In this document: in pieces, positions 1 through 64,000 of the stretch
How the letters are laid out: each line of letters starts with the position of its first letter
How positions within the stretch are numbered: position 1 is the first letter of the stretch
Assembly: GCF_007671675.1 (NCBI RefSeq)
Contig: NZ_VCGW01000004.1
Location: 186,001-250,000, forward strand
Length of the DNA: 64,000 nucleotides
Source: Marinobacter maritimus
GTDB lineage: Bacteria > Pseudomonadota > Gammaproteobacteria > Pseudomonadales > Oleiphilaceae
Direction: 5' to 3'
Position numbers and translations under genes: made by a program
Notes under the pieces: generated by a model
What the model was told of the DNA's origin: nothing
Database searches by the model: none
Seen by the model: only the letters and a program-made list of their open reading frames with translations

Positions 1-2
1 CG

Positions 3-1055
3 CCGTTCAACTTCCCGGCAATGATTCCCTTGTGGATGTTCCCGATGGCGATTGCCTGCGGTAACACGTTTATTCTCAAACCGTCTGAGCAGGATCCGCT
101 TACTCCAATGCGTCTTGCCGAACTGTTTGAAGAGGCCGGTGCACCCAAGGGTGTGCTTCAGGTTGTACACGGCGGCAAACAGCAAGTTGATGTTCTGCTA
201 ACCGACCCCGCTATCAAAGCAGTGTCTTTCGTGGGTTCTGTGCCGGTCGGCCGTTACATCTACGAAACCGGCACCCGTAACATGAAGCGTGTTCAGAGCT
301 TTGCCGGTGCCAAGAACCACATGGTTATCATGCCGGATGCGGATAAACAGCAGGTTCTCAATGCCCTGGTAGGTGCATCTGTAGGTGCTGCCGGCCAGCG
401 TTGCATGGCCATTTCAGTGGCAGTGTTCGTAGGTGAAGCCCAAGCCTGGATTCCGGAACTGAAAGAAGCCATGGCGAAAGTTCGCCCGGGTGCCTGGAAT
501 GATTCCGGGGCCAGCTATGGCCCGGTTATCTCTCCCAAGGCCAAGGATCGTATTGAATCTCTTATCGCTACCGGCGAAACCCAGGGCGCCAATCTGCTCC
601 TGGACGGCCGTGGCTGCAGCGTTGATGGTTTGCCCGATGGAAACTGGGTTGGCCCAACCCTGTTCTCCGGAGTGACCACCGAGATGGACATCTATAACGA
701 AGAAGTCTTCGGTCCTGTGCTTGCCTGTATGGAAGAGGAAAACCTCGGGGATGCCATCGCCCTCATCAACAAGAGCCCATACGGTAACGGTGTCTCGATC
801 TTTACCAGCTCTGGCGGCGCGGCCCGTCGCTTCCAGCACGAGATTGAAGTGGGTCAGGTGGGTGTGAACATTCCCATCCCTGTGCCCCTGCCATTCTTCT
901 CGTTCACCGGTTGGAAGGGATCCTTCTACGGCGATCAGCACGCTTACGGCAAGCAGGCAGTGCGCTTCTATACCGAGACCAAAACCGTTACGTCACGCTG
1001 GTTCACCAGTGAGGCTGCTACGACAGAAGCAAACTTCTCTATCCAGTTGCGTTAA
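3..1055 (+). CDS. mmsA: Methylmalonate-semialdehyde dehydrogenase (5' partial)
   Basis: CoA-acylating aldehyde dehydrogenase that converts methylmalonate semialdehyde to propionyl-CoA at the end of valine catabolism. The reading frame is open from base 3, so the N-terminal part lies outside the window; about 350 residues remain. The catalytic Cys is in [11 protein letters not shown] (codon 402-404), and EEVFGPVL and [17 protein letters not shown] are typical of the MmsA branch of the ALDH family. It is followed by a strong terminator and then by the other valine-pathway genes in the same direction. The family call is secure; the substrate is supported by the neighbours. Confidence 0.95.
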
Positions 1056-1078
1056 TTGCGTTGACGGTGGGACGATTT

Positions 1079-1108
1079 GGGCCGGAAACAGATTCCGGCC
1101 CCTTTTTT
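1079..1108 (+). terminator. Rho-independent terminator after mmsA
   Basis: A perfect 9-bp GC-rich stem (GGGCCGGAA with TTCCGGCCC) has a 5-nt loop and is followed by C and six T residues. It lies 24 nt after the mmsA stop. The downstream dehydrogenase may therefore depend partly on read-through or on its own promoter. Confidence 0.85.
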
Positions 1109-1148
1109 ATCCCGCGTGACCAAAGACTCTTGAATCTGGAGCCTGACG

Positions 1149-2315
1149 ATGGACTTTAACCTGACTGAAGATCAGCTGGCGTTTCGCGAAGCGGCTCGCA
1201 ATTTTGCTGAAAAATCCATGGCGCCCCACGCAGCCAAGTGGGACGACGAACATATCTTTCCGGTAGACACGCTGAAAGAGGCCGGCGAAATGGGCTTTAT
1301 GGGGATCTATACCCCGGAAGCGCTCGGCGGTATGGGACTTTCCAGGCTGGATACGTCGGTAATTGTTGAAGAGCTTGCAGCTGCATGCCCTTCAACAGCT
1401 GCGTTTATAACCATTCACAACATGGCAACCTGGATGGTTGCGAGCTTTGCGTCCGATGACCTCAAGCAGGACATTGTTCCGAAGCTGGCCAGTGGTGAGT
1501 GGCTTGCGTCTTACTGCCTGACCGAACCCGGTGCGGGCTCCGATGCTGCCAGCTTGCGAACCAAAGCGGTTCGGGATGGCGATAGCTACGTGATCAACGG
1601 TAGCAAGGTCTTTATCTCCGGCGCCGGTGATACCAATATTCTTGTGCTCATGGCTCGTACCGGTACTCCGGACTCCGGTTCCAAAGGCATTTCTACTTTC
1701 GTGATTCCCGCGGATGCCGAAGGTATTTCCTACGGAAAGAATGAAGAGAAAATGGGCTGGCACAGCCAACCAACTCGCACGATTAATCTTGAAAACGTTC
1801 GGGTTCCTGTAACCAAGCGGGTAGGTGAAGAGGGCGACGGCTTCGCCATTGCCATGAAAGGTCTGGATGGTGGCCGCCTCAACATTGCCACCTGTTCTCT
1901 GGGCGGTGCACAAGCAGCGTTGCTGCGAGCCCGGAACTACATGCATGAACGTGAGCAGTTCGGTAAACCTCTGGCCGCGTTCCAGGCTCTACAGTTCAAG
2001 TTGGCGGATATGGCAACCAACCTTGTGGCAGCGCGACAGATGGTGCGCCTTGGCGCCTTTAAACTGGATAGTGGCGATACCGAAGCCACATTACACTGCG
2101 CTATGGCCAAACGTTTCGCAACCGACGTCTGCTTTGATGTGGTAAATGACGCACTGCAACTGCATGGCGGTTACGGTTATATCCGGGAATACCCTCTGGA
2201 GCGCTATTTGCGCGATTTGCGTGTGCACCAGATTCTGGAAGGCACCAACGAAATCATGCGCCTGATTATTGCCCGTCGCCTGCTGGATGACGGTGTGGCC
2301 GAGGCCATTCAATAA
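1149..2315 (+). CDS. Acyl-CoA dehydrogenase, probable isobutyryl-CoA dehydrogenase
   Basis: FAD-dependent acyl-CoA dehydrogenase of 388 residues, the usual family length. From its neighbours it probably oxidises isobutyryl-CoA to methacrylyl-CoA. Visible signatures are LTEPGAGSD (FAD/substrate region), the C-terminal LHGGYGYIREYPLERYLRD segment and LEGTNEIM, which holds the canonical catalytic Glu of the short-chain enzymes. A GGAG lies 7 nt before the ATG. The next gene (hydratase) starts 27 nt downstream, so the two are probably co-transcribed. The ACAD8-like substrate assignment is inferred from operon context. Confidence 0.9.
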   Translation: MDFNLTEDQLAFREAARNFAEKSMAPHAAKWDDEHIFPVDTLKEAGEMGFMGIYTPEALGGMGLSRLDTSVIVEELAAACPSTAAFITIHNMATWMVASFASDDLKQDIVPKLASGEWLASYCLTEPGAGSDAASLRTKAVRDGDSYVINGSKVFISGAGDTNILVLMARTGTPDSGSKGISTFVIPADAEGISYGKNEEKMGWHSQPTRTINLENVRVPVTKRVGEEGDGFAIAMKGLDGGRLNIATCSLGGAQAALLRARNYMHEREQFGKPLAAFQALQFKLADMATNLVAARQMVRLGAFKLDSGDTEATLHCAMAKRFATDVCFDVVNDALQLHGGYGYIREYPLERYLRDLRVHQILEGTNEIMRLIIARRLLDDGVAEAIQ

Positions 2316-2342
2316 CTCGCAAAAAATAACAGGAGAAGAGTG

Positions 2343-3122
2343 ATGAGCGATCTGATTCAGCTCGAAAAACGCGGACACATTGCGATACTGACCATCAATA
2401 ACCCGCCGGCCAACACCTGGACCGCTGACTCCCTGCACGCTCTGACAAAAATCGTTCGTGAGCTCAATGAAGACAAGGACATTTTTGCGTTGGTTCTGAC
2501 CGGGCAGGGTGAGAAGTTCTTCTCCGCCGGAGCCGATCTTAAAACCTTTGCTGATGGCGACAAAGCCCGGGCCAACGACATGGCTCAACTTTTTGGCGAA
2601 GCCTTTGCGGCATTGACAGCATTCCGGGGCGTCTCCATCGCCGCTGTGAACGGTTACGCCATGGGTGGCGGCCTTGAGTGTGCACTTGCCTGTGATATCC
2701 GCATTGCCGAAGAACATGCCCAGATGGCGCTGCCAGAAGCAACGGTTGGCTTGCTACCTTGTGCTGGCGGCACCCAGAACTTGCCGTGGGTCGTGGGTGA
2801 GGGTTGGGCCAAGCGTATGATTCTTTGCGGTGAGCGGGTCAAGGCTGACAAGGCACTGCAGATTGGGTTGGTTGAAGAGGTTGTGGCCACAGGCAAGGGC
2901 CTGGAGAAGGCGCTGGAGCTGGCTGAAATGGCGTGCAAACAGAGCCCGTCTTCGGTTGCCCGCTGCAAGACTCTGGTGATGAGTTCTCGTGATGGCCGCA
3001 GCCACTCTGATAGCTGGCGCATGGAGCGTGAGCTGTTTGTTGAGCTGTTCTCAACCGAAGACCAGAGAGAGGGCGTGAATGCCTTTCTGGAAAAACGTAA
3101 GCCGGAATGGAAAAACCGCTGA
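2343..3122 (+). CDS. Enoyl-CoA hydratase (probable methacrylyl-CoA hydratase)
   Basis: Crotonase-family hydratase of 259 residues, expected to hydrate methacrylyl-CoA to 3-hydroxyisobutyryl-CoA. The oxyanion-hole segments KFFSAGADLK and AMGGGLECALACDIRIAE are intact, and the catalytic Glu region ALPEATVGLLPCAGGTQ is present. An in-frame GTG at 2340 is possible, but the ATG at 2343 sits 7 nt after AGGAG and is the better start. It lies between the dehydrogenase and the hydrolase of the same pathway. Confidence 0.9.
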   Translation: MSDLIQLEKRGHIAILTINNPPANTWTADSLHALTKIVRELNEDKDIFALVLTGQGEKFFSAGADLKTFADGDKARANDMAQLFGEAFAALTAFRGVSIAAVNGYAMGGGLECALACDIRIAEEHAQMALPEATVGLLPCAGGTQNLPWVVGEGWAKRMILCGERVKADKALQIGLVEEVVATGKGLEKALELAEMACKQSPSSVARCKTLVMSSRDGRSHSDSWRMERELFVELFSTEDQREGVNAFLEKRKPEWKNR

Positions 3123-3153
3123 AAACCGAAACATACCGGTTCAAGGATTTCTT

Positions 3154-4236
3154 ATGAGCAACCAACCGATTGTTTTTGAAGAGTGGAAAACCGCCGACGG
3201 CGCATTGATTGCCGTAGCCCGGCTAAATACGCCCAAGGCGCTCAACTCGCTCTCTCTTGAGATGATTCGGATGCTGACGCCACAGCTCAAAAGCTGGGCT
3301 GAGGATGACCGCGTTCGCGCCGTATGGATTGAGGCCGAAGGCGATAAGGCGTTCTGTGCAGGCGGAGACATAGTCGCGCTTTACAGGAGCATGACCGAGC
3401 CTCAGAGCGGAAGCGGCGCCAGCATCGGCACTGCGTTCTTCACTGAAGAATATGAAATGGATTATCTGATCCATTCGTTTCCGAAGCCTGTGGTGTGCTG
3501 GGGACATGGCATTGTGATGGGTGGTGGCATTGGCATCATGGCAGGCGCTTCCCATCGGGTAGTTACTGAAGCATCGATGCTGGCCATGCCCGAGAGCAGT
3601 ATCGGGCTCTACCCGGACGTTGCGGCGGGCTGGTTCCTGAATCGAACCCCCGGGCGCACGGGGCTTTTTCTGGGGCTAACCGGTGCTCGCATGAATGCGG
3701 CCGATGCCCTGTTCGTAGGCCTTGCCGATCGCTTTATCAAACATGAACACAAAGCGGCTGTGGTCGCCGATCTGACCGCACACAACTGGCAGGGTGAAGA
3801 CGCCTTCGCCGTGGTGGGCAGCGTACTCCGGCAGCATGAGAATCAAAGCGCTGACGCCTTGCCTGAGTCTCAGGTACGGACGCATTTCGATGAGATAAAC
3901 CGTGTCACTGATGCCGACAGCCTGGCTGATATGGTTGCGCAGATGAAAGAGCTTGCGAGCGGTGACGGCTGGCTTGCCAAATCAACCAAGCCATTGGAGA
4001 CCGCATCGCCAACGTCGCTGGCGCTTTGCTGGCAGCATTTGCGTAACTGCCGTCTGGATAGCCTTCGCGAGGTTCTCGATAAAGAGCTTACACTCTCCCA
4101 GAACTGCCTCACCAAAGGCGAGTTTGCCGAAGGTGTGCGGGCGCTCCTGATCGACAAGGATAAACAGCCGCGCTGGCGCTACGCATCGCTGGAGGAAATC
4201 GACAGCGAGTGGATTGACAGCTTTTTCGAAAACTAG
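3154..4236 (+). CDS. 3-hydroxyisobutyryl-CoA hydrolase
   Basis: Crotonase-fold hydrolase of 360 residues that releases 3-hydroxyisobutyrate from its CoA ester. It shows AFCAGGDIVALY, HGIVMGGGIGIMAGASHRVV and MPESSIGLYPDVAAGW, the pattern that separates HIBCH proteins from simple hydratases, together with the longer C-terminal half. An upstream ATG at 3079 would overlap the preceding gene by 44 bases; the ATG at 3154 follows AAGGA and was chosen. The product feeds MmsB, encoded next. Confidence 0.92.
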   Translation: MSNQPIVFEEWKTADGALIAVARLNTPKALNSLSLEMIRMLTPQLKSWAEDDRVRAVWIEAEGDKAFCAGGDIVALYRSMTEPQSGSGASIGTAFFTEEYEMDYLIHSFPKPVVCWGHGIVMGGGIGIMAGASHRVVTEASMLAMPESSIGLYPDVAAGWFLNRTPGRTGLFLGLTGARMNAADALFVGLADRFIKHEHKAAVVADLTAHNWQGEDAFAVVGSVLRQHENQSADALPESQVRTHFDEINRVTDADSLADMVAQMKELASGDGWLAKSTKPLETASPTSLALCWQHLRNCRLDSLREVLDKELTLSQNCLTKGEFAEGVRALLIDKDKQPRWRYASLEEIDSEWIDSFFEN

Positions 4237-4296
4237 CCAAACAGGGCGCCTGAGCGGGCGGCCTACTCAACCGAATACAAAAACAAGGGGATGAAT

Positions 4297-5184
4297 ATGG
4301 CAACGATTACCTTTATCGGCTTGGGCAACATGGGTGGCCCTATGGCCAGCAACCTTGTAAAAGCCGGGCACGACGTAACTGTGTTTGATCTCTCAAAGGA
4401 CGCAGTCGCTGCACTGGTTTCCGAAGGCGCAAAAACCGCAGACACGGCCCACGAAGCGGCCAAAGGCGCGGAGTGCGTGATCACCATGCTGCCGGCCGGC
4501 AAGCACGTTGAAGCGGTATATCTGGGTGAAGACGGTTTGCTTGCGGCCCTGCCCGGGGGCACTCTGGTTATTGATTCGTCCACCATCTCGCCGGAAACGG
4601 CTCGTGGGGTAGCGGAACAGGCCGAGGCCAAACACATTCCATTCCTTGATGCCCCGGTTTCAGGCGGTGTGGGTGGCGCCAAAGCGGGCACTCTGAGCTT
4701 TATCTGTGGTGGCGATGAGGGCACCTTCAATAAAGCGAAGCCAATTCTTGAAGACATGGGCAAGAACATTTTCCACGCCGGCGACCACGGTGCGGGTCAG
4801 GTTGCCAAAATCTGCAACAACATGCTGTTGGCCATCCTGATGGCAGGCACCAGTGAAGCTCTGGCTCTGGGTGTGAAAAACGGGCTGGATCCAGTAGTAC
4901 TTTCTGAGGTCATGAAGCAGAGTTCCGGCGGTAACTGGGCGTTGAATGTCTATAACCCCTGGCCCGGAGTTATGGAAGCGGCGCCCGCATCACGAGGGTA
5001 CGAAGGCGGCTTTCTGGTTGATTTGATGAACAAGGATCTTGGTTTGGCGTTCGATAATGCCGTGAAGAATCACGCAGCAATTCCCATGGGCTCTCTCGCC
5101 CGCAACCTGTTTGAGCTTCACGCAGGGCAGGGTAATGGGACACTGGATTTCTCCAGCATCCAGCGTCTGTACAAGCCTGACTAA
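4297..5184 (+). CDS. mmsB: 3-hydroxyisobutyrate dehydrogenase
   Basis: NAD-dependent dehydrogenase of 295 residues that forms methylmalonate semialdehyde, the substrate of MmsA. The N-terminal GLGNMGGPMA is the Rossmann motif, DAPVSGGVGGAKAGTL is the substrate-binding signature, and GAGQVAKICNN carries the catalytic Lys. The ATG at 4291 would directly abut the AAGGGG ribosome-binding site; the ATG at 4297 has 6-nt spacing and is preferred. It ends the valine operon and is followed by a hairpin. Confidence 0.95.
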   Translation: MATITFIGLGNMGGPMASNLVKAGHDVTVFDLSKDAVAALVSEGAKTADTAHEAAKGAECVITMLPAGKHVEAVYLGEDGLLAALPGGTLVIDSSTISPETARGVAEQAEAKHIPFLDAPVSGGVGGAKAGTLSFICGGDEGTFNKAKPILEDMGKNIFHAGDHGAGQVAKICNNMLLAILMAGTSEALALGVKNGLDPVVLSEVMKQSSGGNWALNVYNPWPGVMEAAPASRGYEGGFLVDLMNKDLGLAFDNAVKNHAAIPMGSLARNLFELHAGQGNGTLDFSSIQRLYKPD

Positions 5185-5190
5185 TACCCA

Positions 5191-5216
5191 CCGGGGCGCG
5201 ATTTTTCGTGCCCCGG
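5191..5216 (+). terminator. Hairpin after mmsB
   Basis: Eleven-base-pair GC-rich stem (CCGGGGCGCGA with TCGTGCCCCGG, one G-U pair) with a 4-nt T loop, starting 6 nt after the mmsB stop. No T-tract follows, so it may be a weak terminator or an mRNA 3'-end stabiliser. Confidence 0.5.
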
Positions 5217-5397
5217 AATCTCCCTCCAGGAACCCCTTTCCCCAGCCAGTCCATTCCTGTCTTTCATATCTCTGTATGTCAGCGCAAATACTGTTGAGCA
5301 AGATAACTATAAGTACGACAATGAAGTTTCTGAATGGTGGATCGGTAGCGAGTAAAGCGTAGCCGGTTTCTGATCACGGTTGCGGGCTGTTTTACCT

Positions 5398-6330
5398 ATG
5401 CTGACGAATACCTTTGTACTTTACTTATCGACCGTGTTGATCTGGGGCTCGACGTTTATAGCAATACCCCTGCAGTTGGGTGAGGTCCCCGGTGACGTAT
5501 CCATTGCTTACCGGTTTGGGCTATCTGCGCTGGTGCTGATGTTTTGGTGCAGCCTTACCCGGCGGAATATGAGATTCGGCTTTCGCCAGCACCTGTGGAT
5601 GGCAGGCCAGGGCCTGATGCTGTTCGGGTTCAACTATATGCTGGTTTATCAGGCTTCTGCCGATATCACCAGTGGTTTGATTGCGGTGGTGTTTTCTACC
5701 ATTATCGTGATGAACATCATCAACGGCGCCCTGTTTTTTGGCAATCGCGTGCCGCGCGCAGTTATTGCGGGAGCAGCGCTCGGGCTTGTGGGTATCTGCC
5801 TGGTGTTTTTGCCCGAAGTTCGCGCTCTGGACGCCGATGGCACCACCTTGCGCGCCATCATCCTGAGCCTGGTGGGAACCTTTATTACGTCGTTCGGGAA
5901 TATGCTCTCCGCCCGCAATCAGTCTTCAAAACTACCTGTCATGCAGAGCAACGCCTACGGTATGGCTTATGGTGCCCTCACGCTGGCGCTCATTGCCTGG
6001 GGCCGGGGTGAGGCGTTTGTTTTTGAAACCACATGGACTTACACGGGCTCTCTGGTCTATCTGGCCCTTGTGGGTTCTGTGCTGGGCTTCGGCAGTTTCC
6101 TTACGCTGCTCGGGCGCATAGGGCCGGAACGTGCAGCCTACTGCATGGTGCTCTTCCCGATAGTGGCGCTTGCGCTCTCAACTGTGTTCGAAAATTACAC
6201 CTGGACTGCCGAAGCGGTTGCTGGCGTGTCGCTGGTGCTTGCCGGTAACCTGCTGGTGATCGTTCCCAGGCAGCAGTTGCTGCGTGTATTGCGGATCTTT
6301 CGTCCCGCCGTTAGTCGCCATGCGAAGTGA
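5398..6330 (+). CDS. DMT-superfamily (EamA) inner-membrane transporter
   Basis: Membrane protein of about 310 residues with roughly ten hydrophobic segments in two similar halves, as in EamA/RhaT-type exporters. The opening LYLSTVLIWGSTFIAIPLQLG is typical of the family. The substrate cannot be told from the sequence. The start is uncertain: a TTG at 5380 is in frame, the first ATG is at 5398, and neither has a clear ribosome-binding site. It is not obviously linked to either neighbouring operon. Confidence 0.82.
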   Translation: MLTNTFVLYLSTVLIWGSTFIAIPLQLGEVPGDVSIAYRFGLSALVLMFWCSLTRRNMRFGFRQHLWMAGQGLMLFGFNYMLVYQASADITSGLIAVVFSTIIVMNIINGALFFGNRVPRAVIAGAALGLVGICLVFLPEVRALDADGTTLRAIILSLVGTFITSFGNMLSARNQSSKLPVMQSNAYGMAYGALTLALIAWGRGEAFVFETTWTYTGSLVYLALVGSVLGFGSFLTLLGRIGPERAAYCMVLFPIVALALSTVFENYTWTAEAVAGVSLVLAGNLLVIVPRQQLLRVLRIFRPAVSRHAK

Positions 6331-6443
6331 GTTTGGCACCCGGCCCCGATTTCCGGATTGAGATCGTCTATAACCTGGATACAGCTAGTCCAAGCCCAAA
6401 ACTGGGGGTTTAACCAAAAAAATTGAAATTTATCGGATTTTTT

Positions 6444-6471
6444 CGGAATAACTTTTCAGCTGAATCGTCAT
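6444..6471 (+). promoter_or_regulatory. ECF-type promoter upstream of the Ala-rich protein gene
   Basis: CGGAATAA (6444-6451), a 14-nt spacer, then CGTCAT (6466-6471). The words and the exact spacing match the two divergent promoters at 9436-9463 and 9471-9500, so this is read as a target of the ECF sigma factor encoded at 9519. The start codon is 46 nt downstream. Assignment rests on pattern matching only. Confidence 0.6.
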
Positions 6472-6517
6472 CAAGATGAAAACTACCCATAAAGGGTCAT
6501 CAAAGGAGGACGAAGTT

Positions 6518-7024
6518 ATGAAAAAACGTATCCTGACATTTGCCATCTGTTCCATCCTTTCTACCGGTGTTTATGCCGCCGAGGGCTCTGGTTCTGCCAA
6601 TGTGCAAGCCGACGCCAACATGAACGCCAGCGCCAGTTCTAATAATGGCGTTTCTGCCCAAGGCGATGGATCAGCTTCCGCTGAAGGTAATGTAAATGGC
6701 GAGGCTGCACGTCGCGAGGCCTCTGAGGAGGCCCGCGCTGCCAGTAGCGAAGCGCGCCAGAAAAAGAATGCAGCCGTTCGTGCCGGTGTCGAGACAGGTG
6801 AGAAAGTGCGCAGTAAAGCTAGCGCCACTGCAAATGCGGCCACGACTACGGCCGCTGAAAAACGTGCAACCGCGCAGGATCGCATGAGCAAGGCTCGCAA
6901 TGCCGAACTCCGGTTGGAAACCAATCAGCAAGTCGGTACCTCGGTTTCCGATTCGGTAAAAAGTGAAGTCCAGAAGTCCGTGAAAGGAAGTGTGAAGGGT
7001 ACCGCCGGTGGCCGTGTATTTTAA
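6518..7024 (+). CDS. Secreted Ala/Ser/Asn-rich low-complexity protein
   Basis: I do not recognise a family. The 168-residue product starts with a Sec signal peptide (MKKRILTFAICSILSTGVYA, likely cut after residue 20). It continues with a Gly/Ser/Asn/Ala-rich region to about residue 60, a charged Ala/Arg/Glu region likely to be helical (about 65-130), and a Ser/Val/Lys-rich tail. It has no cysteine after the signal. An ATG at 6476 is in frame, but the ATG at 6518 follows AAAGGAGG with good spacing. A strong terminator follows at once. An ECF-type promoter precedes it, linking it to the sigma factor at 9519. A structural or adhesive envelope role is speculation. Confidence 0.75.
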   Translation: MKKRILTFAICSILSTGVYAAEGSGSANVQADANMNASASSNNGVSAQGDGSASAEGNVNGEAARREASEEARAASSEARQKKNAAVRAGVETGEKVRSKASATANAATTTAAEKRATAQDRMSKARNAELRLETNQQVGTSVSDSVKSEVQKSVKGSVKGTAGGRVF

Positions 7025-7041
7025 TCACCCCGGATAGCAGT

Positions 7042-7068
7042 AGCCGGGCCTTTTGGCCCGGCTTTTTT
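7042..7068 (+). terminator. Rho-independent terminator
   Basis: Perfect 9-bp stem AGCCGGGCC / GGCCCGGCT with a TTTT loop and a T6 tract, 17 nt after the Ala-rich protein stop and only 18 nt before the next start codon. It would set a high expression ratio of the Ala-rich protein over the beta-barrel gene. Confidence 0.9.
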
Positions 7069-7086
7069 CTGGCCAGGAGATGCCTT

Positions 7087-8055
7087 ATGACGTTGAATAA
7101 ATTCTTGTACAGGTTGCCGCTAGCGGTCGTGCTCTGTGCAACGACCCCGTTTCTTTATGCCTCGGAGCATGCCGAACTGAATGGCCATGTGGAGGGCGGA
7201 ATGGAGTACGACAGTAACTTGACTGTAGACGAGCTGAACCGTTCGTCTGACTCCAGTGATGAAGCCTGGGTGTACGACGCTGGGTTGGAAGCTATTCTGA
7301 AACCGGCCAAAGCTTTGAATTTGACGATGGGCTACTCGCTTTCCGGTAGCCGCTATCAGAGCAACGATGAGTTTGATCAGGATATTCATTTGGCTTCTGC
7401 GGATCTGAGCTACGATTTTGATCCGGTCACGCTGGGCACCAGCTACCACTATTCCCGCGCCACACTGTCCTCCGACCCTTTCCTGGACTTCAAACGAGCC
7501 AGTGTCTATCTGGGAAGTCTTGTAGGGGAAGATGTCTATGTGATGGCCAGCCTGCAGGACAAATCCAAGGATTTTGAAGAGGGCAGTGCCCGAGATGCCG
7601 ATATTCGAGGTGTCAGTATGGATGCCTTTTTCTTCTTTAACGAAGCCCGCAGTCACCTGTTGATCGGAGTAGATGGCGATCAGGAAGACGCCGGCGCCGA
7701 TGCTTACGACAATCGGCTGATTCGCGTTCGTGTCAGTCTGGCTCACAAGTTCCTGATGGCGGAGCAGGAAAACCGTCTGCGCCTGAAATGGCGTTACGAA
7801 AACCGGGAATATGATGAAATCAGCATCGCACCGTCTGATCCGCTGCTTAACAACCCGCTCACTGAGGATTTGCAGGAGCGCACCTCGGATCGGCGAATAG
7901 ATAGGATTTACATCGTCGAAGCTGGCTGGCGCATCGGCCTGAGCGAGGTGTTGAGTTTGGAACCACACATTTCTTTCGGCCATTACACATCGAACGTGGC
8001 GTCTGCGGACTACGATAAAACCGTTGCGGGCGTTACGCTTCGGGCGGGGTTTTGA
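7087..8055 (+). CDS. Predicted outer-membrane beta-barrel protein
   Basis: No family recognised with certainty. The 322-residue protein has a signal peptide (cleavage likely after PFLYA, about residue 26). Alternating hydrophobic/polar stretches with aromatic girdles follow (GYSLSGSRY, TLGTSYHYSR, RLRLKWRYENREYDE, LSLEPHISFGHYTSN), and it ends in Gly-Phe, the terminal Phe expected of BAM-inserted barrels. CCAGGAGA precedes the ATG. It lies just after the Ala-rich gene's terminator and its 3' end overlaps the convergent subtilase gene by 23 bases. It may be the outer-membrane partner of the secreted Ala-rich protein. Confidence 0.72.
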   Translation: MTLNKFLYRLPLAVVLCATTPFLYASEHAELNGHVEGGMEYDSNLTVDELNRSSDSSDEAWVYDAGLEAILKPAKALNLTMGYSLSGSRYQSNDEFDQDIHLASADLSYDFDPVTLGTSYHYSRATLSSDPFLDFKRASVYLGSLVGEDVYVMASLQDKSKDFEEGSARDADIRGVSMDAFFFFNEARSHLLIGVDGDQEDAGADAYDNRLIRVRVSLAHKFLMAEQENRLRLKWRYENREYDEISIAPSDPLLNNPLTEDLQERTSDRRIDRIYIVEAGWRIGLSEVLSLEPHISFGHYTSNVASADYDKTVAGVTLRAGF

Positions 8056-9400
8056 GCCGCTCTGACCGATCGTCCAGAAAACCGTGGCCGAAGCTTGGGT
8101 CATGGCCTTTTTCGCCCAGATCTTCAGCATCGTTGATCAGCGCCCGCAACGCCTGCTCCGGGCTCAGCCGGAGCAGGCGACAGGCGAGCAGAGCTGCAAC
8201 CACTGGCGAGGCCAGGGATGTGCCGCTTTTAGTAACCTGGCTGCCATCAGGGTGCGCCACAGTAATGTCCACACCGCGGGCGGCGAATGCCACCTGTTGT
8301 CCCCGATTCGCCCACCGATACAAAGCTCGATTATTATCCACGGCCGTCACGCCGATCACGCCGTCATACGCCGCAGGGTAAAGTGGCGGCGCGGCGGGTC
8401 CTTCATTGCCCACCGCGGCCACCAGAGTAACGCCCTGCTGATGTAAGCGCCTGATCACCGATGCCAATATCCGGTTATCTGGCCCGGTCAGGCTGATGTT
8501 AATTACCGCGACCTTTTGCTCGGTCAGCCAGTTTAAACCCTCCAGGAGATGTGCGAGTGTCGCCCCCGATGCCACATCGGAACGCTTGTAGAACACTGAG
8601 GCACTAAAGAGGCTGGCGCCCGGTAGTCGCGCCTCTGCTTGTGTTGAAGGTCGTCCCACCAATACGCTGGCGACGGCAGTGCCGTGAGCCTGGGGCTCGG
8701 CAAGATCGCCGGTGTGGTTGCCCACCGCCAGGAAGCGTTGTTGAACGATACGGGCCTTGGAAAATGCGGGGTGTTCGTTATTGACGACAGTGTCTACCAT
8801 GCCTACACGCACTGGCTCCGTGCACAGGCTGCGAACGGACGGGCTGACCGCTTGCGGCTCAGCCTGATGAGGTGTGCTTTGCGGCGTGTAGATGTGATTG
8901 CGGTCGAGCTGATCTGCCAGTTCCGGCAGCAGCTCGCGCAGCGCCGCATGGGAATCCCGCTCCGGGCTCACCCGAAAACGCACCACGGTGAGCCCGAGCC
9001 CGTTAAGTTGCTGGCGTTGCAGGATCGTGATGTCGGGGTGACGGAGCTGGCTCAGCTCTTCTTCAGAAGCAGTCAGCAGCCATTGTCTTGCTACCGCCCG
9101 GGTTCCGTCGCTTTGGCGAGCGTCGAAGAAGGCGGTCACGCCGTCACGGGTTTTTATCGGTAGCATCTCTGGCAGTGATGCTTCAAGGCCCGTTGGTACC
9201 TCAGAGGCCTCAGCAATGCGACGATTGGTGTCCTCAGTGATCTTGCGCTCGACCAGCCGTTCAGCTCTGCGTTCGACCTGATTGGTGATGGCTTCAATCC
9301 TTCCATCAAGCAGGTTGCTCGGGCCGGCACCCAGGGCCTGCGCGGGAAGCACGGGAAAGGTCAGGAAGATAAGCAGACGGATATTCAATCGAGGTATCAT
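8033..9400 (-). CDS. Secreted S8 (subtilisin-like) serine protease
   Basis: Subtilase of 455 residues. A signal peptide (about 1-24) is followed by a charged, probably helical N-terminal region (30-70) and a prodomain-like segment (80-170). The catalytic domain has Asp203 (VGMVDTVV), His239 (AHGTAVAS), oxyanion Asn332 (AVGNEG) and Ser395 (SGTSLASPVVAAL). The start at 9400 gives a proper signal sequence; a longer frame to 9502 would cross the divergent promoter region. It is transcribed divergently from the ECF sigma gene, from a promoter sharing the same spacing. It probably acts in the periplasm or outside the cell, perhaps on the module's own envelope proteins or on the anti-sigma factor (inference). 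Confidence 0.9.
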   Translation of the reverse strand: MIPRLNIRLLIFLTFPVLPAQALGAGPSNLLDGRIEAITNQVERRAERLVERKITEDTNRRIAEASEVPTGLEASLPEMLPIKTRDGVTAFFDARQSDGTRAVARQWLLTASEEELSQLRHPDITILQRQQLNGLGLTVVRFRVSPERDSHAALRELLPELADQLDRNHIYTPQSTPHQAEPQAVSPSVRSLCTEPVRVGMVDTVVNNEHPAFSKARIVQQRFLAVGNHTGDLAEPQAHGTAVASVLVGRPSTQAEARLPGASLFSASVFYKRSDVASGATLAHLLEGLNWLTEQKVAVINISLTGPDNRILASVIRRLHQQGVTLVAAVGNEGPAAPPLYPAAYDGVIGVTAVDNNRALYRWANRGQQVAFAARGVDITVAHPDGSQVTKSGTSLASPVVAALLACRLLRLSPEQALRALINDAEDLGEKGHDPSFGHGFLDDRSERLKTPPEA

Positions 9401-9435
9401 TGTGTGCAACCATAATTTGTCGGGCTTTATGCAAG

Positions 9436-9463
9436 ATAACGGCTGGGTCGGAAAATAATTCCC
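9436..9463 (-). promoter_or_regulatory. ECF-type promoter for the S8 protease
   Basis: Read on the minus strand: GGGAATTA (bases 9456-9463), a 14-nt spacer, then CGTTAT (9436-9441). It lies about 35 nt upstream of the protease start. Its -35 and -10 words and its spacer match the plus-strand promoter of the sigma gene only 8 bases away, forming a divergent pair. Confidence 0.65.
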
Positions 9464-9470
9464 GATCAGC

Positions 9471-9500
9471 GGGAATAAACCCTGATGTGAGCCGTTATAC
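9471..9500 (+). promoter_or_regulatory. ECF-type autoregulatory promoter of the sigma/anti-sigma operon
   Basis: GGGAATAA (9471-9478), a 14-nt spacer and CGTTATAC (9493-9500), with the sigma ATG 18 nt further on. ECF sigma genes commonly control their own promoter, and the same words occur before the protease and the Ala-rich protein. Confidence 0.65.
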
Positions 9501-9518
9501 ACCTAACACATAGCAACA

Positions 9519-10019
9519 ATGAGCGCCATGCGACAGGAACTTACCCGACTACTGCCCGGTTTACGACGCTTTGCATACTCATTGACCGGTTCCATGCCCG
9601 ACGCGGATGATCTACTGCAGAGTACAGTAGAACGGCTGCTGAGCCGCTCGCGCCCGGATGATGCAGACATTACACGATGGGCATTTCGGGTTTGCCGGAA
9701 TGTGTGGATAGACGAGTGCAGGGCCAGAAAGGTTCGTAGGAACGCTGCGGAACAGCCGGAACTGACCGAAGGCCTGGTGGTTGATGGGGAGCGTCAGGTG
9801 GCCAACGAAATCGAGGTTAGTCGGGTCGATGAAGCCATGGGTCGATTGCCAGAAGATCAACGCCAGATAATCTCTCTGGTGGCTATCCAGGGGCTTTCGT
9901 ATCAAGCCGTTGCCGAGATCCTGTCGGTGCCCAAGGGTACTGTAATGAGTCGGCTGGCCCGGGCCCGGGTCGCCTTGAGCGATGCGCTCACGCCTGAAAC
10001 AACGAGGACCGACAAATGA
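9519..10019 (+). CDS. ECF-family RNA polymerase sigma factor
   Basis: Sigma-70 family ECF protein of 166 residues. Region 2 covers about residues 8-75 (LRRFAYSLTGSMPDADDLLQSTVERLL). Region 4 covers about 105-160 and holds LPEDQRQIISLVAIQGLSYQAVAEILSVPKGTVMSRLARAR. It directs transcription from alternative promoters, here probably the three CGGAATAA/CGTTAT-type sites. The stop overlaps the anti-sigma start (ATGA). A second in-frame ATG at 9528 is possible. Confidence 0.95.
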   Translation: MSAMRQELTRLLPGLRRFAYSLTGSMPDADDLLQSTVERLLSRSRPDDADITRWAFRVCRNVWIDECRARKVRRNAAEQPELTEGLVVDGERQVANEIEVSRVDEAMGRLPEDQRQIISLVAIQGLSYQAVAEILSVPKGTVMSRLARARVALSDALTPETTRTDK

Positions 10020-10747
10020 CCAGAGTTGATGAAACCCTCTGTGCTTTTCTTGACTGCGAGCTGTCGCCTGAGGAAATGCAGCAGATCCGGAACCGGTTGG
10101 CGGTGGAGCCCGCTCTTGCGGCACGACTTGGTGAGTTGGCATTGGTTGATCAGACCTTGAAGGCTCATTACGGCGAAATTGATGGCCGGCCTCTGCCAGA
10201 AGCGGTGAATCAGATGTTAGCAACCACGCGCGATGAGCCTGAACGACCGAACAAAGTGCTCCGCTTTCCGCTCTGGCAGCGGCTTCAGGCGCATACCGGT
10301 AAGGCTATTGCCGCAGCTCTGGTTGCCGGCTTTGCACTGGCTCAGTGGCTGTCACTGACACCGGCCGGCACCGATGCAGCTTGGCATTCGGTGGCGCAAG
10401 GGCTGGAAACCACACCCAGCGGCGTCAGCTCCACTCTGGCTACCGGAGAACAGCTGATGCCGCGACTGACCTTTGTGAATCAAGAGGGGGAATACTGTCG
10501 CCAGTTCCGGCTGCAAGGCCACGCCCGGAGCTCTGAGAATATTGCCTGCCGCAGCGCCGCTGATACTGGTGGCTGGAGCTTGGCGGTGCGTGTGGAAGTG
10601 GCAGACACGGTTCCTGCTGATCGTTATCAGGTAGCCAGTGGTGGTTCGGTGCTGGATGATACGCTGGATCAGATGATATCTGGACCGTTGGTTGCACCAG
10701 ACGCCGAGCTGCGCCTGATTCAACAAAACTGGGCAGCCCAGCCTTAA
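10016..10747 (+). CDS. Membrane-bound anti-sigma factor
   Basis: Protein of 243 residues, translationally coupled to the sigma gene by a 4-nt overlap. Residues 1-70 form an N-terminal helical anti-sigma domain (VDETLCAFLDCELSPEEMQQI) without the HxxxCxxC zinc motif. One transmembrane helix lies at about 96-114. The C-terminal periplasmic domain carries two Cys in EYCRQFRL (residue 161) and ENIACRS (178), a pattern seen in proteobacterial transmembrane anti-sigma proteins. It probably holds the sigma factor at the membrane and senses an envelope signal, perhaps through the Cys pair. Confidence 0.88.
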   Translation: MTRVDETLCAFLDCELSPEEMQQIRNRLAVEPALAARLGELALVDQTLKAHYGEIDGRPLPEAVNQMLATTRDEPERPNKVLRFPLWQRLQAHTGKAIAAALVAGFALAQWLSLTPAGTDAAWHSVAQGLETTPSGVSSTLATGEQLMPRLTFVNQEGEYCRQFRLQGHARSSENIACRSAADTGGWSLAVRVEVADTVPADRYQVASGGSVLDDTLDQMISGPLVAPDAELRLIQQNWAAQP

Positions 10748-10847
10748 CGCGCGCCGCTCTCGGGAGCAACAAAGCGGCGCTTGATGCTGGGCCGGGCCTG
10801 TGTTGCCCAACCGACGGCTCTTTTCAACACACCCTGAGTAAAACGAA

Positions 10848-11693
10848 ATGAACTTTCCTCTTGTTACAACAGATTGGCTGGCGGACAACCTGGCCAGGAA
10901 AAATCTTGTTCTTCTCGATGCCAGTATGGCCAACGTGATTGGCAGAGAGCCAATTGTGTATGACCTGCCTGTAGTTATTCCGGGGGCGAGGAAGTTCGAT
11001 CTGGAGGGGAGTTTTTGTGATCTGAACTCTACGCTGGTTCATGCCTTTCCGGGGAAACAGCAGTTCACACGGGAGGCTCGCAAGCTGGGGATAAATGCCG
11101 ACAGCCTCGTCGTTGTTTATGATAATCAGGGTATTTATTCTGCGCCGAGGGCTTGGTGGATGTTTCAGTCCATGGGACACGAAAATACGTTTGTTCTGGA
11201 CGGCGGCCTGCCTAAATGGCTGGCGGAGGAAAGAGAGACCGCTTCCAGCCTGGCGCAGGAGCCTGCAGCATCTGGAAACATCACAGGTACATTTAAATCA
11301 GGCATGGTGTGTGGTTCAGGTTATGTTCTGAAAGCACTGAATGCAGGACAGATAACTGCCGTTGATGCGCGTTCTCCCGAGCGGTTTTATGGGAGGGCGC
11401 CGGAGCCAAGAGAAGGCGTTCGTCGCGGGCATATCCCTGGCTCACACAACCTGCCGTTTGCCCAGGTGCTGAATGAACACAGCTTCAAAAGTGCCGAGCA
11501 GTTAAAGTTAATTTTTGCGAGAGCCATGCCAGCGGATAACCTGCAAACCGTGTTTTCCTGCGGCTCTGGCATCACAGCCTGCATTATATTGATGGCGGCT
11601 GTTATTGCGGGCAATGAGAATAACCTGCTGTATGACGGCTCCTGGGCTGACTGGGGAAGCAATCCGGCTTTGCCGGTTGCTACATCAGAATGA
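10848..11693 (+). CDS. sseA: 3-mercaptopyruvate/thiosulfate sulfurtransferase
   Basis: Two-domain rhodanese of 281 residues. The N-terminal domain (1-140) is the inactive type and contains NADSLVVVYDNQGIYSAPRAWW. The C-terminal domain carries the active-site loop CGSGITA with Cys238; this CGSG(V/T/I)TA form points to the mercaptopyruvate-preferring SseA group rather than thiosulfate rhodaneses. It transfers sulfane sulfur to thiol acceptors in the cytosol. Its stop overlaps the start of the small Cys-cluster protein, suggesting an operon. Confidence 0.9.
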   Translation: MNFPLVTTDWLADNLARKNLVLLDASMANVIGREPIVYDLPVVIPGARKFDLEGSFCDLNSTLVHAFPGKQQFTREARKLGINADSLVVVYDNQGIYSAPRAWWMFQSMGHENTFVLDGGLPKWLAEERETASSLAQEPAASGNITGTFKSGMVCGSGYVLKALNAGQITAVDARSPERFYGRAPEPREGVRRGHIPGSHNLPFAQVLNEHSFKSAEQLKLIFARAMPADNLQTVFSCGSGITACIILMAAVIAGNENNLLYDGSWADWGSNPALPVATSE

Positions 11694-11965
11694 GCGATAT
11701 CAGCTGCTCAAATTGTCAGGCCTGTTGTTGCCGCCTTGAAGTGATATTGATTTCCGAGACAGGCGTACCTGAACGATTTATCGACACGGACGAGTGGGGC
11801 GGCCAGACCATGGCGAGATCAGACGATGGTTGGTGTGCCGCATTGGATCGCAGCACAATGTCATGCTCGATTTACGAGAAGCGACCGTTTATTTGCCGGG
11901 AGTTTGAAATGGGCGGCTACGAATGTATTGCTGAACGCGCCGCCAATGAAGATCCGGTGGACTAA
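11690..11965 (+). CDS. YkgJ-type zinc/iron-chelating Cys-cluster protein
   Basis: A 91-residue protein of the YkgJ/CxxCxxCC family. The N-terminal SCSNCQACCCRLEV is followed by WCAALDRSTMSCSIYEKRPFICREFEMGGYEC, the spaced Cys pattern that binds a metal ion. Its start overlaps the sulfurtransferase stop (ATGA), so the two are co-translated. The cellular role is unknown; a link to sulfur or metal handling is suggested only by the neighbour. Confidence 0.85.
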   Translation: MSDISCSNCQACCCRLEVILISETGVPERFIDTDEWGGQTMARSDDGWCAALDRSTMSCSIYEKRPFICREFEMGGYECIAERAANEDPVD

Positions 11966-11988
11966 AACACCGCTTTCAATGAAACCGA

Positions 11989-12231
11989 TCAGGATTCTTG
12001 GGCGAATTTTACTCGTATTCTGTTTTTCGCGATTCGGGCGTCGTTCAGGCGCGCCTTGGCCATCTTGGCTTCCTTTGGATCCGGCATTTCCACAAAGCCA
12101 AAACCCTTTGACGTACCTGTTTCTTTATCTAAAACCAGAGTGCATTCAGTAACAATGCCGTGAGCTGCGAACAGTTCCCGGATTTCCAGTTCTGTTGTCG
12201 TGCGAGCGAGGTTACGGACTAATAGTTTCAT
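11989..12231 (-). CDS. Small RRM-type RNA-binding protein
   Basis: An 80-residue single RNA recognition motif protein. RNP2 is LLVRNL (residues 3-8) and RNP1 is KGFGFVEM (about 42-49). Such stand-alone RRMs are often cold- or stress-induced RNA chaperones. It converges on the YkgJ-type gene and is divergent from vgrG, with about 190 bases between the two starts. Confidence 0.92.
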   Translation of the reverse strand: MKLLVRNLARTTTELEIRELFAAHGIVTECTLVLDKETGTSKGFGFVEMPDPKEAKMAKARLNDARIAKNRIRVKFAQES

Positions 12232-12418
12232 GATGGGCCATATAAAAAGGTAATTATCAGCTCAATTGTTTCAGTGTGGATTGGTAAGAACAAGCTGTTT
12301 TGTCTGCCTGATGAGATCTGGTGCGTTTTTGACACAGAGGGTGTTTGATTAACAGCCGTTTTTGCGACAGAATCCTTGCCTGGATTCATACAGAACCATA
12401 CCTTCAAGGATTGAAGAT

Positions 12419-14524
12419 ATGCCCCAGGCAAACGGATTGCAGTTTACCGCCAGTGTTGGCGACCTCCCCTCTGATCTATTTTCTGTTGTCGGCTATACGC
12501 TGACCGAACGGTTATCCGAACTGTTTCACGGCTGCCTTGAGCTGGCCAGTACCAACCCGGACGTGGGTGCGGGTGAGGTTCTGGAACAGCAGGTGGATCT
12601 GGTGGTCTGGCAGGATGGCGTGCCGCTTCGCCGCTTCACCGGCGTGGTCAACGAGTTTGCCCGGGGTGATTCCGGCCACCGTCGCACCCGCTACGAACTC
12701 ATCATCCAGCCGCCTCTATGGCGCTTGGGGTTGATGCACAACAGCCGCATCTTTCAGACCCAGACCACCGACACCCTCGTGCGCACCCTGCTGGAAGAGC
12801 GGGGCATTGCGAACTCAGTGTTTGATCTCAAGCGCAATCCTCAGGAGCGCGAGTACTGCGTTCAGCACCGGGAAAGTGATCTGGCGTTCATTGAACGCAT
12901 GGCCGCAGAGGAAGGCTGGCACTACCGTTACCAGCACGGCAGTGTAGACGGGGATGAGCAGCCGGGCCTGGTCCTTGCCGACCACCACGGCGACGCACCT
13001 CGCCTCGAACCTGCCGAATACAACGGCAAAGCCGGTGGAAGCACCCAACAGCCGGCGGTCTTCCGTTTCCGCTACGAAGAACGGGTGCGTGCCGCCTCGG
13101 TTGCCATGAAGGACTACACCTTCAAAAATCCTGCTTATGCCCTGATGCACGAACAGAGCGCCGCCAGTGCAAACCAACGCCAGGATTATCAGCACTTCGA
13201 CTACCCGGGCCGCTTCAAAGCCGACGCCAGCGGCCAACCGTTTACCGAAGCAAAGCTGGACGCCCTCAGAAACGACGCCAGTACCGCCCACGGCGAAAGC
13301 AACCGCGTCGACTTTACATGCGGTGCCAAAACCGAACTCACTGAGCACGACAACCCCAGCCTGAATCGGGACTGGCTGCTCACCGCCGTTATCCACACCG
13401 GCAAACAACCCCAGGCCATGGAAGAAGAGGGCGGATCTGAACCGACCACCTATCACAATACGTTCAGTGCCGTGCCCGCTGACAAAACCTGGCGGCCAAA
13501 CCCCGCCCATCGCCCACTCATGGACGGCCCGCAAATTGCCATAGTGACCGGCCCAGAAGGTGAAGAGATTCACTGCGATAAACACGGCCGGGTAAAAGTG
13601 AGGTTTCCTTGGGATCGGCGCCAGCCGCCAAATGAGGTAGAGAGCAGTAAAAACGATGAGCACAGTAGCGCCTGGTTAAGGGTCAGCCAAGGCTGGGCGG
13701 GTGGCCAGTATGGTTTCATGGCTCTGCCGAGAATTGGCAACGAAGTCATCGTCTCCTTCCTCGACGGCGACCCGGATCAGCCCATCATCACCGGCCGAAC
13801 CCATCATGCTACCAACACACCGCCCTACGCGTTACCGGAACACAAAACCCGCACCACCCTGAAAACCCAGACTCACAAGGGAGAAGGCAGCAACGAACTG
13901 CGGTTTGAGGACGAAGCCGACCAGGAACAGATCTACATCCACGCCCAGAAAGATCTCGACCTGCTCACCGAAAACAACCGTACCGAAGTCATCAACAACG
14001 ACAGCCACCTGACCGTTGAGAACGACCGCTTCAGCCACATAAAAGGCAGCAAACACCAAACCATCGACGGCGAAAAACGCGAACAAATCGGCAAAGACCA
14101 CGGCTTCAGCGTAACCGGCTCCTTGCACCTGAAAGCGGGCACCGCCTGGCTCAGTGAATCCGGCACAGAACTGCACATCAAAGCCGGACAGAAAGCGATT
14201 ATTGAGGCGGGTGCTGAGATCACCCTCAAAGCGGGTGGTAGCTTTTTGAAGATTGATCCCACCGGCGTTGCTATCGGTGGGGCTTCTATAAAAATGAACG
14301 CTGGTGGTTCGGCGGGTAAGGGGAGTGGGCAGAAAGTTCAGATTCCGGAGATGCCTGGGGTGGTTGAGGTGAGGGGGGTGGTAAAAGCAGCGCCTGAAAA
14401 GCTGCCAGAATTACCCCAACGCCCCTGGTCAAAACCAGACCAGATACGGGCAATCAGGAACGCAGCGAATCAGGGCAAGGGAATCTGCCAGGTATGCTCT
14501 CCCAAGTCACGAGAGGTTGTTTGA
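12419..14524 (+). CDS. vgrG: Type VI secretion spike protein VgrG
   Basis: T6SS tip protein of 701 residues. The gp27-like region spans roughly 1-370 (LSELFHGCLELAS, REYCVQHRESDLAFIERMAAEEGWHY). The gp5/OB region follows (EIHCDKHGRVKVRFPWDRR, SAWLRVSQGWAGGQYGFMALPRIGNEVIVSFLDGDPDQP). Then comes the repetitive beta-helix needle (about 480-630) and a short tail of about 60 residues without an enzymatic domain. The ATG at 12419 follows AAGGA; a longer TTG-started frame exists. No T6SS structural genes are present, so this is an orphan vgrG island delivering the adjacent cargo. Confidence 0.97.
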   Translation: MPQANGLQFTASVGDLPSDLFSVVGYTLTERLSELFHGCLELASTNPDVGAGEVLEQQVDLVVWQDGVPLRRFTGVVNEFARGDSGHRRTRYELIIQPPLWRLGLMHNSRIFQTQTTDTLVRTLLEERGIANSVFDLKRNPQEREYCVQHRESDLAFIERMAAEEGWHYRYQHGSVDGDEQPGLVLADHHGDAPRLEPAEYNGKAGGSTQQPAVFRFRYEERVRAASVAMKDYTFKNPAYALMHEQSAASANQRQDYQHFDYPGRFKADASGQPFTEAKLDALRNDASTAHGESNRVDFTCGAKTELTEHDNPSLNRDWLLTAVIHTGKQPQAMEEEGGSEPTTYHNTFSAVPADKTWRPNPAHRPLMDGPQIAIVTGPEGEEIHCDKHGRVKVRFPWDRRQPPNEVESSKNDEHSSAWLRVSQGWAGGQYGFMALPRIGNEVIVSFLDGDPDQPIITGRTHHATNTPPYALPEHKTRTTLKTQTHKGEGSNELRFEDEADQEQIYIHAQKDLDLLTENNRTEVINNDSHLTVENDRFSHIKGSKHQTIDGEKREQIGKDHGFSVTGSLHLKAGTAWLSESGTELHIKAGQKAIIEAGAEITLKAGGSFLKIDPTGVAIGGASIKMNAGGSAGKGSGQKVQIPEMPGVVEVRGVVKAAPEKLPELPQRPWSKPDQIRAIRNAANQGKGICQVCSPKSREVV

Positions 14525-15390
14525 TGAGCAGTCTGGCAGGGCTTTCTGATACCGGAAAAACGTTCATTCTCATAGACGGCGCGAAAGTGAGTGACTTGGC
14601 TCAGGTCATATACCGTGACGAAGAAGTTCCTCGTTGCGATGCACTGTACAGAGGAACCGAGCTGTCTGACCTACTGGAGATATCACCCTGGTTGATTGAA
14701 ACAGACATGAGTAGCCCGCTGGCCCGGAGGTGTTTCGGTGACTGGAAGCACTTGGGGGCAGCTATTGTATTCCAGGCAATCCGCCAATTTGACGAGGTAA
14801 TGGACCATTTGCGCGGATTGCGTATGGCTCGCTTGGCAACGGGCGACGAGGTTATTTTTCGCTTTTACGATCCTGAAGTTGCGCGGCATCTGTTGAAACG
14901 AGATCACGTGGGCGAGGATGTGAAGCGCATCATGGGCCCGTGCAGCGCGATTGCTATTCAGGATCGTCGCACCGGTGGGTGGGACTGCATTCGTAATGAT
15001 CAACCCAATAGTGAGCCGCAGGCTGAGATGTTCAACATTCGTGAGGAACATCAGGTTGCCATGGAGAGAGCGGCGGAACAGACCGCCCTCAGGAAGCTCG
15101 AGCTTCACGTTGCAAACTACTTTCCCCATTTGCTTCAAGAAACTGAAGCAGACGAGCAGGATTGGGGGGTAGTCTCTGCGTTAGTCCACGCAGCAAAAGC
15201 GCGAGGGTTGTACAGTCCCCGCGATATAGCCCTGTATATCAATACAATTGGCTGGCTTGGACACCATGCATTCGAAGGCTGTGAAGTACAGAATCTGTGG
15301 AAAGAGAATTCTGCAGTGCCAGGCAAAGCCATAGCGCGAATTGCAGAATTCGCCGAGAAAAAGTCAACGGAGGGACTGGTTCATGGGTAG
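14524..15390 (+). CDS. DUF4123 adaptor (T6SS effector chaperone)
   Basis: A 288-residue protein with the DUF4123 pattern in its N-terminal half (KTFILIDGAKV, YRGTELSDLLEISPWLIE, FGDWKHLGAAIVFQ, EVIFRFYDPEVARHLL). Tap-1/TEC proteins of this family load a specific effector onto VgrG. Its ATG overlaps the vgrG stop (TGATG), and its 3' end overlaps the effector start by 8 bases. The position between vgrG and a VasX-like toxin is the canonical order for a dedicated adaptor. Confidence 0.9.
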   Translation: MSSLAGLSDTGKTFILIDGAKVSDLAQVIYRDEEVPRCDALYRGTELSDLLEISPWLIETDMSSPLARRCFGDWKHLGAAIVFQAIRQFDEVMDHLRGLRMARLATGDEVIFRFYDPEVARHLLKRDHVGEDVKRIMGPCSAIAIQDRRTGGWDCIRNDQPNSEPQAEMFNIREEHQVAMERAAEQTALRKLELHVANYFPHLLQETEADEQDWGVVSALVHAAKARGLYSPRDIALYINTIGWLGHHAFEGCEVQNLWKENSAVPGKAIARIAEFAEKKSTEGLVHG

Positions 15391-18253
15391 TGCTAACAGC
15401 TCAGCGTTTTTACAGGGTGCTGATGATATCGACTCAGCGGCGCAGATGTGCCCGCTGCAACTCAAAACCGTCGCGTTGTATCCAGTGCGTTGGGCGATCA
15501 ATCAGGAAGAGATCGCGCTGCCTGCCAACTTCCAGCCACCTTCCGTTGCACTCGGAAACACGCATTACTGCATTCGAAAACTGACGCCCGGTTGGGTCTA
15601 TATGTTCTCCGAAGTTTTCGGAACGCTGCATGAATACCGAGTCAATGAGCAAGGCCTGATAACCGATGTACAGCCCGGTGTGAACTCAGTACTGCTCCCA
15701 GATGTTGATGCGCAAAGTGCGTTACCTGCCATACACCACCCTGCGGAAGGGAAAGTACTTCTGAAATTCGTTCAGCATCGATGGACCGTGCGTTTACAGG
15801 AACTTGTACGAACGGATACGCAAGTTCGTGAAGAGCACATGCAGTCGTTTGACTTAAGCGGCCTCCCGGAAAATCGTGAAGGTTTAAATATCAGTGAAAC
15901 CGAAGCCATAAACGGAGTGGTCGAAGATTTTCGGCCAGAACCAATGGATTTCGAGTGGAGCCTGACAGACTTCGCGCAAGGCGTCAGTGAGTCGGATTTG
16001 CAGGGGCAGTGCAAAAAGGAAACAGAATTTTCTTACTGCGTTGCCCTTGACGACGAAATCGGTATCGCCTCCGAATTGGGGCAACTGCATGCCCTGTATG
16101 TAAATCTGATTATGAATTACGCGGAGGAAAACGCATACGCCTACACCGCGTCCCAGATGGTGGGTGGGCTCATCGCCCGTGAGGTCAGCAAGAAGGACAC
16201 GCCTGAAGACAAACAGGAAGTCACCGAGGGCCTGAAAGAACGAATTCGTTCCAGGGAAAAGGACGCATTCATTGAAAGCTACCACAAAGAGCTTGAAAAG
16301 TATGACCAGGCGCGGGCATTGGTATTTGATGATTGGAGGCGGTGGATTGACTCCGCGCAGATAGCCAGAAAACTGGAGTTCAACGACTGCTACTGTGCGG
16401 AAGGGTTTGAAGCGGTCGAGCAGGAGCTGGCCGATATACTGGATGGCTATGTCGGTGCGGAAAAGGGCAAGGAAGACGCCGAAAAGTGGTTGGCTGCGGA
16501 CGAGGGCGAAGCCGGTGCGGTCGGGAACATGCTGAATACCGTGTTGTTCCTGGCGTCTGCCACTAACGGCATGGCCCAGAAACTGAAGGACCTTCCCGGC
16601 TTTGACTATGGCAGCCTGAAGATTGTAGACAGTATATTCGATATGCCGGCGTATGTGCCCGTGAGCACCGCCACCGACACCCTCATGCTGGAATTTGCCG
16701 CCCCCGCCGCGAAAATGGGGGCCTGGGCGAAAGACCCTCAAACCTGGCCGCAGTGGAAAAAGTGGACCAAGGCCGTCCAGAACCGCTATGGCATTGATGT
16801 CCACCGGAATGGAATATCGCTGAATACTGCGGCGGACCTGCTTCAGGCGGTCCACCGCAAATCGTTGGAAGCTGCATCCGGCCATAAGCTGTCCGAACTG
16901 ACAATGACCCCCTTGGCCGCCGGAATGGCGGACGCAAGGGTCAGGAATTACCTCAACAGAACGCTGATTGACGTGTTCCACTTGACCCCGGACTTCAAGG
17001 ATAACCCCTTTGGCTGGCTCCATACCCGCCTGGATCCGGTGGTTGAAAGCATCAAACAGAACCGGGGCAAGTTCATTGGGGCAGTGACCTTCTTTCATGC
17101 GGTTAATATGGCAAGCCTGTTCTCCGGCCTGGATAGGACCCAGCGGGATGTAATGCTGGGCGACACATCTACCCTCGACCGGTGGGGATACTTTGTATCC
17201 GGCCTGTTGAGCATTGGCGAAGGCGTGGTTAACCTCAGCGGGTTGCTGATCAGAGAGGAATACGCCAAAGCCTTGGGGGCTAACTTGTCAGCAGCTGGGG
17301 CCAGAGTGTCGGTGGCTATAAGTGGGGGCAGAATTGTTCGGTATTTCTATCCTGTTGCGAATGGTTTTGCGAGAACCACAATAAAGTACCTCCCCTATGT
17401 TGGTGTTTTACTGGCGATAGGTCTCGAGGGACGAAGGGGGTATCAGGCGTTGGCTACTGGCCATGATGCGATGGCGGCCCTCTCCGGGGTCCAGATCGGA
17501 CTTAGCTTAGGCATCACCTACCTGGCTTCTTTGGGGGTGGCGGGTGCGCTTACCGGAGCGGGTGTGGCTGTTGTACTCGTGGTGGGTGCGGTTCTGATTG
17601 CAATCTCCTTCGTCATCAGCATGGTACAGCTATACATCGCCCGGTCCCGGATCGAGGATTTCCTCTCACTGTCATTCTGGGGCAACGCGCCCACGTTGCG
17701 CTACTGGGATGAGCAGTCCCGGCCATCAAGCACAGAACTGCTGGAGGCAAGCCGAACTGTCAACTCTCGGGATGAAGGCGTCGAAGTCAGGCGCTATTTC
17801 GAAACCGAACTGGATGCGTTCTATTACATGCTGTTCTCGCCCATCGTTCGGATAATCGAGCATATGCCCAGGCACCCGGCTCAAACCCGGCAGGGGGAAC
17901 ATACGATCCTGTCGGAACTGACATCCTTTGCGGTGTATTTTCCGGGTTATGGTGCGGGAACCTGCAAATTCTCCGTGAAGCTGTTCGAGGTGGACACGAA
18001 TTGGTTTGAGAAAGATGAGCCAAACGATATCACCGGCCTGTTTTACGGGGGGGCGAAGTTGGACGCCTCTACTGAAGGTCTTTTGTATCGGTTCACTCAC
18101 TACAATCACAAAAAGTGTAACCAGCTTGAAATGCTGATTGAGTACGAGAAGGACGGTCGCAAAGTCACGGGTGAGAATGGGCTCCGTTTGATCCTGGATG
18201 GTAACGATGTGGAGGAACTGGGTGTCGATGAAAGACTCGCCTTTGAAGTGTGA
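15383..18253 (+). CDS. VasX-like T6SS membrane-targeting effector
   Basis: Large effector of 956 residues. The first about 150 residues match the VasX-type N-terminal region (MCPLQLKTVALYPVRWAI, HYCIRKLTPGWVYMFSE). A long helical mid-region has charged segments, and a cluster of hydrophobic helices lies at about 665-755 (SLGVAGALTGAGVAVVLVVG), consistent with a pore-forming or membrane-disrupting toxin. The ATG at 15383 has GGAGGG 8 nt upstream; an upstream in-frame start at 15341 lies deep within the adaptor. The 3' end overlaps the immunity candidate by 26 bases. The last about 35 codons are duplicated downstream at 19153. Toxin activity is inferred from homology pattern and context. Confidence 0.82.
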   Translation: MGSANSSAFLQGADDIDSAAQMCPLQLKTVALYPVRWAINQEEIALPANFQPPSVALGNTHYCIRKLTPGWVYMFSEVFGTLHEYRVNEQGLITDVQPGVNSVLLPDVDAQSALPAIHHPAEGKVLLKFVQHRWTVRLQELVRTDTQVREEHMQSFDLSGLPENREGLNISETEAINGVVEDFRPEPMDFEWSLTDFAQGVSESDLQGQCKKETEFSYCVALDDEIGIASELGQLHALYVNLIMNYAEENAYAYTASQMVGGLIAREVSKKDTPEDKQEVTEGLKERIRSREKDAFIESYHKELEKYDQARALVFDDWRRWIDSAQIARKLEFNDCYCAEGFEAVEQELADILDGYVGAEKGKEDAEKWLAADEGEAGAVGNMLNTVLFLASATNGMAQKLKDLPGFDYGSLKIVDSIFDMPAYVPVSTATDTLMLEFAAPAAKMGAWAKDPQTWPQWKKWTKAVQNRYGIDVHRNGISLNTAADLLQAVHRKSLEAASGHKLSELTMTPLAAGMADARVRNYLNRTLIDVFHLTPDFKDNPFGWLHTRLDPVVESIKQNRGKFIGAVTFFHAVNMASLFSGLDRTQRDVMLGDTSTLDRWGYFVSGLLSIGEGVVNLSGLLIREEYAKALGANLSAAGARVSVAISGGRIVRYFYPVANGFARTTIKYLPYVGVLLAIGLEGRRGYQALATGHDAMAALSGVQIGLSLGITYLASLGVAGALTGAGVAVVLVVGAVLIAISFVISMVQLYIARSRIEDFLSLSFWGNAPTLRYWDEQSRPSSTELLEASRTVNSRDEGVEVRRYFETELDAFYYMLFSPIVRIIEHMPRHPAQTRQGEHTILSELTSFAVYFPGYGAGTCKFSVKLFEVDTNWFEKDEPNDITGLFYGGAKLDASTEGLLYRFTHYNHKKCNQLEMLIEYEKDGRKVTGENGLRLILDGNDVEELGVDERLAFEV
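18146..18247 (+). repeat. Direct repeat, copy 1 (toxin 3' end)
   Basis: These 102 bases encode the C-terminal tail of the VasX-like toxin. They recur at 19153-19254 with no gaps and about 8 mismatches (roughly 92% identity). The repeat includes the GGAGG and start codon of the immunity candidate. Confidence 0.95.
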
Positions 18254-19103
18254 TTTTCCAGAGACAGATCTGGAACAACATCTGGAAAAGAAGCTGTACT
18301 GCACCCATGGTGCACGGCTTGCCAGCCCGCCAGCCAGAAAAGTGACAGGGGTATCTGAGTCCTCGGAAAAAATGGAGCATGGCGTTGCTTATATAAGCGA
18401 GAGGTTCATGGACATCCGGACGGCTTTTTTGAAGTTTCGAGGAGCACAATTGGGCATAATAAACCTGTTCATGATAGTTGTGCTACTGTTGGGGTGGGTT
18501 GTTAGTCTGTTCTATTCAAAGGCTTTTCTGGCGGTATTGGTCGCTTTCGGACCTATCTGGATGGCTATCTACCTGTTCGAGATTTTCTTCCCTCTTACGC
18601 TGCCGGTCCGGATCGACCGACAGGAGGGGGTTGTGTACGTAGGGCATAGGGGCACGTTCTACCGGATTCCTTGGGACGAATTGGAGGTGACCTTTTCCTA
18701 CAACTGGCAGTATCTGGGTTCTGGTGTTGTGTGGGAGCGGCAGTACTACGCTCACCTGTTCATGCGGGAAAAGCATTACTTTTGCGGGAAGACCCCCAAG
18801 ATGCCGCTACAGCGTAAGAAGATCTCCTCCGGGTTTAAAGAAGAGGATATGTATCGAAAATGGAATTTCATCGTTCGATATTATAACAAAGGGCTTATTG
18901 AGGAAGATGCTGATCATCTCGCTGTTATTAACTTTGACTCACTTCGTAAGGACATAGCTTCAATTTCAACTGGAAAGCGTATTGGCGAATATTTCTTTTT
19001 GATCCTTTTAATGCCGACCATGATTTGGTGGAAATTTACTCCCTTCAAGTATAAGTGGCCGAAAGAAATTGAGGAGGTTTTTGGTAAGGCTAATAATTAC
19101 TGA
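18228..19103 (+). CDS. Membrane protein, candidate immunity factor (DUF6708-like)
   Basis: A 291-residue protein with two strong transmembrane helices at about 75-95 and 99-122, a soluble domain (YRIPWDELEVTF, WNFIVRYYNKG), and a third hydrophobic stretch near 260-275. It resembles the DUF6708 proteins found beside T6SS toxins, though I hold that name with moderate confidence. The chosen ATG at 18228 is 12 nt after GGAGG; earlier in-frame starts lie before that site. Its overlap with the toxin gene and its membrane location make it the natural immunity protein against a membrane-active toxin. Confidence 0.65.
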   Translation: MKDSPLKCDFPETDLEQHLEKKLYCTHGARLASPPARKVTGVSESSEKMEHGVAYISERFMDIRTAFLKFRGAQLGIINLFMIVVLLLGWVVSLFYSKAFLAVLVAFGPIWMAIYLFEIFFPLTLPVRIDRQEGVVYVGHRGTFYRIPWDELEVTFSYNWQYLGSGVVWERQYYAHLFMREKHYFCGKTPKMPLQRKKISSGFKEEDMYRKWNFIVRYYNKGLIEEDADHLAVINFDSLRKDIASISTGKRIGEYFFLILLMPTMIWWKFTPFKYKWPKEIEEVFGKANNY

Positions 19104-19152
19104 CTGCGAATCAAGGATTTCCAGTCACTGCTTTCTACCCCATTGATATGCT

Positions 19153-19254
19153 GAGAAGGACGGTCGCAAAATCACGGGTGAGAAAGGGCTCCGTGTGGTC
19201 CTGGACGGTAACGATATGGAGGAACCGGGTGTCGATGAAAGACTCGTCTTTGAA
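19153..19254 (+). repeat. Direct repeat, copy 2 (fossil toxin tail)
   Basis: Second copy of the 102-base toxin 3' segment, 1007 bases downstream. The toxin frame stays open (EKDGRKITGEKGLRVVLDGN) and runs about 24 codons past the homology to a stop, so it is an alternative toxin tip rather than an exact duplicate. Confidence 0.95.
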
Positions 19255-19369
19255 TCCAGAGCCGGAAGTCTTTCAGGTTCCTCATATACTCAAGGTCGTG
19301 TTTTTCGGAACCTGTCAGCCTCTTCCGGATATTTCCATGTTTGAAAGCTATCGCCCGCCTGGGAAATAG
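19153..19369 (+). pseudogene. Orphan toxin-tail/immunity-start remnant
   Basis: Holds the duplicated tail of the toxin and, overlapping it, a second MKDS start (ATG 19235, at the same place as the immunity start in copy 1). That start opens a 44-codon frame ending at 19369 which differs from the complete immunity gene. The upstream toxin body is absent. This is best read as the leftover of a displaced effector/immunity allele, as seen at the 3' ends of polymorphic toxin loci. No expression signal was seen apart from the copied GGAGG. Confidence 0.7.
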
Positions 19370-19380
19370 GCGTAGGTCTC

Positions 19381-19962
19381 TTAATGCGCACGACCCTTGC
19401 CAAGAAAACGATCAACAACGAGGATCGTACCAACAGCAAGAGCTGACTTTATAACGCCCCCAAGTAAGAACGGCAAAACCCCTTTCATAAAGGCACTTTC
19501 TGGCCCGATGGTAAATGCCAGCCATAACCCACCGAAACCAAGGCAAACGGCGTGACCCAGCAGCATAGCCAGGAAGGCCAGAGCAATATGGTTTGCGTTC
19601 CAGCCACGCTCAAAGAGTAAACCAACGATGGCAACGGCCAATGGAAAGGCAAAGAGGTAACCCGCTGTCGGCCCGGAGAAGTAATCCAGCCCGCTGGAAC
19701 CACCGGCAAGAACAGGAATCCCCAGAGCGCCGAGAGCCAGCCATAGAACGGTTGAAACAGTACCAAGCTTCCAGCCAAGGAGCCCGGCAATGGTGAGTAG
19801 CACATAGGTTTGAGCGGTAATAGGCACCGGCACCATTGGGATCTCGATATGCGATGCTACGGACAGGCACGCGATTGCTACCGCAACAGCAAAGAATTTC
19901 CAGCTTGCTGGCCGGCCATTCGGGTCGACAGGGCTGAAACTATGGTTTGGCTTGGAAGTCAT
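19381..19962 (-). CDS. bioY: Biotin ECF-transporter substrate-binding subunit BioY
   Basis: Hydrophobic protein of 193 residues with six predicted helices and BioY signatures (IEIPMVPVPITAQTYVLLTIAGLLGWKLG, GLDYFSGPTAGYLFAFPLA). BioY binds biotin in the membrane, alone or with EcfAT; no ATPase genes are adjacent. Biotin supply is relevant to the biotin-dependent LiuD encoded at 53559. No BirA- or BioR-type operator was recognised upstream. Confidence 0.95.
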   Translation of the reverse strand: MTSKPNHSFSPVDPNGRPASWKFFAVAVAIACLSVASHIEIPMVPVPITAQTYVLLTIAGLLGWKLGTVSTVLWLALGALGIPVLAGGSSGLDYFSGPTAGYLFAFPLAVAIVGLLFERGWNANHIALAFLAMLLGHAVCLGFGGLWLAFTIGPESAFMKGVLPFLLGGVIKSALAVGTILVVDRFLGKGRAH

Positions 19963-20008
19963 TCTTTTCCCTCATTTTGAATTTGGTTTTTTCAATTAGT
20001 CAGGCTCT

Positions 20009-21103
20009 TCACCGTCGCACCATAGCCTCAGGCTGATTCAGCATCGCAATCAGTGGGTTCTTTCTATACACGTAGCTCTTCAAGAGGTAACCCAGCAGCA
20101 GCCCAAGGGCGAAACCGCCCAAGTGTGCGGCCCAGGCCACGCCGCCCTGTCCGGAAAACATGCCAGCCAGATTGATCAAACTCCATATCAGAAAGTACCA
20201 GTGGGGGGCGAGTTTCTTCTGGTAGACGATAAACATGAAGGTGAGGCTGGCGTGGCGGAACCACACCAGATAGAGGCCGAAAAGGGCTGCAATAGCGCCG
20301 CTGGCGCCAACCAGTAGCAACGGGCCCTGGCTGGTATCGAACAGCAGCAGCTCGGCCAATGCCGCCATCATACCCGCGAACAGGTACAGCGCCAGGAATG
20401 CGGCATGGCCTAGGGCATCTTCAAGGTTGTCGCCGATAATCCACAGGAAATACATGTTGCCAGCCAGGTGCGCCAGCCCGCCGTGTACAAACTGGTATGT
20501 CAGTAGTTGCAGCACAAAGTGTGCGGGGCTTAGGGTATCCGAGTTAAGCGCCAGGTTCTTGAAGATCCATTCATTGATCTCCGGTGAAAGCAGGCCTGCG
20601 CCAAAAACCAGGCTGCACAGAACAACCAGGGTGCGGGTGATCCAGGGTGTGCGCTGGGGCGATACGTTGTATTCGGCTGGCATGGCCGTAAGAAATTGGA
20701 ACAGCCAGGAGTCCCAGGACACTTTCTGGTTCAGGTCAGTTAATGCCTGTTGTAGTTTCGGTGAATGCATCACCTGATCTATTTCATGCTTATCAAGCCA
20801 GACACCATCGCAGTCTGGGCAACAATCGATTTCGGTGGTGTAGTGCATTAGTAGCTGATAATTGGTCATGGTTACGTGGCAACGTATACACAGGCGTTCG
20901 CTGGTATGAAGCGCGGGGCCCAGGTGATGCTCGTGTTCGTATTGGTCTATACACTCATACTCTTGGGCAATGGCATGGTTCAGCGATCCATCTTCAAACC
21001 ATACACCATGGCAGTTATGGCAGCGGAGTATGGCCGGGTTGCTGGTAGGTTTCAGACCTTCAGTGGTGCAGGAGGGGCAGTATTTAGTGTGTATTCCGGG
21101 CAT
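20009..21103 (-). CDS. Rhomboid-family intramembrane protease with N-terminal zinc ribbons
   Basis: A 364-residue protein. Two TFIIB-type zinc ribbons lie within the first about 125 residues (YCPSC...CHNCHGVWFE and CIRC...CCPDCDGVWLDKHEID). They are followed by a rhomboid domain of six or more helices with the catalytic Ser in LVGASGAIAALFG and the catalytic His in AAHLGGFALG. The ATG at 21103 follows AAGGA; the upstream TTG at 21124 is weaker. The zinc ribbons should be cytosolic and may regulate or recruit substrates. Confidence 0.9.
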   Translation of the reverse strand: MPGIHTKYCPSCTTEGLKPTSNPAILRCHNCHGVWFEDGSLNHAIAQEYECIDQYEHEHHLGPALHTSERLCIRCHVTMTNYQLLMHYTTEIDCCPDCDGVWLDKHEIDQVMHSPKLQQALTDLNQKVSWDSWLFQFLTAMPAEYNVSPQRTPWITRTLVVLCSLVFGAGLLSPEINEWIFKNLALNSDTLSPAHFVLQLLTYQFVHGGLAHLAGNMYFLWIIGDNLEDALGHAAFLALYLFAGMMAALAELLLFDTSQGPLLLVGASGAIAALFGLYLVWFRHASLTFMFIVYQKKLAPHWYFLIWSLINLAGMFSGQGGVAWAAHLGGFALGLLLGYLLKSYVYRKNPLIAMLNQPEAMVRR

Positions 21104-21155
21104 GAAGTCCTTTTCCTGATTCAATAGTGTCTATTATTGAGTCTGTCGGGATGAG

Positions 21156-21302
21156 TTATTGTTCGGTTTCAGTCATATAACTGGGGGCAAGCGCCATGCT
21201 TTCGGCGAGCAGTTCGCAGTCTTCATCATCTTTGATTGTAATGGTCAGCCCGGGCATGGCCCAGTTCTTTTGATATGGCAGTTGCAGAACTTTCCGCACC
21301 AT
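21156..21302 (-). CDS. Possible small protein (48 residues)
   Basis: Short open frame upstream of the rhomboid gene on the same strand, reading MVRKVLQLPYQKNW...IKDDEDCELLAESM. The composition is protein-like and acidic at the C-terminus, but there is no recognised family and no clear ribosome-binding site. It fits between the ohr terminator and the rhomboid start and could be a leader gene of that transcript. Confidence 0.35.
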   Translation of the reverse strand: MVRKVLQLPYQKNWAMPGLTITIKDDEDCELLAESMALAPSYMTETEQ

Positions 21303-21328
21303 ATGGGTGGGATTCTTTGACCTCACAT

Positions 21329-21358
21329 AAAAAAAGCAGCAGGGCGCGCCCGCTGCTT
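21329..21358 (-). terminator. Rho-independent terminator of ohr
   Basis: On the minus strand, AAGCAGC pairs with GCTGCTT around an inner GGGC/GCCC stem and runs into seven T residues. It begins about 33 nt after the ohr stop codon. Confidence 0.88.
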
Positions 21359-21390
21359 CTTGTCTACGTTACTTGCAACACACTACATCG

Positions 21391-21816
21391 TCATACGCGA
21401 GTCAATGTGACGTCAATGTTGCCACGGGTCGCGTTGGAGTAAGGGCACACCTTGTGGGCTTCTTTGATCAACGTGTCGGCTTGGGTGTCGTCCATACCGG
21501 GCAAGGAGATTTTCAGCTCCACTTCTATACCGAAACCGCCGGGGATCTGGCCAATACCAACTTCACCTTCAATCGATGCATCTTCCGGCATGGGCAGCTT
21601 GTCGCGGCCCGCCACAAACTTCATTGCGCCGATAAAGCACGCAGAATAACCGGCTGCGAAAAGTTGCTCGGGGTTGGTGCCTTTGTCGCCAGCTCCGCCC
21701 ATTGCCTGGGGTGTGGTTAGCTCAACGTCCAGCACGCCGTCAGAGGAAATGGCGCGGCCATCGCGACCGCCGGTTGCTTCGGCTGAGGCACGGTACAGAA
21801 TTTCTTTAACAGCCAT
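21391..21816 (-). CDS. ohr: Organic hydroperoxide resistance protein Ohr
   Basis: Thiol peroxidase of 141 residues that reduces fatty-acid and other organic hydroperoxides. The two catalytic cysteines are Cys60 (AAGYSACFIGA) and Cys124 (HKVCPYSNATRGN), at the family's usual positions. It lies downstream of its MarR-type regulator on the same strand, with two palindrome-like sites in the gap, and ends in a strong terminator. Confidence 0.97.
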   Translation of the reverse strand: MAVKEILYRASAEATGGRDGRAISSDGVLDVELTTPQAMGGAGDKGTNPEQLFAAGYSACFIGAMKFVAGRDKLPMPEDASIEGEVGIGQIPGGFGIEVELKISLPGMDDTQADTLIKEAHKVCPYSNATRGNIDVTLTRV

Positions 21817-21873
21817 AGTCTTAACTCCTCATGGTTCCGTTTATTCGATGGCAGCTTATGCTGCCATCAGTCA

Positions 21874-21892
21874 GCGCACCAAAAATGTGTGC
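21874..21892. promoter_or_regulatory. Candidate OhrR operator (weaker)
   Basis: GCGCAC - 7 nt - GTGTGC, an imperfect inverted repeat in the ohr leader. It resembles the stronger palindrome at 21908 in arm sequence. Confidence 0.4.
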
Positions 21893-21907
21893 TGCATGGT
21901 TAATAAC

Positions 21908-21933
21908 TTAACGCACAATAATTTAGTGCGCAA
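21908..21933. promoter_or_regulatory. Candidate OhrR operator upstream of ohr
   Basis: TTAACGCAC - 9 nt AT-rich - GTGCGCAA, an interrupted palindrome (arms TT..CGCAC / GTGCG..AA) between ohrR and ohr. A MarR-family dimer site at this place is expected from the ohr/ohrR systems of other proteobacteria. Confidence 0.6.
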
Positions 21934-21974
21934 GATAAAGGTGAGGCGCTTTATCGGTGGGTTATCTGGTTTGG

Positions 21975-22424
21975 TTAAATCAGTGCTTTCAGATTTTCGC
22001 GCAGTTTTAACAGCTGGCGTTTCAGCTCGGCCAGGTCAGGCTTGGACTGGCCGCTGGCATTGATGATGCAACCGGGAACGGTTTGGGCCTGACCTTGAAG
22101 TCTTCGCCCCTTGTCCGTGAGGTGTAGCTCAACCACACGCTCATCCTCTGCCCGGCGTATTCGTGTCAGCAGTCCATCGGCCTCAAGCCGTTTAAGCAGG
22201 GGAGAGAGTGAGCCTGGGTCAGTCAGCAGGCGCTTGCTTATGTGGCTGACGGTGATTCCATCTTCCTCCCAGAGAACCAGCATGGCCAGGTACTGGGGAT
22301 AAGTCAGGTTCAGTGCCTTTAGCAATGGTTTGTAGGTTTTGGTCATCATCAGTGATGTGGAGTGAAGGGCGAAACAGAGTTGGTTGTCGAGCAGAAGCTC
22401 GGAAAAGGATGTGTCTTTAGTCAT
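21975..22424 (-). CDS. ohrR: MarR-family peroxide-sensing repressor OhrR
   Basis: Winged-helix MarR regulator of 149 residues. Cys17 in DNQLCFALHS is the reactive cysteine that is oxidised by organic hydroperoxides, releasing the repressor. The wing is near ERVVELHLTDKG. It is followed by ohr on the same strand. A perfect 10-bp palindrome (22452-22461) lies before its start, suggesting autorepression. Confidence 0.93.
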   Translation of the reverse strand: MTKDTSFSELLLDNQLCFALHSTSLMMTKTYKPLLKALNLTYPQYLAMLVLWEEDGITVSHISKRLLTDPGSLSPLLKRLEADGLLTRIRRAEDERVVELHLTDKGRRLQGQAQTVPGCIINASGQSKPDLAELKRQLLKLRENLKALI

Positions 22425-22451
22425 GGCAGTAAAAACCGTCGCGCTAAGAAT

Positions 22452-22461
22452 TTGTGCACAA
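22452..22461. promoter_or_regulatory. Candidate OhrR operator upstream of ohrR
   Basis: TTGTGCACAA is a perfect 10-bp palindrome 28 nt upstream of the ohrR start. The GTGC/GCAC core matches the palindromes before ohr. Confidence 0.5.
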
Positions 22462-22600
22462 GTTTACGGCGATAGCCGGATGTATTTCTAGCCAATAAAC
22501 TAGGCAGGGCTGAATTTGCCCCTTACAGTACGCAGATTACCCAAGGAATGTGGTATTTATTCAGCGGTTCCTGAATGGATTGCAACAGAGATAAAAATTT

Positions 22601-22786
22601 ATGAAGGGACTCGTAGCTTTCCTTTTATTACCAGTAAGCTCCTTTATCAAAGTCAGTACTTACCGCTGGGTTAATGACAAAGGTCAGGCTCACTTCGGTG
22701 ATTAGCCGCCTGCAAACCCAGAACGAATGCGATACGTGAGTTTGGGCAGGTTTTCTGTCCCCCTCAACGCACGCGGCATTCTATAA
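22601..22786 (+). pseudogene. Decayed DUF4124-domain protein gene
   Basis: ATG 22601 opens a signal-like start (MKGLVAFLLLPVSSF) followed by the DUF4124 hallmark TYRWVNDKGQAHFGD, then a TAG at 22703. Past that stop the same frame continues PPANPERMRYVS, which is what normally follows HFGD-R in this family. The TAG therefore most likely replaced one codon. The frame ends at 22786. It occupies most of the 395-base gap between ohrR and the AI-2E gene. Confidence 0.7.
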
Positions 22787-22819
22787 TCTGAAAACTCTTC
22801 GCCAGGCAACGGATGTCCT

Positions 22820-23932
22820 ATGGAAAACGAACAAAACTCGATTGAGCAACCCGGCCCAAAGCCTGGAAAGACTCTGGCCGATCTTTCCACGCCTATCTAC
22901 GGGCTCTTTATTCTGGGTGTTCTGTACACCTTGTATCTTGCTCATCAGATCATCTTGCCGATGGTGTTGGCGTTACTGACAAGTTTGCTGTTGTCGCCCT
23001 TGGTCACTCGCATGTGTGCGGGGCTGCGTATCCCGCGGGTCGTCAGTTCGCTGATACTGGTGTTGCTGGTGCTTGCAGCCATAGCGGGAGTGTCCATGGC
23101 CGTCGCCACACCTGCGCTGGAGTGGGCAGGCAAGGCTCCGGAGGGTATTTCACGATTGCTGGTGGGCGAAAGTGAGTTGAAGCGGCAGATAAGCAAGGTT
23201 ACCGAATCTGCTCAGAAAGTGGAGGACTCCGTGAGCGAGCTCTCCGAGGGTGGTGGTAAAAAGAAGTCTCCAGAACCAACAACCGTGGTTTTACAGACCG
23301 AATCCTGGCGTGCCCAACTCATGAGCAAAGCCCGTGACGGCATTGCGGGTCTCGCCCTTGCCATGGCGCTCACTTATTTCCTGCTGGTGAGTGGCGACAG
23401 GCTGGTGCTGAATTTTGTGCGGCAGCTACCGCGAAGCCACCGCAGAACGGTGCTGCGAATTACCCGGGGTTCCCAGCATCAGATTGCTCAATATCTCGGG
23501 GTTCTCGGTATCAGTAATACCTCTGTTGGGGTTGCAACTGGCCTCATGGCTTGGGCTATCGGCTTGCCTGATCCGGCTGTTTGGGGGCTGGTGGCTGGCC
23601 TTGCGCGTTTCATCCCTTATCTTGGGGTTATCCTCACCATTCTGTTACTGACGGTTGTTTCTGCCGTAAGCCTGGACACGTTGTGGATGATGGCGATTGC
23701 ACCGGTTGGTTATCTTGCTCTCACCACCATGGTGGGTTTCTTCATCGAGCCGTGGATACACGGTTTTCGCATGGCGATTAACCCGGTGATAATTTTTGTT
23801 TCCATCTTTTTCTGGGGTTGGCTCTGGGGGCCTGTGGGTGTCCTGTTGGCGGTGCCGCTGATGACCATTATTCAGGTTGTGTTAAAACAGATTCCCAAGC
23901 TACGCCCAATATACAAAGTCATTGCTCGCTAG
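22820..23932 (+). CDS. AI-2E transporter family (PerM-like) permease
   Basis: A 370-residue membrane protein of the AI-2 exporter superfamily. It has N-terminal helices (LFILGVLYTLYLAHQIILPMVLALLTSLLLSPLV), a soluble middle region with a Glu/Ser/Lys-rich linker (about 115-160), and C-terminal helices including GLARFIPYLGVILTILLL and GPVGVLLAVPLMTIIQVVLKQI. The family exports diverse substrates; none can be assigned. It is a single gene with no operon partner. Confidence 0.9.
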   Translation: MENEQNSIEQPGPKPGKTLADLSTPIYGLFILGVLYTLYLAHQIILPMVLALLTSLLLSPLVTRMCAGLRIPRVVSSLILVLLVLAAIAGVSMAVATPALEWAGKAPEGISRLLVGESELKRQISKVTESAQKVEDSVSELSEGGGKKKSPEPTTVVLQTESWRAQLMSKARDGIAGLALAMALTYFLLVSGDRLVLNFVRQLPRSHRRTVLRITRGSQHQIAQYLGVLGISNTSVGVATGLMAWAIGLPDPAVWGLVAGLARFIPYLGVILTILLLTVVSAVSLDTLWMMAIAPVGYLALTTMVGFFIEPWIHGFRMAINPVIIFVSIFFWGWLWGPVGVLLAVPLMTIIQVVLKQIPKLRPIYKVIAR

Positions 23933-24044
23933 TGCAGAATCGGGGAATAGTGGATACCCGCGTCACGGCCTGACACCTGCGTGAATGTCTCCTATCCTGA
24001 AGGGGTACTTAATACACTCCTCAGGCAGGGAAGATTATTCACTT

Positions 24045-25190
24045 ATGACCCCAAACACCATGAAAGCCATGGTTCTCAACGGCCATGGCGATATCGATAA
24101 GCTTGAGTATAAAGATGTGCCCACGCCGTCTCCTGCGCCGGGTGAAGTGCTGGTCCAGGTAACCGCGACCGCCAAAAACAACACGGATCGCAAAGCCCGG
24201 GAAGGGCTGTACCCCACCAAAAAAGGCGAAACCACCTCGTTTCAGATGGGGGGTAAACCCACGCTGCTTTTCCCCCGGATTCAGGGCGCTGACATCGCTG
24301 GCCGCGTTGTGGCTGTGGGCGTCGGCGTGGATCCAGTCCGTATTGGTGAGAGAGGCCTGCTGGATTTTAATATCTATGCTGATGATCGCCCGGACATCAA
24401 TCTGACCCCGGATTATTACGGCCATGGTGCAGATGGTGGTTACGCCGAGTACGTCGCCGTTCCCTCGGATCAGTTCCACTGTGTACCAAATGAAGATCTG
24501 GCTGACGCACAGCTTGCCGCAATGGGCATGTGCTCGTACCAGACGGCTATGCACATGCTAACGTCCGCCGGTGTGACCACTGGCGAGCGAGTTCTGGTTA
24601 CCGGTGCCAGCGGCGGTGTTGGCACCGCATTGATTCAGCTTTGTCGGATTATGGGGGCGATACCCTACGCACTGAGTACCTCAGATAAAGCGGCGGCTCT
24701 CTTGGAATTGGGGGTCGAGTTCGTGCTCGATCGTTCCGATATGGACAGCTTCGTTGAGCGCGTGAAAGCGCAAACCGGCGGCAAACCCTTTGATGCAGTT
24801 ATGGATCTGGTGGGCGGAGATATGACCGACCGCTTCATAGACGCCATGATTTTCGATATGAACGCCCGCAAGACCTACCCGCGCTTGAGCATTGCGGGCG
24901 CCAGTGGTGGGAACATCAGTGAAATCCTTTGGACACGAATTTACCTGTATCAGGTGCAGATTTTTGGCGTTTCCCATGGTACCCGTGAAGAGGCAGAACA
25001 GCTGATGGAGTGGATTCGCGGCCGGCAACTCAAACCAGTGCTTCATGGCGCTTTCAGGCTTTCGGAATTGCACACTGCAGAGCGTTATTTCATGAACCGT
25101 GGCAGCAATTATCTCGGCAAGATAGTCATAGTTCCGGATTCCCAATGGGAAGAACATGGCGAGCCCTGGTCTCTGGAGCGTAACCCATGA
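24045..25190 (+). CDS. MDR-family NAD(P)-dependent oxidoreductase (quinone-reductase-like)
   Basis: Medium-chain dehydrogenase/reductase of 381 residues. The GroES-like N-terminal half contains PRIQGADIAGRVVAVG, and the Rossmann half has VLVTGASGGVGTALIQLCR. The usual catalytic and structural zinc cysteines of alcohol dehydrogenases are not evident, which fits the zeta-crystallin/quinone oxidoreductase side of the family. An in-frame start at 23985 has no ribosome-binding site. Its stop overlaps the start of a proline-racemase-like gene (ATGA), so both probably serve one pathway. Confidence 0.85.
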   Translation: MTPNTMKAMVLNGHGDIDKLEYKDVPTPSPAPGEVLVQVTATAKNNTDRKAREGLYPTKKGETTSFQMGGKPTLLFPRIQGADIAGRVVAVGVGVDPVRIGERGLLDFNIYADDRPDINLTPDYYGHGADGGYAEYVAVPSDQFHCVPNEDLADAQLAAMGMCSYQTAMHMLTSAGVTTGERVLVTGASGGVGTALIQLCRIMGAIPYALSTSDKAAALLELGVEFVLDRSDMDSFVERVKAQTGGKPFDAVMDLVGGDMTDRFIDAMIFDMNARKTYPRLSIAGASGGNISEILWTRIYLYQVQIFGVSHGTREEAEQLMEWIRGRQLKPVLHGAFRLSELHTAERYFMNRGSNYLGKIVIVPDSQWEEHGEPWSLERNP

Positions 25191-26230
25191 AGCAGGCATT
25201 GACGATTCAGCTTATGGACACCCATGCCGGAGGCGATGTCAGCCGAATTGTGACTGGCGGTATAGCACCTCTGCCGGGGGACAGTGTGCGAGCACAGATG
25301 GAGTACCTTCGTGACGCCGCCGACGGTTTGAGAAAGTTGTTGCTGGAAGAGCCTTATGGCATCCCCGAGATGTCTGTCGATTTACTGGTCTCTCCATCTG
25401 ATCCCCGCGCGGCGGCCGGGTACATCATTATGGAAGTGATGGGTTACCCGATTTACTCCGGCTCCAACACCATCTGCACGGCGACCGCTGTACTTGAGGC
25501 AGGAATAGTGCCCAAGAAGGAGGGCAGGCAGAGCTTTTTACTGGAGTCTCCGGCCGGCCTCGTTCGCATTGATGCTCTGGTTGAAAACGGCGTGGTTGAA
25601 GCCATCACCTGCGAAGGCCTGCCAAGTTACATAGATACCTATCGCGCGACGATTGACGTGCCATCACTCGGCACAGTCACTTACAGCGTAGCCTACAGCG
25701 GCGGGTTTTACGCGCTGGTGGATGCCGAATCTCTGGGTTTCGACCTCACTCTGAGTGAGGAGCGCAAACTTACGGGCGCTGCTCACGCCATTGTTGAAGC
25801 GATTCAGGCAGAAAGGGGTTTTTCTCACTACACATTGGGTGATGTAGGGCCGCTGCCATTTCTGCATTTTATGGGGCCGGTGCACCAGGTGGCTGAGGGA
25901 TATTACCGCTCCCGCTCTGCGACCTATGTGCATCCGGGGGTTATCTGTCGCAGCACAACCGGTACGGGCACTTCCGCCAGGCTAGCCCTGATGAATTACG
26001 AAGGGCTTGTCCGCCCCGGAGACAAGCTTGAAACAGTGTCCCTGCGGGAAACCGGCTTTATTGGCGAGTTCTCTGCCGCCGAGCAGGCGGGCGAACATCA
26101 GGTTGTGAAAAACAACATAACCGGGAAGGGCTATGTCATAGCGCATTCGGACATCGTGGTGAATTGCGACGACTCGCTGGTGGATTGTGATGGGCTTCGC
26201 CATATCCTCAGTAATTGCCCCCATTCCTGA
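25187..26230 (+). CDS. Proline racemase/hydroxyproline dehydratase-like protein with altered active site
   Basis: Member of the proline racemase fold family, 347 residues (MDTHAGGDVSRIVTGG, SPAGLVRI, GTGTSARLALM). The two catalytic motifs are changed. The first, normally Cys-Gly-His, reads Ser91-Gly-Ser93 (YSGSNTIC). The second, normally Asp-x-x-x-Cys-Gly-Thr-Gly, reads Cys254-Arg-Ser-Thr-Thr258-Gly-Thr-Gly. It therefore cannot run the two-Cys racemase/epimerase reaction; a Thr at the second site recalls trans-3-hydroxyproline dehydratases, but those keep the first Cys. It is co-translated with the MDR oxidoreductase. The activity is unknown. Confidence 0.85.
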   Translation: MKQALTIQLMDTHAGGDVSRIVTGGIAPLPGDSVRAQMEYLRDAADGLRKLLLEEPYGIPEMSVDLLVSPSDPRAAAGYIIMEVMGYPIYSGSNTICTATAVLEAGIVPKKEGRQSFLLESPAGLVRIDALVENGVVEAITCEGLPSYIDTYRATIDVPSLGTVTYSVAYSGGFYALVDAESLGFDLTLSEERKLTGAAHAIVEAIQAERGFSHYTLGDVGPLPFLHFMGPVHQVAEGYYRSRSATYVHPGVICRSTTGTGTSARLALMNYEGLVRPGDKLETVSLRETGFIGEFSAAEQAGEHQVVKNNITGKGYVIAHSDIVVNCDDSLVDCDGLRHILSNCPHS

Positions 26231-26247
26231 GGTATGTACGCCTAAAG

Positions 26248-26263
26248 TTTACCTTTACGTAAA
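26248..26263. promoter_or_regulatory. LiuR-like operator upstream of the acyl-CoA synthetase
   Basis: TTTACCTTTACGTAAA differs at one base from the reverse complement of the site in front of liuR (59905-59920). It lies 60 nt before the synthetase start. Confidence 0.7.
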
Positions 26264-26323
26264 GTGAAGGCTATGCTAAATCTTCATCCATGCATTTAAA
26301 GATAAAAATAGCAGGAGTTGATC

Positions 26324-27973
26324 ATGAGCCTTCCGGAATACTCAGACGTCTATAACAACTTTGATCCCGCCGCTCTGGAAGCGGACATTCTGGATGGGAG
26401 TCTGGAAAACGGGCTGAACGTCTGCCATGAAATTTGTGACAAGTGGGCAGCCGACCCAAAGAAAGTCGCGCTATATTACGAAAAAGACGGTGGTGGTGAT
26501 GGTGTACTTACCTTTGCTGAGCTGAAAGAACAGTCTGCTCGTTTTGCGAACTATCTGACCTCCCAGGGCATTGGAAAAGGCGACCGGGTTGCCGGCTTGC
26601 TGCCAAGGACTCCGGAACTGCTCATTGTGATCGCCGGCGCACTGCGTGCTGGCGCAGTCTACCAGCCGCTGTTTACAGCCTTCGGCTCTGGCGCTATCGA
26701 ATATCGCCTTGAGCGTGCAGGCACAAAGTTGGTTGTGACAGACCCGGCAAACTACCCCAAGCTCACCGAGGTGAAGGGTTGTTCGCCAGTACTTTGCATA
26801 GATGCAGATAAAGCGGGTGCCGGTATCCCGGATTTCCGCACTGCGCTTGCTGAGCAGAAGCCGGATTTCGAGCCGGTCATGATCAAGGGTACCGACCCAT
26901 TCCTGCAGATGTTTACCTCTGGCACCGTGGGCAAGTCAAAAGGCGTTGCCGTGCCGGCCCGGGCTCTGATGGCTTTCTATGTATACATGAAGTACGCCAT
27001 TGATTTACGCGATGACGATACCTTCTGGAACGTTGCAGATCCTGGCTGGGCGTACGGCCTCTATTATGCTGTTGTAGGGCCACTATTGATGGGGCATGCC
27101 ACCCACTTTAATCCGGGCGCGTTTACCCCGGAATCCACCTACGACATGATCCGCAAGTACAAGATTACCAACCTGGCCGCTGCGCCTACGGCCTACAGGC
27201 TCCTTAAGGCCAATGACCACGTGCTGCCCGAGGGCGAGAACCTTGGCCTGCGTGTAGCCAGCAGTGCGGGTGAGCCCCTGAATCCGGAGGTGGTTAACTG
27301 GATCAAGAGCCGTCATTACTGCCCGGTTATGGATCACTATGGCCAGACTGAAACCGGTATGACCTGCTGCAACTTCCACGCGCTTGAGCATCCTGTGCGA
27401 CAGGGGTCGATGGGCTACTCATCCCCGGGCCACAAAGTGGTCGGCCTGAACGAGAAGAATGAAGAGGTGGGCGAAGGTGAAGTCGGGCAGATTGCTGTCG
27501 ATGTGAAGGCCTCTCCGCTGTTCCACTTTGATGGCTACACCTGGGGTGAGAAAGATCCTTTCGTGAAAGGTTATTACCTGACCGGTGACATGGCGATTTG
27601 CCACGGTGATGGCAGCTTTTCATTCAGCGGGCGTGACGACGATATCATTAGCACCGCCGGTTATCGGGTTGGCCCTGCAGATGTGGAAAGTACGTTGCTG
27701 GAACATGCCGCCGTTGCAGAGTCTGGCGTGGTTGCAAAGCCCGATGAGAAGCGTGGCTCGATTATCAAAGCGTACGTAGTCATCAAGGATGGCCAGCAGC
27801 CTGCAGATGATCAGGCCCTGCGGGACGAGCTGCAGGATCTGGTTCGTCGACGCCTTTCCACTCATGCGTTTCCCCGTGAAATCGAATTTGTGGATGAGCT
27901 TCCAAAAACCCCCAGCGGCAAAATTCAGCGATTCGTACTTCGTAACCGGGCTCAGGACGAGTCCAACACATGA
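26324..27973 (+). CDS. AMP-binding acyl-CoA synthetase
   Basis: Acyl-adenylate-forming ligase of 549 residues that activates a carboxylic acid to its CoA thioester. It contains MFTSGTVGKSKGV (P-loop-like ATP motif), DHYGQTETG, TGDMAICHGDGSFSFSGRDDDII and the C-terminal PKTPSGKIQR with the catalytic Lys. ATG 26324 sits 6 nt after AGGAG, so it is preferred over TTG 26318. It overlaps the following thioesterase by 4 nt. The LiuR-like operator upstream suggests a short or branched-chain acid substrate; chain length is not readable from sequence. Confidence 0.92.
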   Translation: MSLPEYSDVYNNFDPAALEADILDGSLENGLNVCHEICDKWAADPKKVALYYEKDGGGDGVLTFAELKEQSARFANYLTSQGIGKGDRVAGLLPRTPELLIVIAGALRAGAVYQPLFTAFGSGAIEYRLERAGTKLVVTDPANYPKLTEVKGCSPVLCIDADKAGAGIPDFRTALAEQKPDFEPVMIKGTDPFLQMFTSGTVGKSKGVAVPARALMAFYVYMKYAIDLRDDDTFWNVADPGWAYGLYYAVVGPLLMGHATHFNPGAFTPESTYDMIRKYKITNLAAAPTAYRLLKANDHVLPEGENLGLRVASSAGEPLNPEVVNWIKSRHYCPVMDHYGQTETGMTCCNFHALEHPVRQGSMGYSSPGHKVVGLNEKNEEVGEGEVGQIAVDVKASPLFHFDGYTWGEKDPFVKGYYLTGDMAICHGDGSFSFSGRDDDIISTAGYRVGPADVESTLLEHAAVAESGVVAKPDEKRGSIIKAYVVIKDGQQPADDQALRDELQDLVRRRLSTHAFPREIEFVDELPKTPSGKIQRFVLRNRAQDESNT

Positions 27974-28395
27974 AGATTACGTTTGAAGAGTTGGACCGGT
28001 TTCTTCAGGAGCAGTTTCCCCAAGGTGCCGCCTACGGCAGCCTGAGGAAGCTTGGCGATGGTTGGGCTGAGATGAGCCTCGATGTTGACGATGGGCACTT
28101 GCGGCCAGGAGGCACAGTGTCCGGCCCGGTGATGATGGGGCTGGCAGATGTCACTCTATACGCTGCTCTGTTAAGTCGAATCGGGCTGGTCCCCTTGGCG
28201 GTGACCACCAATCTGAATATTAACTTTCTCCGGAAACCTGCGGCCCATACGCCAATCTGGGCGAGAGCGACTATGCTTAAAGTAGGGCGCACCATGGGCG
28301 TGGGTGAGGTTTTTATCTATTCGGAAGGCGGAGACGAGCCGGTTGCTCATTCAACGATGACCTACTCTATACCGCCGAAAAAACATGAGAATTAG
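27970..28395 (+). CDS. PaaI-type hotdog thioesterase
   Basis: Small hotdog-fold protein of 141 residues (GGTVSGPVMMGLADVTLYAALL, TTNLNINFLRKPA), probably hydrolysing acyl-CoA. It is co-translated with the acyl-CoA synthetase (ATGA overlap), a pairing that allows control of a CoA pool. Its stop codon lies inside a perfect 13-bp inverted repeat that contains a LiuR-like core. Confidence 0.88.
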   Translation: MKITFEELDRFLQEQFPQGAAYGSLRKLGDGWAEMSLDVDDGHLRPGGTVSGPVMMGLADVTLYAALLSRIGLVPLAVTTNLNINFLRKPAAHTPIWARATMLKVGRTMGVGEVFIYSEGGDEPVAHSTMTYSIPPKKHEN

Positions 28396-28424
28396 ATTGA
28401 CGTCTACGTAAACGTCAATCTAAT
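28391..28424. promoter_or_regulatory. Perfect inverted repeat with LiuR-like core before the ABC operon
   Basis: Two 13-base arms (28391-28403 and 28412-28424) are perfect reverse complements around an 8-nt spacer. The inner TTGACGT...ACGTCAA resembles the LiuR operator; TCTACGTAAACGTCAA (28403-28418) differs at two of 16 positions from the site before liuR. There is no T-tract, so operator is favoured over terminator, although the RNA would fold strongly. Confidence 0.65.
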
Positions 28425-28471
28425 CTGTAAAGCAAGTAAAACGTACAACAATAACAAAGGCAGATTGGCTC

Positions 28472-29263
28472 ATGAGTGACCAGTTCGTACTGGAGACCCG
28501 AAACCTTGTTAAAGAATTCAAGGGCTTTGTTGCGGTCGACGACGTGAATCTGAAGATTCAGAAAGGCCACATACACGCTCTTATCGGCCCTAACGGGGCA
28601 GGCAAGACGACCGTGTTTAACCTGCTCACCAAGTTCCTCATTCCGACCCGGGGCCAGATTCTGTTCAATGGCGAAGATATTACCTCAATGAAATCCGCCG
28701 GCATTGCGCGTAAAGGCGTTGTGCGTTCATTTCAGATTTCAGCGGTTTTCCCCCACATGACTGCCCTGGAAAACATCCGGGTTGCCTTGCAGGGATTTGA
28801 AGGTTCGTCATTCAGTTTCTGGAAGTCCGGAGCATCCCTGAACCGACTCAATGAGCGCTGCATGGAATTGCTGGACTCTGTGGGTCTCACCGAATACGCC
28901 AATACGACAACCGTGGAATTGGCCTACGGGCGCAAACGGGCGCTGGAGCTGGCGACGACGCTGGCTATGGAGCCAAAGTTGCTCTTGCTGGATGAGCCGA
29001 CTCAGGGCATGGGTGCAGAAGACGTAGACAGGGTGGTTGAGTTGGTGCGCAAGGCCGCCGACGGCCGGACGGTATTGATGGTTGAGCATAACCTGAGCGT
29101 CGTCAGCAAACTGTGTGACCGGATTACGGTTCTGGCGCAGGGCTCCGTCCTTACGGAAGGTGATTATGAAACAGTTTCGGCTGACCCCCGTGTCCGCGAG
29201 GTGTATATGGGAACTGGCTCCAGTGGTGAACGCGGAGCTGTCGAAGAGGGGGCAGCCAAATGA
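28472..29263 (+). CDS. livG: Branched-chain amino acid-type ABC transporter ATP-binding protein (LivG-like)
   Basis: ATPase of 263 residues with Walker A GPNGAGKTT, Walker B LLLLDEPTQGM and the LivG-type insertion; the signature helix region reads ELAYGRKRALELATTL. It powers import with the second ATPase, encoded next with a 4-nt overlap. In many Liv operons the ATPases follow the permeases; here they come first. Substrate could be branched-chain amino acids or related short-chain compounds. Confidence 0.92.
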   Translation: MSDQFVLETRNLVKEFKGFVAVDDVNLKIQKGHIHALIGPNGAGKTTVFNLLTKFLIPTRGQILFNGEDITSMKSAGIARKGVVRSFQISAVFPHMTALENIRVALQGFEGSSFSFWKSGASLNRLNERCMELLDSVGLTEYANTTTVELAYGRKRALELATTLAMEPKLLLLDEPTQGMGAEDVDRVVELVRKAADGRTVLMVEHNLSVVSKLCDRITVLAQGSVLTEGDYETVSADPRVREVYMGTGSSGERGAVEEGAAK

Positions 29264-29982
29264 GCGTGAATGCGACGAAGCAGTATGAGCAGCTGCGCAT
29301 TTCCGGGCTGCACGCATATTACGGCGAATCCCACATTTTGCATGGCATGGATCTGGTTGTTAACCGGGGCGAGCTGGTCACGCTGCTCGGTCGCAACGGC
29401 GCAGGGCGCAGTACTACCCTCAAGGCGATCATGAACATGGTGGGCCGCCGCACTGGCTCTATCATGATAAACGGCGAGGAGACCATGTCTTGCGCCCCGC
29501 ATAACATTGCGAGGTTGGGTGTCGGGTATTGTCCCGAGCATCGGGGTATTTTCGCGTCACTCAGCGTCCATGAAAACCTCACACTACCGCCGGTGGTGCG
29601 AAGTGGAGGCATGAGCCTGGAGGAAATCTACTCCATGTTTCCGAATCTCTATGAACGTCGCTTCAGTCAGGGCACCAAGCTCTCTGGTGGCGAGCAACAA
29701 ATGCTGGCCCTCGCCCGAATTCTGCGCACCGGAGCCAATATGCTGCTGTTGGATGAGATTACTGAGGGCCTGGCACCGGTTATCGTGGAGAAACTGGGAC
29801 ATGTGTTGGTCGATCTCAAGAAAAAGGGACTGACCATCGTACTGGTAGAACAGAACTTCCACTTCGCAGCGCCTCTGGCTGATCGGCATTACGTCGTTGA
29901 GCATGGGCTGATTGTGGAAGAGGTCAGTGCCGATGAGCTGAGTGCCAAGCAATCAGTGCTGGATGGCTATTTGGGGGTGTGA
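29260..29982 (+). CDS. livF: Branched-chain amino acid-type ABC transporter ATP-binding protein (LivF-like)
   Basis: ATPase of 240 residues. Walker A is GRNGAGRST, where the usual Lys is replaced by Arg (GxxGxGKS/T in most ABC ATPases). LSGGEQQMLALARIL is the signature motif and LLLDEITEGLAP is Walker B. The Walker A Lys-to-Arg change would be expected to weaken ATP hydrolysis, so the LivG subunit may carry most turnover. The start overlaps the livG stop. Confidence 0.92.
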   Translation: MSVNATKQYEQLRISGLHAYYGESHILHGMDLVVNRGELVTLLGRNGAGRSTTLKAIMNMVGRRTGSIMINGEETMSCAPHNIARLGVGYCPEHRGIFASLSVHENLTLPPVVRSGGMSLEEIYSMFPNLYERRFSQGTKLSGGEQQMLALARILRTGANMLLLDEITEGLAPVIVEKLGHVLVDLKKKGLTIVLVEQNFHFAAPLADRHYVVEHGLIVEEVSADELSAKQSVLDGYLGV

Positions 29983-30056
29983 TCCCGGATAAGTAAAAGA
30001 GAAACAAGAGCAACAATAAACCTGAACCAACGCAACACAGTAGCGGAGATATAACA

Positions 30057-31268
30057 ATGACAATGATGAAAAAGCTTCTGACTTCAGCAATTGCCTCAGC
30101 CATGATGGCCGGTGGTGCCCAAGCCGCAATTTCAAACGATACCGTCAAGATCGGTTATCTGGCGGATATGTCCGGCACCTACCGGGATCTCGCGGGACCA
30201 AACGGCCAGAAAGCGCTGGAAATGGCTATTGCCGACTTTGGCGGAAACGTGAACGGCAAGAAGATCGAGGTCGTCAGTGCTGATGACCGCAACAGCCCGG
30301 ATACGTCCTCCAGCACCGTTCGCCGTTGGGTAGAAAACGAAAACGTAGACATGGTTGCGGGCATGGTTGCCTCGTCTGTGTCCATCGCAGTAAGCAAGAT
30401 CCTGGAAGAGAATGACCGGCTCGGTATTATCTCTGGTTCCGCCGCCTCCAGCATCACCAACGAACATTGCACACCGAACCACATTCACTATGTGTATGAC
30501 ACCTACCCACTGGCTAACGGTACTGCCAGCGCAGTAGTAAAAGAGGGTGGGAAAACCTGGTATATGCTGACGGCTGATTACGCCTTTGGTCACTCTCTGG
30601 AGAGTGATGTCAAAAACGTGGTCGAGGCCAACGGCGGGGAAATCATTGGTGCCGTGCGGCATCCATTCCCGACGCAGGATTTCTCCTCGTTTATCCTTCA
30701 GGCTCAAGCCTCTGGCGCTGACGTGATTGGCCTGGCAAACGCAGGTGCAGACACCACCAATGCAATCACCACCGCCAGTGAGTTCGGGGTAACCCAGTCT
30801 GGCCAGACCCTTGCCGCGTTGTTGCTGTTCCTGACCGACGTTCATGCACTGGGTGCTCAAACCGCTCAAGGTATCCAGCTGACTACTGGTTGGTACTGGG
30901 ATATGAACGAGGAGACCCGTGAATGGTCGGATCGCTTCATGAAAGAAACTGGCGTTCGGCCGACAATGGTTCACGCGGGTATCTACTCTAGCGCCACGCA
31001 ATACCTTAATGCGGTTGCCGCCACCGGCTCTGACGACGCGCAGACTGTTCGCAAGCAGATGATGGACACACCCATCAACGATATGTTTGCGAAAAACGGC
31101 AAGATTCGTGTTGACGGCCGTATGGTGCACGACATGTATCTGGCAGAAGTGAAGACGCCGGCTGAGTCCAAGAATGAATGGGATCTTTACAAGATTCTGC
31201 GGACTATCCCGGCTGACGAGGCATACCGCCCGCTGTCCGAGAGCAAGTGCAAGCTGGTTAATAACTAA
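30057..31268 (+). CDS. Periplasmic substrate-binding protein of the Liv-type ABC importer
   Basis: A 403-residue type-I periplasmic binding protein of the Leu/Ile/Val family. It has a signal peptide (KKLLTSAIASAMMAGGAQA, cleaved near residue 24-25) and a binding domain with VKIGYLADMSGTYRDLAGPNG and VAGMVASSVSIAVSKI. GGAG lies 8 nt before the ATG. A hairpin in the 108-base gap to the permease genes may favour higher levels of the binding protein. The ligand cannot be assigned. Confidence 0.92.
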   Translation: MTMMKKLLTSAIASAMMAGGAQAAISNDTVKIGYLADMSGTYRDLAGPNGQKALEMAIADFGGNVNGKKIEVVSADDRNSPDTSSSTVRRWVENENVDMVAGMVASSVSIAVSKILEENDRLGIISGSAASSITNEHCTPNHIHYVYDTYPLANGTASAVVKEGGKTWYMLTADYAFGHSLESDVKNVVEANGGEIIGAVRHPFPTQDFSSFILQAQASGADVIGLANAGADTTNAITTASEFGVTQSGQTLAALLLFLTDVHALGAQTAQGIQLTTGWYWDMNEETREWSDRFMKETGVRPTMVHAGIYSSATQYLNAVAATGSDDAQTVRKQMMDTPINDMFAKNGKIRVDGRMVHDMYLAEVKTPAESKNEWDLYKILRTIPADEAYRPLSESKCKLVNN

Positions 31269-31284
31269 AACGAGCGGCCTTCGT

Positions 31285-31314
31285 GGCGCATTCTGCAAAA
31301 TTGCGGGGTGCGCC
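31285..31314 (+). other. Intercistronic hairpin between binding-protein and permease genes
   Basis: GGCGCA (31285-31290) pairs with TGCGCC (31309-31314), with an inner GCAA/TTGC pairing. Such hairpins often protect the upstream binding-protein mRNA from 3' decay and lower downstream expression. Confidence 0.45.
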
Positions 31315-31376
31315 CGGAAAGCTGACTGGACAACAAGCCAAATACCAACCTCTGTGCTGCCCCTGGAGTTAGCCCA

Positions 31377-32264
31377 ATGTCCATGATTTTCGGCGTTCCT
31401 CTAGCTGTGCTTTTTGGCCAGCTTCTGATCGGAATCATAAACGGCGCCTTTTACGCCCTGCTGAGCCTTGGGCTCGCCGTCATCTTCGGCCTGCTGAAGA
31501 TCATCAATTTCGCCCATGGTGCCATGTATATGCTTGGCGCTATGGTCACTGTTCTGATGTTTGACGCCTTAGGAGTCAACTACTGGGTGGCGCTTTTCCT
31601 GGCACCTTTGCTGGTAGGAACCTTTGGTGTTCTGATTGAATATTTTCTGTTGCGCCGTATAGCGGGCCAGGATCATATCTATAGCCTGCTCCTCACGTTC
31701 GGTGTTGCTCTGATCATCCAGGGCGTGCTGATCAACTGGTTCGGTGTATCGGGCCTGCGCTACACCATGCCGGACATGTTCAAGGGCGGCGTTAACCTCG
31801 GCTTTATGTTCATGCCGTACTACCGCGCCTGGGTTATCGTGGCGGCGCTGTTGGTGTGCTTTGGCACCTGGTTTGTCATTGAAAAAACCAAGCTGGGCTC
31901 TTATCTGCGCGCTGGCACCGAAGACTCTGAGCTGATGCAGGGGTTCGGCATCAATGTGCCGCTGTTGATCAGCCTCACATACGGCTTTGGTGTGGCGCTC
32001 GCAGCGTTTGCCGGTGTTCTGGCCGCGCCAATCTATTCAGTAACGCCGGTTATGGGTTCCAGTACGCTGATTGTTGTGTTCGCGGTGGTCGTCATCGGTG
32101 GGATGGGGTCGATTGGTGGTGCCATCATTACAGGCATCCTGATGGGCGTTATCGAGGGCCTGACGAAAACCTTCTATCCGCCAGCATCCTCAGCGGTCAT
32201 CTTCCTGGTCATGGTTCTGGTTCTTATGTTCCGGCCCAGTGGCTTGTTCGGTAAGGAGGCATAA
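31377..32264 (+). CDS. livH: Branched-chain amino acid-type ABC permease (LivH-like)
   Basis: Inner-membrane permease of 295 residues with about eight helices. LLSLGLAVIFGLLKIINFAHGAMYMLGA is the LivH family signature, and GMGSIGGAIITGILMGVIEGL lies near the C-terminus. TGGAG precedes the start. Its partner is encoded 2 bases downstream. Confidence 0.93.
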   Translation: MSMIFGVPLAVLFGQLLIGIINGAFYALLSLGLAVIFGLLKIINFAHGAMYMLGAMVTVLMFDALGVNYWVALFLAPLLVGTFGVLIEYFLLRRIAGQDHIYSLLLTFGVALIIQGVLINWFGVSGLRYTMPDMFKGGVNLGFMFMPYYRAWVIVAALLVCFGTWFVIEKTKLGSYLRAGTEDSELMQGFGINVPLLISLTYGFGVALAAFAGVLAAPIYSVTPVMGSSTLIVVFAVVVIGGMGSIGGAIITGILMGVIEGLTKTFYPPASSAVIFLVMVLVLMFRPSGLFGKEA

Positions 32265-32266
32265 AC

Positions 32267-33262
32267 ATGAACCAGCCACAAAATACTGCCGACATTCACA
32301 AGGTTATTGTAGAGCAGCAAGCGGCTCAGGATCGCAAGAAGCTAATACTGAATGGTGTGTTGTTGCTCTTTCTGCTCGCGGCACCGTTCGTATTCTATCC
32401 GGTGTTCCTGATGAAGATTTTGTGCTTCGCGTTGTTCGCGGTGGCATTCAACCTTCTATTTGGCTTCACAGGGCTGCTTTCGTTTGGCCATGCCGCTTTC
32501 CTCGCTTCGGGAGGTTATACAACTGGCTACCTGCTCAGCAACTTTTCGGGGCTGCCTACGGAACTCGGTATTCTTGCAGGCACACTGGCCGCAACTATTC
32601 TGGGCTTGGGGTTTGCGCTGCTGTCTATCCGCCGGCAAGGCATCTACTTTGCGATGGTGACTCTGGCGCTGGCTCAGTTGGTGTTTTTCTTCTTCGTTCA
32701 GTCCGAATTCACTGGCGGTGAGGACGGCATGCACGGCATTCCCAGAGGTCAGCTGTTCGGTCTGATTAACCTCGAAGACAACATGAACATGTACTATTTC
32801 GTTTTGGCGGTGTTCATTGCCTGTTATGTGCTGGTGCAGCGGATCGTCAGCAGCCCTTACGGGCAGGTCCTGAAAGCTATTAAACAGAACGAGCCCCGTG
32901 CAGTGTCTCTGGGTTATAACGTCGATCGTTACAAGGTTCTGGCGTTTGTCATCTCTGCTGCCCTGGCGGGAGTGGCAGGCTCCATGAAGTCTGTAGTGTT
33001 TCAGCTGGCGTCACTGAACGACGCGCATTGGCACATGTCCGGCGAAGTCATTCTTATGACCCTGGTCGGAGGCATGGGCACTCTGCTTGGCCCGGTTGTG
33101 GGTGCAACCTTCGTGGTCAACATTGAGTATCACCTCTCCCAAGGCCCGCTCAGGGATTGGGTAGATCCGATTCTCGGTGGCGTGTTTGTTATCACGGTGC
33201 TGGCATTCCGCAGCGGTATTGTGGGTGAGATCCAGAAGTTCGTTCGGAAGAATATGGGGTAG
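32267..33262 (+). CDS. livM: Branched-chain amino acid-type ABC permease (LivM-like)
   Basis: Inner-membrane permease of 331 residues with the LivM signatures FNLLFGFTGLLSFGHAAFLASGGYT and GGMGTLLGPVVGATFVV. It forms the channel with LivH. It begins 3 nt after the livH stop, with AAGGAG at the end of livH as the ribosome-binding site. It ends the importer operon and a hairpin follows at 33342. Confidence 0.93.
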   Translation: MNQPQNTADIHKVIVEQQAAQDRKKLILNGVLLLFLLAAPFVFYPVFLMKILCFALFAVAFNLLFGFTGLLSFGHAAFLASGGYTTGYLLSNFSGLPTELGILAGTLAATILGLGFALLSIRRQGIYFAMVTLALAQLVFFFFVQSEFTGGEDGMHGIPRGQLFGLINLEDNMNMYYFVLAVFIACYVLVQRIVSSPYGQVLKAIKQNEPRAVSLGYNVDRYKVLAFVISAALAGVAGSMKSVVFQLASLNDAHWHMSGEVILMTLVGGMGTLLGPVVGATFVVNIEYHLSQGPLRDWVDPILGGVFVITVLAFRSGIVGEIQKFVRKNMG

Positions 33263-33341
33263 TGACAGAAACCCGGGATGGGAAAGCCGAGAAAGAGTGG
33301 CATAAGCGCACTAATTAATTCTCATCTTTGTACCTTACCCC

Positions 33342-33372
33342 AGGCCGATGGCGTTCTCTGTGCCATCGGCCT
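33342..33372. terminator. Hairpin between convergent livM and yqaA-like genes
   Basis: Perfect 11-bp stem AGGCCGATGGC / GCCATCGGCCT with a 9-nt loop. There is no clear T-tract on either side; its position suits a shared terminator of two convergent transcripts. Confidence 0.55.
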
Positions 33373-33392
33373 TCCACCAGTTGGGCCGCAAG

Positions 33393-34001
33393 TTATGAGT
33401 ATGAAGCGACGCCCCATATTACAAGCACCACGAGGGTGATCACGATGGCAGCCGATATTTTGTGACGTTCAAAAATAGCTTGGGCGCGATTGCCTGCAAC
33501 GAGAACAAGCAGCCCCAGACCATAGTATCTCAGTGCCCGGGACAAAGCAGACGCGAGCATAAATAGAAAAAAGGAATAGCTGGTGGCGCCAGCTGCAAGC
33601 ATGGCAATCTGAAACGGAATCGGAATAATCCCTACGCTTAGGATGAACCAGAACCCATCCTCCTCCATCCGCATGCGCACATGCTCGAATTGTTCGGGTG
33701 TAGAAATCATCCCGACGAGCTGTTGCCCGACGGCATCAAACACGTAATAGCCGACAAAATAGCCCACAGTGGCGCCTGCCAGGCAGCCGAGCAGAGCTAT
33801 AGTGCCAAGCAGAAATATCTGATTGCGGCGGGCCTGCATCAGTGGAATGAGGATCGCTTCCAAGGGGATGGGTATGAGAATGGATTCGAGGAAAGAGGCA
33901 ATGCCTAACCCCCAGAAAGCATGGCGGGAGTAGATCAGCTGAATGACCCTTTTCTTGATGCGGGCTCCTCCCCGGGAAGGGCTTGAGCTTGCGTCTTCCA
34001 T
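33393..34001 (-). CDS. YqaA-family (SNARE-associated/VTT domain) membrane protein
   Basis: A 202-residue membrane protein with the DedA/VTT-like pattern FLESILIPIPLEAILIPLM, GATVGYFVGYYVFDAVGQ and GIIPIPFQIAMLAAGATSYSF. YqaA/DedA relatives act in membrane homeostasis and lipid flipping. The second of two adjacent ATGs (34001) has the better spacing from AGGAG. It is probably co-transcribed with the DUF1206 gene upstream (about 66-base gap). Confidence 0.85.
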   Translation of the reverse strand: MEDASSSPSRGGARIKKRVIQLIYSRHAFWGLGIASFLESILIPIPLEAILIPLMQARRNQIFLLGTIALLGCLAGATVGYFVGYYVFDAVGQQLVGMISTPEQFEHVRMRMEEDGFWFILSVGIIPIPFQIAMLAAGATSYSFFLFMLASALSRALRYYGLGLLVLVAGNRAQAIFERHKISAAIVITLVVLVIWGVASYS

Positions 34002-34067
34002 CATCTCTCCTGAAACAAGTAGCCATGCAGGCATTGGTTAGTGCCGGTGCGCCAGGACGTTAAGCCT

Positions 34068-34856
34068 TTATGCGTTGATTCGTCGATATGCGGCTTCCAG
34101 AAAACTGTAAATACCGAAGGCAAACAAACCTAAGGCAGTGATACCGAGAAGCCAGTTACCATAAGGGCTGGTTGCCAACGCGTTCAAGGCTTCGCCCATG
34201 CCAGCAATGTCTCCGGAGCGGGCTTTAAGAGCCGACTGAATCAGGAACCAGCCAATCATCAACCAGATGATCCCCCGGGCAATTAATCCAAACTGGCACA
34301 GAGGGCTGGCCCAGCTCTTTTGACCCGGTGGAATGTCCATGTGTTTTTCGAAACCCGCTGTGTAACCCTTAACGATGTGGGCCACCCCGGCGCCAATGAC
34401 CGCCAAGCCTACCAGTCCCAGCGCAATCTGGCCCGGAGTGGAGGCTATAAGACCTTGTGCGGAGCCTGAGCCGCTGTTCGAAGTGCCGCCGGAAGCTCCC
34501 AGCAACGTGGTGGTATAGAAGGCCAGTAATGCGTGAGTAATGGCACTGGCAAGAAGCCCTCCGCGCACCGCCAAGCCTTTGACAGATGTGCCGTGTTGGT
34601 CTGTGTCTTTAATCGCCTGAATCAATCGCCAACTCACATAACCCAGCAGGCCAACTACAAGCACCACTAGCATCGTCTGGCCGAGCGGTTGCTGCATCAA
34701 CTTTTGAATAGCACCACGACTATCCACCGTGCTGCCTCCCATACCGATGGCAGACATTATTGCCAGCCCACCGATCATCACATAGATCAGCCCGCGAGCC
34801 CCGTACCCCAGGCGGGCAAACCATTTCATTTTGTGCTCGTTCGTGGGTTTACTCAT
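34068..34856 (-). CDS. DUF1206-family membrane protein
   Basis: A 262-residue protein with six hydrophobic helices in three similar pairs, each opening with a pattern like ARLGYGARGLIYVMIGGLA (also LAVRGGLLASAITHALLAFYT and CQFGLIARGIIWLMIGWFL). That internal triplication defines DUF1206. Function is unknown; such proteins are frequent in stress-gene neighbourhoods, which fits the genes downstream. Confidence 0.88.
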   Translation of the reverse strand: MSKPTNEHKMKWFARLGYGARGLIYVMIGGLAIMSAIGMGGSTVDSRGAIQKLMQQPLGQTMLVVLVVGLLGYVSWRLIQAIKDTDQHGTSVKGLAVRGGLLASAITHALLAFYTTTLLGASGGTSNSGSGSAQGLIASTPGQIALGLVGLAVIGAGVAHIVKGYTAGFEKHMDIPPGQKSWASPLCQFGLIARGIIWLMIGWFLIQSALKARSGDIAGMGEALNALATSPYGNWLLGITALGLFAFGIYSFLEAAYRRINA

Positions 34857-35478
34857 GATGTCGCCTTATTCGTGTAGAAGCTGTTGTCAACCGCGGGGTA
34901 TTTTTCGCTGCCGCCAATCGGACCATCTTTTCTAATATCGAGCATCAGGGCAAGAACCGCAAAATGGTTATTTGCCCTAGACTAGTGGCAGATTTTCTCA
35001 GTATCCATGATTCTGTGCTCCATTGTGCGGGATTGTTTGATCAGTGCAATTCCAATACATCAGAATATTGATTTAAAAATTTCGAGTATGAGTAGATTGC
35101 AAGTAGCGGTTTTGGGCGTAATCCGGAAGTTTGTAAGGAAAACCTGAGATGGTGAAAAAAACCGGGTGGGGAAGTCGGTGGTATTCGGGGTGATCCGGCA
35201 CCTTTCTGGGAGCTTAAATATTTATAACCAAGTAGAATATTAAATAATTATCAATAATTTAGATGTATTTTTTGAAGCTTGACACAAAAAAATTGCCTCT
35301 CTATTGTTGCTGACACTCAGCCTGTATGTCAGGTTTAAGGAGACTTAACGCGGTGATAAAAGAATTCGGCGTTATGTCCGATTAAAATCAGCTCCAATCC
35401 ATCAAAAGCCTGGGCTCCGAATTCTGAAGTAAAGGATCGAGTTGACCTGAGACCCAGTCGAAAAGGGAGGAACTACTG
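34857..35478. other. 622-base non-coding region
   Basis: AT-rich and without a convincing gene. It holds a sigma-70-type promoter near its right end (35279-35307) and a 172-nt leader before the DUF1328 gene. A GC-richer block at about 35150-35215 stands out from its surroundings and may be a relic of foreign DNA. The leader contains AAGGAG followed by a 10-codon GTG frame (35353-35385), possibly a leader peptide. Confidence 0.6.
35279..35307 (+). promoter_or_regulatory. Near-consensus sigma-70 promoter
   Basis: TTGACA (35279-35284), a 17-nt spacer and TATTGT (35302-35307), preceded by an AT-rich stretch that could act as an UP element. Transcription would start near 35314, giving a long leader to the DUF1328 gene at 35479. 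Confidence 0.65.
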
Positions 35479-35649
35479 ATGTTATATTGGGCCTTAGTGT
35501 GTTTGGTAATAGCCATTGTAGCGGGTGTGCTTGGTTTTGGTGGTATCGCCGGTACCGCAGCAGGCATTGCCAAAGTTTTGTTCTTTATTTTCATCGTATT
35601 GCTTGTTGTTTCTTTGGTAATGAACGCAATGAAAGGTCGCGGGCCATAA
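35479..35649 (+). CDS. DUF1328 (YtjA-type) small membrane protein
   Basis: A 56-residue protein reading [20 protein letters not shown], then [20 protein letters not shown], with two hydrophobic helices around a Gly/Ala-rich turn, the whole of the DUF1328 family. GGGAGG lies 8 nt before the ATG. The family is often induced in stationary phase or osmotic stress; the CsbD-like gene follows 87 bases later. Confidence 0.92.
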
Positions 35650-35736
35650 GCCTGAGTGGAGTTCGATCCCAGCAGTGTTTTTTTAATTTCACGACAGCAA
35701 AATTGTTACGCTGATTCGAAACGAGAGGAAAGTGTT

Positions 35737-35928
35737 ATGAATAACGATATTATGGAAGGCAACTGGAAGCAGCTTAAAGGCAAAGTGCGTGAGAACTGGG
35801 GCAAGTTGACCGATGATGAGGTCGATGAGATCGCAGGCAAGAAAGAGAACTTTGTCGGCAAGATTCAAGAAAAGTATGGTATGAAGAGAGATGAAGCGGA
35901 GAAAGAGTGGGATAAACTCTCGAAGTAA
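35737..35928 (+). CDS. CsbD-family general stress protein
   Basis: A 63-residue hydrophilic helical protein (MNNDIMEGNWKQLKGKVREN, then WGKLTDDEVDEIAGKKENFV), the complete CsbD family pattern. Members are strongly induced by general-stress sigma factors, but their mechanism is not known. AGAGGAAAG precedes the ATG. A hairpin follows 20 bases after the stop. Confidence 0.95.
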   Translation: MNNDIMEGNWKQLKGKVRENWGKLTDDEVDEIAGKKENFVGKIQEKYGMKRDEAEKEWDKLSK

Positions 35929-35948
35929 TCATTGTCTCTGACTTTCAC

Positions 35949-35983
35949 TACGGCCGGTGGCGTATCAAATGTCATCGGCCGTA
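35949..35983 (+). terminator. Hairpin after the CsbD gene
   Basis: An 11-bp stem (TACGGCCGGTG with CATCGGCCGTA, one G-U pair) with a 13-nt loop, followed by a T-poor sequence; probably a terminator. Confidence 0.6.
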
Positions 35984-36073
35984 GTTCGTTATGCCTGTCT
36001 TTTCCAATTATTATTTCCACCATTAAGACAAGATATAAATTTAACTATCAATATATAAATCGCAATCCTTAAT

Positions 36074-36420
36074 CGGACGCCTTTGCTCGTCCACCCGTAC
36101 CCGATACCTGGATACGAACTCCTCGCCGGATAAGGGCTTACAAAAAAATGAAGATTTGTACCTGTCGGCAGCCTCGGGAACACACATACTCGAGAGTAGC
36201 GGTTGTTTCGATGCTTTCGGCTATATGGTGATCCCCAAGAACCTGAGTCGTGAAAGTGCGAAAATTGCGTAGTCGAGGTCAGACATTGCTGCAGTTTCGG
36301 TAAGTTCCAGTTGCAGCAATGTTAGCTCAACAGAATGTTCATGGATGAGCTGCTCGAAGCGATCAACGAAGTTCCTGTCACGAAACTCACGGCTGAGATA
36401 ATCAACCGTGTTGATCCGCC
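36074..36420 (-). pseudogene. Decayed EAL-domain (c-di-GMP phosphodiesterase) fragment
   Basis: Minus-strand translation from about 36420 reads TVDYLSREFRDRNFVDRF, continues with LLQLELTETAAMSD and SRLRFLGITI, and hits a TAG at 36221-36223. These are the middle motifs of an EAL domain (VNLS...F...LELTE...L..LR.LGI). Further on in the same frame, YKSSFFCKPLSGEEFVSRY (about 36120-36165) matches the domain's usual end (GYxFxKPLxxEEF). The central catalytic part (DDFG, K, E) and the N-terminus are missing. The fragment abuts the stop of the DJ-1 gene. It fills most of the 504-base gap 35929-36432. Confidence 0.75.
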
Positions 36421-36432
36421 CTTGGCATTGAC

Positions 36433-36975
36433 TCAGATCTGGGAAAGCACCTCAATGATGCGTGCGCAGAATGCGTCCAGATCCTGCGGGGTCCGGCTCG
36501 TAATCAGCCCGTCGTGATAGCACACCTCTTCATCCACCCATTTGCCACCGGCGTTTTGAATGTCCGTTTTCAAGCTGGGAAATGAAGTCAGAGTTCTGTC
36601 TTTTATTACGCCAGCCTCGACGAGTAACCAAGGGGCGTGGCAGATTGCGGCGACTGGTTTGTTGCTGTTGAAAAAATGTTTTACGAAAGAAACTGCATCC
36701 CCGTTCTGTCGTAATGTGTCTGGATTTGCAACGCCGCCAGGCAAAACCAGTGCGTCGTAATCATTAGCATTCACTTCGCTTACTACTTTATCTACGGGAA
36801 AATTGTGCGCTTTGTCGAGGTGGTGAAACGCTTTGATTTCCCCTTGTTCCAACGATATGAGGTGAAGAGTGGCTCCGGCGCCTTGCAAGTCCTTCCAGGG
36901 ACGTGTTAGCTCGATTTGTTCAACGCCGTCGGTCGCCAGAAAGGCGATTTTTTTATCATTCAGTGGTGCGTCCAT
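36433..36975 (-). CDS. DJ-1/PfpI-family protein (class I glutamine amidotransferase-like)
   Basis: A 180-residue DJ-1/PfpI domain protein. The nucleophile elbow is AAICHAPWLL with the conserved Cys, and LVLPGGVANPDTLR holds the oxyanion region. Bacterial relatives (YhbO/PfpI, general stress protein 18) act against carbonyl and oxidative stress. The start is followed by DAPLNDKKIAFLATDGVEQIEL; an AGGAG lies just upstream. It is a single gene in the stress cluster. Confidence 0.9.
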   Translation of the reverse strand: MDAPLNDKKIAFLATDGVEQIELTRPWKDLQGAGATLHLISLEQGEIKAFHHLDKAHNFPVDKVVSEVNANDYDALVLPGGVANPDTLRQNGDAVSFVKHFFNSNKPVAAICHAPWLLVEAGVIKDRTLTSFPSLKTDIQNAGGKWVDEEVCYHDGLITSRTPQDLDAFCARIIEVLSQI

Positions 36976-37473
36976 AGGAGAGTCATCCTCTGATGTTCGG
37001 GGAATTGAGTTCGATACTAAACAATAGATTTATAACATCGGCCGGACCAAGTTCAAAATCAAGTAAGGTTACGAAAATCTAAGTAGATTATCGCCGATTA
37101 CGATCGAATGCCCAGGCAACCAACATGGCATTCTGAAACCGAATTTGGATAGCCCCCCATCCCCAGACGGCTGGCCAGCATTGACTCTGCGCTTAGCCAG
37201 ACTAAGTCAAGTTTATTGAGGCAAGGGCCAGCAGGTGGCAATCAATATTTTGTGGAAGCGAAACCCAGCGACGTGATTCGTCGACGCCAACCGCTTCTGC
37301 ATCATTACTGGAGCGTCACTTGGTCCGCGCAGTCGCCTTTGTTAGGTTAGAAGGTGTGACATGGACTGCCTAATCAGTGAATTTGGCCATTGATCACTTT
37401 TACTTGGAAAAGCGCCCGCAATGCAACTTCGCTTCGGGCGATCGCAAGAGTAACGTTATAAAGGAGTACGACA
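36976..37473. other. 498-base non-coding region
   Basis: Divergent gap between the DJ-1 gene (minus) and the PRC-barrel gene (plus). Short frames on both strands show no recognised motif. It presumably holds both promoters; no clear consensus was picked out. Confidence 0.5.
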
Positions 37474-38010
37474 ATGCGAAAATCTATCATACGCGCAATG
37501 GGTGCCTCGCTGCTCGCAGGTGGGGTGGCTATGAGTCTTTCAGCGGTTGCGGCAGAGGGGCTGTATACCATGGATGAGCTGAAGGATGCAGATGTTTTTG
37601 ACAGTACAGGCGAAGAGATCGGTGAAGTCGAAGATATTTTGATGAGTAACGATATGTCGGTACATTCGTTGGTTATCGAGACTGGGGAAATACTCGGTTT
37701 AGGCGGCAATGAGGTCGTTGCGGAACGCGGCACTTTTACCGTCGTGAGGGCCTCCGACAAAGGCGACTTCGATGACGTCGAGTATGAAGTCCACATGGAA
37801 ATGACTCAGGACGAGTTGAAAAAATTGCCGGAGTACGACGAGGATTGGTGGAACCAGACGAGCCAGAGTTTGCAAAAGGCTTGGGAAAATACCAAAGAAG
37901 TCAGTGAGAGTGCTTGGGAGAACACAAAACAAGCTACTTCTTCAGCCTGGTATAACGTCAAACAAGGCGTTGAGGAGATGGGTGACGAAGTCGAGCAAGC
38001 GACTGAGTAA
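37474..38010 (+). CDS. Exported PRC-barrel domain protein
   Basis: A 178-residue protein with a signal peptide (about 1-27, MRKSIIRAMGASLLAGGVAM, then ending near SAVAA). A PRC-barrel follows at about 30-110 (DADVFDSTGEEIGEVEDILM, VHSLVIETGEILGLGGNEV), and then a C-terminal region of near-repeats (SLQKAWENTKE / SAWENTKQATS / SAWYNVKQG). PRC barrels are small protein- or ligand-binding folds. AAGGAG precedes the ATG. Periplasmic stress role inferred from neighbours only. Confidence 0.88.
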   Translation: MRKSIIRAMGASLLAGGVAMSLSAVAAEGLYTMDELKDADVFDSTGEEIGEVEDILMSNDMSVHSLVIETGEILGLGGNEVVAERGTFTVVRASDKGDFDDVEYEVHMEMTQDELKKLPEYDEDWWNQTSQSLQKAWENTKEVSESAWENTKQATSSAWYNVKQGVEEMGDEVEQATE

Positions 38011-38020
38011 GCCACTCCGC

Positions 38021-38048
38021 CGGGAAGCGCCCAGCGAGGCGCTTCCCG
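38021..38048 (+). terminator. Terminator after the PRC-barrel gene
   Basis: Perfect 11-bp stem CGGGAAGCGCC / GGCGCTTCCCG with a 6-nt loop, followed by a pyrimidine-rich run, 10 nt after the stop. Confidence 0.75.
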
Positions 38049-38253
38049 CACCTTTCCTCTTACCTCTCCCCACATTCCGATTTCAAACTCGTAATCGGCT
38101 CAGCGTATGCACGACCGGCAAATGCTATCCAAGCTTGTATCATATGACTCGGCTTACTAGAGTAAAGTAGGGTTTGCTTTCTCAGGAAGGGCGCTGAGGG
38201 CAGACCTGTAAAATCCTGAATGTGATTTTCATTTTCAAATCATGGGGGATGAT

Positions 38254-38427
38254 ATGAACGACGTAAGCTCTGATGGTACTTATCAGTGTGCCCAAGAAGG
38301 TTGCACCTGCAAAGTTGCGGATGACGAGACACATTTCAAGACTGTGACGGGAATATTCTGCTCAAAAGAGTGTTCGGAAGGTAAAGGTTGTCAACATTCC
38401 GGCTGCAATTGCGCATCAAACAGTTAA
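38254..38427 (+). CDS. Bacterial metallothionein-like protein
   Basis: A 57-residue Cys-rich protein. Eight cysteines fall in the patterns CAQEGCTC, FCSKEC and GCQHSGCNC, as in SmtA/BmtA metallothioneins that chelate Zn(II), Cd(II) or Cu(I). ATG 38254 lies 4-5 nt after GGGGGA; an ATG at 38242 is in frame but precedes that site. A truncated DUF421 gene starts right at its stop codon. Confidence 0.88.
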   Translation: MNDVSSDGTYQCAQEGCTCKVADDETHFKTVTGIFCSKECSEGKGCQHSGCNCASNS

Positions 38428-38787
38428 GTGAATTCAGATCGAGAGGTTGCGGCAAGCCCTCGACCTCTCGATCCGGTTTACAAAGCGGTTCTTTTCTGTT
38501 TGAAGCGTGTCGGCCTCCGCATTCGATCGGTGAGGATGCTGGTCACGGGTCAGCCGGAATTACTTTTGAATAATGGTCGCTTTATTATGCCCGCCCTTCG
38601 GCGATCAAGAGTAACCGAGAACGAAGTGCGTGCTGCAGCCCGAGCGGCCGGTGTAGCCGATATGGCGACGATCGACGCTATCGTGCTCGAAACGGATGGC
38701 TCATTCAGCGTCATCCAGAGTAAGTCAAAGCCAGAGAATTCGAGTCTTGTCGGTGTGAAAGGATTCTCGCCAACGAAGAGTGGCTGA
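38428..38787 (+). pseudogene. Truncated DUF421 (YetF-type) protein, C-terminal domain only
   Basis: The 119-residue frame starts with GTG directly after the metallothionein stop. From about residue 30 it matches the C-terminal cytosolic domain of YetF/DUF421 proteins (GQPELLLNNGRFIMPALRRS, RVTENEVRAAARAAGVADMA, IDAIVLETDGSFSVIQ). The three N-terminal transmembrane helices are missing. The first about 25 residues run through a hairpin (38437-38473) and have no family match. Most likely a relic; translation as a free domain cannot be excluded. Confidence 0.7.
38437..38473. repeat. Inverted repeat at the metallothionein/DUF421 junction
   Basis: GATCGAGAGGT (38437-38447) and ACCTCTCGATC (38463-38473) form a perfect 11-bp stem with a 15-nt loop, 10 nt after the metallothionein stop. 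It probably ends or stabilises that mRNA; it may also mark the breakpoint of the DUF421 truncation. Confidence 0.8.
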
Positions 38788-38878
38788 ATGGTCAATGATA
38801 ACCCCGGTGAACCGTGCTGCAAGCAAAGCCAGTTCTCCCTGGCCCCCGTTAAAAGGGCCAAGGAGGTAGTGTTGCCGT

Positions 38879-41023
38879 CTACGCGGGCATGTCATTTGCC
38901 ACGCTATCACGGGACCAGACCCGGTGCTGCCCAAGCGCATCTTTGAAGCGATCGAACACATCATCGATGTTCTCGCCCAGCAATATGCCTTGATCTTCCG
39001 GCACGTTAGCTGCGTAAAGTAATTCTTTGCCTTCGCCGAGAAGTACGATGACTTTCAAATGCTTGTAGGCTTCTTGCAGATAGTAACGACCCTGGCCAGA
39101 GTTCGCTAGCTCCGCTACGCTGTCCTTGCCGCCTGGAACAATAACTGCATCCATGGTTACCGAAGGCAAACCATTAAGCATCGCATCGCTTTCGACGTTG
39201 CTCCCGTCCGCTCCTTTGATAGGTGCCATTGATGGCGCAATCACCATTGCAGTAGCGCCTTCTTCCTCCAGTTTCTGTCGTAGCTTGTTTACCTGGTCAG
39301 AATTGACACCGTTAGCCGCAAGAATCGCGATCTTTCGATGCTTGATATTACCTGGCAGCCGCGCCATCAGACTAAGGGCCGGGGATTTGTCCAGCGAACT
39401 CGTGCCCAGTTCATCCGCGGAAGCTGTGGGCGCTGAGGGCGCATCGATACCATGTATTTTTCCCACTGCCTGGGCCAATTCAATTGAAATGTTGGGTAAG
39501 ATTTCGGTGATAACTCTTTCGCGGATGTGGGGCCGTTGTACTTTAGACAGCTCAAATGCATAGGCCTGGATTATATGGGCCTGTTCGACTTCGGTCTGGC
39601 TGTTCCAGAACAACCGAGCCTGGGAATAATGATCGCCGAACGAGTCACTTCGGGCCCGCACCTTATTCGCGTCAACTCGTTCATGGTGGCTTTCAAAACC
39701 GCCGTTCTCTGGGCCAGCCGGGGTTTCTTTTGGCCACCCGCCGTCAATAGAATTGGGCTCGTAGGAGGCTTGGCCGGTATTGATGGTTTGCCTATGCACG
39801 CTGTCACGTTGGTTATTATGGTACGGGCACACCGGACGGTTGATGGGGATCTCATGGAAGTTGGGTCCACCAAGCCGCAACATCTGGGTATCGAGATAGG
39901 AGAAAAGGCGCCCCTGCAACAGCGGATCGTTGGAGAAATCGATCCCGGGAACAATGTGTCCGGGGCTGAATGCCACCTGCTCAGTTTCGGCAAAATAGTT
40001 GTCCGGGTTGCGGTTCAGAACCATTTTTCCGATAGGCGTGACAGGCACCAGCTCCTCCGGAATGAGTTTGGTCGGATCCAGAATATCGAAATCGAATGAA
40101 TGCTCATCCTCTTCTTCGATCACCTGGATGCCCAATTCCCACTCTATAAAGTCACCATTACTAATATCTTCCCACATGCCCCGACGATTGAAATCCGGAT
40201 CACGACCCCAGAGTTTCTGTGCTTCGTCCCAGATCAGCGAACATGTACCCGCCAGGGGTTTCCAATGGAATTTAACAAAGCGGGATTTCTCCTCTTTGTC
40301 GATCAGCCGAAAAGTGTGTACGCCGAACCCTTCCATAGAGCGGAAGTGCCGAGGAAAGGCTCGGTCAGACATGGTCCAGAGAACTGCATGCGTCGCCTCT
40401 GGCATCAGGGAAACGAAATCCCATAGAGTATCGTGAGCTGACTGTCCTTGGGGGATTTCGTTGTGAGGTTCTGGTTTTACGGCGTGAACAAAATCTGGAA
40501 ACTTGTTCGCATCTTGAATAAAGAATACGGGGATATTGTTGCCGACCAGATCCCAATTACCTTCATCTGTATAGAATTTTACCGCGAAGCCGCGCACATC
40601 CCGAACGGTATCGTTCGAGCCCCGGGAGCCTTGCACGGTGGAAATGCGAGTAAAGACTGGTGTTCTTTTATCAGGGTCCTGAAATAGGCCCGCTTTGGAA
40701 AACTGTGCTGCGTTCTCATAAGGCTGGAAATAACCGTGTGCGGCAGCGCCACGAGCGTGAACGATACGCTCGGGAATTCGCTCGTTATCAAAATGGTTCA
40801 TTTTCTCCCGGAAAATGAAATCTTCAAGGAGGGTGGGGCCACGTTCGCCTGCTTTGAGAGAGTTGTGGTTATCGGCGATACGAACACCTTGGTTTGTACG
40901 CAGATCGTGTCCTTCCGCATTGGAGCGTACTGTTTCCAGTTGTTCGTTCTTGCTATGTTCGTTGGTTTTTCCGGTGTCGTTTGCTGGTCCTGAATTGCTT
41001 TCAGTATGCGGATTTTTAGCCAT
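38879..41023 (-). CDS. katE: Monofunctional catalase HPII
   Basis: Large-subunit clade-2 catalase of 714 residues that disproportionates hydrogen peroxide. The active-site His is near [14 protein letters not shown], the Asn near [12 protein letters not shown], and the proximal haem ligand Tyr in [15 protein letters not shown]. The C-terminal about 150 residues form the flavodoxin/DJ-1-like domain of HPII enzymes ([30 protein letters not shown]). The N-terminal arm is rich in Asn, Glu and Ser. It fits the stress cluster; HPII genes are often stationary-phase regulated. Confidence 0.97.
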
Positions 41024-41541
41024 TTCAGCACTCCTTTTAGAAATGCCGGCAACTTCAAAATACCGACTCTGGCGTTTTTACTTCTAATATTTTTCTATAA
41101 AGTACGGAGCTGTTGATTTCCGTAATACTCCGCTCTGTAGATTGAGATATATCCATTCAAAAAGCTATGAATAATCGGAAGATTTCAAAGCTTATGGCAT
41201 AAAAAAGTGCGAAGTAAAGCGCAAGAGCTTACGAAATTTTAAAAAAACCAAAGTTTTGTAGGCGAAAATAGCTTATATACTCGCGTGGAAGTCTTCCGCA
41301 TTGCTGGTATACAGCCTACATTTGGGTGCAGCGCTATGGTATCGCTATCCTTCATGTGGATCATCACGTTGCTAAAAGTGTTGAAATACTACTAGACTTG
41401 GAATCACGCCAATTTGTCGGTTAATCGGTATGGTTATTAGAATCCTAAATGGTTTGCAGGTCCTGGGGAGCTTTCTTGACTACGCAAAAGAAGAAAGAGG
41501 CAGCAGGCTTAATGTGAATGCTAATAGGGGGAGATAAGAGC
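41024..41541. other. 518-base AT-rich non-coding region
   Basis: Divergent gap between katE (minus) and the membrane stress protein (plus). No coding motif was seen on either strand. It presumably carries the katE promoter and the promoter of the downstream gene. Confidence 0.5.
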
Positions 41542-42063
41542 ATGTCTGAGCATGATGGAGCGGTTCTGGGAGAAAACTACTCCCATAAAATCAGCGCGGA
41601 GTTCGATAGTCAGGTGGCTGCAGAACGTAGCGCAGAGGCGCTGGAAAGTTTAGGAATACCCCTTGCACAGATCCGGATCATTCAGCCAAATGATCCTGGT
41701 ATGGGTTCGAAGCTGGAGCCCGAAGCTCAGGGCATCGCCCGCTCCATGGTCAAAGCGCACGTGCGGTTTGGGTTAATAGGCTTGGTGGTTGGTTTGGCTG
41801 TTGCAGGGCTGTTGGTCTCAGTCGGCCCGGCTCTGACTCGTTCAAGTCCCTTGATGACGTTTATCGCTTTTGGCTTCTTTTTCCCGGTGCTTGCTCTTTT
41901 GTTCGCTGGTGCGGTATCTCTGCGGCCAGACCATGATCTCGTCATCGAGAAGGCGCGTATGGCAAAAGATGAGGGCCGCTGGACGGTGGTTGCGCATTGC
42001 GACAGTTTGGAGCAGCAGACATTGGCAAAAACAGCAATGGATAACAGCGTTCAAACTTTATAA
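41542..42063 (+). CDS. Membrane protein of unknown function (stress-cluster)
   Basis: A 173-residue protein with a soluble N-terminal part of ferredoxin-like pattern (HKISAEFDSQVAAERSAEAL, SLGIPLAQIRIIQP), two transmembrane helices at about 78-98 and 108-130, and a soluble C-terminus (ARMAKDEGRWTVVAHCDSLE). The layout resembles general-stress proteins of the GsiB/YflT-like type, but I do not recognise a named family. ATG 41542 follows GGGGGAG; an ATG at 41518 lies before it. A strong hairpin follows. Confidence 0.7.
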   Translation: MSEHDGAVLGENYSHKISAEFDSQVAAERSAEALESLGIPLAQIRIIQPNDPGMGSKLEPEAQGIARSMVKAHVRFGLIGLVVGLAVAGLLVSVGPALTRSSPLMTFIAFGFFFPVLALLFAGAVSLRPDHDLVIEKARMAKDEGRWTVVAHCDSLEQQTLAKTAMDNSVQTL

Positions 42064-42708
42064 CGATATTTGAGATAAATTGTAACGGCGCTCTTCCGTT
42101 GTATGGAAGGGCGCCGTTAAGTGGTTATCTATGGTGAAGCGTCTCGGCAAACATCGTCGAGATGTGGAACAAGAACTGGTAGCCCTTGTGCCAGATTCAA
42201 AGCTATGCGCTTCCTAAGTTCGGTTTCAATATGCGCAAAACCCGCAGGTGTATCGTTTTTGGAGTCATACATCTTCCGAGCGAGTGTTCCTGGAGCGAGA
42301 GCGCCCTGGATCTGGTTTGCTCGTGATTTTAAATACCGTAAGTTAGTTTACTATAATCAACTTATTGATAAGAAAAATAAAAATGGTCGATATCTGACAT
42401 CGCAGGAAGCGTATCGGAAAGCATTGTAATTTTTGAAACCTTCTCATAGCTGCCGGAAGGAAAAACCGCCCACGCCATCCTTCAATATATTTCATTTCGC
42501 TATTATTAATATGATGTAATTTTATCTGTTAGGTTAATCTTACGAATTTGCGTCTGTGTGATTAAATTTATTTAAAATTAAACGATGCCGGCTTGAGTGC
42601 TATTTTCAATAGTATTAGCCTTATCTATATGTAGATAGCTCGATATTTTTTTGGGCTTTTAGCCGTTATTTGGATTTTAATTTATATCAACTTGTGTGAG
42701 GTATAGGC
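42064..42708. other. 645-base mostly non-coding, AT-rich region before ectD
   Basis: Contains the hairpin at 42083-42119 and a 102-codon frame (42121-42429) with no recognised motif and unconvincing composition. From about 42470 a strongly AT-rich stretch probably holds the ectD promoter. No known element was identified. Confidence 0.5.
42083..42119. terminator. Long hairpin after the membrane stress protein
   Basis: A 15-bp stem (42083-42097 with 42105-42119, one G-U pair) around a 7-nt loop, 20 nt after the stop. It lacks a T-tract but should end or stabilise the transcript. Confidence 0.65.
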
Positions 42709-43662
42709 ATGGTGCAAAAATCTGATCCGTTTCCCTCCCGCCTGAAGCAGCCGAAAGATCCATTCCTTCGGTCTGACCCTGTAGTTCACTCGCGAAACCA
42801 GCATCGTTGGGACGGGCCTCTTGATGAGGTTTCGCTTTCTCGCTATGAACGGGATGGTTTTCTCTGGTTTGAAGGCTTTTTCAATCAGGAGCGAATGCTG
42901 CCTTTTTTTGATGAGCTCGTAGAAATGGCGAAGGATGAAAAGCTTAATAAGTCCGAGAAAGTTATTCATGATCCGAATAGCGGGGAGTTACGGTCAGTTT
43001 TCGGAATGCACGAGCTATCCGACAGTTTCAGTCGTTTAACCCGGGATCCGCGGATACTTGGAATGGTGCGCCAATTGCTGGGTAGCGAGGTCTATATCCA
43101 TCAGTCTAGGATTAACGACAAATTCGGGTTTGAAGGCAGTGGTTTCGACTGGCACTCGGATTTTGAAACTTGGCATGCTGAAGATGGTATGCCCCGGATG
43201 CGGGCAGTCAGCGCCTCGCTCATGCTCACGGATAATAACGAATTCAACGGACCACTGATGTTGATTCCGGGCTCGCATCATTACTTTGTGCCCTGTCTTG
43301 GCGAAACCCCTGAACTCAACTGGCGGGACTCGCTCAAGGCGCAGCGGGTTGGTGTTCCTGATCGTGATAGTTTAGCCAGATTGGCGGAACGTGGTGGTAT
43401 CGAAGCGCCAAAAGGGCCTGCCGGATCCTTACTTCTGTTCGAATGTAATACCTTGCACGCCTCCAACAAGAACATGTCGCCTTGGCCACGCTCGAATCTC
43501 TTTTTCGTTTATAACAGTGTCGAGAACAAAATAGGAAAGCCTTTTGCTGCGAAGCGTGAAAGGCCAGAGCATCTCGCGGCTCGGGAAAATTGCACGCCCT
43601 TGACCATGCACGATGATTTCCCCGAACTTGCTCACCAAGGAGTACCACCTCTCAAGACGTAG
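42709..43662 (+). CDS. ectD: Ectoine 5-hydroxylase
   Basis: Fe(II)/2-oxoglutarate-dependent dioxygenase of 317 residues that hydroxylates ectoine to 5-hydroxyectoine. The EctD signature FDWHSDFETWHAEDGMPRMR is complete. The iron ligands are His149, Asp151 and His250 (CNTLHASNKN), close to the positions in characterised EctD proteins. No ectABC genes are in the window, so ectoine must come from elsewhere in the genome or from uptake. It sits at the end of the stress cluster behind a long AT-rich upstream region. Confidence 0.95.
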   Translation: MVQKSDPFPSRLKQPKDPFLRSDPVVHSRNQHRWDGPLDEVSLSRYERDGFLWFEGFFNQERMLPFFDELVEMAKDEKLNKSEKVIHDPNSGELRSVFGMHELSDSFSRLTRDPRILGMVRQLLGSEVYIHQSRINDKFGFEGSGFDWHSDFETWHAEDGMPRMRAVSASLMLTDNNEFNGPLMLIPGSHHYFVPCLGETPELNWRDSLKAQRVGVPDRDSLARLAERGGIEAPKGPAGSLLLFECNTLHASNKNMSPWPRSNLFFVYNSVENKIGKPFAAKRERPEHLAARENCTPLTMHDDFPELAHQGVPPLKT

Positions 43663-43700
43663 AGGGTAGCGAGTTCAAAATCCAATGGAGGGCTGGAATC

Positions 43701-44474
43701 GTGTATGAGTGGATAGCTGAACATCAACAAGTGCTTTCTGTCGTTGCCAGTCTTGGCTCAGTGATTATATGGCTAGTTTATGCGCAACTTCTTTACCTTG
43801 GATTTCGGAGGCAACGTAGTCCCAGGCTAATTATTAACCGCGGACGTAATAAAGACATCAATGCGCTTTGTCTTATCAGCAATATGAGCGCAGAGTCGGT
43901 GTTTATTGAGTACATTATTGCAGAGCTCGAAACCTCGGAAGGCGCAATCACCATGGACATCACTGACTTCGAGCAGGAATACAATGAGGGCGACGAGGAC
44001 GACCAGCAGCGTACCCGGTCATCAGAGAAACCGTTATCACTGAACGTAACAGAGAATACGAGGCAGGGGCCGATTGAACCCGGTGGGTTCATACATATCG
44101 GCACTTTCTGCGAACTGGTACAGCGTCTTGCCCGAGATGAGGGCATCCAGATGACTGGAGGTGTGCCGCAGGGTAAGCTTGAGTTCCACCGCCTCACTCT
44201 GCGACTTATCGGTATTTATGGGCCAGAGAATATGCCTGTTGGGGCCGAACGCAGCTTTGATTTGAAGGTTGGTGAGAGTTATTTCGGCCTCAGACCAGCG
44301 TCGTGGGATACAAAACAGTTGGCGTCAATGTGGCAGCGCCGAAAACTGCGTAAAACCGTCGAAAAACTGAACGCTACGAACTTCTCCTCCGCTTCGTCTT
44401 TCCGTCATGTTGATCGGGAAGAAGATGTTGATAATAGATCGGCCGCCGAAAAGGCCAGCAAGACTGGGGGTTAG
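43701..44474 (+). CDS. Hypothetical membrane-anchored protein
   Basis: A 257-residue protein, not recognised. It has one N-terminal transmembrane helix (about 10-35, VLSVVASLGSVIIWLVYAQL), then a soluble domain with an acidic loop (FEQEYNEGDEDDQQ) and a basic C-terminal tail (WQRRKLRKTVEKL). It starts with GTG 8 nt after GGAGGG, only 38 bases after ectD, so co-transcription with ectD is likely. Confidence 0.75.
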   Translation: MYEWIAEHQQVLSVVASLGSVIIWLVYAQLLYLGFRRQRSPRLIINRGRNKDINALCLISNMSAESVFIEYIIAELETSEGAITMDITDFEQEYNEGDEDDQQRTRSSEKPLSLNVTENTRQGPIEPGGFIHIGTFCELVQRLARDEGIQMTGGVPQGKLEFHRLTLRLIGIYGPENMPVGAERSFDLKVGESYFGLRPASWDTKQLASMWQRRKLRKTVEKLNATNFSSASSFRHVDREEDVDNRSAAEKASKTGG

Positions 44475-44551
44475 GCTAGTCGGCCGCAGCTCAGAAATGA
44501 TCCTGCCGGCTAGCAGATCCGGTCGCAACCTCGCGAGCATTTGCGTCTCGT

Positions 44552-45241
44552 CTATATCAAGGCAAACTCCACCGCCTGAGCTGCATGGATTTCTGTTGTA
44601 TCGTATAGCGCAACCCGCGTATCGGACGACTGGATCAGCAAGCCGATCTCGGTGCATCCCAGAATAACGGCTTGAGCGCCACGTGTGGCCAGTGAATCTA
44701 CAATCTCAAGATAGGCGGCTTTCGAGTCAGGGTTGATGATGCCCTGGCACAGTTCTTCGTAGATTATTCTGTGTACCGCGTTTCTTTCGCTGTCATCCGG
44801 AATAATCACGTTAATTCCCTGTTCCTCCAGGCGCTCACGATAGAAAGTTTGCTCCATGGTGAACCGGGTTCCAAGTAACCCTACGGATGTTATCCCGTCT
44901 TTTATGAGTGCATTGGCAGAGGCATCGGCGATGTGAAGCAGGGGGGTAGCGCATGCCTGCTCAATCTGTGGGGCGACTATATGCATGGTGTTAGTGCAAA
45001 TCAGGAGAAAGTCGGCGCCACCGGCCTTCACGGATTGCGCCGCCGATATCAGTATTTTCGCAGTTTCGTCCCAGTCCCCCTTATGCTGGAGAGTCTCGAT
45101 CTCGGCGAAATCTACACTGCAGAGAATGATCCTGGCCGAGTGCAGCCCGCCGAGTTGCTCCCGCACTTTCTGGTTGATCAGGCGGTAATAGGTCTGGGTC
45201 GATTCCCAGCTCATTCCGCCGATTAGTCCGATGGTTTTCAT
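44552..45241 (-). CDS. Aspartate/glutamate racemase family protein
   Basis: A 229-residue amino-acid racemase of the Asp/Glu family, cofactor independent. The two catalytic Cys are in LLICTNTMHIV and VILGCTEIGLLI, and the N-terminal IGLIGGMSWEST is the usual substrate-loop start of the YgeA/aspartate racemase group. The internal ATG at 45241 was chosen; the longer frame to 45301 has no family match. It may produce D-aspartate or D-glutamate. Confidence 0.9.
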   Translation of the reverse strand: MKTIGLIGGMSWESTQTYYRLINQKVREQLGGLHSARIILCSVDFAEIETLQHKGDWDETAKILISAAQSVKAGGADFLLICTNTMHIVAPQIEQACATPLLHIADASANALIKDGITSVGLLGTRFTMEQTFYRERLEEQGINVIIPDDSERNAVHRIIYEELCQGIINPDSKAAYLEIVDSLATRGAQAVILGCTEIGLLIQSSDTRVALYDTTEIHAAQAVEFALI

Positions 45242-45319
45242 ACAGTCCCAAATGCACAGAAGGCGTTTCAGTTTTCGGCGGCACCACAGTATGAGTGGCA
45301 CCGGGATTACTGAACTTTA

Positions 45320-46945
45320 TTAGCCTACAAACATCTTTTTCGCAAGCGGGAGGCCCTTGAAGCCACTGACGGCAACGGTTGTCAGCAGGCCGCCGAGCAT
45401 GGCGCCCACTACGCCACAGGTCATGATGTCCTGGCCAGTAAGGTACAAGCCGGGGATTCGGGTTTTCGGTTTAAGCCAGTCCAGTTCGAAGCGGTCAGGG
45501 GTGTGATTCAGACCGTAGATTTCCCCCTTGCTGTAGCGGCAGAAGTAGTCAGTGGAGAGGGGCGTGGATAGCTCGTAGTAATCCACTTTGCCTTCCAGAT
45601 GCGGGAATTTCTCATACAGTTTCGTAAGCAGGCGCTGGGCGTACTCTTCTTTCCTGGCTTCGTATTCGTCACCACGCTTGCCCCAGGTTTTGTCGGACCA
45701 CTCTTCGTACCATTCAAACGGGCCGGGTGCCACGATCTCGATGGTTGCACGACCAGGGTAGCGTTCGGAAAAGCTGGGGTCTTTGGCAGAAGGGAAGGAA
45801 ATATAGGTCATCGGTATGTCATTGGCCTCCGGATCGGCCAGGAAGTCCTGCATTTGTTTTTCGTAATTCGGGCCGGGGTAAATCCAGTAGTTGGTTTTCG
45901 GCAGGCCAAGATTTTCGGCGGTATCCTGCAAGCCGATGTACAGGCAGTTGCTCGCCATGGAGCGCTGAACGGTGGTTAGCTTGTCCTGGTAGTAGTCCCA
46001 GTTGGGGGCGTCTTTTGGCAACAGTTTGTTGAAGGTGTTAAACACGCCGGCGTTGCTGATGACCAGTGGCGAACGTATCTCGGCGCCGTCGGACATGCGA
46101 ACGCCCACGGCTTTGCCTTTCTCGATCAGAATGCCGGTTACGTCAGCGTAGGTGAAAACTTCACCACCGCTTTGCTGAACCACCGGGATGATGGTCTTCG
46201 CCATCTCAGAAGCACCGCCGACAGGGTAGTAGCCACCGTGCAGGTAATGGCGTGCAATCAGCGAGTGGATGATGAAGCTGGATTCTGCCGGTGGCAGGCC
46301 GTTGTCGCCCCATTGGCCGGTTAGTACGGCGATCAGTTCCTGGTTGCTGGTAAGGCCTTCCAGCACCTCGCGAGTAGGCTTGTTGAGAAACTCCGGAGCC
46401 CGGCGTTTGGTTAGCATGCTCAGCGGCCCGGCCGCCATATCTGGCAGGACTTTACCCAGAACAAGGGCCGGCATGGCCTTGGATACCTTGCGCAGATAAC
46501 CCAGGTAGGTGTCGATGGCCTTTTCCTCTTCCGGGAACTTACTGACCAGTTCAGCACGGAATTCATCGGGGCCTGCAACCAGGTCCACGTGTTCATCACC
46601 GAGGAAAATGCGGTCGTAATGCGCATCCAGTGGCGCCCATTTCAACTGACCGTCAGTGATGTGGTCGAACAGCCGTTTGCCGAGGGTGTGGTCTGCGCCC
46701 ATGTCGCCGATATAGTGCACGCCCACATCCCACTCGTAGCCGTTACGGTCGTAGCTGTGGGTGAAACCACCGGCGGTATAGTGCTGCTCAAGCACGAGAA
46801 CCTTTTTGCCCAGTTTGCTCATGCAGGCCGCGGCAGTCAGGCCGCCAATGCCGGAGCCGATGATAATGGCATCGTAGGGGCCGTTCAGGCGGTTTTCACG
46901 GTAGCGTTTGCCTACACGGATAGTACTGGGTTTGGGGCTGCTCAT
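45320..46945 (-). CDS. FAD-dependent phytoene desaturase/retinol saturase-like oxidoreductase
   Basis: A 541-residue flavoprotein. The dinucleotide motif is AIIIGSGIGGLTAAACMSKLG, followed by VLVLEQHYTAGGFTHSY and, at the C-terminus, GLYLTGQDIMTCGVVGAMLGG. This is the CrtI/CrtISO/RetSat superfamily; the FTHS and HYIGDMG patterns resemble all-trans-retinol saturases. No carotenoid genes are nearby, so the substrate is probably another polyene or lipid. Its start overlaps the stop of the TetR gene (ATGA), making one operon. Confidence 0.88.
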   Translation of the reverse strand: MSSPKPSTIRVGKRYRENRLNGPYDAIIIGSGIGGLTAAACMSKLGKKVLVLEQHYTAGGFTHSYDRNGYEWDVGVHYIGDMGADHTLGKRLFDHITDGQLKWAPLDAHYDRIFLGDEHVDLVAGPDEFRAELVSKFPEEEKAIDTYLGYLRKVSKAMPALVLGKVLPDMAAGPLSMLTKRRAPEFLNKPTREVLEGLTSNQELIAVLTGQWGDNGLPPAESSFIIHSLIARHYLHGGYYPVGGASEMAKTIIPVVQQSGGEVFTYADVTGILIEKGKAVGVRMSDGAEIRSPLVISNAGVFNTFNKLLPKDAPNWDYYQDKLTTVQRSMASNCLYIGLQDTAENLGLPKTNYWIYPGPNYEKQMQDFLADPEANDIPMTYISFPSAKDPSFSERYPGRATIEIVAPGPFEWYEEWSDKTWGKRGDEYEARKEEYAQRLLTKLYEKFPHLEGKVDYYELSTPLSTDYFCRYSKGEIYGLNHTPDRFELDWLKPKTRIPGLYLTGQDIMTCGVVGAMLGGLLTTVAVSGFKGLPLAKKMFVG

Positions 46946-47583
46946 GGGGTCAAGTCCTGTTGTGATTGTTGTTGCGCGTCAGACTGGGAGCCTTCCAGCA
47001 GCAAGCTGAGTACGCTCTCGGTCAACATGGGTTCGGCGTTTCCACCCGGCAAATGGCCATCGATTGTGAGCTGTGACAGCCCGTGCACGAGTGACCAGGC
47101 AGCGGCTGTTATCAACGAAACGGGAGAGGGTTTCAGGTAGCCAAGCTCGCGGGCATTGGCCACGGTGTTTTCCAGTACCTTAAACGCTCCTTTGCGGGCT
47201 GCATCAAGTCGCGGATGTACGCTCATGGGTAGAACGCGGCCGCCGAACATCAGGCGGTAAAGATTGGGTTCTTCCTGTGCGAAATCTACGTACACCAGCC
47301 CTATCTCGATCAGGGCTTTGCGCGGCATCTGTTGGTCTACGGCGCGCAGGCGGTCAGTCAGAGCCTCAAACCCACCGATGGCCAGCTCAGCCAGCAAGGT
47401 GTCGCGATCTGAAAAATGCCGGTATAGCGCCGGCGCACTGACGCCGAGCTGCTTGGCGAGGGCGCGCAGGCTTATGGCGGCATCTCCGTGTTCGCGCAGA
47501 GTCTCCAGAGCCAGATGGTGTGTTTGCTTTGGCAAGTCGCCATGGTGGTACGCGAATTTTAACGAAGGTGTGTTACTTGGCAT
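46942..47583 (-). CDS. TetR-family transcriptional regulator
   Basis: A 213-residue regulator. The N-terminal helix-turn-helix is ISLRALAKQLGVSAPALYRHFSDRDTLLAELA (about residues 37-68), followed by a TetR C-terminal ligand domain. It lies first in an operon with the RetSat-like oxidoreductase and probably controls it in response to a lipid-like effector. Two near-copies of GATAACAT at 47595 and 47613, just upstream, could be part of its operator. Confidence 0.92.
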   Translation of the reverse strand: MPSNTPSLKFAYHHGDLPKQTHHLALETLREHGDAAISLRALAKQLGVSAPALYRHFSDRDTLLAELAIGGFEALTDRLRAVDQQMPRKALIEIGLVYVDFAQEEPNLYRLMFGGRVLPMSVHPRLDAARKGAFKVLENTVANARELGYLKPSPVSLITAAAWSLVHGLSQLTIDGHLPGGNAEPMLTESVLSLLLEGSQSDAQQQSQQDLTP

Positions 47584-47891
47584 AAGTTAACATCGATAAC
47601 ATTGTTGCTGGTGATAACATCACGACAGTGATCGGTTTGTCAAATGGATTTTTGGAAGCTGACCCCAAACTAATGCAAGCCGCATTGATTCAGCATCACT
47701 GTCGTGAGGTTGGTTCGGGCTTTTGTATGGAGCGGGGAGGATCGACGTGGCGCCAGGAAGAGAGCGTAACGGAGTTTCTTTGCGCCTATGGCGCACCCAT
47801 CATGCGCTACCTGAAGCGCAAGGAGGGTAGCACCCGGACCGGCGACAGCATCATAGGAATTGTATTGCCGCCACCGGTGGGGGCTTATTGA
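47584..47891. other. 308-base gap between tetR and the lipoprotein gene
   Basis: Carries the tetR promoter region with direct repeats GATAACAT (47595-47602 and 47613-47620). An 87-codon GTG-started frame (47628-47891) shows no recognised motif and was not annotated as a gene. Confidence 0.45.
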
Positions 47892-50126
47892 TTAAGGTAA
47901 ACGGGATTTGTTAGTGTAATCATCGCTGTAGCACGGAGTCACCCCGCACACATCAATGACTGCGCCGTCGCTCCGCATGAAGGCAGATTTTTGTTCCCGA
48001 GCCGCCACAGTGTTGCGCGGTGACTCGTGCGGGTCATTGCCGTAGTCGGTGTCGGGGCCGGTGTTGTTAGTCGGCGGCAAGGGGTTACCCTTGAATTTGC
48101 CTGGGCTGATTTCGAGCACATCACCTGAATCCCATATCATCAGAGCGTGGCCCGTGTGAGGGTACTGCTCGATCCGTTGGATGTTGAAGAGTGGGTTGCT
48201 GTCCGGGCTTTCCCCCAAGCGGGCGGTAGGTTCATGCACTGCAGCACCAACGGTACGCGCCAAGATTTCCGCACTCCACTGGGTCACTTGATAGTCGCCT
48301 AACGCCACGTGCAGCAGAATCTTTTTCTCAGTCGGAGTGTTGGGTAGGTGATTTCCCGCCAGATGGCTGAGATAGCCATTGTTCTCAGCCCTGTCCCACA
48401 GCATTTGCATGAGAGCGAAGTTCAGGGACTGGTCCAGGCCGCCCTGGTAGGCTTCATAGAGCACCGAACCAAAACGCTGATCAAATGGGCCGTAACGCCT
48501 CAGTAGCAGGCTGTAGTTACTCCCCGGGACGCCAAGCACACCGCGGTGGATATTGGGTGCAGTGGCAACCAGTGCGCCGCCAAGAATCCCGCCTTGGCTG
48601 TTGCCGTCATAGAACACCTCGGTTGGATCATAGACCAGAGTATCGCCTGGCCCGTGGCGGAAGTTGGAATTGCTGGCGAAGCCGTCAGGGTGGCGCATCA
48701 GTTCGGCCAGATACATGAAGTTCAATAGACCCTGCTGACTGCGATCCAGTTGTTTGGGCAGGTCACTCAGGTCAGCCAGAATTCGATGGATGTTGCCAGC
48801 GACTATGTCTTCCTGAGCCATGCCGATCCAGTCTGTGGCACAGAAGGCAATATTGTGCTCGCTTTGAAGGGCACGTACGTGCCCGCTGCCAAACTCGCCA
48901 CCTTTGAGCTCATAGGCGCTCTGGCCGAACAGTCCATGCCCATAGAGCGCTGCCCGCGCCGGCTCAACCGGGCTGTTCGGGTCTGAAAAATCAGCCACCG
49001 CCATAGAGGGTATCTGGCAACGGAACCTGGCCTGCATTACGTCGTTGCCATTGAGTACTTCGGGTAGGGCGTCCGGGCCATCGTTGGAATAATTGAAGGT
49101 CGCACCCACCCCGCCACCTGGCTGGTTAAGGTAATTGGGCACTTCGAAGGTGCCGACAATGTTCCGGCTCAGACCACTGGCCGGATCTTCCAGAACATCG
49201 GTAACGGTGAACACCGGAGCCTGACCACCTAACCGACTGAATGCATCATCACGAATACTCAACAACCGCTCGGTAAGCGACTGTTGGCTGGCTATGGTGA
49301 AGTCCCAGGCCAGGGTCACCTCCTCACGGGAGATTCCGGCATCCTCAATAGTCTCGAATAGGTCATCCATTGTGTCACGGCGAGTCTCAAACGCCTCCTC
49401 ACCAGTAGCAATGCCATCGCGATAGGCACGGAACAGCTCGTTAGGTTTCAGCAATTCGCCATCGGTATTCCTGGCGTTGCGGATAACCGCAATATAGCGT
49501 TCACCTTCGATAAAGTTTTTCGCAGGGCGAATAATCAGTGCCTGTTGTGCGAGGTCCGTGTTGTTTGCGTCCAGCTCTGCCCAGATCAACTGACGCTCCA
49601 GGGTCTGCGCATTGAACACCAGAATGGGTGCGTCTTCTTCGAGTGACTGCTCCAGATCAGTCAGCGGAGCCGCTCCGGTGGCTGCCAGATCAATGCCGGG
49701 CAGGTGCGCCAGTAACATCGAACCGGGCGAAAAGCCGTCGTTGCGATTCCACTGCTCAGGGTTTATCGGTGTGGGCTCCGTGGTTTTTACTGGAACGTAC
49801 CGATTATCCGCTGGCGACGCGGGAAGATCGATCGGCGCAGCCACGGGCATTCCAGCAAGCTGAAAGTTGACTCGCAACCCGGTCGACGTCAATTCATCGT
49901 TCTGCGTGAAGAAATTGTTGGGAAAGGGATACATGCAGTGCCCTTGCACCGTATGGTCGCAATAGCTGGCGGAGGCTATATCAAAACCGGTTAAATCCGG
50001 GCTCGGGTCTTGTTGTCCGGGATTGCTGGACTGCGAATCGGAATCGGAATCGGAATCGGAGTCCAGGCAACCCTGCAAAATAAAGACGCTGCAGGCGAGC
50101 GCTAGAAAACTGCGTTGATAGTGCAT
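47892..50126 (-). CDS. Lipoprotein with alpha/beta-hydrolase (esterase/lipase) domain
   Basis: A 744-residue predicted lipoprotein. The signal peptide ends in the lipobox LQGC (Cys near residue 20). A Ser-Asp repeat linker (DSDSDSDSDS) encoded by a hexanucleotide tandem repeat follows. The large body contains the nucleophile elbow GNSQGG and the C-terminal HTGHALMIWDSG with a candidate catalytic His. It probably acts on esters at the outer membrane. The ATG at 50126 gives the lipoprotein signal; the frame extends upstream to 50171 without one. Confidence 0.85.
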   Translation of the reverse strand: MHYQRSFLALACSVFILQGCLDSDSDSDSDSQSSNPGQQDPSPDLTGFDIASASYCDHTVQGHCMYPFPNNFFTQNDELTSTGLRVNFQLAGMPVAAPIDLPASPADNRYVPVKTTEPTPINPEQWNRNDGFSPGSMLLAHLPGIDLAATGAAPLTDLEQSLEEDAPILVFNAQTLERQLIWAELDANNTDLAQQALIIRPAKNFIEGERYIAVIRNARNTDGELLKPNELFRAYRDGIATGEEAFETRRDTMDDLFETIEDAGISREEVTLAWDFTIASQQSLTERLLSIRDDAFSRLGGQAPVFTVTDVLEDPASGLSRNIVGTFEVPNYLNQPGGGVGATFNYSNDGPDALPEVLNGNDVMQARFRCQIPSMAVADFSDPNSPVEPARAALYGHGLFGQSAYELKGGEFGSGHVRALQSEHNIAFCATDWIGMAQEDIVAGNIHRILADLSDLPKQLDRSQQGLLNFMYLAELMRHPDGFASNSNFRHGPGDTLVYDPTEVFYDGNSQGGILGGALVATAPNIHRGVLGVPGSNYSLLLRRYGPFDQRFGSVLYEAYQGGLDQSLNFALMQMLWDRAENNGYLSHLAGNHLPNTPTEKKILLHVALGDYQVTQWSAEILARTVGAAVHEPTARLGESPDSNPLFNIQRIEQYPHTGHALMIWDSGDVLEISPGKFKGNPLPPTNNTGPDTDYGNDPHESPRNTVAAREQKSAFMRSDGAVIDVCGVTPCYSDDYTNKSRLP
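50035..50058. repeat. Hexanucleotide tandem repeat (GAATCG x4)
   Basis: Four perfect copies of GAATCG, with degenerate flanking units, encode the Ser-Asp linker of the lipoprotein. As the unit is six bases, slippage would change linker length without a frameshift. Confidence 0.9.
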
Positions 50127-50255
50127 GACGACTACCTCTTGTTTTTGTTGATAGTTTTTGGAACCCTCCAAAGCCTAATCAACGCCGGCCCTGAAAAACA
50201 GGCACAGTTCCGGCTAATCGCAGTCAAACAGTCTCGAAGATGCAGATGTGGCTTG

Positions 50256-50291
50256 GCTCAACCCGACGCCCCATAATGTGTCGGGTTGAGC
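50256..50291 (-). terminator. Inverted repeat downstream of the liu operon
   Basis: Perfect 12-bp arms (GCTCAACCCGAC at 50256-50267, GTCGGGTTGAGC at 50280-50291) with a 12-nt loop, 25 nt after the stop of the last liu-operon gene. There is no T-tract; probably a terminator or 3'-stabilising hairpin. Confidence 0.6.
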
Positions 50292-50316
50292 TGCGTGCTT
50301 TATTGTTCCCCTGTGC

Positions 50317-52020
50317 CTAATTTGCTTTCAGTCCCATCTCTTCAATGGAAATTTCCCGCATCTTGAACTTCTGGATCTTGCCGGTAACCGTCATCGGGAA
50401 CTCATCCACGAATTTGTAGTTCCGGGGAATCTTGAAGTGGGCAATCTTGCCTTTGCAGAAGGCCATCAGGCCGTCAGCGTCCACCGGGTCTGCGTCGGGG
50501 CGCAGTTTGACCCAGGCGATCAGTTCCTCACCGTACTTGTCATCGGGAACACCGGTAACCTGCACTTCTTCAATCGAAGGGTGGGTATAAAGGAATTCCT
50601 CGACTTCTTTCGGGTAGATGTTTTCGCCGCCACGAATCACCATATCCTTGATGCGGCCGACAATCTGGATGTAGCCTTCTTCGTCCATCGTCGCCAGGTC
50701 TTCGGTGTGCATCCAGCCGGCGTCGTCGATCGCTTCGCGGGTTTTTTCTTCGTTGTTCCAGTACTTCAGCATCACGCTGTAACCGCGGGTGCACAACTCA
50801 CCAATCTCGCCACGGGGCAGCACGTTGCCGGTCGCAGGGTCGACGATTTTGGTTTCCAGGTGCGGCTGGGTGCGGCCTACAGTGGTGACCTGCTTCTCGA
50901 ACGGATCGAGAGAGCTGGTCTGGGTAGAAACCGGGCTGGTTTCGGTCATGCCGTAGGCGATCTGAACCTCTTTCATGTTCATCTTGCCATTGACCTTTTT
51001 CATCACCTCCGCCGGGCAGATTGAGCCTGCCATGATGCCGGTGCGCAGGGTTGAGAGGTCGTAGGATTCGAACTCCGGCTCGGCCAGTTCCGCGATGAAC
51101 ATGGTGGGCACGCCGTAAAGTGCCGTAGCCTTTTCCTGGTGGACCGCCTGCAGCACGGCTTTGGGCTCAAAGCCTTCACCCGGATAGATCATGGTAGAGC
51201 CGTGGGTGATGCAACCAAGGTTGCCCATTACCATGCCGAAGCAGTGGTAAAGAGGTACCGGAATAACCAGCCGGTCTTTCTCGGTCAGAACCTGGCTTTC
51301 ACCCACAAAGAATCCGTTGTTCAGAAGGTTGTGGTGGGTGAGGGTGGCGCCTTTGGGGCTGCCAGTGGTGCCCGAGGTAAACTGAATGTTGATAGGGTCG
51401 TCAAACTGAAGCTGGCTCTGAATTTTGTTTACTTCGTCCTGGCTTACGTTGCCTCCAAAGCCGGTAAACTCATTCCAGCTCCACATGCCTGGGTGTTTTT
51501 CGGCATCCAGGTTGATCACTGCGCGCAGGTCAGAAACCTTCTGGGCCTTGAGTTTGCCCGGAGTGCTGGCTTTCAACTCGGGTGCCAGCTCATAGAGCGT
51601 TTTACGGTAATCAGAGGCTTTAAAACTGTCGGCGGTAACCAGTACGCTAATGCCTGCCAGGTTCAGGGCGTATTCCAGTTCGTGCATGCCATAGGCCGGA
51701 TTTATATTGACCAGAATGGCACCTACCTTGGCGGTGGCAAACTGGGTCACTGTCCACTCATAGCGATTGGGTGCCCAGATGCCCACTCGGTCACCGCGCT
51801 TGACGCCAATGGCCAGGAAGGCCCGTGCCGCCTCGTTGACCTTGGCAAGGAATTCTTTATAGGTCCAGCGTATGTCCTGGTGCAGGCACACCAGAGCCTC
51901 GGTATCGGGATACTTGTCGGCGGTGCGGTCGAGCATTTCGCCGATGGTCATGCCCAGCAGTGGTGTTTCGGAGGTACCGCTGGTGTAACTTGGATAGGAG
52001 CTTGGAAGAGTCTGGTTCAT
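50317..52020 (-). CDS. AMP-binding acyl-CoA synthetase of the liu operon
   Basis: Adenylate-forming ligase of 567 residues with [53 protein letters not shown] and the C-terminal [13 protein letters not shown]. It is the last gene of the leucine/isovalerate cluster. Such genes at this position may activate acetoacetate (the product of HMG-CoA lyase) or branched short-chain acids, but the sequence alone does not show which. Confidence 0.92.
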
Positions 52021-52071
52021 TGTCTGCCTCCATTTGTTTTTGTGGTCGAGGTCTGAGAATTGTTGAGCTTG

Positions 52072-52650
52072 TTAGCGGCTCTGGCTGTGGTATTCAGGAT
52101 TTGGCCGCATGTCGCTGGCAATCGCCACGCGGTTCGACATGTTGTAAAAGCCGATTATGTTGCTCAGATCCCAGATTCCACTGTCGCTGAACCCTGCATC
52201 CCGAAGCGCCTGCACCTCGTCTTCGGCAACCGTTGCCGGGGAACGGGTTAGGAGGGATGCGAAATCCAGCATGGCGCGCTGGCGCTTATCCAGTTTGGCA
52301 GACCGATAATTCATCACCAGGTGCTCGCCGAGTGTCGGATCGCCGCTCAAAACGCGGACTGCCGCGCCGTGCGCCACCAGGCAATAGAAACACTTGTTTT
52401 CTGAGGAGACCACCACCGCAACCATTTCCCGTTCCAGCTTGCTGAGCTCGCTTTCACCCATCATGAGTTCGTTATAGAAACGGGTGAAGCCGTCCAGCTG
52501 CTTGAGGTTCTGGCTGAACGCGGTAAGCACGTTGGGAACCATCCCCAGCTTTTCAAGACAGATTTCAAAGTACTTCCGGACATCCTCGGGGAGGTCTTTC
52601 ATGTCAGGAATGGGAAGATCCAGAGCGACAACATCTTTGTTATTGGTCAT
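52072..52650 (-). CDS. AhpD-like (carboxymuconolactone decarboxylase fold) peroxidase-related protein
   Basis: A 192-residue protein with the AhpD-type CxxC motif in SENKCFYCLVAHGAAVRV and a downstream His, the usual redox site of peroxidase-related proteins of this fold. It lies 10 bases after the HMG-CoA lyase gene within the liu operon. A role in protecting CoA or thiol intermediates from peroxides is possible, but no substrate is known. Confidence 0.85.
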   Translation of the reverse strand: MTNNKDVVALDLPIPDMKDLPEDVRKYFEICLEKLGMVPNVLTAFSQNLKQLDGFTRFYNELMMGESELSKLEREMVAVVVSSENKCFYCLVAHGAAVRVLSGDPTLGEHLVMNYRSAKLDKRQRAMLDFASLLTRSPATVAEDEVQALRDAGFSDSGIWDLSNIIGFYNMSNRVAIASDMRPNPEYHSQSR

Positions 52651-52659
52651 GTCAGATCC

Positions 52660-53559
52660 TTAGGATTTAAGAGCCTGGCCCACTTTCGAGCCGTTGTGTC
52701 GTTTGAGCTGGTTGCTGATCCATTCGCCGGTAGCCACCAGTTTGTTCAAATCCACACCGGTGCTGATACCCAGGCCGTTGAGCAGATAAAGCACGTCTTC
52801 TGTGGCGACGTTACCGGAGGCGCCTTTGGCATAGGGGCAGCCGCCAAGGCCGGCCGCTGAGGCGTCGATAACCGCTACGCCTTCTTCAAGTACCGCGTAG
52901 AGATTGGCCAGAGCCTGGCCATAGGTGTCGTGGAAGTGAGCAGCCAGGCGCTCTACGGGTACGTGTTTTGTTACGGCTTCCAGCATACGCTTGGCTTTCA
53001 GTGGTGTACCTACGCCAATGGTATCGCCCAGAGAGATTTCATAGCAGCCCATGTCGGCCAGGTCTTTGGCGACCTTTGCTACTTGTTCAGGTGCAATATC
53101 GCCCTCGTAGGGACAACCCAGTACGGTGGACACATAACCCCGCACCGGAATCTTGTGCTTTTTCGCTGCTTCCATCACGGGCAGGAAACGCTCCAGGCTT
53201 TCTGCGATGGAGCAGTTAATGTTCTTCTGGCTGAACGATTCTGAAGCCGCACCAAATACGGCCACTTCATCTGCACCCGCTGCCAGGGCATTCTCGAAGC
53301 CCCTGAGGTTGGGGGTCAGAACCGAATAACGTACGCCGGCTTTGCGGTTGATACCGGCCATCACTTCAGCGGCATCACCCATTTGCGGCACCCACTTGGG
53401 TGAAACAAAGCTTGCGGACTCAATGTGTGTCAGGCCGCAATCCGCAAGCCGGTCAATCAGCCCGGTTTTGATGTCTGTGGCGATCACCGGGCCCGACTCG
53501 TTTTGCAGTCCGTCCCGGGGGCTCATTTCAACCAGCCGTGCCTGTTCGGGAAAGGCCAT
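52660..53559 (-). CDS. liuE: Hydroxymethylglutaryl-CoA lyase
   Basis: TIM-barrel lyase of 299 residues that splits HMG-CoA into acetyl-CoA and acetoacetate, the last step of leucine degradation. It shows [14 protein letters not shown] (metal and substrate), [13 protein letters not shown] (metal His pair) and the catalytic-loop motif [14 protein letters not shown] with its Cys. Its ATG overlaps the liuD stop by one base, so the genes are co-translated. Confidence 0.96.
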
Positions 53560-55562
53560 TAACCTACCTCCTCAGTGTTTTCTTTCACGACTTCGATGGC
53601 AATGAGTTCCGCTCCTTCCGCCACCTGTTCGCCTTCGGTGAAGAAAATTTCGGTGACAACACCGTCTGCAGGTGCCTTGATGGCGTGCTCCATCTTCATG
53701 GCTTCCATGATGACCAGTGTCTGGCCAGCGGCAACCGTGTCGCCCACCTTGGTCTGAACGGCCACAATAGCGCCGTTCATGGGTGCGGTCAGGCCGCCTT
53801 CTGCAGCCATGTCGTCAGAAACGTAGTTTTCCCGGTACAGGATGCACTGGAAGGTATCACCTTCGTAGAAGAGCACGAGCTGGTCATTGTGCAGGTTGCC
53901 GTGGATGCTGATCCTGTGGCCATTGATCACCGCCTGAAGATAGTCGTCATCAAGCTTCGCAGTCATGCTGTATACGCTGCCATCCACGAATACCTCGTAT
54001 CGATCATCCTTCTCGAGAATTTTCAGCTCGTGTATCTCGTCACCTACCTGCAACTGCAGGGGCTGGGCGTATTCCGAGTTCAGACGCCAGCTATTGCGGC
54101 GACCGAATGGCGACCAGGGGTCCGTGCTGATGGATTCAGCGGATTTACGCTCCTCCAGCACAAAGCCTGCTGCCAGCACCAGTGCTTTGTGTGTGTCCAG
54201 CTTTGATTTCGGGAACAGCAATTCCCGATGGCTGTCGATAAAGCCGGTTGTCAGGTCGGCTTCCCTGAACGGATGTGAATCGGCAAGCGCGTGAAGGAAA
54301 CGGATGTTGGTTTTTACACCCGCGATCCGGTAATGCTCAAGTGCCTGAACCATGCGGTTGATGGCTTGATCACGGGTTTCATCCCATACGATCAGTTTGG
54401 CAATCATCGGGTCGTAGTGAATGCTGATTTCATCGCCTTCGATCACGCCGGTATCTACGCGAACATGGGCACTTTCATCGGGCGTGCTCAGGTACCGCAG
54501 ATTGCCGGTGGCGGGCAGGAAGTCCTGATCCGGGTCTTCGGCGTAAATGCGGGCTTCCAGGGCATGGCCACGGATTTTTACCTGGGATTGCTCCAGCGGC
54601 AGGGGGTCACCCCAGGCCACTTTCAACTGCCATTCCACCAGATCCTGGCCGGTCACCATTTCGGTAACCGGATGCTCGACCTGCAGGCGGGTGTTCATTT
54701 CCATAAAGAAGAACGAACCGTCGACATCGTAGAGAAACTCCACGGTGCCAGCGCCTACATAGTTGATGGCTTGGGCCGCTTTAACAGCAGCATCACCCAT
54801 GGCCTGACGGGTTTCTTCGCTCAGGCCAGGAGCCGGGGCTTCTTCCAGAACTTTCTGGTGACGACGCTGAACCGAGCAATCACGCTCGGCCAGATAGACA
54901 CCTTTGCCGCTCTGATCACAGAATACCTGGATTTCAACGTGGCGTGGCTGGGTCAGGTAGCGCTCTATCAGCATGTCCGGATTGCCGAAGGCGTTCTTTG
55001 CTTCGCGCTTGGCCGCGGCGAGTGCATCATCAAACTCGCCGATGTTCCCAACCACGCGCATGCCTTTGCCGCCGCCTCCAGCAACCGCTTTAAGCAACAG
55101 TGGGAAGCCACATTTTTCAGCTTCGGCACGCAGGGTTTCCGGGGCCTGATCATCGCCGTGATACCCGGGCACCAGCGGTACGCCGGCTTTTTCCATAATG
55201 GCTTTGGCGGCCGATTTGGATCCCATGGCAGCAATGGCAGAAGAGGGTGGCCCGATAAACACCAGGTTGTTTGCTTCGCAGGCTTCAGCAAACCCGGTGT
55301 TCTCGGAAAGAAAGCCGTAGCCGGGGTGGATGGCCTGTGCGCCGCTCTGCTTGGCAATCTCAATGATTTTTTCGCCACGCAGATAGCTCTCCGAGCTGGG
55401 AGCCGGGCCTATGTGGAAGGCTTCGTCTGCCATGGCGACGTGGTGGGCGTTGGCGTCTGCATCGGAATAAACGGCGACACAACGAATACCCATACGGTGT
55501 GCGGTCTGGATAATCCGGCAGGCGATTTCGCCCCGGTTGGCAATGAGTATTTTGCTGAACAT
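53559..55562 (-). CDS. liuD: 3-methylcrotonyl-CoA carboxylase alpha (biotin) subunit
   Basis: A 667-residue biotin-dependent carboxylase subunit. The biotin carboxylase domain (1-450) has [13 protein letters not shown] and [15 protein letters not shown] linker domain follows, then a biotinyl domain at the C-terminus with the biotin-accepting Lys in [12 protein letters not shown]. With LiuB it carboxylates methylcrotonyl-CoA using ATP and bicarbonate. It needs biotin; a BioY uptake gene is at 19381. Two bases separate its start from the liuC stop. Confidence 0.97.
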
Positions 55563-55563
55563 G

Positions 55564-56388
55564 TTAGTTGCTCTCCGGAATCCAGTTGGCGCGACGTTTG
55601 TTCAGGAAGGCACTTAGCCCCTCCTGACCTTCTTTGCCTACGCGGATATCAGCGATGCGGTGCGCGGTGTCGTCAATCACAATGCCGTCGATGGGCTTGT
55701 GGCTGACGGCAAACACCAGACTCTTGGCAGCTTTCATGGCTTCCGGGCCATTCTGGGCAAGCTGCTGCAGCATCTCGTCACAACGGGTGTTCATAGCGTC
55801 GATATCGTCGCAGACGATATGCACAAGGCCGAATGCTTCGGCGTCCCTGGCGTTAAAGACCTCGGCTGAAACAAAGAAACGGCGAGCCTGGCGTTCACCA
55901 ATGGCGCGCACCACATAAGGGCTTATCACTGCGGGAATAAGGCCCAGCTTGACCTCACTCAGGCAGAAGCTGGATGTTTCTGTCGCAATGACGATGTCGC
56001 AACAGGCTGCCAGACCGACGGCGCCGCCGTAGGCTGCGCCCTGAACAAGGCCGATGACTGGCTTGCTGAGATGATTCAGGCAGTCCATCAGGCGTGCAAG
56101 CTGGCGGGAATCCTCAAGATTTTCCTGCTGGCTGTTGTCTGCCATGCGGCGCATCCAGGCGAGGTCTGCCCCGGCGGAGAAATGTTTGCCTTCGGAGCGC
56201 AGGATCACCACCCTGGTTTCACTGTCGGCGTCTACTTCTGTTATTGCGCTGATCAGTTGCTGGATGATTACGTCATCAAAGGCGTTGCGTTTGTCGGGCC
56301 GGTTCAACACGATTTCCGTCACACCCTGGGCGCGGCGGTTGAGCAGAACGGCCGATTCCTGTTCTGACTGAACATTGGTATCTGTCAT
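55564..56388 (-). CDS. liuC: Methylglutaconyl-CoA hydratase
   Basis: Crotonase-family hydratase of 274 residues that converts 3-methylglutaconyl-CoA to HMG-CoA. RPDKRNAFDDVIIQQL, GKHFSAGADLAWMRRM and GAAYGGAVGLAACCDIVIA (oxyanion hole) are present, as is LSEVKLGLIPAVISPYVV with the catalytic Glu. It lies between the two carboxylase subunit genes, the usual liu order. Confidence 0.95.
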   Translation of the reverse strand: MTDTNVQSEQESAVLLNRRAQGVTEIVLNRPDKRNAFDDVIIQQLISAITEVDADSETRVVILRSEGKHFSAGADLAWMRRMADNSQQENLEDSRQLARLMDCLNHLSKPVIGLVQGAAYGGAVGLAACCDIVIATETSSFCLSEVKLGLIPAVISPYVVRAIGERQARRFFVSAEVFNARDAEAFGLVHIVCDDIDAMNTRCDEMLQQLAQNGPEAMKAAKSLVFAVSHKPIDGIVIDDTAHRIADIRVGKEGQEGLSAFLNKRRANWIPESN

Positions 56389-56403
56389 GGTCGTTCTCCC
56401 CGG

Positions 56404-58011
56404 TTACATCCGGAACACGCCGAAGCGCGTGGGCTTCGCCGGCCGGTTGAGGGTGGCAGAGAGGCTGAGGGCAACCACTTCCCGGGTCTGTGCCGGGTCG
56501 ATGACACCGTCATCCCACAGTCGGGCACTGGCGTAGTAAGGGTGGCCCTGATGCTCGTATGTATCGGTAATAGGCTTTTTGAAAGCTGCTTCTTCTTCTG
56601 CACTCCATTCCTGGCCTTTGCGCTCCATGCCTTCACGACGGACCTGAGCCAGTACACCGGCAGCCTGTTCGCCGCCCATAACGGAGATGCGGGCATTCGG
56701 CCACATCCACAGGAAGTCGGGGCTGTAGGCGCGGCCACACATGCCGTAGTTGCCAGCGCCGTAGCTGCCGCCGATCAGGACGGTGATTTTGGGTACGTTC
56801 GCGCAGGCCACTGCCATCACCATTTTAGCACCGTGTTTGGCAATGCCTTCGGCTTCGTATTTCTGGCCTACCATGAAACCTGTGATGTTCTGCAGGAACA
56901 GCAGTGGGATATTGCGCTGGCAGCACAGTTCGATGAAGTGCGCGCCTTTCTGGGCAGATTCGCTGAACAGGATGCCGTTGTTGGCAATGATGCCCACGGG
57001 GTAACCGTGTATGTGGGCAAAGCCGGTTACCAGAGTCTGGCCATAGTAGCGTTTGAATTCGTCAAACTCGGAACCGTCTACCGTGCGGGCGATGACGTCG
57101 CGCACGTCAAACTGTTTGCGCAGATCGGTGCCGACGATGCCGTAGACTTCATTGGGATCGTAGAGGGGCGGTTTGGGTTTGCGAATCTCTACGTCAACCG
57201 GTTTGCGGCGGTTGAGGTTGGAAACGCAGCGCCGTGCAATTTCCAGTGCATGGGCGTCATTTTCAGCGTAATGATCGGCAACACCGGAGATTTTGCAGTG
57301 TACGTCGGCGCCACCCAGGTCTTCTGCGGTAACGACTTCGCCAGTGGCAGCTTTTACCAGCGGCGGGCCGGCCAGAAAGATGGTGCCCTGGTTGCGCACA
57401 ATAATGGATTCGTCGGCCATGGCGGGCACGTAGGCGCCACCGGCGGTGCACAGGCCCATTACGACGGCGATCTGGGGGATATCGTCGGCAGACATGCGAG
57501 CCTGGTTGTAGAAGATGCGACCGAAGTGGTCACGATCCGGGAAGACTTCGTCCTGCAAGGGCAGGTTAGCGCCGCCGGAATCTACGAGGTAGATGCAGGG
57601 CAGGCGGTTTTCCAAGGCGATTTCCTGGGCCCGCAGGTGTTTTTTGACGGTCAGTGGGTAGTAGCTGCCGCCTTTTACGGTGGCGTCGTTGGCGATGATC
57701 ATGCATTCGGTGCCGGAAACGCGACCTACGCCGGCGATAATGCCCGCTGCCGGTACGGCTTCATCGTAGACGTTATAGGCGGCGAACTGGCCGATTTCGA
57801 GAAAGGGTGAGCCGTCGTCCAGCAGGCGGTTGATGCGCTCTCTGGGCAGGAGTTTGCCACGGGCGATGTGGCGTTCCTGGTAGGAGGGGCCGCCACCTTG
57901 CTGGATGGTGGATACTTTGTCCTGCAGATCTGCAACGACTTCTGCCATGGAGGCCTGTTTGGCCTGAAACTCTTCAGACCGGGGGTTTATTTTGCTTTGG
58001 AGTATCGTCAT
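56404..58011 (-). CDS. liuB: 3-methylcrotonyl-CoA carboxylase beta (carboxyltransferase) subunit
   Basis: Carboxyltransferase of 535 residues. The N-terminal crotonase-like half holds [20 protein letters not shown] and [17 protein letters not shown]; the C-terminal half holds [15 protein letters not shown] and [13 protein letters not shown]. It transfers CO2 from biotin on LiuD to methylcrotonyl-CoA. It is separated from liuA by 176 bases containing a perfect 16-bp inverted repeat. Confidence 0.97.
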
Positions 58012-58043
58012 GGGGCTTCTGGTCCGTGCATCGGGCGCGACGA

Positions 58044-58129
58044 TCTGGCTTTCCGGGAACCGCTACGAGCACATCCCTGTGCGCTTGTCTCCGGCCGTCC
58101 ATGGCCTACGACATTCCCGGAAAGCCAGA
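58044..58129. repeat. Long inverted repeat between liuA and liuB
   Basis: TCTGGCTTTCCGGGAA (58044-58059) and its exact reverse complement (58114-58129) form a 16-bp stem with a 54-nt loop. The loop contains a smaller GCACA/TGTGC hairpin at 58069-58082. It lies inside the operon between two genes of one pathway. It could stop part of the transcription or protect the liuA mRNA. Confidence 0.9.
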
Positions 58130-58187
58130 CCGTCACCCCCTCGTTGTACTTGGTACGTTTACCCGACTTATTAGTGCCGAGTACCCA

Positions 58188-59354
58188 TTACTTGTTCAGG
58201 AACAGTTCCCGACCGATCAGCATGCGTCGGATTTCGGATGTACCTGCGCCGATTTCATAAAGCTTGGCATCGCGCAGTAAGCGGCCAGTGGGGTATTCGT
58301 TGATGTAACCGTTGCCGCCCAGAAGTTGGATGGCGTCCAGGGCCAGTTTTGTGGCCATTTCGGCGGAGTAGAGGATCGCGCCAGCAGAATCCTTGCGGGT
58401 GGTTTCGCCGCGGTCGGCGGATTGCGCCACCATGTAAACGTAAGACTTGGCGGTGTTCATGAAGGTGTACATGTCCGCTACTTTGCCCTGAACCAGTTCA
58501 AATTCGCCGATGGCCTGGCCGAACTGTTTGCGTTCGCGGATGTAAGGAACCACAACGTCCATAGCTGCTTGCATGATGCCCAGAGGGCCTCCGGAGAGAA
58601 CGAGGCGCTCGTAGTCAAGGCCGCTCATGAGTACGCGGGCGCCGCCACCGAGTTCGCCAAGGACGTTTTCCTTGGGTACTTTGCAGTCCTGGAATACGAG
58701 CTCGCAGGTGTTCGAACCGCGCATGCCGAGTTTGTCGAGCTTTTGGTGCCTGCTGAAGCCCTCGGCATCGCGTTCTACGATGAAAGCGGTGATGCCTTTA
58801 GAGCCGGCTTTTACGTCGGTTTTGGCGTAGATAACGTAAACGTGGGCGTCAGGGCCGTTGGTGATCCACATTTTGTTGCCGTTCAGCACGTAGTGGTCAC
58901 CGGCGTCTTTGGCACTGAGTTTCATGGAGATCACGTCGGAGCCGGCATTGGGCTCAGACATGGCCAGCGCGCCAATGTGCTCTCCGCTGACGAGTTTGGG
59001 CAGGTATTTCTGCTTTTGCTCATCGGTGCCGTTCCGATGAATCTGGTTTACGCACAGGTTGGAGTGAGCGCCGTAAGACAAACCAACAGAGGCGGATGCG
59101 CGACTGATTTCTTCCATTGCAATCACGTGTGCCAGGTAACCCATGCCCGAGCCACCGTAGGCTTCATCCACGGTAATGCCCAGCAGGCCCATGTCGCCGA
59201 ACTTTTTCCACAGATCCATGGGGAACTCGTTGCTGCGGTCGATTTCTTCAGCGCGGGGGGCTATCTCGGTAGCTGCAAAGCCGTTGATCTGCTCGCGCAA
59301 CATATCGAGAGTTTCACCAAGGCCGAAGTTGAGTTCTGAGTACTGTGATTTCAT
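58188..59354 (-). CDS. liuA: Isovaleryl-CoA dehydrogenase
   Basis: Acyl-CoA dehydrogenase of 388 residues. The motif [19 protein letters not shown] places the catalytic Glu in the helix position used by isovaleryl-CoA dehydrogenases, and the later site reads [11 protein letters not shown] instead of [15 protein letters not shown] and [19 protein letters not shown] complete the family pattern. It makes methylcrotonyl-CoA for LiuBD. It is the first structural gene after liuR. Confidence 0.97.
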
Positions 59355-59423
59355 GTTTGGTTGCCTTTTGTTCTGCCAGATACGTGTTTGAAAACGGCTT
59401 GCCGGGTTTGGCGTCAGTTGCTG

Positions 59424-59870
59424 TCAGTTTTGCTCGGCAGCATTTCTATGTTCGTCATTGGCCGGGGCCAGTTGTTTTTTCTTTTTCTGCAGCTCAGCGA
59501 GCGCTTCCCGACAGCGTAATTCTGCTGTCTCGATTTCCATTTCTGCCATGGCTATGTCGCTTTTCTGCTGCTCCATGTGAGCTCGCTTGTTGCTCAGTAT
59601 GGTCAGCATTTTCAACAGCTGTTTTTCATTGCCGGTCGCGGTTTCATCCCACAGATCGAAAAGCTCTTTTGTTTCAGCGAGAGAAAATCCCATGCGCTTG
59701 CCCCGGAGGATCAGCTTCAGGCGCACTTTGTCTTTGGTGCTGAAGATTCGCGTTTGCCCGCGACGCGCCGGCCTCAGCAGGCCCTGATCTTCGTAGAAGC
59801 GGATGCTACGGGTTGTCACGTCAAACTCATTTGAGAGCTCGCTGATACTGAACGTTTTCTTTACGATCAT
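59424..59870 (-). CDS. liuR: MerR-family regulator of the liu operon
   Basis: A 148-residue MerR regulator. The N-terminal winged helix reads SISELSNEFDVTTRSIRFYEDQGLLRPAR, followed by a dimerisation helix (about 80-130). There are no metal-binding cysteines, and the C-terminal tail is charged. Family knowledge: LiuR controls branched-chain amino acid and acyl-CoA genes from palindromes like TTTACGTWAACGTAAA. Such a site lies 34 nt before its own start, and further copies are found at three other transcripts in the window. Confidence 0.93.
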   Translation of the reverse strand: MIVKKTFSISELSNEFDVTTRSIRFYEDQGLLRPARRGQTRIFSTKDKVRLKLILRGKRMGFSLAETKELFDLWDETATGNEKQLLKMLTILSNKRAHMEQQKSDIAMAEMEIETAELRCREALAELQKKKKQLAPANDEHRNAAEQN

Positions 59871-60172
59871 GGCGATATCCTTTTTTAGGTAAGGTTAGAT
59901 AAAGTTTACGTAAACGTAAAGTATTTTTGGAGGTAATGTCTGCGACATTGGGCTTATGAGAAAACGGGCCTGTCTGCATATCAGGTTGCGCGGGATTGTA
60001 ACAGGAGGCACTAAGATGCCGGGTGTGTCGCTGTTCTGCAAAGTGAATGTGCATTGGCAATTTGAAGCTCGCCAATCTGAAGCGGGCGTGCGGGCTTTGA
60101 CGCAGAGGAGCAGACCCTGCGGGAATGATCGGGCAGGGCGAAAAAATTGACCCAATCACACAGCGTGAAGTG
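59871..60172. other. 302-base intergenic region before liuR
   Basis: Holds the LiuR operator at 59905-59920, which overlaps the presumed liuR promoter. The rest, downstream of the AraC gene's stop, shows no other recognised element. Confidence 0.5.
59905..59920. promoter_or_regulatory. LiuR operator at the liu operon promoter
   Basis: TTTACGTAAACGTAAA, a near-perfect palindrome extended by AAG/AGT flanks, 34 nt upstream of the liuR start. It fits autoregulation of the liuR-liuABCDE operon. Confidence 0.85.
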
Positions 60173-61198
60173 TTAACCGGCTGTTGATCCACGCCACTGA
60201 GACGGAGATTTTCCGGTCCAGCGCTTGAAGGCCCTGCAAAACGAGGCGGTTTCTGAAAAGCCAACACGCTCGTTAACGTCGGCGACGCTCAGGTTTTCGG
60301 TGCTCATGAGTTTTATTGCGTACTCCCGTCGCAAAGACGTCTTGATCTTGCGTAAGGAGGTACCTTCTTCCTGAAGCTTACGCCCGATGCTTCTGGGTGT
60401 CATGTGTAGCTGTTGCGCAATTTCATCAAGGCTTGGTTGGTCTTTGAGGCTTTGTTGCGCGATCAGAGCGCGAACCCGGTTGCGCAGGCTGTCGTCGTGG
60501 TCCGGGCGATGCAGGATATAGGCGGGTGACTCCCGTAGGAAAACGGCAAGCTCAGCTTCGCTTCGGGTAATGGGCAGTTGCAGATATTTTTCGTGCAGAT
60601 GAAAACCGCAAATAGCTGAGTCAAATTGCAGCTCAGCGGGGAACATGGCCTGATATTCTGCAACGTGAGGTGGCGATGAATAATTGAACTGCGTGGTCGC
60701 AAACGGAATCTGCTGGTCCACCAGCCAGCATGCGAACCTTTGCCACATAAGCAGCAGGAACTCTTGCAACATGTGATCAGTATCCCGACTGGCGTCTTCA
60801 AGGCTCAGGCGGAAGAACACCAGCTTGTGGCGGTCACTTTTACTCAGTCCGATGTTGATGTTGTCGCAGGCAATGCTGAAAAAGCGCGCGCTTTTTCTCA
60901 GGACGGCGCCGAGGGTTGCAGAGCCGAGACAATAATCTGTCATCAGTGCGAAGGTGCCGTTTTTGCAGCGGCGGGTGGATAGTCCCAGGAATTCGTCGCG
61001 CGTAGCCCGCCATACCGTTTTGATCAGCTGTGTAAACTGTTCTTCGGTGATTAGCCGTTCGGGCTTGCCAAGCCAGGTCGCCGGCACGCCAGCGCTGGCC
61101 AACAGTGCTTCGCTCTGAAATCCCTGCCGTTCGGCACCGCTAATAGACGCCTGAAGATAGTGGTTTGCAATATGGGGTCTGGACTGGAAGTCGTGCAT
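60173..61198 (-). CDS. AraC-family transcriptional regulator
   Basis: A 341-residue regulator of the OruR/ArgR-like group. An N-terminal arabinose-binding-type region (about 20-200, SEALLASAGVPATWL, GTFALMTDYCLGSATLGAVL) precedes a C-terminal double helix-turn-helix ending in SVADVNERVGFSETASFCRAFKRWTGKSPSQWR. It is divergent from the acyl-CoA dehydrogenase at 61355 with 156 bases between, so it probably regulates that operon. Confidence 0.93.
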   Translation of the reverse strand: MHDFQSRPHIANHYLQASISGAERQGFQSEALLASAGVPATWLGKPERLITEEQFTQLIKTVWRATRDEFLGLSTRRCKNGTFALMTDYCLGSATLGAVLRKSARFFSIACDNINIGLSKSDRHKLVFFRLSLEDASRDTDHMLQEFLLLMWQRFACWLVDQQIPFATTQFNYSSPPHVAEYQAMFPAELQFDSAICGFHLHEKYLQLPITRSEAELAVFLRESPAYILHRPDHDDSLRNRVRALIAQQSLKDQPSLDEIAQQLHMTPRSIGRKLQEEGTSLRKIKTSLRREYAIKLMSTENLSVADVNERVGFSETASFCRAFKRWTGKSPSQWRGSTAG

Positions 61199-61354
61199 GG
61201 CTATGACGATTCTGGTGCGTAATGTGTCAATTATTTCGGCTTATACGGCCATTCTCGGGGAACAGAATAACCCTTTAAATGGTCGGCTGCCTGATTAATC
61301 AGAGATACCAAGCGATTATTGAAAGAGTAGTAAGAGGCTATCACGGGGTTATGT

Positions 61355-62497
61355 ATGTCCGCACATCAAGAAGATACTGAACTGTTTCACGCTATGATCA
61401 ACCGGGTGCTTGATAAGGAAGTCGCGCCTTTTTATGAGCAATGGGAGGAGGAAGCCGCCATCCCGCGCAACGTGTGGCGTAATCTGGGTCAGGCCGGAAT
61501 GCTCGGTATTGATATGCCGGAGGAGTACGGCGGGGCAGCAGCGAGCTTTGAAATTTCGCAGTTGGCTATTGAAGAAATGGCCCGCATGGGCTTTGGTGGA
61601 CTGGCCTCCGGCTATAATATCCACGCCAATATCGTGATGCCCTATATTTTGCACCTTGGCTCTGAAGCCCAGAAACAGCGTTACCTGCCTGAGATGATCA
61701 GCGGCGACGTGCTCAGTGCCATCGCCATGACCGAGCCGGGTGCTGGCAGTGATCTGGCGGCCATGCGCACTACGGCACAGCGCACAGAAAAGGGCTATGT
61801 GATCAACGGCGCCAAGGTATTTATCACCAACGGTTTGCAGGCGGAGCTGGTGATCGTGTGTGCTAAAACCGATCCAGGAGCCGGTGCCAAAGGCGTATCC
61901 TTGTTTCTGGTGGATACCAGCCTGCCCGGGTTTTCCCGGGGCAAAGGCATCCGCAAAATCGGTCAGCACGCCAGCGACACCGCAGAACTCTTCTTTTCGG
62001 ATCTCGTGGTTCCCCACGATGCTCTGCTGGGTGAAGAAGGCCGCGGGTTTACCTACCTGATGCAGGAGTTGCCCCGTGAGCGTTTGGGCGTTGGCGCCCA
62101 AGCGGTAGGGGCGACCGAAGGCGTACTGGCGATTACTCTGGATTACGTGCAACAACGTAAAGCCTTTGGCCAGAGAGTGGCCGATTTCCAGAATACCCGG
62201 TTCAAGCTAGCAGAAGCCCGCGCGCGGCTGGAGATGGCGAAAGCCTATCTAAAACAATGCATCGCTAAATATCTACAAGGCGAGATGGGGCCAGCCGATG
62301 CAGCCATTCTGAAGCTGATGCTCACGGAAATGCAGTGTGATATTGCCAACGATTGTCTGCAGTTGTTCGGTGGTTACGGTTACACCGTTGAGTACCCCGT
62401 ATCCCGCTTTTTTGTGGACGCCCGGGTACAGACTATCTACGCCGGGACATCTGAAATCATGAAAGAAGTGATTGCCCGCTCCATGCTGGGCAAATAG
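61355..62497 (+). CDS. Acyl-CoA dehydrogenase (isoleucine/short-branched-chain or beta-oxidation type)
   Basis: A 380-residue dehydrogenase with AMTEPGAGSDLAAMRT, LFGGYGYTVEYPVSRFFVDARVQ and the late motif IYAGTSEIMKEV. The AGTSEI form lacks the usual catalytic Glu of EGTNEI; the Glu in QELPRERLGVGAQ, as in long-chain and isovaleryl enzymes, probably serves instead. The thiolase and SDR downstream suggest 2-methylbutyryl-CoA or a related substrate. Divergent from an AraC regulator. Confidence 0.9.
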   Translation: MSAHQEDTELFHAMINRVLDKEVAPFYEQWEEEAAIPRNVWRNLGQAGMLGIDMPEEYGGAAASFEISQLAIEEMARMGFGGLASGYNIHANIVMPYILHLGSEAQKQRYLPEMISGDVLSAIAMTEPGAGSDLAAMRTTAQRTEKGYVINGAKVFITNGLQAELVIVCAKTDPGAGAKGVSLFLVDTSLPGFSRGKGIRKIGQHASDTAELFFSDLVVPHDALLGEEGRGFTYLMQELPRERLGVGAQAVGATEGVLAITLDYVQQRKAFGQRVADFQNTRFKLAEARARLEMAKAYLKQCIAKYLQGEMGPADAAILKLMLTEMQCDIANDCLQLFGGYGYTVEYPVSRFFVDARVQTIYAGTSEIMKEVIARSMLGK

Positions 62498-62547
62498 ATT
62501 ATTCGTTCTCCAGACTTTTATTGACCTGAAACTTGAGGAAACAAACG

Positions 62548-63735
62548 ATGAAACTGACCGACGTAGTAATTCTCGACGGCGCTCGCACGGCCATCGGCGG
62601 CTTTGGTGGCAGCCTGAGCTCGCTGAGCCCTGCCGAGCTGGGAACCTGCGCGGCGAACGAGGCTATCAAACGCTCGGGAGTGCCCGCAGAAGACATCGAC
62701 CATTCCATTTTCGGACATATTATTCCGACTGGCCCGGCAGATGCCTACGTTGCGCGTCACATTGGTCTCAATGCCGGTCTGCAAAAAGGTTCTGCGGCGC
62801 TCAATGTGAATCGTCTCTGTGGTTCCGGCGTTCAGTCGGTTATCAGTGCCGCGCAAATGATCATGATGGGCGACAGCCGGATTGCACTGGCCGGTGGTGC
62901 CGAAAGCATGAGCCAGGGCGCCTATGTTCTGCCTAATGTCCGCAAGGGCCTGCGGATGGGTGACGGCAAAGCGGTTGATATGACACTGGGGACTCTCTCC
63001 GATCCGTTTGGCAGTGGCCACATGGGCATGACGGCAGAGAGGATCGCAGAAAAGTACGGCCTCAGCCGTGAAGATCTGGATACCTTCTCGGCAGAAAGTC
63101 ACCGCCGTGCCAGCCACGCCATTGAGAGTGGCTACTTTAAAGAGCAGATTGTGCCGGTGACTGTGAAGCAGGGCCGCAAGGAAGTCACCTTTGAACAGGA
63201 CGAGCATGTGCGTGCTGGCACCACCGCAGAGAGCCTTGCGGGCCTGAAGCCGGCTTTTACCAAAGAAGGCATAGTAACGCCGGGCAACGCGTCGGGTATT
63301 AACGACGGTGCGGCCGCCATGGTGCTGACCAGCGCAGCAGAAGCCGAAAAGCGCGGGCTTAAAGCTCGTGCTCGCATCGTGGGCTATGCCTTTGCGGGGG
63401 TAGACCCCAGCGTAATGGGCCTGGGCCCAATTCCGGCTGTGCGTAGCGTGCTTGAGAAGACCGGTCTCAGTGTTGCAGATCTGGATGTTATTGAGTCCAA
63501 CGAGGCGTTTGCGGCTCAGGCGCTTGCGGTCAGCAAGGAGCTGGGTCTGCCAGCAGACAAGGTGAACCCGAATGGCGGCGCTGTTGCTCTGGGGCATCCG
63601 GTGGGGGCTACGGGTTCCATTCTCATCATCAAAACCCTTGCAGAGCTTGAGCGCACCGGCGGTCGCTATGGCCTGATTACCATGTGTATTGGTGGCGGTC
63701 AGGGTATTGCGCTGATTGTTGAGAGCATCGCCTGA
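62548..63735 (+). CDS. Acetyl-CoA acetyltransferase (thiolase)
   Basis: Thiolase of 395 residues. Cys91 in [10 protein letters not shown] is the acyl-carrying nucleophile; the His in [15 protein letters not shown] and the second Cys in MCIGGGQG complete the active site. It probably cleaves 2-methylacetoacetyl-CoA or acetoacetyl-CoA. The ATG at 62548 has TTGAGGAA upstream with good spacing; a GTG or other start at 62533 is less likely. It lies 50 bases after the acyl-CoA dehydrogenase. Confidence 0.95.
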
Positions 63736-63776
63736 GTCCGCGGTTTTATTTCTTTTTGAGGCTGAATTGGATAAAG

Positions 63777-63792
63777 TTTACGTTAACGTAAA
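63777..63792. promoter_or_regulatory. LiuR-like operator before the SDR gene
   Basis: TTTACGTTAACGTAAA is a perfect 16-bp palindrome between the thiolase stop and the SDR start (54 nt upstream). It is the most symmetric LiuR-like site in the window. Confidence 0.85.
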
Positions 63793-63845
63793 GATTGGCT
63801 TGTTTCCAATTCAGCCGAAAACACCTGATGCGAAGGGAGAAAGTG

Positions 63846-64000
63846 ATGGAGTTCAAAAACATACCGGCCATTGTGACAGGTGGTGCCTCCGGGCTCGGCG
63901 AGGGCGCAGCCCGGGCACTGGCTGCTGCAGGCTGTAAAGTTGCCATCCTGGATCTACAAAAAGAGCAGGGTGAGAAGGTTGCTGCGGATATTGGCGGGAT
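63846..64000 (+). CDS. Short-chain dehydrogenase (3' partial)
   Basis: Only the first 51 codons are in the window. AIVTGGASGLGEGAARALA is the SDR nucleotide-binding motif, and the start resembles the type II 3-hydroxyacyl-CoA (2-methyl-3-hydroxybutyryl-CoA) dehydrogenases. Position after a thiolase and behind a LiuR-like operator fits the isoleucine pathway. GGGAGAAAG precedes the ATG. Confidence 0.88.
   Translation, partial: MEFKNIPAIVTGGASGLGEGAARALAAAGCKVAILDLQKEQGEKVAADIGG

Follow-up and report, generated by a model that had tools for sequence, protein, structure and literature searches.

The five adjacent genes at positions 6518-10747 of the window, the 64-kb stretch of Marinobacter maritimus DNA analyzed here, probably constitute an autoregulated envelope module under an ECF26 sigma factor of the RpoE6 type, as judged from their identities, promoters and conservation. 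The outputs of this module would be a secreted low-complexity (LC) protein, an outer-membrane β-barrel and a subtilisin-like S8 serine protease.

Gene organization and promoters

All five open reading frames of the types named in the first-pass annotation were found. That annotation had placed the start of the block at 6444; the five-gene block itself stands, whereas 6444 marks a promoter and the LC reading frame opens at 6518. The LC gene (6518-7024, + strand) encodes an Ala/Ser-rich protein of 168 residues with a signal peptide recognizable by eye and a C-terminal tail formed by a conserved tetrad repeat (6932..6994, + strand; V139, 143, 147, 151, 155, 159). It is separated from the barrel gene (7087-8055, + strand, 322 residues) by a terminator-like hairpin with a T tail (7042..7063, + strand), which suggests that the LC transcript is the more abundant of the two. 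The 3′ end of the barrel gene overlaps that of the S8 gene (8033-9400, - strand), which encodes 455 residues including an N-terminal segment and an I9-like prodomain, both assigned by eye. The S8 start was set at 9400 because the alternative upstream GTG at 9502 lies ahead of the S8 promoter. The ECF sigma gene (9519-10019, + strand; start perhaps at 9528, as homologues suggest) shares an ATGA overlap with the membrane anti-sigma gene (10016-10747, + strand, 243 residues).

Each of the three transcription units is preceded by an ECF-type promoter, GGAATW-N15-CGTY. The ECF26-like promoter of the LC/barrel unit (6445..6470, + strand; GGAATAACTTTTCAGCTGAATCGTCA), the S8 promoter (9437..9462, - strand; GGAATTATTTTCCGACCCAGCCGTTA) and the promoter of the sigma/anti-sigma operon (9472..9497, + strand; GGAATAAACCCTGATGTGAGCCGTTA) also match the stricter GGAATWA-N14-CGTYA. 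Within the 64-kb window this strict motif occurred only at these promoters, and a scan of the 4.35 Mb genome returned the same number, three, all in the module, with one match for a reversed-pattern control.

Counts in other genomes used a motif that had first been derived from the window. GGAATW-N15-CGTY was present in 104/104 upstream regions (35 S8, 35 sigma and 34 LC) from 35 Marinobacteraceae loci. Among the best 80 of 118 gammaproteobacterial loci a looser form, GGAA[TC]-N15-17-CGT[CTA], was scanned in 280-nt regions for sigma and S8 and in 205-nt regions for LC. It preceded sigma in 75/80, S8 in 65/80 and LC in 64/72 cases, and was missing from 5, 15 and 8 regions, respectively. For loci L099 and L101 the miss reflects a misplaced start because the same loci, also listed as L060 and L052, display the motif under those entries. 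The background was 96 matches among at most 20,000 random 205-nt windows, a denominator that lies below 20,000 because windows within modules were skipped. Across 33 genomes the pattern GGAATAAA-N13-CGTY gave 58 matches, 48 within the module and 10 outside it, with 14 for the reversed-pattern control. Four of the 10 outside sites were examined and each fell inside an open frame, two of them purF-like, which disfavors additional regulon members.

Sigma and anti-sigma factors

The sigma protein matched sigma-70 regions 2 and 4; its best NCBIfam match, PRK12511, was under the cut-off of that model. Pfam and NCBIfam matches of the anti-sigma factor were weak, with RseA_N found in 6/29 and zf-HC2 in 11/29 family members. 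The protein has a helical cytoplasmic domain, one transmembrane segment (by eye) and a periplasmic β domain with the invariant residues C161 and C178 and the signature CR...AC...W. The lack of the usual zinc motif, which had been pointed out before, holds throughout the family: Hx3Cx2C was found in 0/39 and 0/29 sequences of two overlapping alignments, and the protein does not classify as a zinc-binding anti-sigma (ZAS) factor. This lack is ordinary and no novelty, because ca. 44% of class I anti-sigma domains share it according to the relevant part of PMC7406223. The N-terminal helical domain without Hx3Cx2C, the transmembrane segment and the periplasmic domain resemble the zinc-less class I factors of the RseA/RskA type, from which the protein differs by the signature of its periplasmic domain. 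The latter is weakly similar to 17-kDa antigen domains (17kDa_Anti_2 in 3/29, best 1.1e-3; DUF5061 in 2/29, best 3.3e-4). A Foldseek comparison of the anti-sigma model with PDB folds gave no match at E ≤ 0.001, and the PDB sequence search returned nothing useful.

Relationship to the ECF26 RpoE6 system

In the group ECF26 system RpoE6-EcfR6-SMa0142 of Sinorhizobium meliloti, a serine protease gene lies divergent from the sigma and anti-sigma genes, RpoE6 overexpression raises expression of this protease gene, SMa0142, and promoters with a -35 GGAATA and a GT-containing -10 precede both the sigma operon and its target (PMC6180224, section on RpoE6). The module has the same promoter type at its own operon and target, a divergent serine protease gene, and a downstream gene for an EcfR6 homologue with an anti-sigma domain, a transmembrane segment and a periplasmic domain. 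With the anti-sigma protein of S. meliloti LMB1 taken as EcfR6 from gene order and promoter, homology to the window protein extends end to end (hhalign probability 99.8; BLAST identity 22%), and the LMB1 sigma and S8 proteins are 41% (1e-35) and 34% (3e-50) identical to those of the window. The LMB1 S8 promoter string equals the one published for the RpoE6-activated SMa0142, and the RpoE6-system promoter reads GGAAT-N16-CGTT (both PMC6180224).

Judged from sequence and from the section cited, the sigma/anti-sigma/S8 core corresponds to the arrangement published for RpoE6 of group ECF26, to which the sigma factor is provisionally assigned through its pairwise homology with the S. meliloti protein. 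The earlier remark that no described system with this composition is known does not hold for the core, which matches RpoE6-EcfR6-SMa0142 in layout, promoter and homology (PMC6180224, RpoE6 section). The LMB1 locus differs from the module by having no annotated barrel or LC gene and by a VOC/glyoxylase-type gene past S8. The LC-barrel pair is an apparent addition to a known ECF26-type core and looks undescribed, no account of it having been found in the open-licence literature searched. The sulfite-responsive factors RpoE1 and RpoE4 of S. meliloti, which control sulfite oxidation, are likewise placed in ECF26 by publication and share a related anti-sigma layout and GGAAT-type promoters; unlike the module, they have no divergent protease reported in the relevant part of PMC3511301. 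Subtilases adjoining ECF sigma genes are otherwise mentioned for group ECF54 in the corresponding passage of PMC8999054.

Conservation of the module

Gene order and promoters were kept in 35/35 strong Marinobacteraceae relatives; the Ala-rich gene was found in 34 of these, the remaining locus being truncated by a contig end. A second set, the best 80 of 118 gammaproteobacterial loci, was picked via the anti-sigma gene. The loci of both sets are related by descent, and the sets overlap, since many Marinobacter entries of the second represent genomes already among the 35 relatives. In 80/80 loci the sigma gene has the orientation of the anti-sigma gene and S8 the opposite one, and 71/80 also have barrel plus LC. 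These counts bear out the first-pass proposal of one conserved, co-promoted five-gene module. Its suggested search for co-occurrence in Marinobacter and other gammaproteobacteria shows that the five families recur together.

The LC-barrel pair was apparently gained and lost mostly as a unit. In the 74 loci away from contig ends (from the best 80 of 118), 69 had both genes, three neither, one only the barrel and one only LC; locus L119 has LC without a barrel match. An LC call was missing in 8/80 loci: L086, L111, L130 and L139 near contig ends, L094, where the LC and barrel profiles match one long frame, and L134, L136 and L150. The latter three have neither LC nor barrel and retain S8, sigma and anti-sigma (L134 and L136 by neighborhood reading). 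S8 was also present in 27/33 more distant loci, many of them without barrel or LC; the six without S8 were L270-L273 (anti-sigma ≤54 bits), L267 (91 bits) and L277, which is truncated at the end of its contig. Alphaproteobacterial loci have the S8-sigma-anti-sigma core without LC and barrel. Since the core persists without the pair, S8 is linked to the regulatory genes as well as to LC and the barrel.

LC can also occur outside the module: in one genome (L196) the LC-barrel pair is present and the three core genes are missing, and in another (L198) LC stands alone and has a GGAAC-N17-CGTC site. Such orphan or extra LC copies, found in some genomes, and the terminator-like site between LC and barrel would suit functionally separate neighbors that merely travel together. 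This is highly improbable and already disfavored, as every unit carries the same promoter type, even in loci L158 and L159, where the LC-barrel pair is inverted and the motif is kept upstream of LC, and synteny is maintained over several genera despite different flanks. A mobile origin of the five-gene module was rejected: the barrel had no match in phages, and the window anti-sigma gave only four distant plasmid matches, all to alphaproteobacterial megaplasmids. The three-gene core, in contrast, occurs frequently on plasmids of rhizobia: a Shinella anti-sigma query matched 123 records, 72 of which are typed as conjugative.

The S8 protease

The protease matched Peptidase_S8 at 5.6e-30, and its catalytic residues D203, H239 and S395 and the oxyanion residue N332 are invariant in 30/30 aligned proteins. 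The first-pass annotation proposed that this enzyme acts on the anti-sigma factor or on the secreted protein, with the barrel as its surface partner. In an elaborated form of this model, S8 would be the site-1 protease of its own switch and would cut the anti-sigma factor in its periplasmic portion in a positive feedback, with LC as gating ligand or substrate. S8 is indeed the most constant partner of the anti-sigma family (opposite strand in 80/80 of the best 80 of 118 loci, and 27/33 distant loci). To our knowledge, however, site-1 proteases are usually not controlled by the sigma factor that they release. The published section on RpoE6 also gives the protease no such role (PMC6180224), and we regard this function as unlikely. 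A role solely in maturation of an LC-barrel surface structure would agree with the promoter type common to the S8, LC and barrel units and with the co-occurrence of LC and barrel (both in the 69 of 74 loci given above). We doubt this explanation to a similar degree, as loci that lack LC and barrel (L134, L136, L150 and the alphaproteobacterial loci) still combine S8 with the sigma and anti-sigma genes.

The β-barrel and the LC protein

Profile searches with the barrel gave only Pfam and NCBIfam matches below the curated cut-offs (EpsL, Porin_4, OMP_b-brl, SlipAM and BBP2; EpsL at 5.6e-6), and SlipAM matched 19/32 family members (best 2.7e-9). The weak profile similarity to EpsL, SlipAM and BBP2 barrels is accompanied by a difference in setting, the module being conserved without polysaccharide genes. 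A PDB sequence search gave nothing useful. A transducer of TonB-dependent cell-surface signaling was rejected, as no plug or signaling domain was matched in the profile searches with this 322-residue protein.

The C-terminus of LC follows a strict four-residue repeat, approximately [TS]-[VI]-x-x, in 72/72 proteins tested. The AlphaFold2 model predicts residues 52-162 as helical with low confidence in the tail (block means about 45-61), and with a mean pLDDT of 62.8 it was too weak for a structure search. Functional amyloid systems of the Fap type comprise a secreted low-complexity subunit, a barrel and the C39-type protease FapD. LC as fiber subunit, the barrel as exporter and S8 as processing protease would reproduce this part list, and the V/I-S/T/N-rich tetrads have β propensity. 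This likeness lies in the part list, and the protease is of class S8 instead of C39. Furthermore, neither the window LC protein (Pfam and NCBIfam) nor those of relatives (Pfam) had an informative match, and the helical model also argues against fibers, which makes a Fap-like system distinctly unlikely.

Three distant loci (L066, L254 and L256) carry similar tetrad repeats, strong and acidic, at the N-terminus of S8. In Marinobacter, a period-4 pattern common to the LC tail and the N-terminus of S8 can be seen by eye. As a general feature it was abandoned except for these three loci, because just half of 36 S8 N-termini had z>2 and the periodicity was not general among the best 80 of 118 loci. 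In the set of 33 distant loci, the tetrad test was passed by S8 or an LC-like protein in 5/8 loci that have a barrel (L253, L254, L256, L274 and L066); L067 and L068, with EEAA/EESA repeats, and the partly periodic L069 failed, though repetitive by eye. ORFs that are unrelated or in the wrong frame were flagged too (L262, L266, L270, L271, L228 and L068), as was one candidate in the barrel-less L263, and the linkage of barrel and tetrads in this set is therefore suggestive only. We tentatively consider that the tetrad segment (5 to 24 consecutive units) might be a new assembly or export module recognized by the barrel family, carried in trans by LC in most loci of gammaproteobacteria and, in some distant loci, in cis at the N-terminus of S8. 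Barrel and tail could then make up an as yet undescribed ECF26-controlled system for export or anchoring at the outer membrane.

Proposed mechanism and implications

For the proposed autoregulated ECF26 module we infer the following sequence of events. The membrane anti-sigma factor would hold the sigma factor until a periplasmic event, sensed by the β domain with its two invariant cysteines, frees it. The released sigma would transcribe the three GGAATW-N15-CGTY units, namely the LC-barrel unit, the S8 gene that diverges from sigma, and the sigma/anti-sigma operon itself; this shared regulation, predicted from the promoter sequences, is well supported. The biochemistry of the effectors is more conjectural. 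As their signal peptides suggest, LC and S8 would be exported by Sec, and the barrel signature predicts insertion into the outer membrane. S8 would most likely be an envelope protease that clears or matures exported protein, and LC and barrel may pair up in a structure at the surface or in the outer membrane, with the tetrad-repeat tail as assembly element.

In the gammaproteobacterial version the regulon appears to be essentially the cassette itself, and the signal, the protease substrate and the output should therefore be testable at a single locus. For a family of uncharacterized barrels, the LC-barrel pair and the strict four-residue repeat of its tail would offer a specific hypothesis as to their partner.

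Gene content and conservation of the module

All five open reading frames that the first-pass annotation had grouped as an adjacent module were found where it had placed them (window 6518-10747; the window is 186001-250000 of a 318-kb contig in a 4.35-Mb genome). Family scans firmly assigned the S8 protease and the ECF sigma factor, the outer-membrane barrel was assigned through sub-threshold outer-membrane profiles only, and the anti-sigma factor gave a weak match. The Ala-rich low-complexity (LC) protein had no family match in these scans. A VgrG-like type VI secretion gene, recognized by eye, lies ca. 1.6 kb downstream of the module (window 12362-14524).

A survey of 151 family genomes found the anti-sigma factor in 40; barrel and LC protein were each present in 39. 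The loci read were the 35 strong anti-sigma loci, the window's own being excluded. The order and strands of the barrel, S8, sigma and anti-sigma genes were kept in 35/35, and the LC gene in 34, the remaining locus being cut by a contig end; the lack of co-occurrence that would have refuted the module was not seen. Of the three genes flanking the module in the window, the HIBDH-like and EamA-like ones were near the module in one of these loci (L032) and the sulfurtransferase-like one in another (L031); in L049 and L060 the other side of the module carries a weaker EamA relative (39%). Four weak family loci (L066-L069) contained S8, sigma, anti-sigma and barrel genes in a partly different arrangement and gave no LC match. 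An ABC-transporter-like gene was seen by eye near L066, L067, L068 and the distant locus L229, with a DUF1611-like gene also near the first three.

Apparent remnants also occur. At L196 (genome G085, 9169-10788) LC and barrel alone remain of the cassette, and at L197 (G059, ca. 7895-8531) what is left is a short LC frame plus 31 residues from the C-terminus of the anti-sigma factor. By eye both sit between the same two neighbor genes, and they apparently represent two stages of cassette loss. One family genome carries a second LC copy, and another a lone LC gene (L198, ca. 9977-10507).

Across named gammaproteobacteria we used the best 80 of 118 loci, selected by anti-sigma: 26 from Marinobacter, the genus of the closest records and so very probably of the host, and 54 from others including Marinimicrobium, Cellvibrio, Microbulbifer, Rheinheimera, Shewanella, Pseudoalteromonas, Pseudidiomarina and Colwellia. 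Many of the Marinobacter genomes recur in the family set, hence the sets are not independent. S8 was on the opposite strand and sigma on the same strand in 80/80. At the 74 loci away from contig ends, barrel and LC occurred together in 69, neither in 3, barrel only in 1 and LC only in 1 (Fisher p 2e-4, ignoring shared descent).

Promoters and regulon

Within the window, the only occurrences of the motif GGAATWA-N14-CGTYA are at 6445, 9462 (minus strand) and 9472; the genome total was 3 versus 1 for a reversed-pattern control. A looser form gave 13 genome matches, 3 of them the module sites, versus 7 in the control. In the 35 family relatives GGAATW-N15-CGTY preceded 35/35 S8, 35/35 sigma and all 34 LC genes present, the distance to the chosen start being 63-74 nt (LC) or 33-71 nt (S8 and sigma). 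Among the best 80 of 118 named loci a loose motif was upstream of sigma in 75/80, S8 in 65/80 and LC in 64/72. Across 33 whole genomes GGAATAAA-N13-CGTY had 58 matches, 48 within the module and 10 outside, the latter being no excess over a control of 14. The four of these ten that were inspected all lay within open frames, two purF-like by eye. Since outside matches do not exceed the control and the inspected sites are in open frames, the regulon would essentially be the module itself, so far as this motif shows. At the extra or orphan LC genes of L057 (ca. 10676-11252) and L198, GGAAC-N17-CGTY replaces GGAAT, hinting that another sigma factor may control them.

Anti-sigma factor and the three-gene core

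The AlphaFold2 model of the anti-sigma factor (mean pLDDT 78.5) has a helical N-terminal domain and a four-stranded periplasmic domain, with the linker and membrane part poorly modelled. Across 29 diverse members F153, C161, R162, A177, C178 and W187 do not vary, and three of these members weakly matched the 17kDa_Anti_2 domain; a fold search of the PDB gave no match at E<=0.001.

In a class sample of 369 genomes, 141 had a match to the anti-sigma profile at E<=0.001; most of these were weak or partial, and nine, own genome among them, exceeded 55 bits. In a phylum sample the profile matched 23 of 398 at 1e-10, own genome counted. In 33 distant loci (22 phylum sample, 5 class sample, 4 weak family, 2 plasmid) sigma was found in 33, S8 in 27 and barrel in 8. 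In Shinella, Tritonibacter and S. meliloti the alphaproteobacterial loci combine S8 with sigma and anti-sigma, and no barrel or LC gene was seen nearby. The three-gene core is also frequent on rhizobial plasmids (123 records with anti-sigma as query, many typed conjugative).

At the S. meliloti LMB1 plasmid locus, S8 and sigma are divergent and are accompanied by a VOC/glyoxylase gene and by anti-sigma. This layout is that of RpoE6-EcfR6-SMa0142, which a 2018 study describes as widely conserved in group ECF26 (PMC6180224). That study gives GGAATA and GT as the RpoE6 promoter consensus, apparent autoregulation, strong activation of the protease gene upon RpoE6 overexpression, and an undefined role for RpoE6; the SMa0142 promoter printed there contains the LMB1 S8 promoter string. 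The LMB1 proteins are homologous to those of the window module, whose regulatory core corresponds to this ECF26 arrangement.

The LC protein and its tetrad tail

LC proteins vary in length (124-388 aa) and in their middle region. In 72 proteins picked solely by position, signal peptide and composition, the C-terminal 60 residues were hydrophobic at every fourth position in 72/72. Mean z was 4.5, 4.8 and 4.1 at lags 4, 8 and 12, and negative at lags 3, 5 and 7; at least five consecutive tetrads, approximately [TS]-[VI]-[SN]-[SNG], occurred in 71/72 versus 130/3600 shuffles. The window tail has V139, V143, V147, V151, V155 and V159. AlphaFold2 predicts a low-confidence helix here, so the tail may be either helix or beta. 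Among 33 diverse members each Pfam family matched at most one at E<=0.01.

Long acidic V/I tetrads are carried on the S8 N-terminus in L066 and in two further loci, L254 and L256; L256 additionally has an acidic tetrad LC gene with the promoter upstream of the barrel. In L254 (2784-5333) a DUF5666-like secreted protein, identified by eye, occupies the LC slot beside the barrel with an ECF-type promoter. Another adjoins the barrel in L069 (1069-2463, by eye), and at L263 (11342-12178), an alphaproteobacterial locus without barrel, LGGT tetrads occur in a putative secreted protein.

Any mechanism beyond regulation is something we infer. The first-pass annotation knew of no described system of this composition, which does not hold for the regulatory core, given the ECF26 arrangement in PMC6180224. 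The module is a real, conserved, self-regulated cassette, and its LC-barrel output looks undescribed.
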